Shown here: positions 1 through 46,089 of the stretch, piece by piece
Numbering within the stretch: position 1 is the stretch's first letter
Layout: each line of letters opens with the position of its first letter
NCBI GenBank assembly: GCA_013314855.1
Contig: JABUEW010000018.1
Span: 1-46,089 of the forward strand
DNA from: Bacillota bacterium
GTDB lineage: Bacteria; Bacillota; Clostridia; Acetivibrionales; DUMC01
DNA length: 46,089 bases
Direction of reading: 5' to 3'
Position numbers and translations under genes: made by a program
Notes under the pieces: model-generated
The model's input: the letters and a program-made list of their open reading frames with translations, nothing else
Database searches by the model: none
Told to the model about the DNA's origin: nothing

Positions 1-9
1 ATCTAATGG

Positions 10-62
10 CGGGCACATTTTCAAATTTTGAAGAAAATGCTGAAAGTAACATTAATGTGCCC
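10..62 (+). repeat. Dispersed 44-nt repeat, left copy, inside a hairpin
   Basis: Bases 10-53 match bases 45881-45924 at the other end of the window with only two differences, in the same orientation. The shared core holds a short inverted repeat (CATTTTC / GAAAATG around a 10-nt loop). In this copy the core is also bracketed by a perfect 9-bp stem, GGGCACATT at 11-19 and AATGTGCCC at 54-62. No T-run follows, so it is not an obvious intrinsic terminator. A frame open through here overlaps the lexA promoter and is unlikely to be coding. Confidence 0.7.
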
Positions 63-67
63 ATTAA

Positions 68-106
68 CGAACAAACGTTTGACAACTCAAAAATAAATGT
101 TATAAT
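68..106 (+). promoter_or_regulatory. lexA promoter with overlapping LexA (SOS) box
   Basis: CGAACAAACGTTTG at 68-81 fits the Gram-positive LexA/DinR operator pattern CGAACRNRYGTTYG. Its right half overlaps a -35 box, TTGACA at 79-84, followed after 16 nt by TATAAT at 101-106. LexA bound here would block RNA polymerase, so lexA is inferred to repress itself and to be induced by DNA damage. Confidence 0.9.
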
Positions 107-162
107 ATTATAGTAAAGAAGTATTAAATGTTTAAAATTATTTCGTAAAACGAGGTGGAATT

Positions 163-834
163 ATGGATAAAAAAGTTAGAAGGAAAAAGCAGATGGAAGA
201 AAATCTTACAGATAAACAGAAAGAAATACTCGCGTTTTTAAATAATGAAGTAAAGGAAAAAGGATATCCCCCTTCTGTAAGAGAAATTTGCCATGCAGTT
301 GGATTTAAATCAACCTCAACAGTGCACACTTATCTTGAAAAATTAAAGAAAAGAGGACTTATTCAAAAGGACCCATCAAAGCCTAGAGCTATAAGAATTA
401 TTGATAACGCTGATAATAAGCCTTTTACAACTAATGAAATATATTTATGTGGTAAAAAAATAGTAAATGTCCCTATTGTAGGTAGAGTAACCGCAGGTCA
501 ACCTATCCTTGCCGTAGAGAACATAGAGGATTCTTTTCCCCTTCCTGCAGAAATTGCACAAAGTGGTGAAGTTTTCATGCTAAAAGTTCAGGGAGAAAGT
601 ATGATCAATGCAGGAATACTTGATGGTGACTTTGTAGTTGTCAGACAACAGAATTCGGCAGAAAATGGAGATATTGTTGTAGCATTAATTGAAGACGAAG
701 CAACAATAAAAACATTTTATCGTGAAAAGGATTTTATAAGGTTGCAACCGGAAAATCCTTACATGGACCCAATTATTGTCAAGGACAATATACCAATTTT
801 GGGAAAAGTTATAGGAGTTTTTAGAAAACTTTAA
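163..834 (+). CDS. lexA: LexA, SOS-response repressor and self-cleaving protease
   Basis: LexA represses DNA-damage genes and cleaves itself when RecA filaments form. The 223-residue protein has an N-terminal winged-helix domain (about residues 15-80, starting LTDKQKEIL) and a C-terminal S24 peptidase domain. The Ala111-Gly112 scissile bond lies in VTAGQP, the nucleophile Ser146 in GESM, and the general base is Lys183 in EATIKTF. The start is set by GAGGTGG about 5 nt upstream and adds a basic 15-residue extension ([10 protein letters not shown]...) before the usual LexA start. It is the only large plus-strand gene in the first 24 kb, converges on hfq, and carries its own LexA box. Confidence 0.98.
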
Positions 835-880
835 AATTATACAGTCAAACAACAATAAAATTATACAGTCAAACAACAAT
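833..880 (+). repeat. Exact 24-bp tandem duplication at the lexA stop codon
   Basis: A 24-nt unit beginning AAAATTATACAGTC occurs twice in exact tandem at 833-856 and 857-880. The first copy starts inside the lexA stop codon. It probably arose by slippage and lies just before the shared terminator. Confidence 0.9.
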
Positions 881-892
881 AATATTCTGACT

Positions 893-922
893 AAAAATAG
901 AGCCTTTGAAGGCTCTATTTTT
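893..922. terminator. Bidirectional terminator between lexA and hfq
   Basis: A 12-bp perfect stem, AAAAATAGAGCC and GGCTCTATTTTT around a TTTGAA loop, gives a GC-containing hairpin with a T-run on either strand. It overlaps the hfq stop codon and serves both converging genes. Confidence 0.9.
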
Positions 923-1178
923 AAGGTGTTGCCTGTTCCTTTCCACTATCATTGCTAAAAATAAGATTTACCGGTTTTAATGGACTTACTGTAGATATAG
1001 CATGTTTATAAATAAGTTGTTGTTTCCCGTCGCTGTCCAAAATAACTGTAAAATTATCAAAACCTTTTACTACTCCCTTTAACTGAAAACCGTTGGTAAG
1101 GTAAATAACAACAGTAATGTGTTCTTTTCTTACCTGATTTAAAAATACATCCTGTAAATTAATATTACTTTTATTCAC
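921..1178 (-). CDS. hfq: RNA chaperone Hfq
   Basis: Hfq is a hexameric Sm-like ring protein that binds U-rich and A-rich RNA and helps small RNAs pair with mRNAs. The 85-residue product has the Sm1 region ([20 protein letters not shown]) and an Sm2 motif, YKHAIST, of the Y-K-H type that lines the RNA-binding pore. The short C-terminal tail is typical of Firmicutes. I chose the GTG at 1178 because AGGAGG sits 7-8 nt upstream; the frame stays open further upstream but lacks Sm homology. It follows miaA, as in many bacteria, and has its own promoter candidate. Confidence 0.96.
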
Positions 1179-1236
1179 GAAGAAACCTCCTCTTGTATAA
1201 GTTTTTTTATCTTTCACATGAGTATTCTTTAAATAA

Positions 1237-1265
1237 ATTTTACTAGAATATTCCATAAGTTTCAA
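1237..1265 (-). promoter_or_regulatory. Candidate hfq promoter
   Basis: Reading on the minus strand, TTGAAA (1260-1265), a 17-nt spacer and TAAAAT (1237-1242) lie about 60 nt upstream of the hfq GTG in the miaA-hfq gap. One mismatch in each box makes this a reasonable sigma-A promoter, allowing hfq expression separate from the upstream operon. Confidence 0.55.
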
Positions 1266-1285
1266 TACACTTAATAACATTTTCT

Positions 1286-2215
1286 TTATTTTCTATATCT
1301 TTCTATGTATTCTACCATTTTTTTTAAAGCTTTAGAATAACCTTCGTCAACATCTAACCAGATAACTTCTTTAATTTTATTAAACCATGTCATCTGCCTT
1401 TTTGCATACCTTCTTGTATCTCTTTTAAGTAAATTTACAACTTCATCCAGGGTAGCTTCACCTTTCAAGTACCAAAGAATTTCTTTATAGCCAAGCCCCT
1501 GTATTGCAACAGAACATTTGTCATAACCCATTTTTACAAGACTTTCTACTTCTTTAACCAATCCCTTTTCTATCATTTCATCAACCCTCCTGTTTATTCT
1601 TTCATAAAGTCTTTGTCGGTCCATTCTAATACCAAATATAATAAAATTATAGATAGGAGGCTCACATCTGGATATTTGCTGATGGTATGAAATAGTTCTG
1701 TCAGTCATTCTATAAACTTCTATGGCCCGGATGATTCTCTTAGTATCATTTACATGTATCCTTTTTGCAGCTTCTGCATCAATTTTCATCAATATATTGT
1801 GTAAAAACTCATTGCCTTTTTCTTTGGCTAGGGACTGCAACTCTTTTCTTAGCTCCCAATTTGTATCCATTTCAGTAAATTTAATATTATATATTAGTGA
1901 ATTTATATAAAGTCCCGTCCCACCAACAACGATTGGTATTTTGTTTTTATTTATTATTTCTGCTATATATTTTAAAGCAAGACTCTGAAAGCGGACTACA
2001 CTAAATTCTTGGTCAGGAGTAACCTCATCTATCAAATAGTGTTTAATTCCTCCCTTTTCTTCCTCTGTGGGCTTAGCAGTTCCTATATCCATATACTTGT
2101 ATATCTGCATGGAATCAGCAGAAATAATTTCCCCATTAATATACTTGGCCAATTCAACGGATATTTTTGTTTTCCCGGAAGCTGTAGGGCCGACTATAAC
2201 AATTACATTATCCAA
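1286..2215 (-). CDS. miaA: tRNA dimethylallyltransferase MiaA
   Basis: MiaA transfers a dimethylallyl group to N6 of A37 in tRNAs reading UNN codons. MiaB, encoded in the same gene run, then methylthiolates that base. The 309-residue protein starts with the P-loop GPTASGKT (residues 9-16), followed by [18 protein letters not shown], the signature involved in tRNA and DMAPP binding, and a C-terminal [11 protein letters not shown] motif. The start codon is TTG with AGGAGG about 11 nt upstream; no ATG fits better. It lies 42 nt downstream of mutL in the same direction. Confidence 0.97.
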
Positions 2216-2257
2216 TCCGTTCTTAACCTCCTTATACTTATTATACCTTATCTACAT

Positions 2258-4042
2258 CTACAATCTTCTTTTAAACATTTTTTCCAATTCATCCTTGGAT
2301 ATTTTTATTATAGTTGGCCTTCCGTGAGGACATGTATAAGGATTCCCAAGCCCTGACAACTTTTTTAACATTTCCAGAGTCTCCTTGTTGTCAAGATTCA
2401 TATTGGCTTTTACGGCAACTTTACATGCAATTTTATATAGTGCCCTGTCGGTAATAATATTATTATTTTCTTTTACAGGAGATGTAACAATATCAAGGAG
2501 TTCCAAAAACATTTCCTTTTCATTCCCATCACATCCTCCATATGGCACAGCTCTTATCACAATAGAATTATTGCCAAATTCTTCATAAATAAAACCCAAC
2601 CTATTAAAAAATTCTTTATTTTCATCCAATGTTTTTATTTCCTGATGAGTCAAATTTATTACTACAGGTACCATAAGTGTTTGGGACATGGGTTTATTAC
2701 TGGAGAATCTGCTTTTCATTTCCTCAAAAATAATTCGTTCGTGGGCTGCATGTTGGTCAATTATTAACAGATAGTCATCTTTTTGTAACAAAACATAGGT
2801 AGAGAATAGTTGACCAATAATATGTGCACCTGTTATATCCCGGGAAATACTGTTTTGCGCTTCAAGATTTCTTAAAGACTCATTTTCTATATCCTCATTT
2901 TTCTGTACCCGATTTTGCACAACTGGACTTTGCTTATCCGGACTGTACTTGTACAAATTTTGCCCGGGCTGAGCTTGGATATCCTGATTAACATAACCGG
3001 GACTGCTTTCTTTAAAAAACGTTTCCTTTTCGGTCTTCACTTCAATAATTTTGCTTCCTCTTGAAAGAGCGTTGTTAACTGCGTGGTACACAGCCCTGTA
3101 TATACTCTGCTCATCAGAAAACCTTACTTCCATCTTTGCTGGATGTACATTTACATCTATGGCAGAGGGATCTATTTCTATTTTTAATACTATGAAGGCA
3201 AACCTGTTTTTCATTAAATATGTCCTGTAAGCCTCATCAATTGCAGATGTCACCAATTTGCTCTTTACATACCTTCCGTTTACAAACAATGACTGATAAT
3301 TTCTATTTGACCTGGATATTTCTGCTCCTCCTGCATAACCCGTAATCCTTATTAGGTCATCCTTATAACTTATTTCTATAACAGATTTTCCTATATCCGT
3401 TCCATAAATACTTACTATAGTACTTAACAAATCATTGTTGCCAGGAGTGTGGATAATGGTAGCCCCATTACTTACAAGCTTAAAAGATATCCCAGGATTA
3501 CTTAAAGCAATACGGCTTATAATATCCGATACATATCCCCCTTCCGTAGTATCTTTTTTTAAAAACTTAAACCTGGCAGGGGTATTGAAAAACAGATCCT
3601 TTACAATAACTGAAGTTCCTACAGGCGCACCTGTCTGTTTAATATATTCAATATTGCCGCCCTGTACATAAATCTGTATACCGTATGGTTTATTTAGTGT
3701 CCTTGTAACCATTTCAACTTTTGAAACGGCAGCAATACTTGCAAGGGCTTCTCCTCTGAATCCAAGGCTCAAAATAGAGGAAAGATCGTCAGAATGCTTT
3801 ATTTTACTTGTAGAATGCCTCTCAAAAGCTATTATTACATCATCTTCTTCAATACCACTACCATTATCTATCACTTTAATAAAAGAAACACCACCATTTT
3901 TTACCTCCACGTTAATTCGTGAAGCACCGGCATCTATGGAATTCTCAACAAGCTCCTTTACGACTGATGCAGGCCTTTCAACCACTTCACCTGCTGCTAT
4001 TTTATTTATTGTACCTTCATCAAGAGTTATAATTTTCCCCAC
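2258..4042 (-). CDS. mutL: DNA mismatch repair protein MutL (endonuclease type)
   Basis: MutL couples mismatch recognition by MutS to strand incision. The 594-residue protein has an N-terminal GHKL ATPase with ENSIDAGA (33-40), DNGSG (59-63) and GFRGEAL (94-100). A low-complexity Q/N-rich linker (about 340-405) leads to a C-terminal dimerisation and nuclease domain. The metal-binding endonuclease motif DQHAAHERIIFEE (429-441), an ACKVAVKAN motif and CPHGRPT near the end show it belongs to the nicking MutL class of species lacking MutH. The start is GTG at 4042; a nearby ATG is out of frame. It lies 61 nt behind mutS. Confidence 0.98.
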   Translation of the reverse strand: MGKIITLDEGTINKIAAGEVVERPASVVKELVENSIDAGASRINVEVKNGGVSFIKVIDNGSGIEEDDVIIAFERHSTSKIKHSDDLSSILSLGFRGEALASIAAVSKVEMVTRTLNKPYGIQIYVQGGNIEYIKQTGAPVGTSVIVKDLFFNTPARFKFLKKDTTEGGYVSDIISRIALSNPGISFKLVSNGATIIHTPGNNDLLSTIVSIYGTDIGKSVIEISYKDDLIRITGYAGGAEISRSNRNYQSLFVNGRYVKSKLVTSAIDEAYRTYLMKNRFAFIVLKIEIDPSAIDVNVHPAKMEVRFSDEQSIYRAVYHAVNNALSRGSKIIEVKTEKETFFKESSPGYVNQDIQAQPGQNLYKYSPDKQSPVVQNRVQKNEDIENESLRNLEAQNSISRDITGAHIIGQLFSTYVLLQKDDYLLIIDQHAAHERIIFEEMKSRFSSNKPMSQTLMVPVVINLTHQEIKTLDENKEFFNRLGFIYEEFGNNSIVIRAVPYGGCDGNEKEMFLELLDIVTSPVKENNNIITDRALYKIACKVAVKANMNLDNKETLEMLKKLSGLGNPYTCPHGRPTIIKISKDELEKMFKRRL

Positions 4043-4103
4043 AGCATGTTCAATCCTTCCATATCTATCTGTTAAGTTTATACATCAAATTTACTTCGCT
4101 TAT

Positions 4104-6722
4104 TCACTTTAAAGCTTTTTGTTGCAAGTTATATAAAACATTTAGGGCCTCAATAGGAGTTAATGACGTAACATCTACCTTCTTAATTTCATTTATCAAT
4201 TCATCATATTTTTTGTTGAAACCACTGTATGAAAATATATCAATCTGACCTTCCAGGGGTTTTTTACTTTTCCGTATCCTGGTTTCCTTTTTGCTTATAT
4301 CTGCCTCTTCCAGTTCATTAAGTATTTCTCTCGCTCTTTTAATTACCTGCTCCGGGAGTCCGGCAAGCCTTGCCACCTGTATTCCATAACTGTCATTTGC
4401 GCCTCCTCGTACAATTTTCCTTAAGAAAACAATGTCATCCCCTTTCTCTTCTACTGTAATGCAGTAATTGTTTACACCAGGTATTTTGCCCTCAAGGTCA
4501 GTTAATTCGTAATAATGAGTAGAAAAAAGCGTTCTTGCACCTACTTTACTCTTGTCACTTATGTATTCAATCACAGCCCACGCTATGCTTAAACCGTCAA
4601 AAGTACTGGTACCCCGGCCTACCTCGTCAAGAATAAGCAGGCTCCTTGCGGTAGCGTTATTAAGAATGTTTGCTACTTCAGACATTTCCACCATAAATGT
4701 ACTTTGTCCTGAAGCAAGGTCATCAGTGGCTCCAACCCGTGTAAATATCTTATCTACAACTCCGATTTTAGCTAAAGATGCAGGTACAAAACTACCTATT
4801 TGAGCCATAAGTACTATCAGAGCAACCTGTCTCATATAAGTAGATTTACCTGCCATGTTAGGTCCGGTAATAATTAAAACTCTGTTATCTTCCATGTCAA
4901 GAAAAACATCGTTAGGGACAAAGGCCCCACTTTCAATCATTTTTTCAACTACAGGATGACGCCCGTCTTTTATTATTATTTCACCTTCCCTGTTAACTTC
5001 AGGCATACAGTAGGATTCCCTATCAGCTACCTCGGCAAGGGCACATATTGTATCAACTTCTCCTATACTTACTGCAGTGTTTTTTATTCTGCTTACCTGG
5101 CCTGCTATCTTTTCCTTGATTTCAATGAACAAATTATATTCCAATTCTACTACCTTTTCTTCTGCTCCCAATATCGTATCCTCTATTTCTTTTAACTCAG
5201 GAGTAATGTATCTTTCAGAATTTGCAAGGGTTTGCTTCCTGATATAATTATCAGGCACAAGAGAATAGTAGGATTTTGTAACCTCGATATAATAACCGAA
5301 TACTTTGTTAAACCCCACTCTCAAGTTTTTTATACCTGTTTTTTCCCTTTCTGATGCTTCCAGGGCTGCAATCCAATTTTTCCCCTCTGTAGAGGCTTTC
5401 CTAAGTTTATCCACATCCTTATTGTATCCACTTTTTATTATTCCTCCTTCTTTTACAGAAACAGGGGGGTCATCAACAATTGCTTTATCAATAAGGTCAT
5501 AAATATCGTCCAAGGTATCCATCCTATGATAATTTTTTACATTTAAACTGCTATAGCATTCTTTTAAAAGTTTTTTTATATAAGGGACCTGTCCGATAGA
5601 GTTTTTCAAAGATACCAGATCTCTACAATTGACAGTGCCAATTACTATTTTACTCATCAGCCGTTCGATATCATAAACACTTTTTAACAGCTCCCTTATC
5701 TCCATGCGGACCATATACTTGTCCTTCATTTCAGCAACAGCATCAAGCCTTTCCTGAATATCATCCACTTTAATTAACGGTTGTTCAATCCATTTTCTTA
5801 TTGTCCTACCACCCATAGCAGTTATAGTCCTATCTAATACCCATAAGAGCGACCCTTTCCTTGTCATATCTCTCATAGTGTGAGTAAGCTCAAGATGCCT
5901 TCTTGAAGATACATCCAAAACCATAAACTCTTCAATCTCATATGAATGTATATCCTGTATATGTGTAAAACTAACCTTTTGAGTTTGTTCCAGGTATGCC
6001 AATAATGCTCCTGATGCACAAATTGATAAATCTTTTCCACTTTTAAGGAATTCAACATCATTAAAGCAGAACTTTATTCTTTCCACAGCATTACTTTGTT
6101 TAAAGTACTCATCATCAAAAGGGTAAATATAAGTACTAAATCTTCTTTTGATACTTCGTATAATTGAATTATCATTGTATAGTCCTGTATTTACTATTAT
6201 TTCAGATGGAGAATACTTTCCTATTTCGTCCATAAGCTTGCTTACTGTATTTCCCCAAACAATCTGAGTAGTTGAAAACTCACCTGTGGAAATATCCACG
6301 GCAGCCAGTCCGAAAAAGTATTTATTATTATATATTGACAAAAGATAATTATTCTTTTTTTCATCAAGCATTGAAGATTCTGTTACAGTACCGGGCGTCA
6401 CAACTCTTATTACTTCCCTTTTTACTATACCCTTTGCAAGGGCTGGATCTTCAACCTGCTCGCATATTGCTACCTTGTAACCTTTATTAACAAGCTTTGA
6501 AATATAGGGCTCGACAGAATGAAACGGTACACCGCACATGGGAGCTCTTTCTTCCAACCCGCAATCCCTGCCAGTAAGAGTAATTTCAAGCTCCCTTGAT
6601 GCAATCTCTGCATCTTCAAAAAACATTTCATAAAAATCCCCTAATCTGAAAAACAATATACAGTCTTTATATTGCTCTTTTATCTCAATATACTGCTGCA
6701 TCATAGGTGTCAAGCTGCTCAT
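4104..6722 (-). CDS. mutS: DNA mismatch recognition ATPase MutS
   Basis: MutS binds mismatches and small loops and recruits MutL. At 872 residues it is full length. The mismatch-wedge motif GDFYE places Phe30 and Glu32 at the lesion. Connector, lever and clamp domains follow, then the ABC-type ATPase with Walker A GPNMAGKST (620-628) and Walker B ILDEVGRGTST. A C-terminal helix-turn-helix tail follows. The ATG overlaps the miaB stop as TAATG, so the two genes are probably translationally coupled. Confidence 0.98.
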   Translation of the reverse strand: MSSLTPMMQQYIEIKEQYKDCILFFRLGDFYEMFFEDAEIASRELEITLTGRDCGLEERAPMCGVPFHSVEPYISKLVNKGYKVAICEQVEDPALAKGIVKREVIRVVTPGTVTESSMLDEKKNNYLLSIYNNKYFFGLAAVDISTGEFSTTQIVWGNTVSKLMDEIGKYSPSEIIVNTGLYNDNSIIRSIKRRFSTYIYPFDDEYFKQSNAVERIKFCFNDVEFLKSGKDLSICASGALLAYLEQTQKVSFTHIQDIHSYEIEEFMVLDVSSRRHLELTHTMRDMTRKGSLLWVLDRTITAMGGRTIRKWIEQPLIKVDDIQERLDAVAEMKDKYMVRMEIRELLKSVYDIERLMSKIVIGTVNCRDLVSLKNSIGQVPYIKKLLKECYSSLNVKNYHRMDTLDDIYDLIDKAIVDDPPVSVKEGGIIKSGYNKDVDKLRKASTEGKNWIAALEASEREKTGIKNLRVGFNKVFGYYIEVTKSYYSLVPDNYIRKQTLANSERYITPELKEIEDTILGAEEKVVELEYNLFIEIKEKIAGQVSRIKNTAVSIGEVDTICALAEVADRESYCMPEVNREGEIIIKDGRHPVVEKMIESGAFVPNDVFLDMEDNRVLIITGPNMAGKSTYMRQVALIVLMAQIGSFVPASLAKIGVVDKIFTRVGATDDLASGQSTFMVEMSEVANILNNATARSLLILDEVGRGTSTFDGLSIAWAVIEYISDKSKVGARTLFSTHYYELTDLEGKIPGVNNYCITVEEKGDDIVFLRKIVRGGANDSYGIQVARLAGLPEQVIKRAREILNELEEADISKKETRIRKSKKPLEGQIDIFSYSGFNKKYDELINEIKKVDVTSLTPIEALNVLYNLQQKALK

Positions 6723-8131
6723 TATACTACCTCACCTTCAAGATACCATGTGAGAGCCTTATTGATTTTTACCTTTACTATATTTCCGACCAGAGCTTTA
6801 TTTCCACTGAAATTCACAATTTTATTTGTTCTTGTCCTTCCTGTATACATCTCTTGGTTTGTTTTACTAGGTCCTTCAACTAATATCTCAACAGTTTGAT
6901 TTACCAGGGAATTGTTTATTTTTCTACTGATCCGGTTTTGTATTTCAACTAATAAATCGAACCTTTTCTTTTTAATATTTTCCGGCACCTGGTCATCCCT
7001 CTCTGCTGCAGGAGTACCCTTCCTTTTTGAATATAAAAAAGTATATGCTGTGTCAAATTCTACTTTTTTTATAACGTCAATGGTATCCATAAAATCTTCA
7101 TCCGTCTCTCCGGGAAAACCCACAATAATATCTGTTGTAATGGAAATGCCGGGGATGTTTTCTTTAACCTTTTTTACCAGCTCAAGATATTGGTCTTTTG
7201 TATACCTTCTGTTCATCTCTTTAAGAATCCTGCTGCTTCCAGCCTGTAAAGGCAGGTGTAAGTGTTCACAAACCTTAGTACAGTCTTTCATGGCATATAT
7301 AAGGCTGTCGGACAAATCCTTGGGATGTGAAGTCATAAAACGTATTCTTTCTAATCCGTCTATTTCATTTATCCTGTAAAGTAATTCTGCAAAGCTGGAT
7401 TTATTATTCAGATCCTTCCCGTAGGAGTTCACATTTTGTCCTAGTAGTGTTATTTCTTTATAACCCTGTATAACTAATGCTTTTACTTCATTAACAATAT
7501 CATCCATACTTCTGCTTCTTTCTCTTCCCCTCACATAGGGTACAATACAATATGAGCAGAAGTTGTTACAGCCGTACATGATAGTAACCCATGCCTTTAC
7601 TCCATCTTTACGCACTATAGGTATACCCTCAATAATTGAACCTTCTGAATTCCATACATCCACCAAAACCTGTCTGTCTTTCAATAGTGAGTATAAAAGC
7701 TCCGGGAACCTATACAGATTGTGCGTGCCAAAAACCAGATCAACATGCCTATACTTCGAAATAATATGATCCACAACATCCCCCTGTTGCATCATGCAAC
7801 CACAAACAGCAATAATTGTGTCAGGCCGCTCATGCTTTATTCTCTTCAAGGCTCCCAAGTGCCCATAAACTTTGTTTTCTGCATTTTCCCTAACACAGCA
7901 TGTATTATATATAATAACATGGCTTTCTTCTATTTCATCGGTTTCTTCATACCCCATTTCAGTTAGCATTCCGGCAAGCTTTTCAGAATCATTTTCATTC
8001 ATCTGGCAGCCAAAAGTAGCTATATGGTATTTCTTACCCATACCCTGGTTTAATTCTGCAACTTGCCGCATAAATTTCCTTTGCAATTCCATTTCCTTTG
8101 CAGTTACAGTCATATTTTCTTTATTCACCAT
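6722..8131 (-). CDS. miaB: tRNA-2-methylthio-N6-dimethylallyladenosine synthase MiaB
   Basis: MiaB adds a methylthio group to i6A37 of tRNA, downstream of MiaA. The methylthiotransferase domain carries three Cys for the auxiliary [4Fe-4S] cluster (FGCQMN, NTCCVRE and GCMMQ). The radical SAM domain has CNNFCSYC (CxxxCxxC, about residues 188-195), and a C-terminal TRAM domain follows. I prefer the ATG at 8131, with AAAGGG 8 nt upstream, over an in-frame TTG two codons earlier. NTCCVRE has a doubled Cys where NTCSVRE or NTCAVRE is usual. Confidence 0.97.
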   Translation of the reverse strand: MVNKENMTVTAKEMELQRKFMRQVAELNQGMGKKYHIATFGCQMNENDSEKLAGMLTEMGYEETDEIEESHVIIYNTCCVRENAENKVYGHLGALKRIKHERPDTIIAVCGCMMQQGDVVDHIISKYRHVDLVFGTHNLYRFPELLYSLLKDRQVLVDVWNSEGSIIEGIPIVRKDGVKAWVTIMYGCNNFCSYCIVPYVRGRERSRSMDDIVNEVKALVIQGYKEITLLGQNVNSYGKDLNNKSSFAELLYRINEIDGLERIRFMTSHPKDLSDSLIYAMKDCTKVCEHLHLPLQAGSSRILKEMNRRYTKDQYLELVKKVKENIPGISITTDIIVGFPGETDEDFMDTIDVIKKVEFDTAYTFLYSKRKGTPAAERDDQVPENIKKKRFDLLVEIQNRISRKINNSLVNQTVEILVEGPSKTNQEMYTGRTRTNKIVNFSGNKALVGNIVKVKINKALTWYLEGEVV

Positions 8132-8144
8132 CTGCAAAACCCTT

Positions 8145-9032
8145 TCACATTTTTATCTGCCAATATATACCATATATGTTATTTTTAATACAAAGTTTTG
8201 CCCTTTCAGCCTCTTTTCCCCCTGCATTTAAAGCATTTTTAATAAATTCAGGGTGTGTTATCAGGAAGTTTCTCATTGAACCTTTAGGGTCATCTATAAA
8301 CTCATTTATCACATTATACTGGTCAACATTAATTAACCCTATATCCAAAGCCTTCCTGAAAGTTTCCTTTCCTACCTCCAGCATTGGGTAAAGGTTTATT
8401 CCATATCGTGCCAGTAATTCTTTTCCACCTTGTCTTCTGTCTACTACTACAGCGCTCCACCTAATCTGCCCGTTAATATCTCTTATTGCAGGTATCCATG
8501 CCCTCTCATAGCTTGATCCTTCTGTTACTAAATCAGCTATATGGAGGACATTTTTACTATTCAAGTTATCCGGCAAATTTACCTCATTCTTATAAAATTC
8601 ATATATTGTAAGGTCTTTATATATTGTTAAATGTGGTTTATCAAGCAATTTTGCTGTTAAAAAGGAAAAAAACCAATCTCTTCTCTCTCCTCCGGAAATA
8701 TAATCTATTGTATTTGTATCAATATTTTCTTTAATAAACATACACATTTGGTCTATAAGGCTTTTATAAATCCTATCACTACAATAGTTTTCCCACAGTT
8801 GCTTCATCAATTCCATAGGGAATGCATATATGTCATCTTTTGAATCATTAATAAATTCTAGTAGTTTATTTGCCTTTTCTTCATTTCCGTAAAGAAAATG
8901 AGTATTAATATAATAGGGGCCTATGGTACCTGAAGTATACCAAAAAGGCTTATCAGCCTGGCTAACCTTTAAAGCACCGGTTTCAAAAAGCCATTGTACA
9001 AGCTTTTCATGTATTGTATCCAAGACCTTCAT
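8145..9032 (-). CDS. Divergent orotate-phosphoribosyltransferase-like protein
   Basis: The 295-residue protein resembles type I phosphoribosyltransferases, especially orotate PRTase. It has an N-terminal WYTSGTIGPYYINTHF segment like the OPRT hood, a GGERRDWFFSF segment where the pyrophosphate loop should be (about 114-124), VLHIADLVTEGSSY (162-175) where the PRPP motif should be, and VVDRRQGGKELLARYGI. The PRPP motif is degenerate: the usual DD..TTG reads AD..TEG. Its place at the end of a pyr operon with no standard pyrE suggests it supplies orotate PRTase or a related step, but this is inference. It overlaps the upstream phosphatase gene by 26 nt, so they are coupled. GGGGAGG directly abuts this ATG; a TTG at 9023 would have better spacing. 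Confidence 0.72.
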   Translation of the reverse strand: MKVLDTIHEKLVQWLFETGALKVSQADKPFWYTSGTIGPYYINTHFLYGNEEKANKLLEFINDSKDDIYAFPMELMKQLWENYCSDRIYKSLIDQMCMFIKENIDTNTIDYISGGERRDWFFSFLTAKLLDKPHLTIYKDLTIYEFYKNEVNLPDNLNSKNVLHIADLVTEGSSYERAWIPAIRDINGQIRWSAVVVDRRQGGKELLARYGINLYPMLEVGKETFRKALDIGLINVDQYNVINEFIDDPKGSMRNFLITHPEFIKNALNAGGKEAERAKLCIKNNIYGIYWQIKM

Positions 9033-9711
9033 CCTCCCCTTTACCTTGCCGGTTCATTTTTTCCAGCCACCATTCCTGGTTTTCAAGTGTCTTCATATCC
9101 TTACTTAGATGGGAAGTATCCCCTTCAGTCACAATACTAAACTTGCCTCTTTCACAATCGATTATTGTAACAGACGTATTGTCATACCATGGAAAATTAA
9201 TCATTTCCTCAAGGCTGCAGTGGTAAAAAAAACACATTAAGGACCTGATTGCTGTACCATGGGTAACAACACAAATGTTTTTCCCTTTATTCTTGTTAAT
9301 AATATATTTAAACTCCTCAACAATCCTGTTCTGAAACTCTTTCATGGATTCACCCCTGGGCATTTTGTGGATGTGAGGTTTGTTTTCCCATGAATCGTAT
9401 TCTTCAGGCCACTTCTTCGGCAGCACATCCCAGGGCATATTTTCCCACTCACCACCGTTTATTTCCTTTAACTTATCTGTCCGGATTACCGGAAGACCTT
9501 TAGCCTTTGCAATATAAGCCGCAGTTTGCAAAGTCCTTTTCAAGCTGCTGGAATAAATGACATCTATATCCATATTTTTTAAGCGTTCTGCTACAAGCCT
9601 AGCCTGGACATGCCCTTTTTCGGTTATTTCGGAATCAGTCCATCCGTGAAACACCCTGTTTACATTTCCTTCTGCTTCAGCATGCCTTACAATTATTAAT
9701 CTTGTTGCCAT
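9007..9711 (-). CDS. Histidine phosphatase (phosphoglycerate-mutase-like) family protein
   Basis: The RHAE motif carries the phosphohistidine nucleophile (His10 with this start), and the second catalytic His lies in VTHGTAIRS. The fold is the alpha/beta phosphatase family that includes cobC-like and broad-specificity phosphatases, so the substrate cannot be named. I chose the ATG at 9711 because GGTGA lies 4 nt upstream; an in-frame ATG at 9723 lacks a well-spaced site. It sits between pyrD and the PRTase-like gene, so a nucleotide or sugar-phosphate role is possible. The segment before its start repeats the end of pyrD. Confidence 0.85.
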   Translation of the reverse strand: MATRLIIVRHAEAEGNVNRVFHGWTDSEITEKGHVQARLVAERLKNMDIDVIYSSSLKRTLQTAAYIAKAKGLPVIRTDKLKEINGGEWENMPWDVLPKKWPEEYDSWENKPHIHKMPRGESMKEFQNRIVEEFKYIINKNKGKNICVVTHGTAIRSLMCFFYHCSLEEMINFPWYDNTSVTIIDCERGKFSIVTEGDTSHLSKDMKTLENQEWWLEKMNRQGKGEDEGLGYNT

Positions 9712-9736
9712 ATCTTCACCCATCTAACTTAAGTCT

Positions 9737-10672
9737 TCACCCATTCAACTCCAGTTTTCCTATTATATCATATATACTACAATAATTGTACCTTTCAAGG
9801 TACTTTTCAATACCTTCTATAACTTCAATGCAGGCATTGGGATTTACAAAATTCCATGTTCCCACCATTACCGCGTGAGCTCCAGCAAGCATGAATTCAA
9901 CCGCATCATCCCCTGAAGAAATTCCTCCCATTCCTATGACAGGTATTTTAACGGTTTGAGAAACTTCATAAGTCATTCTTACAGCTATAGGTTTAACTGC
10001 AGGACCCGATAGTCCCCCAAAATTATTGGCCAATACCGGCCTTTTTTTATGTATGTCAATTACCATCCCTAAAATAGTATTTATTAAGGAAACGGCATCT
10101 GCACCATTAGCTTCCGCCGCCAGAGCGATCTCTTTAATGTCCATTACGCTGGGGGTCAGTTTTACTATAAGCGGTTTCTTGCAATACTTCCTAACCTGCT
10201 TTGTTATTTCCGATATACCTTCCACGGTATTGCCAAAAGCCACGCACCCCTCCTTAACATTAGGGCAGGAGACATTCAACTCAAAAGCGTCAATATCTGT
10301 GTCCGATAATATTTCTGCCAATTCACAGTATTCTTCTATAACATTTCCTGCAATATTGGCTATAATAACCGTATTAAATTTTTTAAGAAAGGGCAGTTCC
10401 TCTTTTATAAATACTTCAACCCCGGGGTTTTGCAATCCTATGCTGTTCAATATTCCCGCAGGAGTTTCAGCTATCCTGGGGGGCTTATTTCCCTTCCTGG
10501 GTTTTATGGTAAGCCCTTTGACTGAAATACCTCCGAGCTTGTTTAAATCTATGTAATTAGAATATTCCCGTCCAAAACCGAAAGTTCCCGAGGCTCCAAT
10601 AACAGGGTTTTTAAATTTAATGCCGGCTATGTCAACTTCAAGCCTGTTACTGTTACTATCTATATTAGTCAT
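9737..10672 (-). CDS. pyrD: Dihydroorotate dehydrogenase B, catalytic subunit PyrD
   Basis: PyrD oxidises dihydroorotate to orotate using FMN. It is a class 1B enzyme that passes electrons through PyrK to NAD. The 311-residue TIM barrel shows ASGTFGFG near the start, the NVSCPN motif with the catalytic Cys, and phosphate-binding [11 protein letters not shown] and VGTW motifs. I start at ATG 10672, with GAGGTGG 6 nt upstream. The frame extends 22 codons further, but that part lies inside pyrK and has no family match. It overlaps pyrK by 8 nt. Confidence 0.97.
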
Positions 10673-11465
10673 CAAAATCCACCTCTTCTCCCCAGAAGAT
10701 GGGACCATCTTTGCACACTCTCTTATATTGCCAATCATCCCTTAACTTTATCTTGCATGCACAAGCAAGGCATGCTCCAATACCGCATCCCATCCTTTGT
10801 TCAAGGCTCACCTGGCACTTTATCCCTGCTTTAGAAGCTAGTTCTACAACTTTCTTCATCATTGGCCCAGGACCGCATGTATATATTATATCATACTTTT
10901 CCCCTTTAATTCCCTCTTCTAGAATTCTTTTTTCCAGTAAATCAGTAATAAAACCTTTCTGACCCAGGCTACCGTCATCGGTAGATATTATCAATTCATG
11001 AGAATTGTGCTTAAAAGCCTCTTCCAGTACAACATAGTTTTTGCTTCTAAATCCAATGTATGCAGTTTTGTGGACACACTGTTTTTGTTCCAATAAAAAT
11101 AGAAGTGGAAATATCCCTATACCTCCGCCCACAACAGCAATGTTTTTGTAATTTTCAGAAAGGTCAAAATGACTCCCTAAGGGACCAATCAAATCCAAAA
11201 CATCGCCGGCTCTCTTTTTAGCAAGATAACTTGTACCTGTACCCCTTTTCTGGAATACAATAGTCACATTTTTATTCTCCCTATCAACTGAACAAATACT
11301 GACAGGCCGCCTTAAAATTGCATTAAACCCCTCACAACACTTTATATTTACAAACTGCCCCGGCTTTGCATTTTGGGATACATATGCCGATCTAAAGGTT
11401 AGTTGGTAAATACCAGTGACAAGTTCTCGATTGCACACAATTTCTTCTTGTAACATTAAGGACAT
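10665..11465 (-). CDS. pyrK: Dihydroorotate dehydrogenase B, electron-transfer subunit PyrK
   Basis: PyrK carries FAD and a [2Fe-2S] cluster and links PyrD to NAD. The 266-residue protein has an N-terminal FAD-binding barrel (RRPVSICS, 52-59), an NAD-binding segment starting [12 protein letters not shown] (111-122), and C-terminal cluster cysteines at about 227, 232, 235 and 251 (CGIGACLAC ... VC). The ATG at 11465 overlaps the pyrF end. A second ATG at 11456 forms TAATG with the pyrF stop and is equally plausible, three residues shorter. Confidence 0.97.
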
Positions 11466-12409
11466 GTTTTGCCTACTCCCAATTCTCTGTTTATATCATC
11501 TCTCATTCTAATGACTTCCGCCCTCGCAGCTTCGTCAAATTTTTCCTCACTGTATTTATTTTTCCAGGTTTCAGAAGCATATGCATACATTATGCTCCTG
11601 GAAGCATTAATAATAGCACCAAGTCCATCACAATTAAAGGAATGCACTACATCTTTGGCGGTCCCGCCTTGTACTCCATAACCCGGGACAAGTATATATG
11701 CATGTTTCATAATACTTCTTAATATTTTTGCCTGGTTAGGATATGTAGCTCCTACTACAGCTCCCACGCTGCTATAACCATATTTCCCAATCAAACTTTT
11801 ACCCCAATCATTAACATACTCTGCTAATATTTCGTAAACACTTTTACCTTGATGGGTCAGCAAATCCTGGAGTTGTCCTGAGGATTTATTAGAAGTCTTA
11901 ACCAATATAAAAATGCCTTTATTATAGCTTTTGCAGTCATCGATGAAAGGTTTTATTCCGTCATAACCTAAAAACGGGTTTACCGTTAATGCATCCGCAT
12001 CAAAAACAGTTTCACACACATCTTCATCGATCCTAACTCTACCCAGGAATGCTGAAGAATATGCTTCAGCAGTACTCCCTATATCATTTCTTTTTCCGTC
12101 ACATATGATTACAAGTCCTTTACTGCGTCCATACTGAATAGTCCTATCGAGTACTTCAATTCCATATATTCCATACAGCTCGTAATATGCCGATTGGAGT
12201 TTTAGTGCGGGTACCAGCTCATCTACTGCATCAATTATTCTTTTATTAAACTCAAAAATTGCCTCGGAAACACCTTTTAAATTTTTGCCATAATTATTAA
12301 AAGCCTTTTGTTTTATAAATGACGGCACAAACTCAATTCTTGGGTCAAGCCCCACAACCGTGGGATTGTTCTTTTCTTTTATCTGAGTAATGAGTCTGTC
12401 TATAAACAT
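11456..12409 (-). CDS. pyrF: Orotidine 5'-phosphate decarboxylase PyrF (long, subfamily 2)
   Basis: PyrF decarboxylates OMP to UMP, the last de novo step. At 317 residues it belongs to the longer subfamily. Family motifs are VGLDPR near the N-terminus, the catalytic DGKRNDIG, DALTVNPFLGYDG, and the phosphate-binding PGYGVQGG. GGAGG lies about 13 nt before the ATG, rather far, so initiation may be weak. It lies 40 nt downstream of pyrC. Confidence 0.96.
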   Translation of the reverse strand: MFIDRLITQIKEKNNPTVVGLDPRIEFVPSFIKQKAFNNYGKNLKGVSEAIFEFNKRIIDAVDELVPALKLQSAYYELYGIYGIEVLDRTIQYGRSKGLVIICDGKRNDIGSTAEAYSSAFLGRVRIDEDVCETVFDADALTVNPFLGYDGIKPFIDDCKSYNKGIFILVKTSNKSSGQLQDLLTHQGKSVYEILAEYVNDWGKSLIGKYGYSSVGAVVGATYPNQAKILRSIMKHAYILVPGYGVQGGTAKDVVHSFNCDGLGAIINASRSIMYAYASETWKNKYSEEKFDEAARAEVIRMRDDINRELGVGKTCP

Positions 12410-12449
12410 GTTCTTATAAATTCCTCCTTTTAATCATTTTCCCATTTTA

Positions 12450-13736
12450 TTATAATAATACCTTCTCCCTAACAACAGCTTTCCCATTGACTATTGTATG
12501 GTAAACAACACCTTTTAGTCTAAAACCATCAAAAGGCGAGTTTTTACTTTTTGATTTAAATTTATTTACATCTATAATTTGTTCTTCGTTTATATCAATA
12601 ATAGTTATATCAGCAGTCCGCCCTTCTCCAAGTACACCTTTATTCAGTCCTAATATTTTGGAAGGATTAAAGCACATTTTTCTTACCACATCTTCAATAG
12701 TTAGGATTCCAGGGTCAACTAGGTATGTAATTACCAGGGGTAGGGCCGTTTCAAAGCCTACCATGCCACTTGCGGCCAGATTAAACTCAATATTTTTTTC
12801 ATCAATATGGTGAGGTGCATGGTCTGTGGCAATAATATCAATCGTCCCATCTCTTAAGCCTTCTATTACAGCCTCTACATCCTTTTTTGTTCTAAGAGGA
12901 GGATTTACCTTTGCCATTGTATTAAAATCTCCACAAGCGTCCTCTGTCAACGAAAAATAATGAGGACATGTTTCAGCAGTTACTTTCACTCCTCTTTTTT
13001 TTGCATTGCGTATTAAGTCTACAGAAGCTTCGGTACTTACATGAGCAATATGAATACTTGTATTTGTATATTCAGCAAGCAAAAGGTCCCTTGCAACCAT
13101 TACAGATTCGGCAGCAGAAGGAACTCCCTTTAACCCCATAATGGTAGATTGGTAACCTTCATTCATTACACCTTCATCAGCCAAATCCAGATCCTCACAA
13201 TGGGAGATTACAGTAATATCAAACATTGATGCATATTGAAGGGCTTTTTTCATTAAAGAAGAATTCATAACAGGTTTTCCATCATCTGATATTGCAACTG
13301 CACCTGCAAATTTAAGTTCACCAATTTCCGCAAGTTCTTCACCTCTTTGTCCCTTTGTTATTGTACCTATAGGATATACATTAACATAACCTTCCTGTTT
13401 TGACTTATTAATTATATATTTTATGACGGTTTGATTATCAATTGGAGGATTTGTATTGGGCATACATGCAACTGAAGTAAAACCTCCCATTGCAGCACTT
13501 GCTGTTCCTGATTCTATATCTTCCTTATACTCATATCCCGGGTCCCTCAAATGGCAGTGAGCGTCTACAAGCCCAGGTATTACATACTTCCCTGTCGCAT
13601 CAATCAAGTCGCTGCTTGTAATTTCAATGTCTTTACCTATTTCCCGAATTATTCCGTCTTCTATGACAATATCAAAAACTCCATTTCTTCCCGTTCTTGC
13701 ATCAACAACATGTCCGTTTTTAATTAGCAGCTTCAC
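12450..13736 (-). CDS. pyrC: Dihydroorotase PyrC (class I)
   Basis: PyrC cyclises carbamoyl-aspartate to dihydroorotate. The 428-residue amidohydrolase has [10 protein letters not shown] (zinc HxH), [20 protein letters not shown], and [11 protein letters not shown] with the catalytic Asp, typical of class I bacterial enzymes. The start is GTG at 13736 with AAGGGGTGG 5 nt upstream. Its first 17 nt overlap the pyrB 3' end in another frame, so the genes are tightly coupled. Confidence 0.97.
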
Positions 13737-14661
13737 TCATACCACCCCTTCTTGTCAAAAGATATAAAAGTGCCATCCTTACTGCTACACCATTAGTCAC
13801 CTGTTCATTAATAAGAGATTGTTCACCATCAATTATTGATGTTGTGAGCTCCACACCCCTGTTTACCGGACCGGGATGTAAGACAAATGCGTCTTTTTTA
13901 GCCAGCATCAGGCGTTTTTCATCTAATCCGAAGAATCTTGAGTATTCTCTTATAGTAGGAAATAACCCTTTTTTCTGTCTTTCCAATTGTATTCTCAATC
14001 CCATTACCACATCAGCATCAATTAAAGCTTCCTGAACTGTATTGTAAACCTTAACTCCTAACTTTTCCATCAATGGAGGCAACAAAGTTGCAGGACCTGC
14101 AACGCAAACATTAGCTCCAAGTTTAGTCATCCCCCATATGTTGCTTCTGGCAACCCTACTATGGTAAATATCTCCAATAATAGCTACTTTAAGGCCTTTC
14201 AAACTTCCTTTGACTTCCTTTATAGTGAACATGTCAAGCAAGGCTTGTGTAGGATGTTCATTTATTCCATCGCCGGCATTAATGACCGAAGATTTCACGT
14301 TTTTTGCCAGTAAAGCAGGTGCACCGGACATAGGGTGTCTTATTATTATGACATCCGTACCCATTCTGTCTATGGTCCTTCCTGTATCAATAAGGGATTC
14401 ACCTTTTGCTACGCTACTGGCGGTTGATGAAATGTTTGCTGAACTTGCTCCCATATACTTAGATGCGAGTTCAAAAGAAAGACGCGTTCTTGTACTGTTT
14501 TCATAGAACAAAGTTACAATTGATTTACCTTGCAGGTGAGGAGTTTTTTTATTGTTTGACATTAATATCATTTTCATTGTCTTTGCTGTATCCAGAATAT
14601 ATTCAATTTCTTCAGCAGATATATCCTTAAGTCCCAGTAAATCTTTTCTTTTCAGGTTCAT
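13720..14661 (-). CDS. pyrB: Aspartate carbamoyltransferase catalytic subunit PyrB
   Basis: PyrB joins carbamoyl phosphate and aspartate. The 313-residue protein shows the carbamoyl-phosphate motif STRTRLSFE, the [11 protein letters not shown] loop, HPTQALLD, the RIQLERQ aspartate site and [10 protein letters not shown]. No pyrI-like regulatory gene is nearby, as is usual for PyrR-regulated Firmicute operons. It is the first gene after the pyrR-pyrB terminator hairpin. Confidence 0.97.
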
Positions 14662-14716
14662 TCTCTCCCATCCTTTTAAAGAGTATAGTTTTCCTCATTA
14701 TATTATTAAAATATTA

Positions 14717-14752
14717 TTAAAAAAATAGTAAGGATTTTATCCTTACTATTTT
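14717..14752 (-). terminator. Intrinsic terminator between pyrR and pyrB
   Basis: On the minus strand, AATAGTAAGGAT and ATCCTTACTATT form a 12-bp perfect stem with a 3-nt loop, followed by a run of seven T. I find no PyrR-type loop sequence here, unlike the pyrR leader. It may lower pyrB-F expression relative to pyrR, or be read through. Confidence 0.8.
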
Positions 14753-14762
14753 CCCGGAAACT

Positions 14763-15368
<606 letters not shown>

Positions 15369-15410
15369 TTACAATTAATGTCCAGCGCTAACCGGACCAA
15401 ACACTACACA

Positions 15411-15442
15411 CCTTTGCAGCCTCACAGGACTTATTTAAAAGG
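15411..15442 (-). promoter_or_regulatory. PyrR-binding anti-antiterminator loop
   Basis: AGTCCTGTGAGGCT at 15418-15431 (minus strand) matches the PyrR consensus ARUCCNGNGAGGYU at every position. AGUC/GGCU form the upper stem around the CUGUGA hexaloop, and CCTTT/AAAGG close the lower stem. UMP-bound PyrR would hold this loop and free the downstream terminator. Confidence 0.92.
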
Positions 15443-15462
15443 TTCCTATTTAATTAATAATT

Positions 15463-15491
15463 ATATTATCATATGTATTATCCCTTGTCTA
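15463..15491 (-). promoter_or_regulatory. Candidate pyr operon promoter
   Basis: TAGACA (15486-15491), a 17-nt spacer with TG just before the -10, and TAATAT (15463-15468) read toward pyrR. The -35 overlaps the rluD stop codon. The predicted transcript would include the whole PyrR leader. Confidence 0.6.
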
Positions 15492-16424
15492 TAGTTTTTG
15501 ACATTTTTCTACTCTCAGTTTGTCCAATAACTCTTTGAAATCTTGAGGAAGTTCTGCTTCAAACTCCATATACTCACCTGTTACAGGATGATTAAACCCT
15601 AGCAATTTTGCATGAAGGGCCTGACCTTTTATTACATATCCATAATCTTTGTCCTTTCCCCCATAAACTTCATCTCCTATTACCGGATGGCCGATATAAG
15701 ACATGTGGACACGAATTTGATGAGTTCTGCCCGTTTCAAGCGTTAACTCTACATATGTAGCCCTGTTAAACCTTTCAAGCACTCTGAAATATGTTATTGC
15801 TTCTCTACCGTTCTTAGTATTAACAGACATTTTCTTTCTATTAACAGGATGTCGTCCTATGGGCAGGTTAATTCTTCCAGTGTTTTCTTTTATTATTCCT
15901 TTAACCAGTGCAACATATACTCTTTTTATACTGTGTGTTTTAAGGCTTCGGGAAAGCTCTCTATGAGCCTCATTATTTTTTGCAATAACAAGGATACCCG
16001 AGGTATCTTTATCCAGCCTATGAACAATGCCGGGCCTTATAATGCCGTTTATATCCGAAAGGTTTTCTCCACAGTAACTCATAAGGGCATTAACCAAAGT
16101 GCCAGAATAATTTCCTGCAGCAGGGTGCACAACCATTCCCTTAGGTTTGTTTACTATTAATATGGAGTCATCTTCATACATTATATCCAATTCAATGTCT
16201 TCAGGTACAATATCAAGTTTTTGCGCTTCAGGGATGGTTACACATACCTCATTCCCAATCTTAAGCTTATAATTTGTCTTGACAGGGCTGCCATTAACAA
16301 GGACCAGGTTGTTATTGATAAGCTTTTGTATATAAGTTCTGGAAAGCCATGTCAGTTTGCCGGCAAGCCAAGTATCTATTCTTTTATTATCTACATCCGA
16401 CAATAGATTTATTTGTTCCTTCAT
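15489..16424 (-). CDS. RluD/RluA-family pseudouridine synthase
   Basis: This enzyme isomerises specific uridines in RNA, most often 23S rRNA in this subfamily. The 311-residue protein has an N-terminal S4 RNA-binding domain (about residues 12-75) and an RluA-type catalytic domain. The catalytic Asp is in HRLDKDTSG, and GRTHQIRVHMSYIGHPVIGD follows. The ATG has GGAGG 4 nt upstream. It lies 15 nt after lspA, a common Firmicute pairing (lspA-ylyB). The target base cannot be assigned from sequence. Confidence 0.95.
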   Translation of the reverse strand: MKEQINLLSDVDNKRIDTWLAGKLTWLSRTYIQKLINNNLVLVNGSPVKTNYKLKIGNEVCVTIPEAQKLDIVPEDIELDIMYEDDSILIVNKPKGMVVHPAAGNYSGTLVNALMSYCGENLSDINGIIRPGIVHRLDKDTSGILVIAKNNEAHRELSRSLKTHSIKRVYVALVKGIIKENTGRINLPIGRHPVNRKKMSVNTKNGREAITYFRVLERFNRATYVELTLETGRTHQIRVHMSYIGHPVIGDEVYGGKDKDYGYVIKGQALHAKLLGFNHPVTGEYMEFEAELPQDFKELLDKLRVEKCQKL

Positions 16425-16439
16425 TAAACCTCCATGGCG

Positions 16440-16898
16440 TCACGCTTGTTTTTGGTAAAAAAATAAAATAAATATGGCCAGGGTAATTGTACCTATTACT
16501 ATAAACGAGTCAGCAACATTAAATGTTGGAAAATTATATGTGCCGAAATAAAAATCTAAAAAATCCGCAACACTGCCCTTTGAAACCCTGTCAATCAAAT
16601 TTCCTATTGCTCCTCCAAGGACAAACGACAATGACAGTTTCAGCATCTTGTTCTCTGTCTTAAAGAGAATATATCCCATTACAACAGAAAAAATAATCGT
16701 TAAAGGTATAAAAATATACACCCTATTTTGCAGTATTCCCCAAGCAGCACCCTTATTTTCATGGTAAGTAATATAAAAAAACTTATCAATAACCGGTATT
16801 AAACTATTATATTCTACATTCTTTACAATTATATATTTACTTGCCTGATCAAATACAATAATTAGTGCAATTGTAATAATCCAAATTAAGTTTCCCAT
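16440..16898 (-). CDS. lspA: Lipoprotein signal peptidase II LspA
   Basis: LspA removes the signal peptide from diacylglyceryl-modified prolipoproteins. The 152-residue membrane protein has four predicted membrane segments. The catalytic aspartates are Asp103 in GNLIDR and Asp130 in FNVADS, and HENKGAAWG is also conserved. It starts 11 nt after the lipoprotein gene upstream and lies 15 nt before rluD, suggesting one operon. Confidence 0.97.
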   Translation of the reverse strand: MGNLIWIITIALIIVFDQASKYIIVKNVEYNSLIPVIDKFFYITYHENKGAAWGILQNRVYIFIPLTIIFSVVMGYILFKTENKMLKLSLSFVLGGAIGNLIDRVSKGSVADFLDFYFGTYNFPTFNVADSFIVIGTITLAIFILFFYQKQA

Positions 16899-16909
16899 TA
16901 CTAATCCCC

Positions 16910-18562
16910 TTATTCAGTAATATACCATTTGACTATATTATTATACTCATCCCATGTATAAGGGTCAAGGTCACCCCTGATATTCTTATTATAAAAGATT
17001 GCATCATAGTAAAAGTACAATCCAATGTATGGAACTTCATCATCAATAATATTCTTCATTTCTGAAAACAATATTTTCCTAACCTCATAATCATTTTCCT
17101 CAAATATGCGATGGATGTAATCATTTACCTGTTCATTATTAAAACCCGCAATATTATATACCGTCGTATTGCCGGTATATAAAGAATAGGGCATGTACCA
17201 GGTTGAATACAGGTATGATATATCCGGGAAAGAAGGAACTGTACATCCCAATAGGGCTATATCATATCTTTTCCCATTAACAAGCTTTAAAACGTCTTCC
17301 CACTTTGCTTTACGGACACTAGCGTTAATCCCTATTTCCGTTAAACAATCACTGATTTTTTCTGCAACTTTTACTCTAGTTTCATTTTCTTCATTTACTA
17401 ATATTTCTAATTTAACAGGCCTCCCCTGATTTAAAATTTCAAGTTCAACATTTTCTGCTTCAAATGCATTATCTGAGTTATAAATCCACGACCCTGGAAT
17501 TACCGGTATACCGGAAGGTACAGCCTGCCCCAGCATAACCGTTTCTATTATTTCCTTCCTATCTATAGATGAAGCTATTGCCTGTCTTACTGCCTTATCC
17601 TTTAAAAATGAATTTGAAAGGTTTAAAACCAAAAAATCAAATTTATTACTAATAAATTTTTTTGCAAACACATCAGGTTTATTAAAATATCTATTGAATT
17701 GTTCGTTTTCAACATTAATGACATCAACTGTTCTCATCTGAAAAGCATTGAAAAGATCTTTTGAATACTCATATAACTGAATACTTATTTCAGGAATATA
17801 AGGTATATCTTCAGCATTATTAACTTTTTTATACCACCATGTCCTGCTTGCTTTAAGTGTAATATTTTTTCTCTCTTCATATGAGTTTATACTGTAAGGC
17901 CCCGTACCTGGCGGAAATTTGGTTTTATAAGCATCTTCCATGTTTCCTTTAGTAAAAAAACGTTTTGGTATTATTGGGAAAGTCATTAACTCAGGTGTAA
18001 ATGAATTTGGTTTTTTCAATATAATCTTAATTGTATTATTATCAACAGCTGCAAAAGAATTGACATTTGACAGGTTGAATTTATAGATTGAATCATTTTC
18101 AAGACTCATTATGGTTTTTATTGTAAATTCCACATCTTCAGCCGTTAACGGGAAACCGTCCTGCCAAGTAACACCTTCTCTTATATGAAATGTCCAGGTA
18201 TACCCGTCTTCTGATACATACCAACCATCAGAAAGCCAGGTTGACGGGCGCTGATCCTTTTCAAGCTTTACCATGCTTTCATATACAAGACCTATATATT
18301 TTTGAATATAAATATTTTTAGTAGTAATTGGGTCAAGGGTATCCGGATATGTGCTGAATAATTTAAGGGTCCCGCCTTTAACAGGACCTTTGTCCACTAT
18401 ATTGACGGAATTTTGTTTATTGAGCAATGTAATATTTTGTTTATTGTCTCCATTGCCGAGTTCATTGATATCACAGGCAGACACACTCAACAGTAAAACC
18501 GTTATAATAAAAAACAATGCATGAATAGTGCCCAAATTATTAAATGTTTTTTGAGTTCTCAA
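16910..18562 (-). CDS. Extracellular solute-binding lipoprotein, family 5 (oligopeptide/nickel type)
   Basis: The 550-residue protein has a signal peptide and the lipobox LSVSAC, with Cys30 as the lipidation site. The family-5 body begins GGTLKLFSTYPDTLDP, with TAEDVEFTIKTIM and AVRQAIASSIDRKEI, as in peptide- or nickel-binding ABC receptors. No ABC permease or ATPase gene is nearby, so it is an orphan in this window. The start is uncertain: the TTG at 18562 lies about 17 nt from AAGGAG and no in-frame ATG precedes the signal peptide. The ligand is unknown. It is probably co-transcribed with lspA. Confidence 0.9.
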   Translation of the reverse strand: MRTQKTFNNLGTIHALFFIITVLLLSVSACDINELGNGDNKQNITLLNKQNSVNIVDKGPVKGGTLKLFSTYPDTLDPITTKNIYIQKYIGLVYESMVKLEKDQRPSTWLSDGWYVSEDGYTWTFHIREGVTWQDGFPLTAEDVEFTIKTIMSLENDSIYKFNLSNVNSFAAVDNNTIKIILKKPNSFTPELMTFPIIPKRFFTKGNMEDAYKTKFPPGTGPYSINSYEERKNITLKASRTWWYKKVNNAEDIPYIPEISIQLYEYSKDLFNAFQMRTVDVINVENEQFNRYFNKPDVFAKKFISNKFDFLVLNLSNSFLKDKAVRQAIASSIDRKEIIETVMLGQAVPSGIPVIPGSWIYNSDNAFEAENVELEILNQGRPVKLEILVNEENETRVKVAEKISDCLTEIGINASVRKAKWEDVLKLVNGKRYDIALLGCTVPSFPDISYLYSTWYMPYSLYTGNTTVYNIAGFNNEQVNDYIHRIFEENDYEVRKILFSEMKNIIDDEVPYIGLYFYYDAIFYNKNIRGDLDPYTWDEYNNIVKWYITE

Positions 18563-18603
18563 GCTGTTAAAATTTTCACTCCTTATACAACCTATTTCTA
18601 CAG

Positions 18604-18867
18604 CTATTTTCTGGGTTCAACTATTAGCTTAATGGCAGTTCTTTCTTCCCCATCAATTACTATGTCTGTAAATGCAGGTATACATATAAGCTCCATTCCA
18701 GAAGGTGCTACGAAGCCGCGAGCTATTGCAATAGCTTTTATAGCCTGGTTAATTGCACCGGCACCTATCGCTTGCATTTCAGCTGTACCTTTCTCTCTAA
18801 TAACACCTGCTAATGCCCCTGCAACAGAATTTGGATTGGATTTTGCTGAGACCTTTAAAACATCCAT
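18604..18867 (-). CDS. spoVS: Stage V sporulation protein S
   Basis: SpoVS is a small Alba-like protein needed for normal sporulation timing and spore coat and cortex maturation. The 87-residue protein matches the family along its length, from MDVLKVSAKSNPNSVAGALAGVIREKG to the AFTDI and EERTAIKLIVEPR region. GGGAGG precedes the ATG. Its presence supports a spore-forming organism. The ymdB-spoVS order is conserved in Bacillus. Confidence 0.97.
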   Translation of the reverse strand: MDVLKVSAKSNPNSVAGALAGVIREKGTAEMQAIGAGAINQAIKAIAIARGFVAPSGMELICIPAFTDIVIDGEERTAIKLIVEPRK

Positions 18868-18903
18868 AAAAGTTTACCTCCCGAGCAAAAATAATAGTTT
18901 TTA

Positions 18904-18939
18904 ATTAATGTTTATTACATTATTAATGTTTATTACATT
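18904..18939. repeat. Exact 18-bp tandem duplication upstream of spoVS
   Basis: ATTAATGTTTATTACATT occurs twice in exact tandem (18904-18921 and 18922-18939) in the ymdB-spoVS gap, where it may affect the spoVS promoter. Confidence 0.85.
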
Positions 18940-19007
18940 ACTAAATATACATATTCTACAAATATTTCAAAAATCCTTTTTTTTTAACTAAGATTTTATT
19001 ATAAATT

Positions 19008-19790
19008 TTATACATTTAATATTTGCGTTATTCTACTTATTTTAGTTGTCCATCCATTTTTATCATCAATATCCAGAGCAACAGCATTAAACTGCACACT
19101 CCCTTTTGCTATTTCAAATTTCATAGGTATAGAGGTTAAAAACTTTTTTATAATAATATCTTTATCCACTCCAAGTATTCCATCATAAGGCCCTGTCATT
19201 CCCACATCAGTTATATATCCAGTCCCTAAAGGAAGAATCCTTTCATCTGCTGTCTGGACATGGGTATGCGTACCCAACACACAACTTACCCTGCCATCCA
19301 AATACCAGGCCATAGCGTATTTTTCCGAGGTAGCTTCGGCATGCATATCTACAACAATTAATTTTGTGAAGTTTTTCAGGTATTGAATTTCTCTTTCTGC
19401 TGCTTTAAAAGGACAATCAGTATTTTCCAGAAAAACTCTGCCCATTAAATTTAGGACACCTACTACGCCCTTTTCAGTACGAACAATAGTGGAACCCTTT
19501 CCGGGCAATTCCTGGGGATAATTGGCGGGTCTAACAATTCTTGTATCTGTATCAATAAAATTAAAAATATCTTTTTTGGACCAAGCATGGTTTCCTAAAG
19601 TAATCACATCAATACCTGTGTTAAATAATTCCTGTGCCACAGCATATGTTATGCCAATCCCCCCTGCAGCATTTTCACAGTTTGCTATGCAGGAATCTAT
19701 CGACATACTTTTCTTCATTTCAGGTATAATTGCCTTCACTGCTTTTCTTCCAGGATTTCCAACTATATCACCAACAAACAATATTTTCAA
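19008..19790 (-). CDS. ymdB: YmdB-type calcineurin-like phosphodiesterase
   Basis: YmdB proteins are metallophosphoesterases with 2',3'-cNMP phosphodiesterase activity that affect biofilm and motility programmes in Bacillus. Metal ligands are visible in VGDIVGNPGR, NCENAAGG, GNHAW, VDMHAEATSEK and LGTHTHVQTADE. I chose the TTG at 19790 because GGAGG lies 8 nt upstream and the product then begins KILFVGDIVG as in the family. An ATG five codons earlier overlaps the ribosome site. It lies downstream of rny, as in Bacillus. Confidence 0.93.
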   Translation of the reverse strand: MKILFVGDIVGNPGRKAVKAIIPEMKKSMSIDSCIANCENAAGGIGITYAVAQELFNTGIDVITLGNHAWSKKDIFNFIDTDTRIVRPANYPQELPGKGSTIVRTEKGVVGVLNLMGRVFLENTDCPFKAAEREIQYLKNFTKLIVVDMHAEATSEKYAMAWYLDGRVSCVLGTHTHVQTADERILPLGTGYITDVGMTGPYDGILGVDKDIIIKKFLTSIPMKFEIAKGSVQFNAVALDIDDKNGWTTKISRITQILNV

Positions 19791-19823
19791 TATATAATCC
19801 TCCATTTCTTTGTTTCCTCAAAA

Positions 19824-19853
19824 AAGTCAAAAAAGCGTGTTTCCACGCTTTTT
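19824..19853 (-). terminator. rny terminator
   Basis: AAAAAGCGTG and CACGCTTTTT form a 10-bp perfect stem with a 4-nt loop, followed on the minus strand by more T. It lies just after the rny stop, so ymdB depends on readthrough or its own promoter. Confidence 0.85.
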
Positions 19854-19863
19854 ATTAAAATCC

Positions 19864-21420
19864 CTACTTTGCATATTCAATAGCTCGAGTTTCTCTAATA
19901 AGGTTTACTTTAATCTGACCTGGATATTCAAGTTCAGATTCAATCCTTTTGACTATTTCACGTGCCTTCAGTACAACCTCTTCATCTGAAACATCTTCAG
20001 GTTTAACAATAATCCTGATTTCTCTTCCTGCCTGGATAGCATAAGACTTTTCAACTCCATCAAAAGAGTTGGCTATCTCTTCCAATTTCTCAATTCTCTT
20101 GATGTATGACTCTAACGTTTCTCTCCTTGCTCCCGGCCTTGCCGCCGACATTGAATCAGCTGCCTGGACAATTACAGAAATAATAGATGTTGCTTCTATA
20201 TCTCCATGATGTGCCAGGATTGCATTTATAACATCATTTCCTTCTTTATATTTCTTTGCCAAATCGGCTCCGATATTTACATGTGAGCCTTCAACTTCAT
20301 GGTCGATTGCTTTTCCTATATCGTGCAGCAAACCTGCCCTTTTTGCAAGCGTTACATCAACACCAAGTTCTGCTGCAATCATCCCGGAAATTTTGGAAAC
20401 TTCAATGGAATGATGTAAAACATTCTGACCATAGCTTGTTCTGAACTTAAGCTTTCCAAGAAGTCTGATTAATTCAGGGTGCAATCCATGTACTCCTGTT
20501 TCGAATGTAGCATTATCCCCTTCCTGCCTTATAATATTTTCTACTTCTTTTTTAGCCTTTTCCACCATTTCCTCAATTCTTGCAGGATGGATCCTTCCGT
20601 CAAGAATCAGTTTTTCAAGGGCTATCCGCGCTATTTCTCTACGAATCGGGTCAAATCCCGAAAGGATTACAGCTTCTGGTGTGTCATCGATTATCAAATC
20701 AATACCTGTTAATGTTTCCAGAGTCCTGATATTTCTTCCTTCCCGGCCTATTATTCTTCCTTTCATTTCATCATTGGGAAGTGGTACCACTGATACAGTA
20801 ATTTCCGATACATAGTCAGCAGCACACTTTTGTACTGCACAAGCAATTATTTCTTTTGCTTTTCTGTCGGCTTCCTCCTTTGCTTTAGCCTCAAGGTCTT
20901 TAACAAGCATTGCCATTTCATGTTTAACTTCACTTTCAACACTTTTTAAAAGAAACTCTTTGGCTTCATCAGTTGTGAGCCCTGATATCCTTTCAAGCTC
21001 TTTTAATTGTTTTTCTTGAAGCTCTGTAACATTCACCTGCTGCTCTTGAACTTCTTTAATTTTCTTATTAAGAAGCTCTTCTCTCTGTTCCAGTAATTCA
21101 AGTTTTTTATCAAGAGTTTCCTCTTTTTGCATAAGTCTTCTTTCAAAACGTTGAATTTCATTTCTTCTTTCCTTTATTTCCCTATCAAGCTCAATTCTGC
21201 TTTTATGAATTTCCTCTTTAGCCTCAAGAAGAACCTCCCTTTTCTTACTTTCAGCTGCTTTTAGGGCTTCACTTAATATCCGTTTTGATTCCTGCTCGGC
21301 ACTACCTATTTCAGCCTCAGCAACCCTTTTTCTATAATTAATCCCAAACCGGAACATTATAAATGAAGCAATAACTGCAATTAATATGCCTACTGCTAAT
21401 CCTGTAAAAAACTCAATAAT
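19864..21420 (-). CDS. rny: Ribonuclease Y, probably initiated at ATT
   Basis: RNase Y is the membrane-anchored endonuclease that starts mRNA decay in Firmicutes. From 21420 the product is 518 residues, matching the usual ~520. It has an N-terminal membrane helix ([21 protein letters not shown]), a long coiled coil, a KH domain ([12 protein letters not shown]) and an HD domain ([12 protein letters not shown]). No ATG, GTG or TTG lies in frame before the helix; the only start near AGGAGGTG is ATT at 21420, with 8-nt spacing. The first ATG (21357) comes after the helix and would give a 497-residue soluble form. The ATT start is inference; the gene identity is firm. Confidence 0.93.
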
Positions 21421-21556
21421 AACTCACACCTCCTCAATATTCAGTTTTCAATGGACATTTTTATATTACCTAAACTATTGGTTAAATTATTGGTGTTCTT
21501 AGCACAAATTAATTGTAATCTTTTTTAAACTAAGTGTCAAGAATTAAATACTGTTG

Positions 21557-23848
21557 TCATTTAAAGCCTTCCGACATTTTCATTTCCAGCCATTGCTGTC
21601 TTGTTATAAGTACTTGCCTAGGTTTACTCCCTTCAAATCCTCCTACTATACCCCTGGCCTCCATTTGGTCAATCATCCTTGCCGCCCTTGCATATCCTAC
21701 TTTAAACCTTCTCTGCAGCAGAGAAACCGATGCCTGTCCTGCCTCGATAACCATTTCAATAGCTTGTGGAAGAAGCTCATCACATTCTTCTTCTATATTA
21801 TCATCATTCGAAATATTGTTGTCAATCTCATCTATTATGCTATTATCGTATTCTGTATTGCACTGTGACTTGATAAACTCTACAACCTTTTCAACTTCTT
21901 TATCACTCACAAAAGTTCCTTGTACCCTTATAGGCTTTTGCTGCCCTGCAGGATAAAAAAGCATATCTCCCTTACCTAATAATTTTTCAGCTCCTCCCAT
22001 GTCCAGTATAGTTCTGGAATCTACCTGAGACGATACTGCAAATGATATTCTTGAAGGGATATTTGCTTTTATAAGACCTGTAATTACATCAACCGATGGC
22101 CGTTGAGTGGCTACTACAAGATGCATTCCTGCTGCTCTTGCCATCTGTGCCAAACGGCAGATAGCATCTTCTACATCACCCGGAGCCACCATCATTAGGT
22201 CAGACAACTCGTCAATAATAATCACAACCAAAGGCAAAAAATCCTGCTCTCCTAACTGGGCAACCTCTTCATTATATCCTCTTATATCCCTTACTCCTTT
22301 TTCAGCAAACAATTTATACCTGTTTACCATTTCCTGTACAGCCCAATTTAAGGCACCTGCAGCCTTTTTAGGGTCGGTTACTACAGGTATGAGCAAATGG
22401 GGAATACCATTATATACACTAAGCTCAACTACCTTTGGGTCAATTAAAAGCAATTTTACCTCATCAGGAGATGATTTATAAAGAATGCTCATAATTAAGC
22501 TATTGATACACACACTTTTCCCTGATCCTGTAGCGCCTGCAACTAGTAAATGCGGCATTTTTGCAATGTCGGCTACTATACATTCTCCGGATATATCCTT
22601 TCCTACCGCAAAAGCTACTTTTGAAGAGTGTTGGTTAAACTCTTTTGATTCAATAACTTCCCTTAAAAAGACCGGGGTGATTTCCTTATTGGGCACTTCA
22701 ATTCCCACTGCTGCTTTCCCAGGGATAGGAGCTTCTATTCGTACTCCTGAAGAAGCAAGGTTTAATGAAATATCATCTGCCAGACTCACAATTTTACTAA
22801 CCTTTACCCCTGTATTAGGCTGAATTTCAAATCTGGTAACTGTAGGCCCCATGGTAACATTAACAACTTTTGCTTCTACACCAAAGCTTCTAAGCGTTTC
22901 TTCAAGCTTTTTCGCTCCTTCAAGGGCAATGCTTTTATAGACACGGACACTTTTACCATTTTCCGTATTACTATTTAATAGACTTATAGGAGGATATTTA
23001 TAAAGTATTTCCCGTATTTTCCCGTTAGATTTAGATCCTTTTCGTTTTTGGAAATCAATAACTTTTAATTCATCTAATTTATTTGATGTATCAATTTCAG
23101 GATTAACCTGAATTCCCGGCAAATTAACGTTAATTTCTACACTGTCGTTGTGTAATTCATCGTTTAATAACATATTATTTTCTTCAATGTTATAAACATC
23201 CTTACTCTCTTTTCCCTCTCTAATGCCTTCAATAAGTTTTTTCACACCATTTACCAAATCAGCTCTTATTTTTTTTGCTAATCCATATATTGAAATATCA
23301 GTTAACAATATTATGTTTATTATGGACAAAGAAGTTAATATAATGATAGTACCTAATGGTTGAAAAACCAAAAGGAGGGGTAGTGCAACAATTCCTCCCA
23401 AAACTCCTCCTCCAACAAGATTTTGGCCTTCCCTGTAAAACATAAGGATACAGTCTATTGGAGTACGGTTTTGATAATAGCTATATTGGTAGGTGCCTAC
23501 TTGAAAAATTGACGAGATTAAAACCAACAACGTAAATGTATATGTGGCTTTCGTTTTTATATAAGCTTTATCCTTTCTAAATATTATAAGCACTGCGTAA
23601 ATTATTACCAATACAGGGATTAGGAAAGATGGTATTCCTGCTATACCCATAAGTAGTTTTCTTATCAAAAGTCCAAAAATTCCTATTGAATTATCTATGT
23701 AGTAACCTAGAAATATAAGTAACCCTAAGGCTAAAATTAGTATTCCGGCTATTTCAGCATAAATTCCCTTATTAAGTTTTTTATTGTTTTTTTTATCAAG
23801 CTTTTTCTTTATTTGATATTTTTTCTTTTGTTTTTTTTGAAGACTCAC
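21557..23848 (-). CDS. FtsK/SpoIIIE-family DNA translocase
   Basis: This septal ATPase pumps DNA at division or into the forespore. The 763-residue protein has a basic N-terminus, about four membrane helices (35-185), and an acidic linker. The RecA-like motor follows with Walker A GATGSGKS (438-445) and Walker [13 protein letters not shown]-terminal winged-helix gamma domain (about 690-755, [22 protein letters not shown] in sense) reads polarity sequences on the chromosome. The start is GTG at 23848 with GGAGGTG 5 nt upstream. The tepA and ylzJ genes about 3 kb away recall the Bacillus spoIIIE neighbourhood, here split by a chemoreceptor gene. Confidence 0.96.
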
Positions 23849-24001
23849 TGTTACACCTCCGAAAATATTGCAACTAATATTTTTTTAATTATATATATTT
23901 TATTTATTATGATATCATAGTTTAACTGAAATTTCCAGAGTGTGTTTTTAAGTATAATCTACAAAATATTACACAATTTCAAAAAATTTTTGAAAATTAT
24001 A

Positions 24002-24030
24002 TGGAAAACCAATACAATATGTATTATAAT
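24002..24030 (+). promoter_or_regulatory. Weak candidate promoter of the chemoreceptor gene
   Basis: TGGAAA (24002-24007), 17 nt, then TATAAT (24025-24030) read toward the chemoreceptor gene in the 246-nt gap from the divergent ftsK. The -10 is perfect and the -35 poor. I see no flagellar sigma-D type promoter and no other structure in this gap. Confidence 0.4.
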
Positions 24031-24094
24031 TAAAAATGATAATCAGATAATGTATATTATGTTAATATCTGCAGAAAGAGGGGTAAAGTTACTT

Positions 24095-26281
24095 ATGAAA
24101 TTATTTGGGAAATCTTCAAAGAAGTCTACAAAAAAGTCTTCTAAAAGCGTTGTCACTGCAGCCTCAAAAGTTGTTAAAGACTTACCTTCAATGAAAAGAC
24201 TTTTTAGCAGAGTTACGTTTTACCGTATCCGTAATAAATTGATTGTTGCATTTACAACCTTAATCATCCCAATGGTTCTACTAGGTATTATTTCTTATTC
24301 AACCGCCGCAAGCTCTATTAAAAATATTACTAGAAACTCAACGGAAGATACTATGCTCCAAGCCTCCAAGTACTTAGAATTATTGTTCCAAAATATTGAT
24401 TCATTTTCCATGCAAATTTATCTGGATCAGACTATTCAAGACTATCTCTCAAATAAGGACGGCAGGCTGACCAAAACCGACTATGAGATGTTCCAACTAA
24501 GGCAGGACGTAGAAAAAGCTTTTTCCAGGTACACTTTTTCAAATAAGGATGTTTCAAATGTATTGATTGTTGGAGAGGAAGGCAAGTATTTTTCAATGGC
24601 GTCCAACATAAAATACAATTTTGATTACAATGCAATAAAAGAGACAAGAGTGTACCAGTTGATATCTTCAGGAGAGGGGAAACTGGTATGGCTTGGGAAT
24701 CACAGCGAACTGGATGAAATTGTATATGATAAAAAATCTGATTTTTCAATAAGCGCTGCCAGAATTATAAGAAGTATAAATTCTTCAAAACCGATAGGAC
24801 TTTTGCTAATAGACCTTAAGCTTGAAATTATTGATTCGTTGTTTGACAATATGAATCTCAATGAAGGCAGTGAAATTCATTTCATAAGTCCCGACGGTTA
24901 TGATTATTCCTGTGTAAAAAGCGGCAAAGAAGATGAAACCGTTACGCCATTGGATGTAACAAGTCATTCTTTTTATAAGTCAATTAAGGAAAGCGAAGAT
25001 ATTAATGGTTCATCAACAGTGTCTATACATAAAAAGAGATATCTTATGTTGTATCAAAAAATCGGCAGTTCCGGTTATACTCTTATGAGCCTTATTCCGG
25101 AATCTGCCCTTCTTGGTGCCGCAAAGAGGATTGCAAGTGTAACTGCTGTTCTGGTCATACTTTCAATAGCCTTTGCATTAGTAATTGTAACAGTTATGGC
25201 AACTGGAATCGGACGGGTTATTAATAAGATAACCTATGTTGCAGAGCAAGCTTCAACAGGCAACCTCACTGTAGAATCCAAATCTGACCGAAAGGATGAG
25301 TTGGGATTTTTGTCAGGTAGTATTTCTTCCATGATTACCAATATGAGAGGACTTATAAAGCAAGTAATTGACCTTACTCAAACTGTTTCTAAATCAGCAT
25401 CTGTAGTCTCAAATACTAGCCAGGACGTTTCTCAAGTTTCACATGAGATATCCGTTGCAATACAGGAAATTGCCCAGGGTGCATCTTCTCAAGCAAGTGA
25501 TGCAGAACAGGGTACAATAAAAATGAGCGAATTAGCACTTAAAATTAATAATGTAGCTGAAAATGCCAGGTCAATCGAAAAATTTTCCAAAGAAACACTG
25601 GCTTTGACACACAAGGGAATATCTTCTGTCGAAGAATTAACAGATAAATCTATGAAAACCATTGATATTGCTAACATGATCATTTCAGATATACAGGCAC
25701 TAGGGAAAAATTCTGATTCCATTGGTGAAATTGTAGATGTAATATCAAAAATTGCCAGCCAAACTAATTTATTGGCATTAAACGCAGCTATTGAAGCCGC
25801 AAGAGCCGGTGAAATGGGCAGAGGATTTTCCGTTGTTGCCAGTGAAGTAAGGAAACTTGCTGAACAGACTATGGCCGCCTCCCGTGAAATTGCAGCACTG
25901 ATAAAATCTATTCAGTCCCAGACCGTTAAAACTGTTGAAAAGGCTACAATGGCAGAGGGTATAATTAATTCACAAAATACTGCTGTCCAAAATACTGCTT
26001 CGGTTTTCAAAAATATATCATCTTCTATGGACCTCCTCGTTCAAAAAATAGGCCAGATAATGAATTCCATTTCCGAAATGGAAAAGAATAAGGAAGACGC
26101 CCTTACTGCCATACAAAATATTTCTTCAGTTTCTGAAGAGACTGCCGCATACTCACAGGAAGTTACAGCATCAATTGAAGAACAGGTATCCAGCATAGAA
26201 GAGCTGGCTTCTTATGCAAAAGAGTTGAACGAAGCTGCAAATAAACTTATGAATGAGATTAGCATTTTTAAAATTGAATAA
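24095..26281 (+). CDS. Methyl-accepting chemotaxis protein with extracellular sensor domain
   Basis: This chemoreceptor signals through CheA/CheW. From ATG 24095 it has 728 residues: a basic lead-in ([10 protein letters not shown]), a membrane helix ([19 protein letters not shown]), and an extracellular region of about 280 residues that looks like a double-Cache sensor. A second helix, a HAMP domain ([19 protein letters not shown]) and a long coiled coil with the hairpin tip [15 protein letters not shown] follow. An earlier in-frame ATG at 23942 would add an unlikely 51-residue extension. It is inserted between ftsK and tepA on the opposite strand. The ligand is unknown. Confidence 0.95.
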
Positions 26282-26304
26282 TCAACTATAAATAATCAAC
26301 TATA
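26277..26304. repeat. Exact 14-bp tandem duplication at the chemoreceptor stop codon
   Basis: AATAATCAACTATA occurs twice in tandem (26277-26290 and 26291-26304), beginning at the stop codon, in the same position relative to its gene as the duplication after lexA. Confidence 0.8.
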
Positions 26305-26320
26305 TTTAATTTACATACTT

Positions 26321-26393
26321 AACAACGCCTGCAATGAATTACAAAGAGTATAATCCAGGCTAAAAGACAGCTAAAGAAAAACAGGCGTTGTTT
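26321..26393. terminator. Candidate bidirectional terminator with long loop
   Basis: AACAACGCCTG (26321-26331) and CAGGCGTTGTT (26382-26392) are perfect 11-bp arms around a 50-nt loop, between the converging chemoreceptor and ylzJ genes. The long loop makes simple intrinsic termination less certain. Confidence 0.55.
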
Positions 26394-26616
26394 AAATTTT
26401 CTCAAAATTGGCTTTAATAATGGTACCGGGCTGTAATTCAGGTTTCAAAAATGTTTTTGGTGATGTGCTGACTATCCTGTTAATAACATATTCATTATCT
26501 TGAAGAGAATAAACTTCCACTTTTTCTCCCAAATATTCAACTTCAAATAACTCACTGTATTTATCGGCACTATATCCAAAAATAACATTGTATGGCACGA
26601 TTGTGTAAAGTATCAC
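26392..26616 (-). CDS. YlzJ-like protein
   Basis: The 74-residue protein starts [14 protein letters not shown], typical of the small YlzJ-like family of spore-formers, whose function is unknown. The GTG start overlaps the tepA stop by 4 nt (GTGA), so it is translationally coupled to tepA, the same pairing as in Bacillus. Confidence 0.85.
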
Positions 26617-27413
26617 ATCAAACCCTCTCCTTGCAACTGTTTTTCAAGTTTTTCTTTTCTCCTGATTTGAATCAGCTCATAAAGCTTTTCAAGAGCTTGT
26701 GAAAGTCCCCCCAATTCTTTTATGAGTCCGTATTGTACCGCTTCTTCTCCAAACAAAACAGTCCCAACATCATTTGCAAGCTCACCTGTTTTAAGCATCA
26801 ATTCCCTGAATTTTTCCCTACTTATATTGGAGTTCTTGGAGACAAATTGTACAACTCTTTCTTGCATTCTGTCAAAATATTCATATGTCTGCGGGACTCC
26901 AATAATAAGTCCATTTAGCCTTAAAGGATGTATTGTCATTGTTGCTGAAGGTGCAATAAAAGAATAGTCTGCTGCTACTGCCATAGGAACACCAATACTG
27001 TGACCTCCTCCCAATACCAAAGAAACCGTGGGTTTTGACATACTTGAAATCATTTCTGCAATTGCAAGCCCTGCTTCCACATCTCCTCCTACAGTATTTA
27101 AAATCAACAAAAGTCCATCTATTTCTTCTTCCTCTTCTATTGCTACCAGCTGAGGTATCACATGTTCGTATTTTGTCGTCTTATTTTGCGGCGGCAATAT
27201 AATATGGCCTTCTATTTGCCCTATTATGGTAAGGCAATGAATATTACCCCTAGAATTTTTTACTGCAGGGCTACGGCTTATTTCGCTTGCATCAACTATT
27301 TCTTCATGTCCTTGAGACCCATTGGCCTTTTCACTGATTTTTCCTTCACATTTGTCTTTATCAATAATCTTGCTAAATGTAACCTTGTTTTCTCCTGTCA
27401 TACTACCTACCAC
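26613..27413 (-). CDS. tepA: TepA/ClpP-like serine protease, spore-former type
   Basis: This is a ClpP-fold protein of the YmfB/TepA family; the Bacillus member has been linked to degrading small acid-soluble spore proteins at germination and to protein export. The 266-residue protein has a variable N-terminal 55 residues, then the fold with nucleophile Ser139 in GGGHSIGVP and His162 in [23 protein letters not shown] resembles the ClpP handle region. It is preceded by GTG at 27413; an ATG at 27401 is an alternative start. Confidence 0.9.
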
Positions 27414-27524
27414 TCTCCACCATATTCCTTCTCTTAACTTCCTTGTTTTTAATACAGGTCCGGTAATATTATTTTCATTTATACCGGTTTTTAATCTTTA
27501 TCATGTAAAAATCTACTAACAACA

Positions 27525-27554
27525 AAAACTCAAGGGGTGTAACCCTTGAGTTTT
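27525..27554 (-). terminator. rnpB terminator
   Basis: AAAACTCAAGGG and CCCTTGAGTTTT form a 12-bp perfect stem with a 6-nt loop, 14 nt past the RNase P RNA 3' end. The minus-strand tail is T-rich. Confidence 0.85.
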
Positions 27555-27567
27555 CACAATTTAATTT

Positions 27568-27907
27568 GAGTAAGCCTATAAGCCGGGTTCTGTATTAGAC
27601 AGCCATCTATCTCGGCCATACATTACTGTATGGCTCAAGCCACCTACCCAGGACTGGCGGGCCACCTTAATGTCCCTCTTTATGGTGTTGCTCCAGGTGG
27701 GGTTTTCTAAGCCGGCCAGTCGCCTGACCGCTGGTGAGCTCTTACCTCACCTTTCCACCCTTACCTGATACAAATCAGGCGGTTATTTTCTATGCACTTT
27801 CCTTGAAGTCGCCTTCACCGGGAGTTACCCGGCACCTTGCCCTACGGAGCCCGGACTTTCCTCATATAAAGCCTTTAGGCTTGTATACGCGGCTGTCTGG
27901 CTTACTC
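27568..27907 (-). ncRNA. rnpB: RNase P RNA (type A-like)
   Basis: This RNA is the catalytic subunit that matures tRNA 5' ends. On the minus strand the conserved P4 and J regions are plain: GAGGAAAGTCCGGGCTCC near the 5' end and ACAGAACCCGGCTTATAGGC near the 3' end. The P1 helix is closed by GAGTAAGCC and GGCTTACTC, which set the ends. Length is about 340 nt. GGTGAGGTAAGAGCTCACC and the surrounding layout resemble the ancestral type A form rather than Bacillus type B. Exact processed ends are estimates. Confidence 0.95.
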
Positions 27908-27943
27908 ATCATTATTTCAAATTTATTGCTTTATTGCATTTTT

Positions 27944-27972
27944 ATTATAAGCCTGAAGATATACATTGTCAA
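27944..27972 (-). promoter_or_regulatory. rnpB promoter
   Basis: TTGACA (27967-27972), a 17-nt spacer and TATAAT (27944-27949) form a perfect sigma-A consensus on the minus strand, about 30-37 nt upstream of the RNA. It overlaps the stop of the NIF3-family gene. Confidence 0.9.
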
Positions 27973-29075
27973 TAGTATTTGAAAGGAGCCATTTCCATTG
28001 TATTTCCCGTAATACTAATTTCAGGAAATCTATTTTTAAGCTGATCAACTATTTGAGGAATAATAATATTTTCAGTACTGAAGTGTCCGGCGTCAATTAC
28101 ACACATTCCCATTTCAGCCATTTCAATTGCAGTATGATATCTAACATCTCCTGTAATAAGAATGTCAATATTACCTGTCATTATTTTCAAAATTGTTTCA
28201 TCAAAGCTTCCTGCAAAAACCGCTACTCTATTAATTTTTTCATCAATATTGCCAATTAATCTTATACAATCTGTTTTTAAACTCTTTTTAATATTACCTA
28301 TAAATTCTGTTAGACTCTGTGGGGGTGACAGTATTCCCACCTTTCCAAGGCTATAACCTTTTCCCTTTGCTTCCAGAGGATATATATCATAAGCGACTTC
28401 CTCATATGGATGAGCTTTAAGCATTGCGCCAATTACTTTTTTAAGCTTTCTTCCTGGTACTATAGTCTCAAGTCTGTACTCTTCCACTTTCTCCAAAATC
28501 CCTTGAATTCCTATATATGGATTTGCATTATCTAAAGGTTTAAATGTGCCGATTCCTTTTGCCATAAAAAAACAATCGCTGTATTTCCCTATCCATCCCG
28601 CTCCCTCTTTGCTCATAGCCTCTCTTACAGTATCTACGCTATTAGCTGGTGTAAATACTACAACTTTATAAAGTTTCTCCGATTTGGTTATTTCAAGGTC
28701 TTTTATTTCAGTTAAGCCGATAGAACGTGCAAGATGCCAATTTACTCCTTCTTCTGCATAATCAAGATTGGTATGAGTGCAGTAAACACAAATATCCTTC
28801 TTTATTAAACGTGAAATCAAATTCCCTTTCCAATCATTCATATGTATACCCTTAATTGGTTTAAAGATCAGAGGATGATGGGATATTATCATATCTACAT
28901 CTCCCGTTTCAGCATATTCTACAACAGGTGAAGTAATATCAAGGCATACCAGAATATGTTTTACCGCCTTCTCAAAGTTCCCTATAATCAGTCCTACATT
29001 ATCCCATTCCTCCGCCAAGTATGTCGGAGCAATTTCCTCCATGAACTCTACTACTTCTTTGCATTTAATTGCCAT
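27969..29075 (-). CDS. NIF3/YqfO-family metal-binding protein
   Basis: NIF3 proteins form ring-shaped di-metal assemblies; some databases label them GTP cyclohydrolase I type 2 homologues, but the role is not settled. The 368-residue protein has EEWDNVGLIIG, the metal motif ISHHPLIF, THTNLD and a C-terminal DAGHFSTE. The central portion (about 130-240, with VVFTPANSVDTVREAM and HPYEEVAYDIYPL) is the PII/CutA-like insert of the long Firmicute form. Its ATG overlaps the trmK stop (TAATG), the conserved trmK-yqfO pairing. Confidence 0.93.
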   Translation of the reverse strand: MAIKCKEVVEFMEEIAPTYLAEEWDNVGLIIGNFEKAVKHILVCLDITSPVVEYAETGDVDMIISHHPLIFKPIKGIHMNDWKGNLISRLIKKDICVYCTHTNLDYAEEGVNWHLARSIGLTEIKDLEITKSEKLYKVVVFTPANSVDTVREAMSKEGAGWIGKYSDCFFMAKGIGTFKPLDNANPYIGIQGILEKVEEYRLETIVPGRKLKKVIGAMLKAHPYEEVAYDIYPLEAKGKGYSLGKVGILSPPQSLTEFIGNIKKSLKTDCIRLIGNIDEKINRVAVFAGSFDETILKIMTGNIDILITGDVRYHTAIEMAEMGMCVIDAGHFSTENIIIPQIVDQLKNRFPEISITGNTMEMAPFKYY

Positions 29076-29797
29076 TATTTGCAGCCTCCTTCAACCACGT
29101 TTTTTTGCTTTATTTGCTTCAATACTTCCAGTATCCCGCCTTTTAAAGAAATATACTTTTGTAGCTCAATTATGTCAATACTTTTAGATAATTTCATGCC
29201 CGATATTTTCTTATTTAGCATGGTTATTTTCTTACTTATGTATTCTTCTAATACCGGGCTTTTTTTAGAAATCAACTTCTCACTTAAATATATCTCAATT
29301 TCGTTATATGCTTTTAATTTACCCGTCCACTTTGCTACTTTTATATTATAAATTTTATTCCCTTCTTTTATTAACTCTTCATCTAGTATTTCAAATCCAT
29401 TTTCATACAACCAAGCAGAAACCAGTTCTTCCGAATTCATAGGCTGCAGCACTAAAAGGCGTGCCCTTTTTGCTTTTGTTATTCCCTCACCAAGTATTTT
29501 TGCAATTAGCTTTCCTCCCATACCCGCAATTATTATAACATCTATTTCATTGTCCTTTATGGGCTCTAATCCATCTCCAACTCTTGCCTCAATATACTCT
29601 TCCAAGTGATATTCTTTAATATTTTTCTGAGCTCTAGCAACAGGACCTTCATTTATATCTGTTACAACAGCTCTCTTGCATATGCCCGTTTTTAAAAGGC
29701 ATATAGGTATATACACATGGTCAGTACCTATATCACACACTATATTGCATTTAGGAACTTTTTTAGCAATTGAACCAAGCCTTCCTTTTAACTCCAT
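29075..29797 (-). CDS. trmK: tRNA (adenine22-N1)-methyltransferase TrmK
   Basis: TrmK methylates A22 of tRNA using S-adenosylmethionine. From ATG 29797 the 240-residue product starts MELKGRLGSIAKKVP as in the family, with the SAM-binding DIGTDHVYIPI, IIAGMGGKLIAKIL and LQPMNSEELVSAWL, and a C-terminal coiled coil. The start is not well supported: only GCCGGGAAAT precedes it. AGGAGGTG lies about 33 nt upstream but no start codon follows it at normal spacing, and a 7-codon out-of-frame ORF overlaps the ATG. Other starts are possible in the 32-codon upstream extension. Confidence 0.92.
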   Translation of the reverse strand: MELKGRLGSIAKKVPKCNIVCDIGTDHVYIPICLLKTGICKRAVVTDINEGPVARAQKNIKEYHLEEYIEARVGDGLEPIKDNEIDVIIIAGMGGKLIAKILGEGITKAKRARLLVLQPMNSEELVSAWLYENGFEILDEELIKEGNKIYNIKVAKWTGKLKAYNEIEIYLSEKLISKKSPVLEEYISKKITMLNKKISGMKLSKSIDIIELQKYISLKGGILEVLKQIKQKNVVEGGCK

Positions 29798-29882
29798 ATT
29801 TCCCGGCACATTGTATATTGTACCTTTAAAAGCACCTCCTACATAAATATACTGATATTTTTCAGTGAATTTTTTTAATCTT

Positions 29883-29911
29883 ATTGTACACAATATTATT
29901 AGCAGTGTCCA
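29883..29911 (-). promoter_or_regulatory. Candidate trmK promoter
   Basis: TGGACA (29906-29911), a 17-nt spacer and TACAAT (29883-29888) read toward trmK, one mismatch in each box. Confidence 0.6.
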
Positions 29912-29942
29912 CTTTTTATTATGTTAGAGGTGTAAATAAGCT

Positions 29943-30125
29943 ATGATCCAAAATTTTAGGGGAAAAAATATAAAAGATACGGAATCTCCAGAAGAAACAA
30001 TAATCCTAAACAATAGCTATATAATTAATCCACCCAAAAACTACAAATCTCCATCCAAAACAAATGTTACTCTTCAGCTAAATTATATAGAAAACTTTGA
30101 AAGCTACACAGAAAAGCGTGTATAA
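29943..30125 (+). CDS. Possible small protein, unknown
   Basis: This 60-residue open frame is hydrophilic and rich in Asn, Lys and Ser, with no membrane helix, and I do not recognise it. GAGGTG lies 10 nt before the ATG, the main argument for it. It stops just before the 3' end of an oppositely oriented tRNA gene, and no convincing promoter precedes it. It may be chance. Confidence 0.35.
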   Translation: MIQNFRGKNIKDTESPEETIILNNSYIINPPKNYKSPSKTNVTLQLNYIENFESYTEKRV

Positions 30126-30132
30126 AATAAAA

Positions 30133-30209
30133 TGGTGGGCCTTCAGGGACTCGAACCCCGGACCAACCGGTTATGAGCCGGTTGCTCTAACCAACTGAGC
30201 TAAAGGCCC
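30133..30209 (-). tRNA. tRNA with CAU anticodon (Ile2 or elongator Met)
   Basis: A 77-nt cloverleaf with acceptor GGGCCTT/AAGGCCC, D-arm AGCTCAGTTGGTTAGAGC, anticodon loop CTCATAA, T-arm GGTTCGAGTCC and encoded CCA. CAU can mean methionine or lysidine-modified Ile2. From memory the body is closer to the Bacillus Ile2 tRNA than to its elongator Met tRNA. It lies 3 nt after tRNA-Asn. Confidence 0.93.
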
Positions 30210-30212
30210 ACT

Positions 30213-30288
30213 TGGCTCCTCAAGTAGGACTCGAACCTACGACCCTGCGGTTAACAGCCGCATGCTCTACCGACTGAGCTATTGAGGA
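30213..30288 (-). tRNA. tRNA-Asn (GUU)
   Basis: A 76-nt cloverleaf with acceptor TCCTCAA/TTGAGGA, D-arm AGCTCAGTCGGTAGAGC, anticodon GTT in CTGTTAA, T-arm GGTTCGAGTCC and encoded CCA. It is the first gene of a two-tRNA transcript. Confidence 0.96.
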
Positions 30289-30313
30289 ATAAATTAGCCT
30301 TTGTACAGATTAT

Positions 30314-30342
30314 ATTATACTTGCACCACTATATGCGGTCAA
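30314..30342 (-). promoter_or_regulatory. tRNA-Asn/tRNA-CAU promoter
   Basis: TTGACC (30337-30342), a 17-nt spacer and TATAAT (30314-30319) lie 26 nt upstream of tRNA-Asn on the minus strand. Confidence 0.8.
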
Positions 30343-30428
30343 GATTATAATTATTGATAATAACCATTTTTATTAATTTATAACTCTATAGCTACTTATT
30401 TCTACTGATATTACATTATATCTTAATA

Positions 30429-31508
30429 TTAATCAAGATAATCTTTTAATTTTTTACTTCTACTTGGATGTCTCAGTTTTCTTAAAGCCTTTGCCTCTAT
30501 TTGCCTTATTCTCTCTCTGGTAACATTGAATTCTTTGCCAACCTCCTCAAGAGTCCTTGCCCTACCGTCATCAAGGCCGAACCTTAGCCTTAATACTTTT
30601 TCTTCTCTTGGTGTAAGTGTATCTAATACTTCCATCAACTGCTCTTTTAATAAAGTAAAAGCTGCTGATTCTGCTGGTGCAGGTGCTTCTTCATCAGGAA
30701 TAAAATCACCAAGATGACTATCTTCTTCTTCGCCGATAGGCGTTTCAAGGGATACTGGTTCTTGAGAAATTTTCATTATTTCTCTTACTTTTTCAACCGG
30801 CATATTCATTTCCTTAGCAATTTCCTCTGGCAATGGTTCTCGGCCTAATTCCTGCAGCAATTGTCTGGATACCCTTATCAACTTATTAATAGTTTCAACC
30901 ATATGGACCGGTATTCTTATTGTCCTTGCCTGGTCGGCTATGGCTCTTGTAATTGCCTGCCTTATCCACCAGGTCGCATATGTGCTGAATTTGTAACCTT
31001 TTTTGTAATCAAACTTTTCCACTGCTTTTATAAGGCCTAAGTTGCCTTCCTGAATAAGGTCAAGGAAAAGCATACCCCTTCCTACATATCTTTTAGCAAT
31101 ACTTACAACCAATCTTAAGTTTGCTTCAGCAAGTCTCCGCTTTGCTTCAGGATCCCCCTCTTCCATTCTTCTAGCCAGCTCAATCTCTTCTTCGGCAGTT
31201 AAGAGAGGAACTTTTCCTATTTCTTTTAAATACATTCTTACCGGGTCATCTATACTTATCCCTTCAGGGATGCTTAAATCGATCTCCTCGTCAATAATCT
31301 GAATATCTTCAACTTCTTCTTCCAGGTCACCAACAACATCGATGCCCATATTTTCTACAGTCTCATATATTTTATCAATCTGATCTGGCTCCAACTCAAC
31401 TTCTTCAAAAGCATCCATTATTTCCTTATAAGTAAGCATGCCTTTTGCTTTCCCTTTTTCTATAAGTTCTTTTAAAATGGCTTTTCTTACTTCGTTATTA
31501 GCCTTCAA
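30429..31508 (-). CDS. rpoD: Primary sigma factor RpoD (SigA)
   Basis: SigA directs RNA polymerase to housekeeping promoters. The 359-residue protein has a short acidic region 1.1, region 1.2 ([17 protein letters not shown]), region 2 ([23 protein letters not shown] through [26 protein letters not shown]), region 3, and region 4 with its helix-turn-helix ([30 protein letters not shown]). The start is TTG with GGAGGGG 6 nt upstream. It lies 27 nt after dnaG, the conserved dnaG-rpoD operon. Confidence 0.98.
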
Positions 31509-31535
31509 GTATTACCCCTCCTTTCTTTGGAAGTA

Positions 31536-33326
31536 CTAATGGTTTTTTAGTTCTCTGACTAATATATTTATTTCCTCTAATAATTGTCGTACTTCTTCTT
31601 TTTCCATACTATCCCTATTTTTCAGAATTTTTAATATTTCCTTCTTTCTTTCCTTCAGTTTTGTAACAGTTATTCTATTGACTACATCAAGTACAGCTTT
31701 GCCAATATCTTCAAAGTTGCAATCTTTTTCAATTATTCTTGCAAATTCGCCGGCCGTTTCAGTATCCATAATATTAAGGAGTTCTCCCGTAATAATGCCT
31801 GCACCCTCATCAAGTCTCCTGAAGACGACTGTGGCAATTTCTTTGTTAGTATTAGTAAAGTCATTAATACTTATTTTATCCTTTATCAATTTATATAAGC
31901 TATTGTCAATACACAATATTGCAAACAACAGCAGTTCAGCATAGCATATATCTTTTTCCTTATTGGACTCCTTCGGTTTTAAACTTTTTATTTCTTTATT
32001 ATCGGTATAGGTTTTCACCTCTTTAAAAATTTTTTTTGGAGATAATTGTTTTAATACTTCTGCATACAATGACTCTTCACTTATACCATATTCCCCGGCA
32101 ATTTTCTTAACATAAATCTCTATTTCAACACGGCTATTCAACTTTGACAGAACCTCTGCAGCCCTGTTTATAAATCTAATTTTTCCTTCTACATTATTAG
32201 TATCTATTTGCCTTTTTAAATAGTTGATTTTATATTCAACAAGGGTCATTGCATTATCAATTAATTTCCTGAATTCATCAGCTCCACTTTTTCTTATAAA
32301 ATCATCAGGATCCTTTCCCTCAGGGATAGTCAAAACCTTTACAACACAACCCATTCCCGAGAGTAAATCCAGGCTTCTTATAGTAGCTGTCTGTCCTGCC
32401 GTATCCGCATCAAAAGACATTATAATTTCTTCTGCGTATTTTCTTAACAAACGGCCTTGATTTTCAGTAAGTGCTGTGCCTAATGAAGCTACACTATTTA
32501 TTATTCCATTTTGGTGAAGGGATATAACATCCATATATCCCTCCACAACAATCAGTTTTCGTTCACCTGAACTTCTGGCAAAATTCAATGCATAAAGGTT
32601 ACTGCCCTTGTTGTATACCAGAGTTTCAGGAGAATTCATATATTTAGGCATCGAAGAGCCTAGCACTCTTCCTCCAAATCCTATTACATTGCCTCTTACA
32701 TCAAATATAGGAAACATCAACCTATCTCTGAATCTGTCAATATAATCTTCCTTATTAGTTTTCAGTATCAACCCGCTTTCTATTATTGCTTTCTTACTAA
32801 ATCCTTTATTTAGAAGGTATTTATACAAATGATCATTTTCAGGCAAAGAATACCCCAACCCAAACCTTTTCATAGTTCTATCAAGGATGTCTCTTTTTTT
32901 TAAGTATTCTCTTGCCATTGCTCCCGTTGAAGAAACAATGTTTTCATAAAAGTAACGGGCAGCTGTCTTATTTATTTCCAATATTTCCTGCCTTAACCTA
33001 GCTGCTTCATCATCTTTTGCCCTTTTTCCTTCAGGTAGCTTAATTCCAGCTCTATCTGCAAGATACTTCACTGCTTCTATAAAATCAAGGTTCTCTATAT
33101 TCATTATAAAATGAATAACATTTCCTCCCTTATTGCAGCCAAAACAGTTAAAAATCTGCATTGCCGGTGTAACACTAAAAGAGGGTGTTTTTTCATTGTG
33201 AAAAGGGCATAATCCAAAAAAATATTTCCCTCTTTTTTCAAGCCTTACATATTCAGAGACCACATCTACAATATCATTACTCAATCTAACCTCTTCGATT
33301 AGTTCTTCCGGTAAATAATTATACAT
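31536..33326 (-). CDS. dnaG: DNA primase DnaG
   Basis: DnaG makes RNA primers at the replication fork. The 596-residue protein has an N-terminal zinc ribbon (Cys40, His43, Cys61, Cys64; CPFH ... CFGC), then the RNA polymerase core with a TOPRIM motif (VVEGYMDV and SFDADTAGQTA). A C-terminal helical part matches the helicase-binding domain. Ribosome-site support for the ATG is weak: AAGGAG lies about 22 nt upstream. Confidence 0.97.
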   Translation of the reverse strand: MYNYLPEELIEEVRLSNDIVDVVSEYVRLEKRGKYFFGLCPFHNEKTPSFSVTPAMQIFNCFGCNKGGNVIHFIMNIENLDFIEAVKYLADRAGIKLPEGKRAKDDEAARLRQEILEINKTAARYFYENIVSSTGAMAREYLKKRDILDRTMKRFGLGYSLPENDHLYKYLLNKGFSKKAIIESGLILKTNKEDYIDRFRDRLMFPIFDVRGNVIGFGGRVLGSSMPKYMNSPETLVYNKGSNLYALNFARSSGERKLIVVEGYMDVISLHQNGIINSVASLGTALTENQGRLLRKYAEEIIMSFDADTAGQTATIRSLDLLSGMGCVVKVLTIPEGKDPDDFIRKSGADEFRKLIDNAMTLVEYKINYLKRQIDTNNVEGKIRFINRAAEVLSKLNSRVEIEIYVKKIAGEYGISEESLYAEVLKQLSPKKIFKEVKTYTDNKEIKSLKPKESNKEKDICYAELLLFAILCIDNSLYKLIKDKISINDFTNTNKEIATVVFRRLDEGAGIITGELLNIMDTETAGEFARIIEKDCNFEDIGKAVLDVVNRITVTKLKERKKEILKILKNRDSMEKEEVRQLLEEINILVRELKNH

Positions 33327-33437
33327 TTATCATCTTATAACTTTACTCATCTCCTTATTAATTTATATATTATTTTTTCGACATAATTTATTAATTATCC
33401 TCCTTTTTTCAACAAATAATCTAAAAATAATTCCAAA

Positions 33438-33472
33438 ATAAAACTCATCCCTTTTTATACATAGGTGATGAG
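33438..33472 (-). terminator. Weak hairpin upstream of dnaG
   Basis: On the minus strand CTCATC and GATGAG form a 6-bp stem around a 17-nt loop, followed by TTTTATTTT. It lies in the 322-nt gap upstream of dnaG and may be a leader terminator. Apart from this and the next terminator I see nothing definite in this AT-rich gap, and no clear promoter. Confidence 0.35.
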
Positions 33473-33587
33473 AGGAGTGACGTTTTATAAAATATATTCT
33501 ACATAACAAGCTAAATCTCCTTCATTTATATAAAATAATTTTATTGATATTTTTTTCGTATTTTTACATTTTTATACTATATAAATA

Positions 33588-33632
33588 AAAAGCACACTTG
33601 TTAAGATTCCTAAACATAACAGGTGTGCTTTT
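33588..33632. terminator. Terminator of the DUF6514-like gene
   Basis: AAAAGCACACTTGTTA and TAACAGGTGTGCTTTT form a 16-bp stem with one G-U pair and a 13-nt loop, with T-runs on either side. On the minus strand it follows the DUF6514-like stop. Confidence 0.85.
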
Positions 33633-33648
33633 CCCTTTTAATTGATAA

Positions 33649-33963
33649 TTATAGCCCTATAATATTATCTAATACATAAGGAAGTTCTATGGGTGTGACA
33701 GTATTTTCTGCAAGTACATCAATAATGTTTACTGCAGTGTCCTTACAGTGGGTTATATTTTTAAATGATTTACTTTCCACAGGCTCATTCTTAAATACCT
33801 TTACTACTTCAACTCCATAACCTATAATTGGTCCAAATTCATAAGTATTTTCATAATCTTCACATTCCAGTAAATAATACTCCAAACTTATTGGACCCTT
33901 AAAATCTGGTAAATAATCTTTCATTGAAACATTCATCCTTTTTTTAAAATACTTGTTTACCAT
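33649..33963 (-). CDS. DUF6514-like small protein
   Basis: The 104-residue protein resembles a small clostridial family I recall as DUF6514, with YGVEVVKV, a middle SFKNIT.CKDTAVNIIDVLAENTVTPIELPYVLDNII pattern and no membrane helix. Function is unknown. AGGGGG lies about 9 nt before the ATG. It stands alone between two terminator-bounded regions. Confidence 0.7.
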   Translation of the reverse strand: MVNKYFKKRMNVSMKDYLPDFKGPISLEYYLLECEDYENTYEFGPIIGYGVEVVKVFKNEPVESKSFKNITHCKDTAVNIIDVLAENTVTPIELPYVLDNIIGL

Positions 33964-34166
33964 TAGTTTTATCCCCCTTTGTCATTAGTATTTTATTTAT
34001 GGTTATTTAAAGCATAAGTATATTATAGAGAAAAGCCACAGCGTTTAAAGTAAAAATCTGTTGCCCGTTTTAACAATTTTCCTGCATTATTAGGCATAAT
34101 ATACAACTATCTGCGTATATAACCTATCGTCCGACAATATGATTTATTCATGGAAAACTTTTCTTG

Positions 34167-34198
34167 TTGATGAATACATGACTTTATGTTAACATAAA
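34167..34198 (+). promoter_or_regulatory. Candidate promoter with 16-nt palindrome
   Basis: TTGATG (34167-34172), 17 nt, TAACAT (34190-34195) read toward the small membrane protein gene. A perfect palindrome, TTTATGTTAACATAAA (34183-34198), overlaps the -10, a suitable position for a dimeric repressor. No regulator gene is adjacent. Confidence 0.45.
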
Positions 34199-34240
34199 AG
34201 AACAATTATATTTTTCTTTTCTTTAGGAAGGGTGTATTAA

Positions 34241-34519
34241 TTGGGTATCAAAACAGCTATAAATAAAAATATTAAAAAAATTGTTACAGAATTAAGTAAA
34301 CTAAATAATCATACTAAAACAGCAATTAAGTGGGGGATCAATATTTTCCTTGTGTTTTTTGCCCTTGGTACTCTACTTGTTGTCCTTAACCGTATAGTCT
34401 TTAATTACGGCTCATACATCGAATTTATTGCAACCTCAATAATAAAAGCCAGCTTTACAATACTGGCAGAAATTATTATTGGCAGTCTGTTGGTAGATTA
34501 TGTTTTTAATAAATCATAA
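34241..34519 (+). CDS. Small membrane protein, unknown
   Basis: The 92-residue protein has a polar, basic N-terminal 25 residues and two hydrophobic helices (about 30-48, IKWGINIFLVFFALGTLLVVL, and 62-86, ending LVDYVF). I do not recognise the family. The start is TTG with AGGAAGGGTG about 6 nt upstream. Facing away from the DUF6514-like gene and converging with a DUF2294 gene, it is a single-gene unit. Confidence 0.7.
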   Translation: MGIKTAINKNIKKIVTELSKLNNHTKTAIKWGINIFLVFFALGTLLVVLNRIVFNYGSYIEFIATSIIKASFTILAEIIIGSLLVDYVFNKS

Positions 34520-34609
34520 TTATAAAACCTTAATTAATTACATGTTGAATTTTTTTATTTGCGAAATGCAGGATATTTCTATGTTAATTATATGTTAACT
34601 TTGTTCAAA

Positions 34610-34975
34610 TTACTTATTCCGCAGTTTCTCCTCCAAGTTTTCATCAACAGTAATTACAATAATTTTTTCACCAGTTTTTGTACTTACATCTGAATGTGTA
34701 CTTACAATGTTTACATCAACAACCTGTTTAATGAGGCTTTCCAGATGCTCTCGAGCGCTTTCAAACAAGGTGTTCCTTACTTTTTTCACAAGCTCTATGC
34801 CCTGACTGTTTTCAGCCAGTTTCTGTTCAGACTGACTGAGAAAGCCTTTAAGACGAATAACAATCAAATCTTGTATAATGATTGTCCTGATTTGTTTGGG
34901 TCCGCGTCCCATGTATTCAATTTCGAATTTACTCACTGCTTCGCTGATTTTTGCTTCAATCTGTCCTTTTGTCAT
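34610..34975 (-). CDS. DUF2294/MpsC-like protein, copy A
   Basis: The 121-residue protein belongs to DUF2294 (PF10057), which I recall is also called MpsC after a staphylococcal membrane-potential system; whether that function applies here is unknown. No mpsA- or mpsB-like gene is present. Typical features are GRGPKQIRTIIIQDLIVIRLKGFLS and an ISTHSDVSTKTGEKIIVIT-type ending. The ATG has AAAGGAGAG 5 nt upstream; the longer open frame is excluded. It is about 84% identical by eye to copy B (38245-38607). Confidence 0.85.
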   Translation of the reverse strand: MTKGQIEAKISEAVSKFEIEYMGRGPKQIRTIIIQDLIVIRLKGFLSQSEQKLAENSQGIELVKKVRNTLFESAREHLESLIKQVVDVNIVSTHSDVSTKTGEKIIVITVDENLEEKLRNK

Positions 34976-35100
34976 ATATACTCTCCTTTCCAAATTGAAA
35001 CCTGTATCCCTGCTTTTGATAATATACCTGGTGCCTTTATATTTGGAACTACATAGTTGCATCCTCTCATGAGGTTTTCATTTCATAAATCCTTTGCACT
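34976..35100 (-). promoter_or_regulatory. Structured leader candidate before DUF2294 copy A
   Basis: On the minus strand the gap after the purK stub holds two adjacent hairpins, CCTC-ATGA-GAGG and AACTA-TG-TAGTT, then ACC...GGT pairing before the ribosome site. It does not match any riboswitch consensus I know and does not resemble the repeats near 38 kb. Confidence 0.3.
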
Positions 35101-35163
35101 ACCTGCCTTATAAAACATATGTAGATAAAAACGTGATGACAGTAACAATTATCAGACCTACTG

Positions 35164-35490
35164 TTATATAAGGGATTTACCGGAGGGATATACACTATAT
35201 CCCTTCACCTCCAGATCAATCAACATATCAGCGTCTATATGCTCAAACTCATAAGTTATGACATCACACTCTCCAGCAAGCTTTTTAATGGCGCTCCTAT
35301 CCATAAATGAAGCTGTTATTTGCTCATCCGCTACCTGACCGGCTGGTGAGGATGGGGTCGGGTCAAGTATTGTTACATGATACCCCATCCTTTTGGCTTC
35401 AACAGTTATCATTTTGCCAAGCTGCCCACCGCCTATGATTCCAATTCTTGCTGGAGGCTGCAACACCTTGTGTTTTTTTTCCTCTGCCAT
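35164..35490 (-). pseudogene. PurK N-terminal fragment
   Basis: PurK (N5-carboxyaminoimidazole ribonucleotide synthase) is an ATP-grasp enzyme of about 380 residues. This 108-residue frame has only the N-terminal pre-ATP-grasp domain: IGIIGGGQLGKMITVEAKRMGY, LDPTPSSPAGQVADEQI, VITYEFEHID and SVYPSGKSL. It stops just where the ATP-grasp domain should begin, and no continuation is visible downstream. GGGTGAT precedes the ATG at 4 nt, so the stub may be translated. It is either a decayed gene or a small stand-alone domain. It lies 14 nt after the DUF4914-like gene. Confidence 0.8.
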
Positions 35491-35504
35491 TTCTATCACC
35501 CTGT

Positions 35505-37394
35505 TTAAAACTTCATTGGTATAAATTTTAAATATTCCTCAACCGTGCCATTGCATATACAGCATTCAATTATTTGCTTGCCCAGCGGGTCAAGCTCGGG
35601 AGTAACAAACTTTGCCAGCTGTTTTTTAAAGAAATTGGTTAGTAGTTTTGCTCCTGCATCAAACCCTTCGTTGCCAACCTCCGGCTGCTTATCAACCTCC
35701 AATAAATCCTTTGGCAGAAATGTTCCATCCACTTTTATGCTACTTAATGCATATCCTAGAAGAGAACACCTTGATTCAACCAATTGCTGCTGACTGAACT
35801 TTGCACTGCCACGGCGGGCAAGGTATTCCCTTGCAATCCACTGGGGCATGAAACCAACCTTGTAAGCTCCTATGTGTTGGTTCGGTACTAATATATACCT
35901 TGTGTTTGATGTATCTACTATCTGTTTTAGCAAGAGATTTGCCTGGTCTACCATCTTGCCTGTGGCAAAAGGCCAGTAAGAACCGACACCTTCACTGGTC
36001 ATCCCTTCGGTGTCCGTAATACTAGGATTGTCATGCCCCCGTGGTGCTACTAATCTCCACAGCCATGCAAGAGCTGGGGGAAGTATATGAAACAGCCCAA
36101 TTATGCCATAAGTGGGTTTTTCTTTAGTACAGGGAGGTGTACGTATACCAAAGCTTCTAACATCAATTTCAACAGGTTCATCAACAATGTTCGGAATAAA
36201 CCTTCTCGGCATTATTACCCTTGGATTTGGACATGGCTTTCCCGGAGCATCCATGGTATGCTCCCAGAGCAGGCATGTTGAACCCGGTACAGCATCATAA
36301 TTCAAAAAAATCAAAGGCTCCACTGGATGGATGCACATACTTTCAAGATATGGGTCTGTTCCGTATTTCTTTATATGGTCTGTTCTTAAAAACCATCCGT
36401 TTTCTGCGTCTTTTACAACCAGCTTCCTGCTACCGTTCTGCAGCTTCGGATGGCATAAAGCCATGTCATCAGTTACAGGCCTTAGTTCGCATGTTTCTTT
36501 AAGTTCAAGGTATATTTTTTCTGAAGTTACAAGGTTTTTACCGATGAGTATTCTTCCGTCAAGTTCCCTGTGGAGTTGCTCATTCATCTCGCTTTTACCA
36601 CCGCCACTTGCTCCTTCATGCATTATTGTTATAACGTTTTCATAAGGAGTAATCACCATAACGGTTGAACCGTGTGCGGTTACCCATCCTTCATCCTCGC
36701 CAATTTTCAAGAGCACCCCATATACACCCTTTTTTGCACTTGGACCAGGGTATAGGTTGTATGAAAACAGCTCATATACGTCATCAAGCCTGTTGTGTAC
36801 AACCATTTGCTTTCCTTTGAAATGAGTGTGTCTGAAAGTCGGAGCAAGGTATATGATTGCTTTTGGTTTAAAGCCTTCCTCCAGCTTGCTGCCAGGTATG
36901 AAACCCTGCAAATCGGCAAGTCCCCCTGCAAAAAAGCCTGCATTGTCCGGGGCGACAAGAAGAACGGGATAGCCAAGTTCTTCTCCTCCCGCCATAAACG
37001 GCATGAGTATAAGGTTTTGTTCAGATAGCCATTCAAAGGTCATTTTTCTGAGAGAGGCAAATTCACTGCCATACCTGTCCCTGTAGCGTTGCTTGTCAGA
37101 TTTTCCATTGTCTGCAATAACCATGCAGTCAGGGTCACGTCTTCTTATATAAGGGTCGGTGTAATTAATGACAGCACCGTTTTTGCATCTTGCAACTGTA
37201 GCTTCAACGACACGTCCTTTTCCGGGCACAGCGTAAGCAACCTCAAAAAAGTTATTGTCATTTCCGCCCAGCGCAAGGTCAAGAAGTTCACTGCGGCTTT
37301 CAGGAACCGTAATCTTCATACCCTTGGCCAATATTGTTTTCAATTCATCAGGTAAAATCATTTTATTTAAAACATTCTCCATTGCATACCACAT
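35505..37394 (-). CDS. DUF4914-type PEPCK-like protein
   Basis: The protein of about 629 residues resembles a family I recall as DUF4914, distantly related to phosphoenolpyruvate carboxykinases. A kinase-type P-loop, HEGASGGGKSEM, lies near residues 260-270. The C-terminal half contains VPNQHIGAYKVGFMPQWIAREYL. Nothing resembling an intact PEPCK substrate site can be confirmed by eye, so the reaction is unknown. The start is uncertain: ATG 37394 directly follows the upstream stop; a TTG at 37421 and an ATG at 37382 are alternatives. It appears coupled to the 160-residue gene. Base composition is a little GC-richer than its neighbours. Confidence 0.8.
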   Translation of the reverse strand: MWYAMENVLNKMILPDELKTILAKGMKITVPESRSELLDLALGGNDNNFFEVAYAVPGKGRVVEATVARCKNGAVINYTDPYIRRRDPDCMVIADNGKSDKQRYRDRYGSEFASLRKMTFEWLSEQNLILMPFMAGGEELGYPVLLVAPDNAGFFAGGLADLQGFIPGSKLEEGFKPKAIIYLAPTFRHTHFKGKQMVVHNRLDDVYELFSYNLYPGPSAKKGVYGVLLKIGEDEGWVTAHGSTVMVITPYENVITIMHEGASGGGKSEMNEQLHRELDGRILIGKNLVTSEKIYLELKETCELRPVTDDMALCHPKLQNGSRKLVVKDAENGWFLRTDHIKKYGTDPYLESMCIHPVEPLIFLNYDAVPGSTCLLWEHTMDAPGKPCPNPRVIMPRRFIPNIVDEPVEIDVRSFGIRTPPCTKEKPTYGIIGLFHILPPALAWLWRLVAPRGHDNPSITDTEGMTSEGVGSYWPFATGKMVDQANLLLKQIVDTSNTRYILVPNQHIGAYKVGFMPQWIAREYLARRGSAKFSQQQLVESRCSLLGYALSSIKVDGTFLPKDLLEVDKQPEVGNEGFDAGAKLLTNFFKKQLAKFVTPELDPLGKQIIECCICNGTVEEYLKFIPMKF

Positions 37395-37395
37395 C

Positions 37396-37878
37396 CTATT
37401 CTGCTCTTTTATACGATTCAAGATTTTCTATAATTCTGCTGTAAGTATCCATTACAATATTCATTAGGTGCTGGTTGGTTTTTATTTGCAGTACAGTCCT
37501 TTTTTCTTCATTTAGATTATGCTCATCAATAAGATACGGCTTATACTCGGATAAGCAATAGTTGTAAAAAAGTCCTAAAAACCGGGTAAAATAGCTTTTA
37601 AATTCATAACTGTCAAGGGTCTTGCTGTGAAACTTAAAGTTGCAATTATAAATATCCATCAGCAGATAAGGAATTCTCCAGACATCAACATATCCTTCAT
37701 CATTGAAATACTTGTTCAGAAATAAATCGAACTGGGCATCTTCCTTGGAAATTATGTTACAAAACCTTTCCATCAGGATATAAAAATTCTTGCTTTGAAT
37801 TAAATCCTTGCCAGTATCGCAAATTTTCTTTTCATCAGAAAGTAAACTGTTAGAAAAACAAACCTTGCTGCTTAGCAT
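37396..37878 (-). CDS. Unknown 160-residue protein
   Basis: I do not recognise this protein. It is soluble, alpha-helical in style, and rich in aromatic and charged residues (YILMERFCNIISKEDAQFDLF, FTRFLGLFYNYCLSEYK). No signal peptide, membrane segment or metal motif is evident. AAAGGAG lies 9 nt before the ATG, so it is well supported as a gene. It is the first gene after the tandem RNA-like repeats and is followed immediately by the DUF4914-type gene, so it may be its partner or regulator. Confidence 0.8.
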   Translation of the reverse strand: MLSSKVCFSNSLLSDEKKICDTGKDLIQSKNFYILMERFCNIISKEDAQFDLFLNKYFNDEGYVDVWRIPYLLMDIYNCNFKFHSKTLDSYEFKSYFTRFLGLFYNYCLSEYKPYLIDEHNLNEEKRTVLQIKTNQHLMNIVMDTYSRIIENLESYKRAE

Positions 37879-37959
37879 AATCCAAAACTCCTTTCAAATT
37901 TTAATTGATATAAAAGCTTACACTCAGCAAATCCAAACTAAACTGAAAACACCTCCCAA

Positions 37960-38009
37960 CTCTTCGTGCATAAAGGATTACGCTGCGACTGGTTTCTCTT
38001 CATCTGTAG
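37960..38009 (-). promoter_or_regulatory. Third, partial copy of the tandem RNA element
   Basis: AACCAGTCGCAGCGTAATCC (37994-37975) matches the conserved 3' half of the two complete copies, but the TTGGAAGACCAA 5' arm and terminator are missing. It is the copy nearest the 160-residue gene, about 80 nt before its ribosome site. Confidence 0.55.
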
Positions 38010-38028
38010 TACAATAATACTTCAAATT

Positions 38029-38120
38029 AAAAAATCCAATATCCATCGGCACATTAAAAGCCAACAAATATTGGATTACACTACGTCTGGTTTTTCAACC
38101 CTTCGCTTGGTCTTCCAAAT
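38029..38120 (-). promoter_or_regulatory. Tandem RNA element copy 2 with terminator
   Basis: On the minus strand TTGGAAGACC opens the element. A hairpin follows: GCG (38106-38104), internal loop AAG, GGTT, GAAA tetraloop, AACC, loop AGA, CGT. AGTGTAATCC (38082-38073) comes next. The closing strand CCAA can pair with the opening TTGG. Alternatively AATCCAATAT (38077-38068) pairs perfectly over 10 bp with ATATTGGATT (38042-38033), followed by a run of six T: an intrinsic terminator. The two pairings exclude each other, as in riboswitch expression platforms. Confidence 0.7.
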
Positions 38121-38147
38121 TTAAATTTTTACGTTTTAATATAACAA

Positions 38148-38236
38148 AAGCCAATATCTACATCCCCTACGAGAAAGTAAACATTGGCTTACGCTCCGAC
38201 TGGTTATTTATAACCTTTCGGTTGGTCTTCCAATTT
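38148..38236 (-). promoter_or_regulatory. Tandem RNA element copy 1 with terminator-like stem
   Basis: On the minus strand ATTGG (38234-38230) can pair with CCAAT (38187-38183). Between them lies CCG, internal loop AAA, GGTTA, TAAA, TAACC, loop AGT, CGG (38221-38196), then AGCGTAAGCC. The closing strand AAGCCAAT (38190-38183) is instead complementary over 8 bp to ATTGGCTT (38155-38148), followed by TTG. The first pair of the inner helix differs from copy 2 (C-G against G-U) with pairing kept. It begins 5-9 nt after the DUF2294 copy B stop. Confidence 0.7.
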
Positions 38237-38244
38237 GAACTATT

Positions 38245-38607
38245 CTATTTGTTAAATCTATCTTCAAGATTCTCACCAACAGTTATTACTATGATTTTTT
38301 CACCAGTTTTAGTACTGACATCAGAGTGAGTACTTATAATATCTACATCTACAACTTCTTTAATGAGAGCCTCTAAATAACTTCTGCCAATTTCAAAAAG
38401 TGTTACCCTGACCTTCTTTAACAATTCAACTCCTTGACTGTTCTCTGCCAATTTTTGTTCTGACTGGCTTAGAAAGCCCTTGAGTCTAATCACTATTAGG
38501 TCTTGAATAATCAATGTCCGTATTTGCTTTGGCCCTCTGCCCATAAATTCAATCTCAAACTTACTCACCGCTTCGCTTATTTTTGCCTCAGCTTGTCCCT
38601 TAGTCAT
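38245..38607 (-). CDS. DUF2294/MpsC-like protein, copy B
   Basis: The 120-residue paralogue of copy A has an almost identical N-terminal 60 residues. Differences concentrate at about 68-85 (FEIGRSYLEALIKEVVDVDII against FESAREHLESLIKQVVDVNIV). AGAAGGATGG precedes the ATG. It lies downstream of panD and directly upstream of the tandem RNA elements; no clear terminator separates it from them, so the elements may be intercistronic. Confidence 0.85.
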   Translation of the reverse strand: MTKGQAEAKISEAVSKFEIEFMGRGPKQIRTLIIQDLIVIRLKGFLSQSEQKLAENSQGVELLKKVRVTLFEIGRSYLEALIKEVVDVDIISTHSDVSTKTGEKIIVITVGENLEDRFNK

Positions 38608-38878
38608 AATACCATCCTTCTCACTTGCTCATTAAAAACTATAACATACAACAACATAAAAATCAATTGCATTTTTCAAAATCAATTAATTTAATACTGA
38701 AAAATTGCCATTATCGTTTTGTTTGTTATTAAATATTAAAAGCATCATCATTAATTATTTTTCTCAAAAATGGACAACACAAAATAGGCATACGCTTATG
38801 CACACCTTTAAAAACCATCATATTAAAACAAATTAAATATCTATTTTAGTTTTAATATTAGATAGAATCCTTCGTACC
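38608..38878. other. 271-nt gap between panD and DUF2294 copy B
   Basis: AT-rich and without open frames of note. The only structure I see is a small palindromic hairpin, GCATA-CGCT-TATGC at 38788-38801, and a weak TATCTA/TAGATA pair nearer panD. Either could end pan transcription, but neither is convincing. Confidence 0.4.
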
Positions 38879-39226
38879 TTAAATTATTTTATTTTTTTCA
38901 TCTACAAAAATAACGTTGGGTTTGAAATCTTGTGCCTCCTTTATATCAAAAAGTCCATAAGAAATAATGATTACAATGTCGCCAGGCTGGACAAGTCTAG
39001 CAGCTGCCCCATTAATACATATTATTCCACTTTTTCTTTCTCCTGGTATTACATATGTCTCAAACCTATTCCCATTATTTACGTTTAATACCTGGACTTT
39101 TTCATTTTCTAGAAGCCCTGCTGCATCCATTAAATCCCTATCAATAGTTATACTGCCCATATAATTTATATTTGCTTCAGTGACAACAGCACGGTGAATT
39201 TTTGATTTCATAAGAGTTATGAACAT
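38879..39226 (-). CDS. panD: Aspartate 1-decarboxylase PanD
   Basis: PanD makes beta-alanine from aspartate for pantothenate. It is made as a proenzyme that cleaves itself at Gly24-Ser25 (NYMGSITID) to form the pyruvoyl cofactor. The 115-residue protein carries [11 protein letters not shown], the catalytic region [19 protein letters not shown] and a short C-terminal tail. The ATG at 39226 has GGAGGTG 7 nt upstream; the longer frame into panC is not used. It lies 4 nt after the panC stop. Confidence 0.97.
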
Positions 39227-39230
39227 AGCT

Positions 39231-40076
39231 CTACACCTCCACAATAATATTATCAATTAGTCTTGTATTTCCAATTTTAACTGCTAATGCAATAAGTACT
39301 TTACCCTTGATTTCACTTATTTTTTCCAGTGTATCTGCATTAACTGCTTCAATATAATCAATATTGGCCAATTTCTCGCTGCTTATTATACTATATATTC
39401 TTTCCAATATTTTTTCTGCATTCCTCTCCCCACTTTTAACCATATCTTCAGCCTCAAAAAGAGATTTGGATAAAATTAATGCGGCTTTTCTTTCTTCTAT
39501 TGAAAGATAGATGTTTCTTGAACTCATGGCAAGCCCGTCCGCTTCTCTAACAATCGGACATGGAACTACCTCCAGGTTCATGTTTAGGTCTTCTACCATC
39601 TTTTTTATAACAATATACTGCTGTGCGTCTTTAAGTCCAAAGTATGCTCTATCAGGCTGTATAATATTAAATAGTTTTGCTACAACTGTTGTGACTCCCC
39701 TAAAGTGTCCTGGTCGGGATTTGCCGCATAAAACCTCAGTTATATTTTCAACATTGACATAAGTTTTATACCCTTGGGGATACATTTCTTCTACATCAGG
39801 TGCAAAGATTAAATCAGCCCCTGCATCTTCTGCAAGAGAAACATCTCTTTTCAAATCTCTGGGATATTTGTCATAATCTTCATTTGGCCCAAATTGAGTA
39901 GGGTTAACAAAAATACTTACGATTATAATGTCATCTTTACTTGAAGATGTCCTTATTAATGAAAGATGTCCTTCATGCAGGAAACCCATTGTAGGTACAA
40001 GTCCTATAGTTTTGCCAAATGTCTTTTCCTGTTTTATAATGTCTTTCATTTCTTTTATACTTTTAATTATTTTCAC
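39231..40076 (-). CDS. panC: Pantothenate synthetase PanC
   Basis: PanC joins pantoate and beta-alanine using ATP. The 281-residue protein has [16 protein letters not shown] with the HIGH-type nucleotide motif, [30 protein letters not shown] and the MSSRNIYLS loop. The start is GTG at 40076 with GGAGGAG 7 nt upstream. It is 88 nt downstream of panB. Confidence 0.97.
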
Positions 40077-40164
40077 AATTTATCTCCTCCCAGTTGTTCA
40101 TACATTTTTTATACTTATTTTATCTTTAATTATATCGATATACCAAAAGCAAACTTGGTTAACT

Positions 40165-40998
40165 CTACTTTAATGACTCAATTATATGATCATCTATTGT
40201 AAAAGAATTTGCTTCTGTGGGAAATATTCCATCTTTTACTTCATAAATATATTTCTTTACAGTATCCTCAAGCATATTTGCAAAATCAATATATTTTTTA
40301 GAATGTCTAGGAGAAAAATCTCTAAACATCCCAATTATATCCGGTGTTACCAAAACCTGGCCATCACATCCCTTGCCCGAACCTATACCAATTGTAGGAA
40401 TATCAAGCCTGTCAGTTATTAATGCTGCAAGTTTATACGGTACACATTCGAGGACGATGGAAAATACACCTGCTTCTTGAAGTATAAGGGCATCCTCAAG
40501 AATTTTTTGTGCTGTTTCCATAGTTTTCCCTTGGGCTTTGTGACCTCCAAAAATATTAATAGATTGAGGCGTATAACCTAAATGTCCCATAACAGGTATA
40601 CCTGCACTTATAATTGCTTTTATGTCTTCAACTACTTCTCTTCCTCCTTCAAGCTTTACCGCCCTGCAACCCCCTTCACTCACAAGCCTTCCGGCATTTT
40701 TTACACTTTCATGTATACCTACATGATATGAGAGAAAAGGCATATCTCCTATAACCATGGCTCTTTTTGCAGCCCGGGAAACAGCTTTTATATGATGTAC
40801 CATATCATCCATGGTTACTTTTGTTGTATCTTCATATCCAAGTACAACCATTCCCAAAGAATCACCTACCAATATGGAGTCTATCCCTGCATCCTCTATT
40901 ATCTTTGCCGTAGGATAGTCATATGCGGTAAGCATTGTTATTTTTCTCCCGTTCAATTTTGCTTTTTTGAAATCAGCAACCGTAAATTTCTCTTTCAC
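40165..40998 (-). CDS. panB: 3-methyl-2-oxobutanoate hydroxymethyltransferase PanB
   Basis: PanB makes ketopantoate from alpha-ketoisovalerate and methylene-tetrahydrofolate. The 277-residue TIM-barrel protein has MLTAYDYPTAKIIEDAGID, the metal-binding VGDSLGMVVLGY, GDMPFLSYH, KLEGG and GIGSGKGCDGQVLV. The start is GTG with GGAGG 8 nt upstream. It is the first gene of panB-panC-panD. Confidence 0.97.
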   Translation of the reverse strand: MKEKFTVADFKKAKLNGRKITMLTAYDYPTAKIIEDAGIDSILVGDSLGMVVLGYEDTTKVTMDDMVHHIKAVSRAAKRAMVIGDMPFLSYHVGIHESVKNAGRLVSEGGCRAVKLEGGREVVEDIKAIISAGIPVMGHLGYTPQSINIFGGHKAQGKTMETAQKILEDALILQEAGVFSIVLECVPYKLAALITDRLDIPTIGIGSGKGCDGQVLVTPDIIGMFRDFSPRHSKKYIDFANMLEDTVKKYIYEVKDGIFPTEANSFTIDDHIIESLK

Positions 40999-41019
40999 TT
41001 AAATTACCTCCTCCTGTAA

Positions 41020-41073
41020 ATTAAATTAGCCAATCCTGGACAGGAAATCCCGGACAGGATTGGCTAATTTAAT
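41020..41073 (-). terminator. Strong 19-bp hairpin just upstream of panB
   Basis: The arms at 41020-41038 and 41055-41073 pair perfectly (core AAATTAGCCAATCCTG and complement) around a 16-nt loop in which GGACAGG recurs. It ends about 10 nt before the panB ribosome site. The minus-strand tail is AATTTAATTTAC, not a clean T-run, so it may be a terminator of upstream transcription or a translational control stem. The remaining gap to secF (41074-41286) holds nothing I can identify. Confidence 0.6.
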
Positions 41074-41286
41074 ATAATTTAAAGTATTTATCACCTATAA
41101 TTTATGCTACCCAAATGATAATAATACGCAAATATCAATTCCTTAATTCTGACTGTTAAGTAATTAATTAACCCATATCCTGTCTCTGTCCTCATTAAAA
41201 GGATCAAAGCAGTTTTAAGTTTTAAGTTTAAGTCTTAAACCAGTTCAATTATTAATTTTACAATGCAATTGTTTGATTGCCTAAAA

Positions 41287-42243
41287 TTATCTGGCTTTCG
41301 CTTTCACTTGCTTTGCTACAATTCTTTCTTTTGATTCCTTTTGTTTCCACATCATCCATAATGTTGGCGCAATAAACAATGAAGAGTAAGTTCCGGCTAT
41401 AAGCCCAATTATTAAAGGAAAAGCAAATTCCTTAACAGACTGTATATTGTTTAATGCCGCAAATATATAAACAATAAATATCGCTATAATTGTTGTAACA
41501 GATGTATTTATTGTCCTTCTAAGAGTTTGTATTATGCTTTTGTTTACAAGTTCATCTACAGGCACTTTTCTCATCTTGTTACTATTTTCTCTTATACGGT
41601 CATATATAATTATTGTATTATTCAATGAATATCCCAGTATGGTAAGCACAGCCGCAATAAATGATTCATTTAAAGGTATTTGGAAAATTGTATAAGCGGA
41701 AAGCATTATAAATGCATCATGTATCAAGGCTATCAGCGCTGTTAAAGCTGCAGGTAGTCCTGATATAGTACTAAATCTCCACCATATATAGAGAATAATT
41801 AATACAGAAGCTACCAATATGGCTTTTATTCCTTTTTGTTTTATTTCATCTGCAATAAAAGGCTGAACATTCTGCATTTGGTAAATTCTTTTAGCATTAT
41901 AGTCTTTTGATAACATGTCAATTATACTATTCACTTCAGCATCGCTTAAAGTATCGCTTCCTGGTACTTTTAGCATCAGAATATTAATCTTTTCATCTTC
42001 ATTTTGAGGATTATATGCCTGAATTTTTTGAGAAGATACCTTTTTATTCAGCATTTCTGTTAATATAACACCAATTTTATTTACATCAAAATTGCTGTCG
42101 TTCATTTCTATCTGTATAATAGTACCTCCCTGGAACTGGATATCATAATTCAATCCATTTATTATAAGTCCGATAATTCCTGCAAGAATTATAATAATTG
42201 GTAGTACAAAAAACCACTTTCTTTTGCTCATTAAATCAATCAT
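41287..42243 (-). CDS. secF: Protein translocase subunit SecF
   Basis: SecF works with SecD to drive protein export using the ion gradient. The 318-residue membrane protein has six helices, the periplasmic-side DIQFQGGTIIQIEM region and the family motifs LGYSLNNTIIIYDRIREN and LIAGTYSSLFIAPTLW. GGAGGTG lies 5 nt before the ATG. It follows secD by 12 nt. Confidence 0.97.
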   Translation of the reverse strand: MIDLMSKRKWFFVLPIIIILAGIIGLIINGLNYDIQFQGGTIIQIEMNDSNFDVNKIGVILTEMLNKKVSSQKIQAYNPQNEDEKINILMLKVPGSDTLSDAEVNSIIDMLSKDYNAKRIYQMQNVQPFIADEIKQKGIKAILVASVLIILYIWWRFSTISGLPAALTALIALIHDAFIMLSAYTIFQIPLNESFIAAVLTILGYSLNNTIIIYDRIRENSNKMRKVPVDELVNKSIIQTLRRTINTSVTTIIAIFIVYIFAALNNIQSVKEFAFPLIIGLIAGTYSSLFIAPTLWMMWKQKESKERIVAKQVKAKAR

Positions 42244-42255
42244 TATTACACCTCC

Positions 42256-43542
42256 TTATATGCCAAACGTCTTAGGACTTCTGGTAAATTTTGCACCGGT
42301 TATTGATTTTAACATGATTCTTGTAGCAGTAACCCCCGTAAGGAAGCTTAATGCTACACCCATCCCAAGTGTTATTGCAAATCCTCTAATTGGGCCGGAA
42401 CCAAGCCAATATAGTATGGCAGCTGTCAATACCGTAGTAACATTGGAGTCCAGGATAGCTGTAAATGCTCTCCTGAAACCGTCATCAACCGCTGCACCTA
42501 CAGTTTTTCCATTTCTTATCTCCTCTTTAATTCTTTCAAATATAACAACATTAGCATCAACACCCATTCCAATGGAAAGAATAATACCAGCTATACCCGG
42601 TAAAGTAAGTGTTATGCCCATTGCAGAAAGAATAAGCAATGTAATCACAATAAGCCCTGTAAGGGCAATGTCTGCAATAAGTCCTGCTAATCTATAGTAT
42701 ACAATCATAAAAAGAGCTACAAGAATTAAAGCAACTATACCTGCCCTTATTGTAACTTTAAGAGCTCCTTCACCAAGAATGGGGCTTATTAAGTTAATCT
42801 CTTTTGCAACCATTCTGAAGGGAAGAGCACCTGCTCTTATTGTATCAGCTAATTCTCCAGCTTCTTTTGCGGTTCTCTGTCCTGTAATTATTGCATTTCC
42901 GTCTGTTATTACATTATTAACAGTAGGTGCTACTATTAGCACATCGTCCATAAATATCGCAATTTTCTTTTGCAATAATCTTTCAGTAGCTTCAGCAAAT
43001 TTCTCTGCACCTTCCTTATTTAATTCCAAAGTGACTACAACCTCGCCAGTATCTGGGTTTGTTCCTACACCGGCGTTTTTTACGTCCTTACCTTCAATTA
43101 TTATTTTACCTGTAGGAAGGTATCTGCCATTTTCATCCACCTTTTCTTCATCAACTTCCTGAAATGTAAGAAGTGCTGTTTTTCCAATCTCATCAACTGT
43201 CTTTTGAGGATTAAAATCCTCTTCTCCAGGTGCAAAAGGTATTTCAACAATTATTCTTCCATTTTCTTTTTCGACAGTTACATTTTTATCAAAAATACCC
43301 TTACTCTCAAGTCTTGTCTCTATAATCCTCCTGGCAGAGTTTAAATCTGCTTCACTTGGTTTTTGACCTTCAGGAATATCAGGGTAAAGAGTCGTATATA
43401 TACCACCTTTTATATCAATTCCTAACCTGGTGTCCTTAATACCAGGTATGCCTATTGCATTACCTCCATCAAAAGCTAAATATATCAGAAGGCAGATCAT
43501 TACTATAACAAACAAAAAACCGAGCCAGTTGTTTTGTTTCAT
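42256..43542 (-). CDS. secD: Protein translocase subunit SecD
   Basis: SecD is the larger partner of SecF. The 428-residue protein has one N-terminal helix, a shortened extracellular region (LGIDIKGGIYTTLYPDIP; SARRIIETRLESKGI) and five C-terminal helices with GIAGIILSIGMGVDANVVIFERIKEE and GFAITLGMGVALSFLTGV. The order secD-secF with a consensus promoter upstream is normal for Clostridia. Confidence 0.97.
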   Translation of the reverse strand: MKQNNWLGFLFVIVMICLLIYLAFDGGNAIGIPGIKDTRLGIDIKGGIYTTLYPDIPEGQKPSEADLNSARRIIETRLESKGIFDKNVTVEKENGRIIVEIPFAPGEEDFNPQKTVDEIGKTALLTFQEVDEEKVDENGRYLPTGKIIIEGKDVKNAGVGTNPDTGEVVVTLELNKEGAEKFAEATERLLQKKIAIFMDDVLIVAPTVNNVITDGNAIITGQRTAKEAGELADTIRAGALPFRMVAKEINLISPILGEGALKVTIRAGIVALILVALFMIVYYRLAGLIADIALTGLIVITLLILSAMGITLTLPGIAGIILSIGMGVDANVVIFERIKEEIRNGKTVGAAVDDGFRRAFTAILDSNVTTVLTAAILYWLGSGPIRGFAITLGMGVALSFLTGVTATRIMLKSITGAKFTRSPKTFGI

Positions 43543-43581
43543 GTCAAAAAATTCCCCCTTTAATCATTTTCATATGTGGAT

Positions 43582-43610
43582 ATTATATATCTATGGTAAT
43601 AATGAGTCAA
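43582..43610 (-). promoter_or_regulatory. secDF promoter
   Basis: TTGACT (43605-43610), a 17-nt spacer and TATAAT (43582-43587) read toward secD. An imperfect inverted repeat, GTAATAATGA-G with CTTCATTATTAC, covers the -35 region. Confidence 0.85.
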
Positions 43611-43640
43611 TACTTATAAGCTTCATTATTACATGGAATA

Positions 43641-44993
43641 TCATAGCAATTGTGTCTTAATCCAAAGAGCGCATTCTACTCTTTTTCTCTCTAGTTCACA
43701 ACCAATTCCATATGGGCGATCAATACTATTATTGAAGTGGTATGCATTAGCTGCACAACCTCCGCCACAATAAAATTTTGCCCAACACTTTTTGCATTCA
43801 TTTTTGTTTAAAATATTTGAGTTCATAAACATATCAACTATATCATGGTTTAAAACACCATCATAAATATTTCCCATCTTAAACTCTTCTAAGCCAACAA
43901 ACTGATGGCAGGGATAAATATAGCCTTCAGGGGTCACTGCAATATACTCAAATCCGGAGCCACATCCCTTAAACCTTTTTTCAATACAAGGGCTGTGTTC
44001 TAAATCAATCATAAAATGAAAAAAATTAAATCCTCTCCCTTCTTTCCTTCTCTTTACATATTCAAAAGCCAGTTTTTCATACTCTTTCTTGATATCAGGC
44101 AGGTCTTCTTCCCTAATTTCATAACCTGAACCATCCGGAGCAACTACCGGTTCAATAGATATCTGTTTAAATCCTTCATCTGCAAGATGTAATACATCCT
44201 CTGAAAAATCCAGATTTTCTCTTGTAAAAGTCCCACGTACATAATAATTGTTTTGTTCCCTTAACTCTGCAACCTTTTTTATTTTTTCTAAAATATGTCT
44301 ATATGTGCCTGAGCCATCCATTCTTACTCTCATTCTGTCATTAACTGATTCTCTCCCGTCCAGGCTCATAACTATATTCACAAAGTTTTCGTTAATATAT
44401 TTAATATTTTCCTCATTAAGAAGTAATGCATTGGTTGTAACTGTAAACCTGATATTTTTACCGTGTTGTTTTTCTTTATTCCTTGCATAAGAAACAATAT
44501 CTTTTATAGTCTGGAAATTCATCAAAGGTTCTCCGCCAAAAAAGTCCACTTCCAAATTTCTCCTGTTCCCGGAATTTTTAATAAGGAAATCAATTGCCTT
44601 TTTTCCTGTTTCACTGCTCATTAACTTTCTTCCTGAACCAAAGTCTCCTTTTGATGCAAAACAATATTTACAACGCATGTTGCAGTCATGGGAAACATGA
44701 AGGCACATAGCTTTTAAAACGCTTTTTCTGTTATTGATCCCATTAATATCCATATTAATATATATATCCTCGGAAAACAACAAACCGTTATCTTTTAATT
44801 GCTTAATTTCTTCAATAGCTTCATACACCTGGCTCGTCCCATATTTGCCACCTAATATCTCAATTATTTCCCTTTCAGAATAATCCTTAATATAGTCCAA
44901 TACTTCAAAAGCAACAGGATCAAATACATGGACAGCCCCGTTGTTAATATCCAATACAATGTTTGTTCCATAAAGGGTAAATTTATGCAGCAT
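43641..44993 (-). CDS. scfB: SCIFF peptide maturase, radical SAM/SPASM enzyme
   Basis: This enzyme forms a thioether crosslink in the six-cysteine SCIFF peptide. The 450-residue protein starts with a PqqD-like peptide-recognition domain (about 1-75, HVFDPVAFEVLDYI). The radical SAM domain has CNMRCKYC (Cys104, 108, 111) and FFGGEPLMN, and a SPASM domain follows with cysteines in IEKRFKGCGSG, YIYPCHQF and CKKCWAKFYCGGGC for auxiliary [4Fe-4S] clusters. GGAGA precedes the ATG. It lies downstream of scfA, with a terminator hairpin between. Confidence 0.96.
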   Translation of the reverse strand: MLHKFTLYGTNIVLDINNGAVHVFDPVAFEVLDYIKDYSEREIIEILGGKYGTSQVYEAIEEIKQLKDNGLLFSEDIYINMDINGINNRKSVLKAMCLHVSHDCNMRCKYCFASKGDFGSGRKLMSSETGKKAIDFLIKNSGNRRNLEVDFFGGEPLMNFQTIKDIVSYARNKEKQHGKNIRFTVTTNALLLNEENIKYINENFVNIVMSLDGRESVNDRMRVRMDGSGTYRHILEKIKKVAELREQNNYYVRGTFTRENLDFSEDVLHLADEGFKQISIEPVVAPDGSGYEIREEDLPDIKKEYEKLAFEYVKRRKEGRGFNFFHFMIDLEHSPCIEKRFKGCGSGFEYIAVTPEGYIYPCHQFVGLEEFKMGNIYDGVLNHDIVDMFMNSNILNKNECKKCWAKFYCGGGCAANAYHFNNSIDRPYGIGCELERKRVECALWIKTQLL

Positions 44994-45028
44994 AATTTTA
45001 ATTCTCCAACCATCCCCAAATTTTGAGA

Positions 45029-45055
45029 AAATTTAAGGAGGTTTCAAGAACCTCC
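45029..45055 (-). terminator. Attenuator hairpin between scfA and scfB
   Basis: On the minus strand GGAGGTT and AACCTCC form a 7-bp stem with a 5-nt loop, followed by TTAAATTTT. It probably keeps scfB transcript below scfA transcript, as expected for a peptide and its enzyme. Confidence 0.7.
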
Positions 45056-45093
45056 ATCTGTAAAGTTTTAACGCTTAGAAAATACCTTCAATG

Positions 45094-45234
45094 CTAATTC
45101 TTTTCACACCTCTGATTCCCTACAGTACATGATGTTTTGCATGCAGACTGGCAGGATGTCTGACATTCACCACAACCTCCGTTTTTAATCGTATTCTTCA
45201 GAGTAGAAGTGTTTATTGTTTTTATATGTTTCAT
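45094..45234 (-). CDS. scfA: SCIFF six-cysteine ribosomal peptide precursor
   Basis: The 46-residue peptide begins MKHIKTINTSTLKN and has six cysteines at 21, 24, 28, 32, 36 and 43 (CGECQTSCQSACKTSC then RC), the 'six cysteines in forty-five' pattern found across Clostridia. The Thr residues between Cys, such as Thr34, are typical crosslink partners. AAGGGGGAT lies 6 nt before the ATG. It has its own promoter. The biological role of SCIFF is not known. Confidence 0.96.
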   Translation of the reverse strand: MKHIKTINTSTLKNTIKNGGCGECQTSCQSACKTSCTVGNQRCEKN

Positions 45235-45286
45235 TGTATAATCCCCCTTGCAAATATTTTCATAAGTTTCATAAGTAACCCTGTAT

Positions 45287-45315
45287 ATTATAGCACAGTT
45301 ATTTTGGATTGAAAA
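45287..45315 (-). promoter_or_regulatory. scfA promoter
   Basis: TTTTCA (45310-45315), a 17-nt spacer and TATAAT (45287-45292) lie about 53 nt upstream of scfA on the minus strand. Confidence 0.65.
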
Positions 45316-45351
45316 GTATAAGACCTACAAGCCCTACAAGTCGGGGCGCAT

Positions 45352-45792
45352 TTATTTGCGTTTCCATTTCCTCGACTTTGACCTTGTCCCAAAATTTACC
45401 CCTAAAATTCCACCAATTGCTCCAGCTAATACTCCTATTAGAACCATTGTTAAAACATACCTATCTACAAGAAAATTCCTAAATACAAAGCTACTTAAAA
45501 AATATAATATTAACATATAAAATAATCCAACAAAACCTCCATTAAGCCAGCCCCTGCTTTTTAAGCTTTTTGCTGATGCTGATCCGGCAAAGAGTATACT
45601 CGCTATTGTAGTGACCATAACTGCAGAAGAGATGTATTTTTCAGGGAAATTTGTATAAGTTAATATCAGTGCAAAAGCAATAAAGAAAGGAATTGTTATT
45701 ATATAAGCAAAAATAACTCCTTTCAATAAAGCAAAAAGACTTAAATTCTTTACATTCGGACTCTTTACATTTTGAGATGTCTGTCTAACCAT
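45352..45792 (-). CDS. TIGR04086-like membrane protein
   Basis: The 146-residue protein has four predicted membrane helices (about 22-47, 56-72, 84-106 and 113-135) with Gly-rich turns (GVLAGAIGGILGVNFG) and a basic tail ending SKSRKWKRK. It resembles a clostridial family I recall as TIGR04086, found near SCIFF and secDF. Function is unknown; the location suggests a link with SCIFF or export. It is separated from scfA by the scfA promoter. Confidence 0.8.
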   Translation of the reverse strand: MVRQTSQNVKSPNVKNLSLFALLKGVIFAYIITIPFFIAFALILTYTNFPEKYISSAVMVTTIASILFAGSASAKSLKSRGWLNGGFVGLFYMLILYFLSSFVFRNFLVDRYVLTMVLIGVLAGAIGGILGVNFGTRSKSRKWKRK

Positions 45793-45880
45793 ACCTGTAC
45801 CCCCAACAGATTATAATTATTAATCCTACTATAATCTATTTAAGTACAGGCGATATTAGAACAACTAAAAGTAACTCTTT

Positions 45881-45924
45881 CGGGCGCATTTTCAAATTTT
45901 GAAGAAAATGCTGGAAGTAACATT
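45881..45924 (+). repeat. Dispersed 44-nt repeat, right copy
   Basis: Same orientation as the copy at 10-53, with two base differences. Here the inner inverted repeat extends to 8 bp (GCATTTTC / GAAAATGC). The flanks differ from those of the left copy on both sides, so the unit boundaries are sharp. Confidence 0.7.
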
Positions 45925-45929
45925 GCGGA

Positions 45930-46076
45930 AAGTCTTATAGAGCCTGTTAATCCGACGAGGGGTAAGCAAATCAACTGTATGAGCAAAATAATTACATTGA
46001 AATATTATTAAATTCCATTCAAATTATTTTGCGAGTTTGATTTGCCCCGAAGTGAATTTACAGGCTCTTAAGACTT
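45930..46076. repeat. 147-nt imperfect palindrome (possible structured RNA or MITE)
   Basis: Paired blocks from the outside in: AAGTCTTA with TAAGACTT, AGAGCCTGT with ACAGGCTCT, GGGG...CAAATCAA with TTGATTTGCCCC, and GCAAAATAATT (45983-45993) with AATTATTTTGC (46022-46032). It could be a miniature inverted-repeat element or a long-stem RNA. It encodes no evident protein and lies at the window edge. Confidence 0.65.
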
Positions 46077-46089
46077 GGAGCATTTAGTT

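Follow-up and report, generated by a model that had tools for sequence, protein, structure and literature searches.

The leader RNA between the genes for MpsC_B, a DUF2294 protein, and U160 is best explained as an attenuation switch that MpsC operates and that serves inorganic-carbon genes, a reading to which we give a probability of roughly 0.65. It lies in a window of 46,089 nucleotides, the whole stretch of Bacillota DNA that was analysed. The hairpin recurs across Bacillota, adjoining MpsC and preceding genes for the use or import of bicarbonate or CO2. This pattern suggests that MpsC is a regulator that acts by way of this RNA. To our knowledge, the way in which heterotrophic Bacillota set the levels of bicarbonate import and of carboxylases is poorly known, and an on/off RNA hairpin of this kind has not been described so far. 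If an RNA family and MpsC form a matched pair, each gains a role that can be tested directly.

Genes of the region

The genes that a first-pass annotation had listed on one strand, two MpsC paralogues among them, were all found, on the minus strand. MpsC_B, the proposed antitermination regulator (38245..38607), matches PF10057 at 121.6 bits and the second MpsC gene, MpsC_A (34610..34975), at 131.7 bits with its longer open frame as the query; the cut-off is 23. U160 (37396..37878) encodes an all-helical protein of 160 residues for which neither Pfam nor NCBIfam gives a match at E<=1 and whose homologues adjoin MpsC and DUF4914. The DUF4914 gene (35505..37394, with its start at 37394 or 37382) matches PF16260 at 1089 bits over model positions 1-612. 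Its ATG lies 1 or 13 nt past the U160 stop, in keeping with the near-overlap reported earlier. A purK remnant (35164..35490) follows. A promoter-like site 5' of MpsC_B (38638..38666, minus strand; TTGATT, 17 nt, TATAGT, with TG before the second hexamer) is weak evidence, because the stretch holds 20 such sites and 18.8 are expected by shuffling.

The whole group had been proposed to be a single cassette. MpsC_B, the RNA, U160 and DUF4914 do form a coherent unit. The PurK fragment is a remnant. The membership of MpsC_A is without support; no RNA copy lies near that gene, and only copies 1 and 2 exceed 16 bits with the search model R1 in the window. A lack of conservation of the gene pairing or the RNA would have spoken against the group, but the order MpsC-RNA-U160-DUF4914 recurs in further families of the same class and also in a second class within the phylum.

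Structure of the leader

The RNA elements noted earlier after MpsC_B span about 38234-37975 and consist of two complete hairpins and the 3' half of a third, all on the minus strand. The antiterminator hairpins, copy 1 (38183..38234, starting 11 nt past the last MpsC_B base) and copy 2 (38070..38119), score 69.5 and 69.4 bits with R1 as training sequences, since both are in its seed. Terminator 1 (38148..38189, dG -20.9 kcal/mol, with a T-rich tail) has a 5' arm that starts in the last seven bases of copy 1, and terminator 2 (38033..38076, dG -20.9 kcal/mol) overlaps the basal stem of copy 2. The spare 3' half (37975..37994; AACCAGTCG...) has no 5' half of its own and differs from the 20-base pattern at 2 positions. 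When the leader was shuffled 500 times by single bases, no match to the pattern arose, and base pairing between the spare half and the 5' half of copy 2 is possible.

The element is about 50 nt long. It comprises a basal stem, a 3x3 internal loop, two pairs, a second internal loop, a 3-bp stem, a 2x2 mostly purine loop and a terminal stem, and the seed alignment shows conservation of the bases in its internal loops. Folding places a terminator (dG <= -6) with its start inside the last seven bases of the element in 35 of 37 copies, which in this respect have the layout of protein-dependent antitermination, where the antiterminator hairpin shares bases with an intrinsic terminator. In a control of ten shuffled versions of each copy, 3 of the 35 copies had one or two equally stable shuffles. 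Because the end of the basal stem is the first arm of the terminator, the two structures are predicted to be mutually exclusive. In an alignment that had been fitted to the structure, substitutions affect both partners in 9 of 13 pairs (4.3 in shuffles), two-sided changes fill 37 cells (9.6 in shuffles) and the covariation score is 0.311 (0.184 in shuffles; 0/500). A standard terminator scan listed neither window terminator and gave no excess (3 vs 3.7), probably because their bulge and loop exceed its limits; both were found by folding instead. Judged from sequence and folding, a transcription-attenuation switch between MpsC_B and U160 is well supported.

Searches with Rfam 15 returned only RNase P and two tRNAs at gathering score in the window. 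For the leader alone there were three matches at E<=10, all far below gathering, and in 26 further loci no match at E<=1 reached gathering score over an element. A single sub-threshold match at L081 lies on the opposite strand and touches the element at its end.

Proposed mechanism

Sequence and folding show that the last bases of each hairpin double as the first arm of an intrinsic terminator, which is the stronger of the two structures. By default the terminator would win, to judge from the energies, and transcription would end after mpsC. We infer that MpsC binds and stabilises the hairpin, so that polymerase would read into U160-DUF4914, and that the signal is CO2/HCO3-. The role would be the tuning of the inorganic-carbon machinery, in its simplest form by antitermination when CO2/HCO3- is short. 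A wider proposal, which we hold tentatively and place somewhat short of an even chance, is that MpsC (DUF2294) represents a new class of proteins that bind RNA and act by antitermination, either on their own or as the output domain of a response regulator. Together with the hairpin cognate to it, MpsC would provide CO2/bicarbonate-responsive attenuation across Bacillota, controlling HCO3- import and carboxylating enzymes, and the spare 3' half in DUF4914 operons would provide a refolding step after read-through. A matched pair of RNA family and protein would in itself supply a candidate class of RNA-binding regulator and place DUF4914 and U160 in an inorganic-carbon context.

Gene company of the RNA and MpsC

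Pfam and NCBIfam place SbtA, PurE, PurK, PEP carboxylase, biotin carboxylase, POR, GTP-PEPCK and DUF4914 behind a copy or beside MpsC. Copies stand before genes for DUF4914, PurK, PurE, PEPCK, PEP carboxylase and the SbtA bicarbonate permease, as well as before mpsC-biotin carboxylase operons. The element found in front of a bicarbonate importer is also the one found in front of enzymes that use up or interconvert HCO3-/CO2, which makes adjustment of the inorganic-carbon machinery its likely role. The first-pass statement that the group has no recognised pathway is probably wrong, as its relatives point to inorganic-carbon (CO2/HCO3-) metabolism. Some neighbours at the MpsC loci of the phylum are not carbon genes. 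Two other readings of the cluster were rejected. An oxalate reading leaves PurE/PurK, PEPC and SbtA unexplained, and the MFS protein of L033 best fits a lactate transporter model; a purine-only reading leaves SbtA, PEPC and biotin carboxylase unexplained.

Distribution across genomes

R1 matches at E<=0.001 occurred in 5 of the 391 genomes from the class and in 7 of the 58 from the order. Including G243, which was found with the model R2, there are 12 RNA-positive genomes, and 11 have an intact MpsC. In G243, a member of the R2 training set that reaches only E about 0.1 with R1, an MpsC fragment adjoins the RNA. MpsC itself occurs in 17 of the 391 class genomes. RNA copies may be missed, because the class-wide searches took no more than 15 candidates per genome to full scoring.

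In the phylum search, R2 matched 13 of 29 MpsC loci on which it had not been trained (E<=0.05), all on the MpsC strand and with two pairs sharing one genus each. The match lies between MpsC and the next gene at 11 of these loci, overlapping the end of mpsC at one, and before the MpsC operon at 2. Nothing was found at this threshold in 16 of the 29, both POR loci included, nor at any of the six loci with REC-MpsC (best E 0.27), at L141 beside the second MpsC of G328, at L103 beside the second, subtype-2-like MpsC of G110, or in the records from Staphylococcus and Anoxybacillus. Matches at L124 and L130 (E 0.13 and 0.063) adjoin c-di-AMP riboswitches and were excluded from the counts, and one in G147 (E 0.0087) lies inside a coding frame and was taken as false. 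DUF4914 loci without MpsC (L031, L032, L034, L036-L038, L040, L042-L045) gave no R2 match at E<=5 with default filters; hairpins seen at L034 and L045 may be diverged relatives of the element.

Acetoanaerobium noterae has the order MpsC-RNA-MFS (R2 47.1 bits). In Anoxybacillus amylolyticus, DUF2294 is followed by a hairpin and terminator, recognised by eye, and then by a bicarbonate permease. At least ten copies do not lie directly after mpsC: some precede purE, purK, PEPCK, P-ATPase or DUF4914 genes (L029, L033, L035, L079, L084), and others precede mpsC itself (L109, L112, L143). A search of genome contigs with U160 gave at least three loci.

RNA subtypes mostly follow MpsC subtypes. A Mantel test on 26 author-chosen pairs, excluding L123, the by-eye forms L088, L121 and L134 and further copies in the same clusters, gave r 0.70 (0/5000), a result confounded by common descent and linkage. 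Within-genome checks agreed in 5 of 6 cases, and the check in G312b ran the opposite way. G311 carries one subtype-1 and one subtype-2 MpsC/RNA pair. In G328, a subtype-2 RNA precedes PEPCK, and none of the frames within about 5.5 kb encodes MpsC. Another contig carries a second, subtype-2 MpsC, as had been expected, in an unrecorded expectation, before the search.

Alternative explanations

The conserved loop bases, the antiterminator/terminator layout, the single theme of the regulon and the lack of an Rfam family at gathering score would also fit a riboswitch that senses a small carbon-metabolism compound such as HCO3-, PEP or a purine intermediate, with MpsC merely a member of its regulon. 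So would the copies at the five loci L029 to L084 named above, which precede genes without MpsC directly upstream. We consider this unlikely, since MpsC or its remnant accompanies the RNA in 12 of 12 positive genomes and is rare in the class, and since the two sets of subtypes mostly track each other, one unlinked pair included. MpsC is also a response-regulator output domain, and an ON switch triggered by HCO3- would activate a HCO3- importer when HCO3- is plentiful. The simplest alternative, in which the hairpins are plain mpsC terminators with a conserved upstream stem and no regulatory role, draws on the position of most copies after an mpsC gene and on terminators alone being common. It is barely credible given the copies placed elsewhere, the conserved loop bases and the covarying stems.

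MpsC might otherwise act on carbon transporters and enzymes, as an accessory subunit or an allosteric protein, and be linked to the RNA by shared operons only. It lies near DabA and an NADH-dehydrogenase-5-type gene on a Staphylococcus plasmid, it adjoins SbtA, and the available text of one report places it near mpsAB in S. aureus (PMC6689103). We regard such a role as quite improbable, given that REC-MpsC proteins exist and that MpsC subtypes match RNA subtypes. Because the neighbours are unrelated proteins (permease, carboxylases, PEPC), a single accessory role is also hard to imagine. Regulation by MpsC through the hairpin is the reading that we prefer.

The MpsC protein

The class search found six proteins of about 260 aa, and all six have a REC-MpsC architecture in which only Response_reg and MpsC score above cut-off and ANTAR does not. 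By this domain content, MpsC also serves as a response-regulator output domain. The window MpsC proteins are not basic (pI 6.6 and 7.9). The AF2 model of MpsC_B has a pLDDT of 96 and gave no informative fold match with Foldseek (best E 0.027) or VIA (best Z 7.0). The top Foldseek rows are chains of ribosomal particles (E about 0.03, TM about 0.3). phmmer against PDB sequences returned one row for MpsC_B, at E 0.52, and a profile search had no convincing row, the best being a kinesin light chain (4e-4) in which no individual stretch passed.

The MpsC gene of Bacillus subtilis is named ybcI. No assigned function for MpsC was found in the literature, and DUF2294 appeared in the open-licence literature only in a fungal secretome study. 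Among the open-licence matches listed for MpsC and bicarbonate, some concern staphylococcal or bacterial MpsAB/MpsABC. In the available text of the S. aureus report, deletion of mpsC had no growth phenotype and the authors judged mpsC to be no functional part of mpsAB (PMC6689103).

Relation to known systems

BglG/LicT-type antiterminators act on the RAT hairpin, an internal-loop hairpin overlapping a terminator, and their genes lie beside or between the target leaders. The system proposed here shares the looped hairpin over a terminator and the placement of the regulator gene. It differs in its RNA loops, its gene set and its protein, as neither window MpsC has a CAT RNA-binding or PRD Pfam match at E<=1. 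EutV and NasR join REC to an output domain, and the RNA motif that ANTAR proteins are known to target consists of two hairpins. Such ANTAR response regulators are described, in the available text of two reports, as exerting antitermination control (PMC3369931, PMC7496416). REC-MpsC proteins resemble them in joining REC to an output domain and in the antitermination proposed here, whereas that domain is MpsC, the proposed target is a single hairpin with three internal loops and MpsC is common as a stand-alone protein.

Riboswitch-type attenuators, xanthine/NMT1 and ydaO among them, are leader RNAs with mutually exclusive structures. The present leader is alike in this respect and differs in having no Rfam match at gathering score and a protein partner that co-occurs and mostly co-varies with it. 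With MpsABC/DAB the system shares the MpsC family and the theme of dissolved inorganic carbon, as far as the available text of PMC6689103 describes it; here MpsC occurs next to an RNA switch and to genes for carboxylases or SbtA, and its proposed role is regulation, not transport. Among the open-licence matches listed for bicarbonate with riboswitch, antitermination or MpsC, titles and the starts of abstracts described no such system.

DUF4914, U160 and the PurK fragment

DUF4914, represented by an alignment (A5) of 20 sequences and called PEPCK-like before, aligns with a GTP-PEPCK in hhalign too weakly to establish that label (E 0.01, probability 4%), although the P-loop and a DD motif are lined up. 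It has no relative among PDB sequences and no convincing row in a profile search, and no paper on it was found in the open-licence literature. The AF2 model of U160 (pLDDT 78) has no PDB relative, with a best Foldseek E of 3.4.

The PurK fragment, correctly called a stub before, is by its domain content a truncated remnant. PF22660, the N-terminal pre-ATP-grasp domain (102 bits), is the sole above-cut-off match covering PurK, and ATP-grasp and PurK_C are absent. Against NF004675 the fragment scores 128 bits, below that model's cut-off of 375. Across the assembly from which the window comes (96.6% complete), no PurK match attains the curated cut-off of 318.4 bits; this fragment scores highest, at 100.3 bits. 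In relatives, PurK near DUF4914 or behind the RNA is full length, at 389-405 aa, or 545 aa if fused to PurE. The fragment also gives a weak Rossmann-type match to PF02826 (25.2 vs 25.1).

Conservation of the gene group

After panB-C-D, the minus strand of the window carries MpsC_B (DUF2294, PF10057; 38607-38245), a leader RNA, the 160-residue protein U160 (37878-37396), a DUF4914 protein ending at 35505, a PurK N-domain (35490-35164) and MpsC_A (34975-34610). The group proposed in the first-pass annotation, from MpsC_B through MpsC_A with RNA between, is present in full, and its MpsC-RNA-U160-DUF4914 part recurs in other genomes. Across the seven U160 genomes (window, G328, G312, G082, G179, G110 and G632), U160 has an MpsC gene upstream in all seven and DUF4914 directly downstream in six; in G179, DUF4914 lies further on. 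In G110, a DUF6671 gene (L039, 6628-7476) intervenes between MpsC and the RNA, and so between MpsC and U160. A search with U160 found the protein in 3/58 genomes of the window's order, including its own; a profile search found it in 3/7 genomes of G082's order, and G632, from another class, holds a distant homologue (hhalign 97.8%, E 1.2e-12, 62 columns). The group is patchy, since neither U160 nor the RNA was detected in G325 (the window's genus, 89% complete) or G326 (its family).

Because PurK is full length in relatives and none of the PurK matches in the window genome (assembly 96.6% complete) reaches the curated cut-off, the window piece, already annotated as a stub, is read as a remnant. 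A PEPCK relationship of DUF4914 is at most tentative: hhalign against a GTP-PEPCK gave E 0.01 and a probability of 4%, with the P-loop and a DD motif aligned. Locus L035 of G179 encodes a 271-aa DUF4914 fragment (5798-6613) with its own RNA copy upstream (6784-6736), and the PPDK gene of that cluster is split over two frames.

An RNA hairpin overlapping a terminator

The window leader contains two complete copies of the element, a hairpin of about 50 nt with three internal loops, and a third 3' half. None reached the gathering score of an Rfam family; three matches at E<=10 were far below it. The seed consensus is AUUGG-AAG-AC-NNNN-CGA-AR-GGUU-loop-AACC-AR-UCG-NNNN-GU-AAG-CCAAU. Model R1 was built from eight copies, and the broader R2 from 22. 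At E<=0.001, R1 detected the element in 5/391 class genomes, 7/58 order genomes and 1/22 genomes of G354's order, the last already known. R2 at E<=0.01 matched 7/391 class genomes, including G147 and G243; in the class-wide searches, full scoring was limited to 15 candidates per genome. The G147 match lies inside a coding frame and was rejected. G243 is an R2 training sequence, with an R1 score of E about 0.1. Its MpsC is reduced to a fragment (L041, 8288-8574), and the adjacent RNA has lost the normal upper stem but kept the basal part and terminator. In an alignment of 38 rows, 34 of them distinct, that was fitted to the model, pairing holds in 93.3% of cells, and both-side changes occur at 9/13 pairs versus 4.3 in shuffles. 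Hairpins upstream of DUF4914 in L034 and L045, loci without MpsC, are possible diverged relatives.

In 35/37 copies, the element's final seven bases contain the start of an intrinsic terminator; the exceptions are the second G082 copy and the L144 copy near a sequence end. A standard consensus terminator scan missed both window terminators. Termination should be the default in the window leader, and the hairpin must be held by something, because the terminators (dG -20.9 each) are more stable than the isolated hairpins (-14.9 and -12.7).

Genes associated with the element and with MpsC

The order MpsC-RNA-DUF4914 without U160 occurs in L061, L081, L082, L083, L127 and L136. A protein adjoining DUF4914 in L081 scores barely above the carbonic anhydrase cut-off (26.6 vs 25.7 bits). 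Elsewhere the element precedes purK-purE-DUF3360 permease-P-type ATPase (L079), purK-purE after MpsC (L080), purK (L035), GTP-PEPCK (L084; NF003253, 1010 bits), and purE (L029) and a P-type ATPase (L033), the last two read from translation.

MpsC is present in 113/378 phylum genomes. The 29 new loci examined (L105-L133) were those returned for the best matches of this search, and include two same-genus pairs (L117 and L118; L131 and L133). Carbon-type genes lie beside MpsC in 13/29: SbtA (L113, L121), biotin carboxylase (L109, L112; upstream in L107), PurE (L117, L118), PurK (L126), archaeal-type PEP carboxylase (L131, L132, L133) and pyruvate-oxidoreductase-type (POR) genes (L115, L116). Two further loci (L127, L129) have DUF4914 after MpsC. 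An MFS permease (L123) and DASS/citrate-type permeases (L125, L110) are also neighbours. In the rest, scanned only in part, no carbon gene was recognised; L111 has a flavin oxidoreductase by eye and L106 a protein without Pfam match.

R2, untrained on these loci, gave E<=0.05 in 13/29, always on the MpsC strand (L109, L112, L113, L117, L118, L123, L125, L126, L127, L129, L131, L132 and L133). L115 and L116 have similar hairpins by eye, but R2 scores them at only E 2.9 and 0.26, respectively. Visual inspection also showed a form that has diverged more (GGGAGAUC..GAUAAACC), ahead of SbtA in L088 and L121 and, in L134, ahead of a PF02552-type gene and a POR-like gene; R2 scored it 11.9 bits (E 0.94) in L088 and listed no match at its position in L121 or L134. 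Acetoanaerobium noterae has a 47.1-bit R2 match between MpsC and an MFS permease. A plasmid of Anoxybacillus amylolyticus carries DUF2294, a hairpin and terminator seen by eye without an R2 match, and a bicarbonate permease.

MpsC as the likely partner of the RNA

MpsC is the likely partner of the element because of its fusions to receiver domains, its co-occurrence with the RNA and mostly matching subtypes. All six class-search matches whose frames span about 260 aa are response regulators with an MpsC output domain (REC-MpsC; L092, L095, L096, L097, L099, L104), which indicates that MpsC serves as an output domain. The known parallel is ANTAR proteins, whose output domains bind RNA (PMC3369931, PMC7496416). 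Neither the REC-MpsC loci nor a Staphylococcus plasmid locus gave a significant R2 match. In L092, L096 and L097, a hairpin resembling a terminator lies ahead of the following gene, which encodes a 2-hydroxycarboxylate transporter or xanthine/uracil-type permease.

Only 17/391 class genomes have MpsC at all; of 12 RNA-positive genomes, 11 have an intact MpsC and G243 the fragment beside the RNA, a co-occurrence to be read with the caveat that the R1 seed copies came from the vicinity of MpsC. In most cases, MpsC subtypes match RNA subtypes. Over 26 pairs, distances between MpsC proteins correlate with those between their RNAs (r 0.70, 0/5000 permutations), confounded by descent. Within three genomes with two pairs, 5/6 subtype checks match, the exception being G312b. 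The RNA form GGUUGAC..GUAGGCC goes with MpsC of the KDIK..IDGFL type (G308, G327, G311b). This form precedes PEPCK in G328 with no MpsC in listed frames within about 5.5 kb, suggesting a second MpsC of that type; another contig holds a second MpsC (KDIR..IDGFL), itself without an adjacent RNA copy. Counting against subtype matching, the KDIK..IDGFL MpsC of G110 (L103) has no adjoining R2 match, and the only RNA copy of that genome is of the other form. MpsC is not a basic protein, and no lead came from its fold. Deletion of mpsC in S. aureus caused no growth phenotype (PMC6689103), a result consistent with conditional regulation or with another role in that species.

Proposed mechanism

RNA polymerase leaving mpsC would encounter the hairpin. 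Unaided, the hairpin would give way to the stronger terminator; MpsC holding the hairpin would allow read-through and expression of the downstream genes. Element copies also lie ahead of mpsC operons (L109, L112, L143), where they would make the regulator autoregulatory. The gene set around the switch suggests CO2/HCO3- supply as a candidate signal.

A refolding step following read-through, via a spare 3' half, is possible. Allowing up to one mismatch, 7/27 scanned leaders, all before U160 or DUF4914, contain an extra AACCAGTCG, located 58-117 nt upstream of the start codon, or 392 nt in G333. The full 20-base pattern at <=five mismatches was found in only 2/27 (window, G312). The spare half is predicted to be able to pair with the switch's 5' half, more strongly than the proximal half in 6/7 (window copy 2, G328, G312, G179, G110, G333) and more weakly in G763. 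In the window, it lies at 37975-37994 and might act as a competitor for that 5' half once polymerase has read through.

c-di-AMP riboswitches (RF00379) adjoin MpsC genes in three phylum loci (L105, 1266-1397; L124, 110-258 and 1079-1217; L130, 1097-1239), hinting at a link of MpsC to K+/c-di-AMP control.
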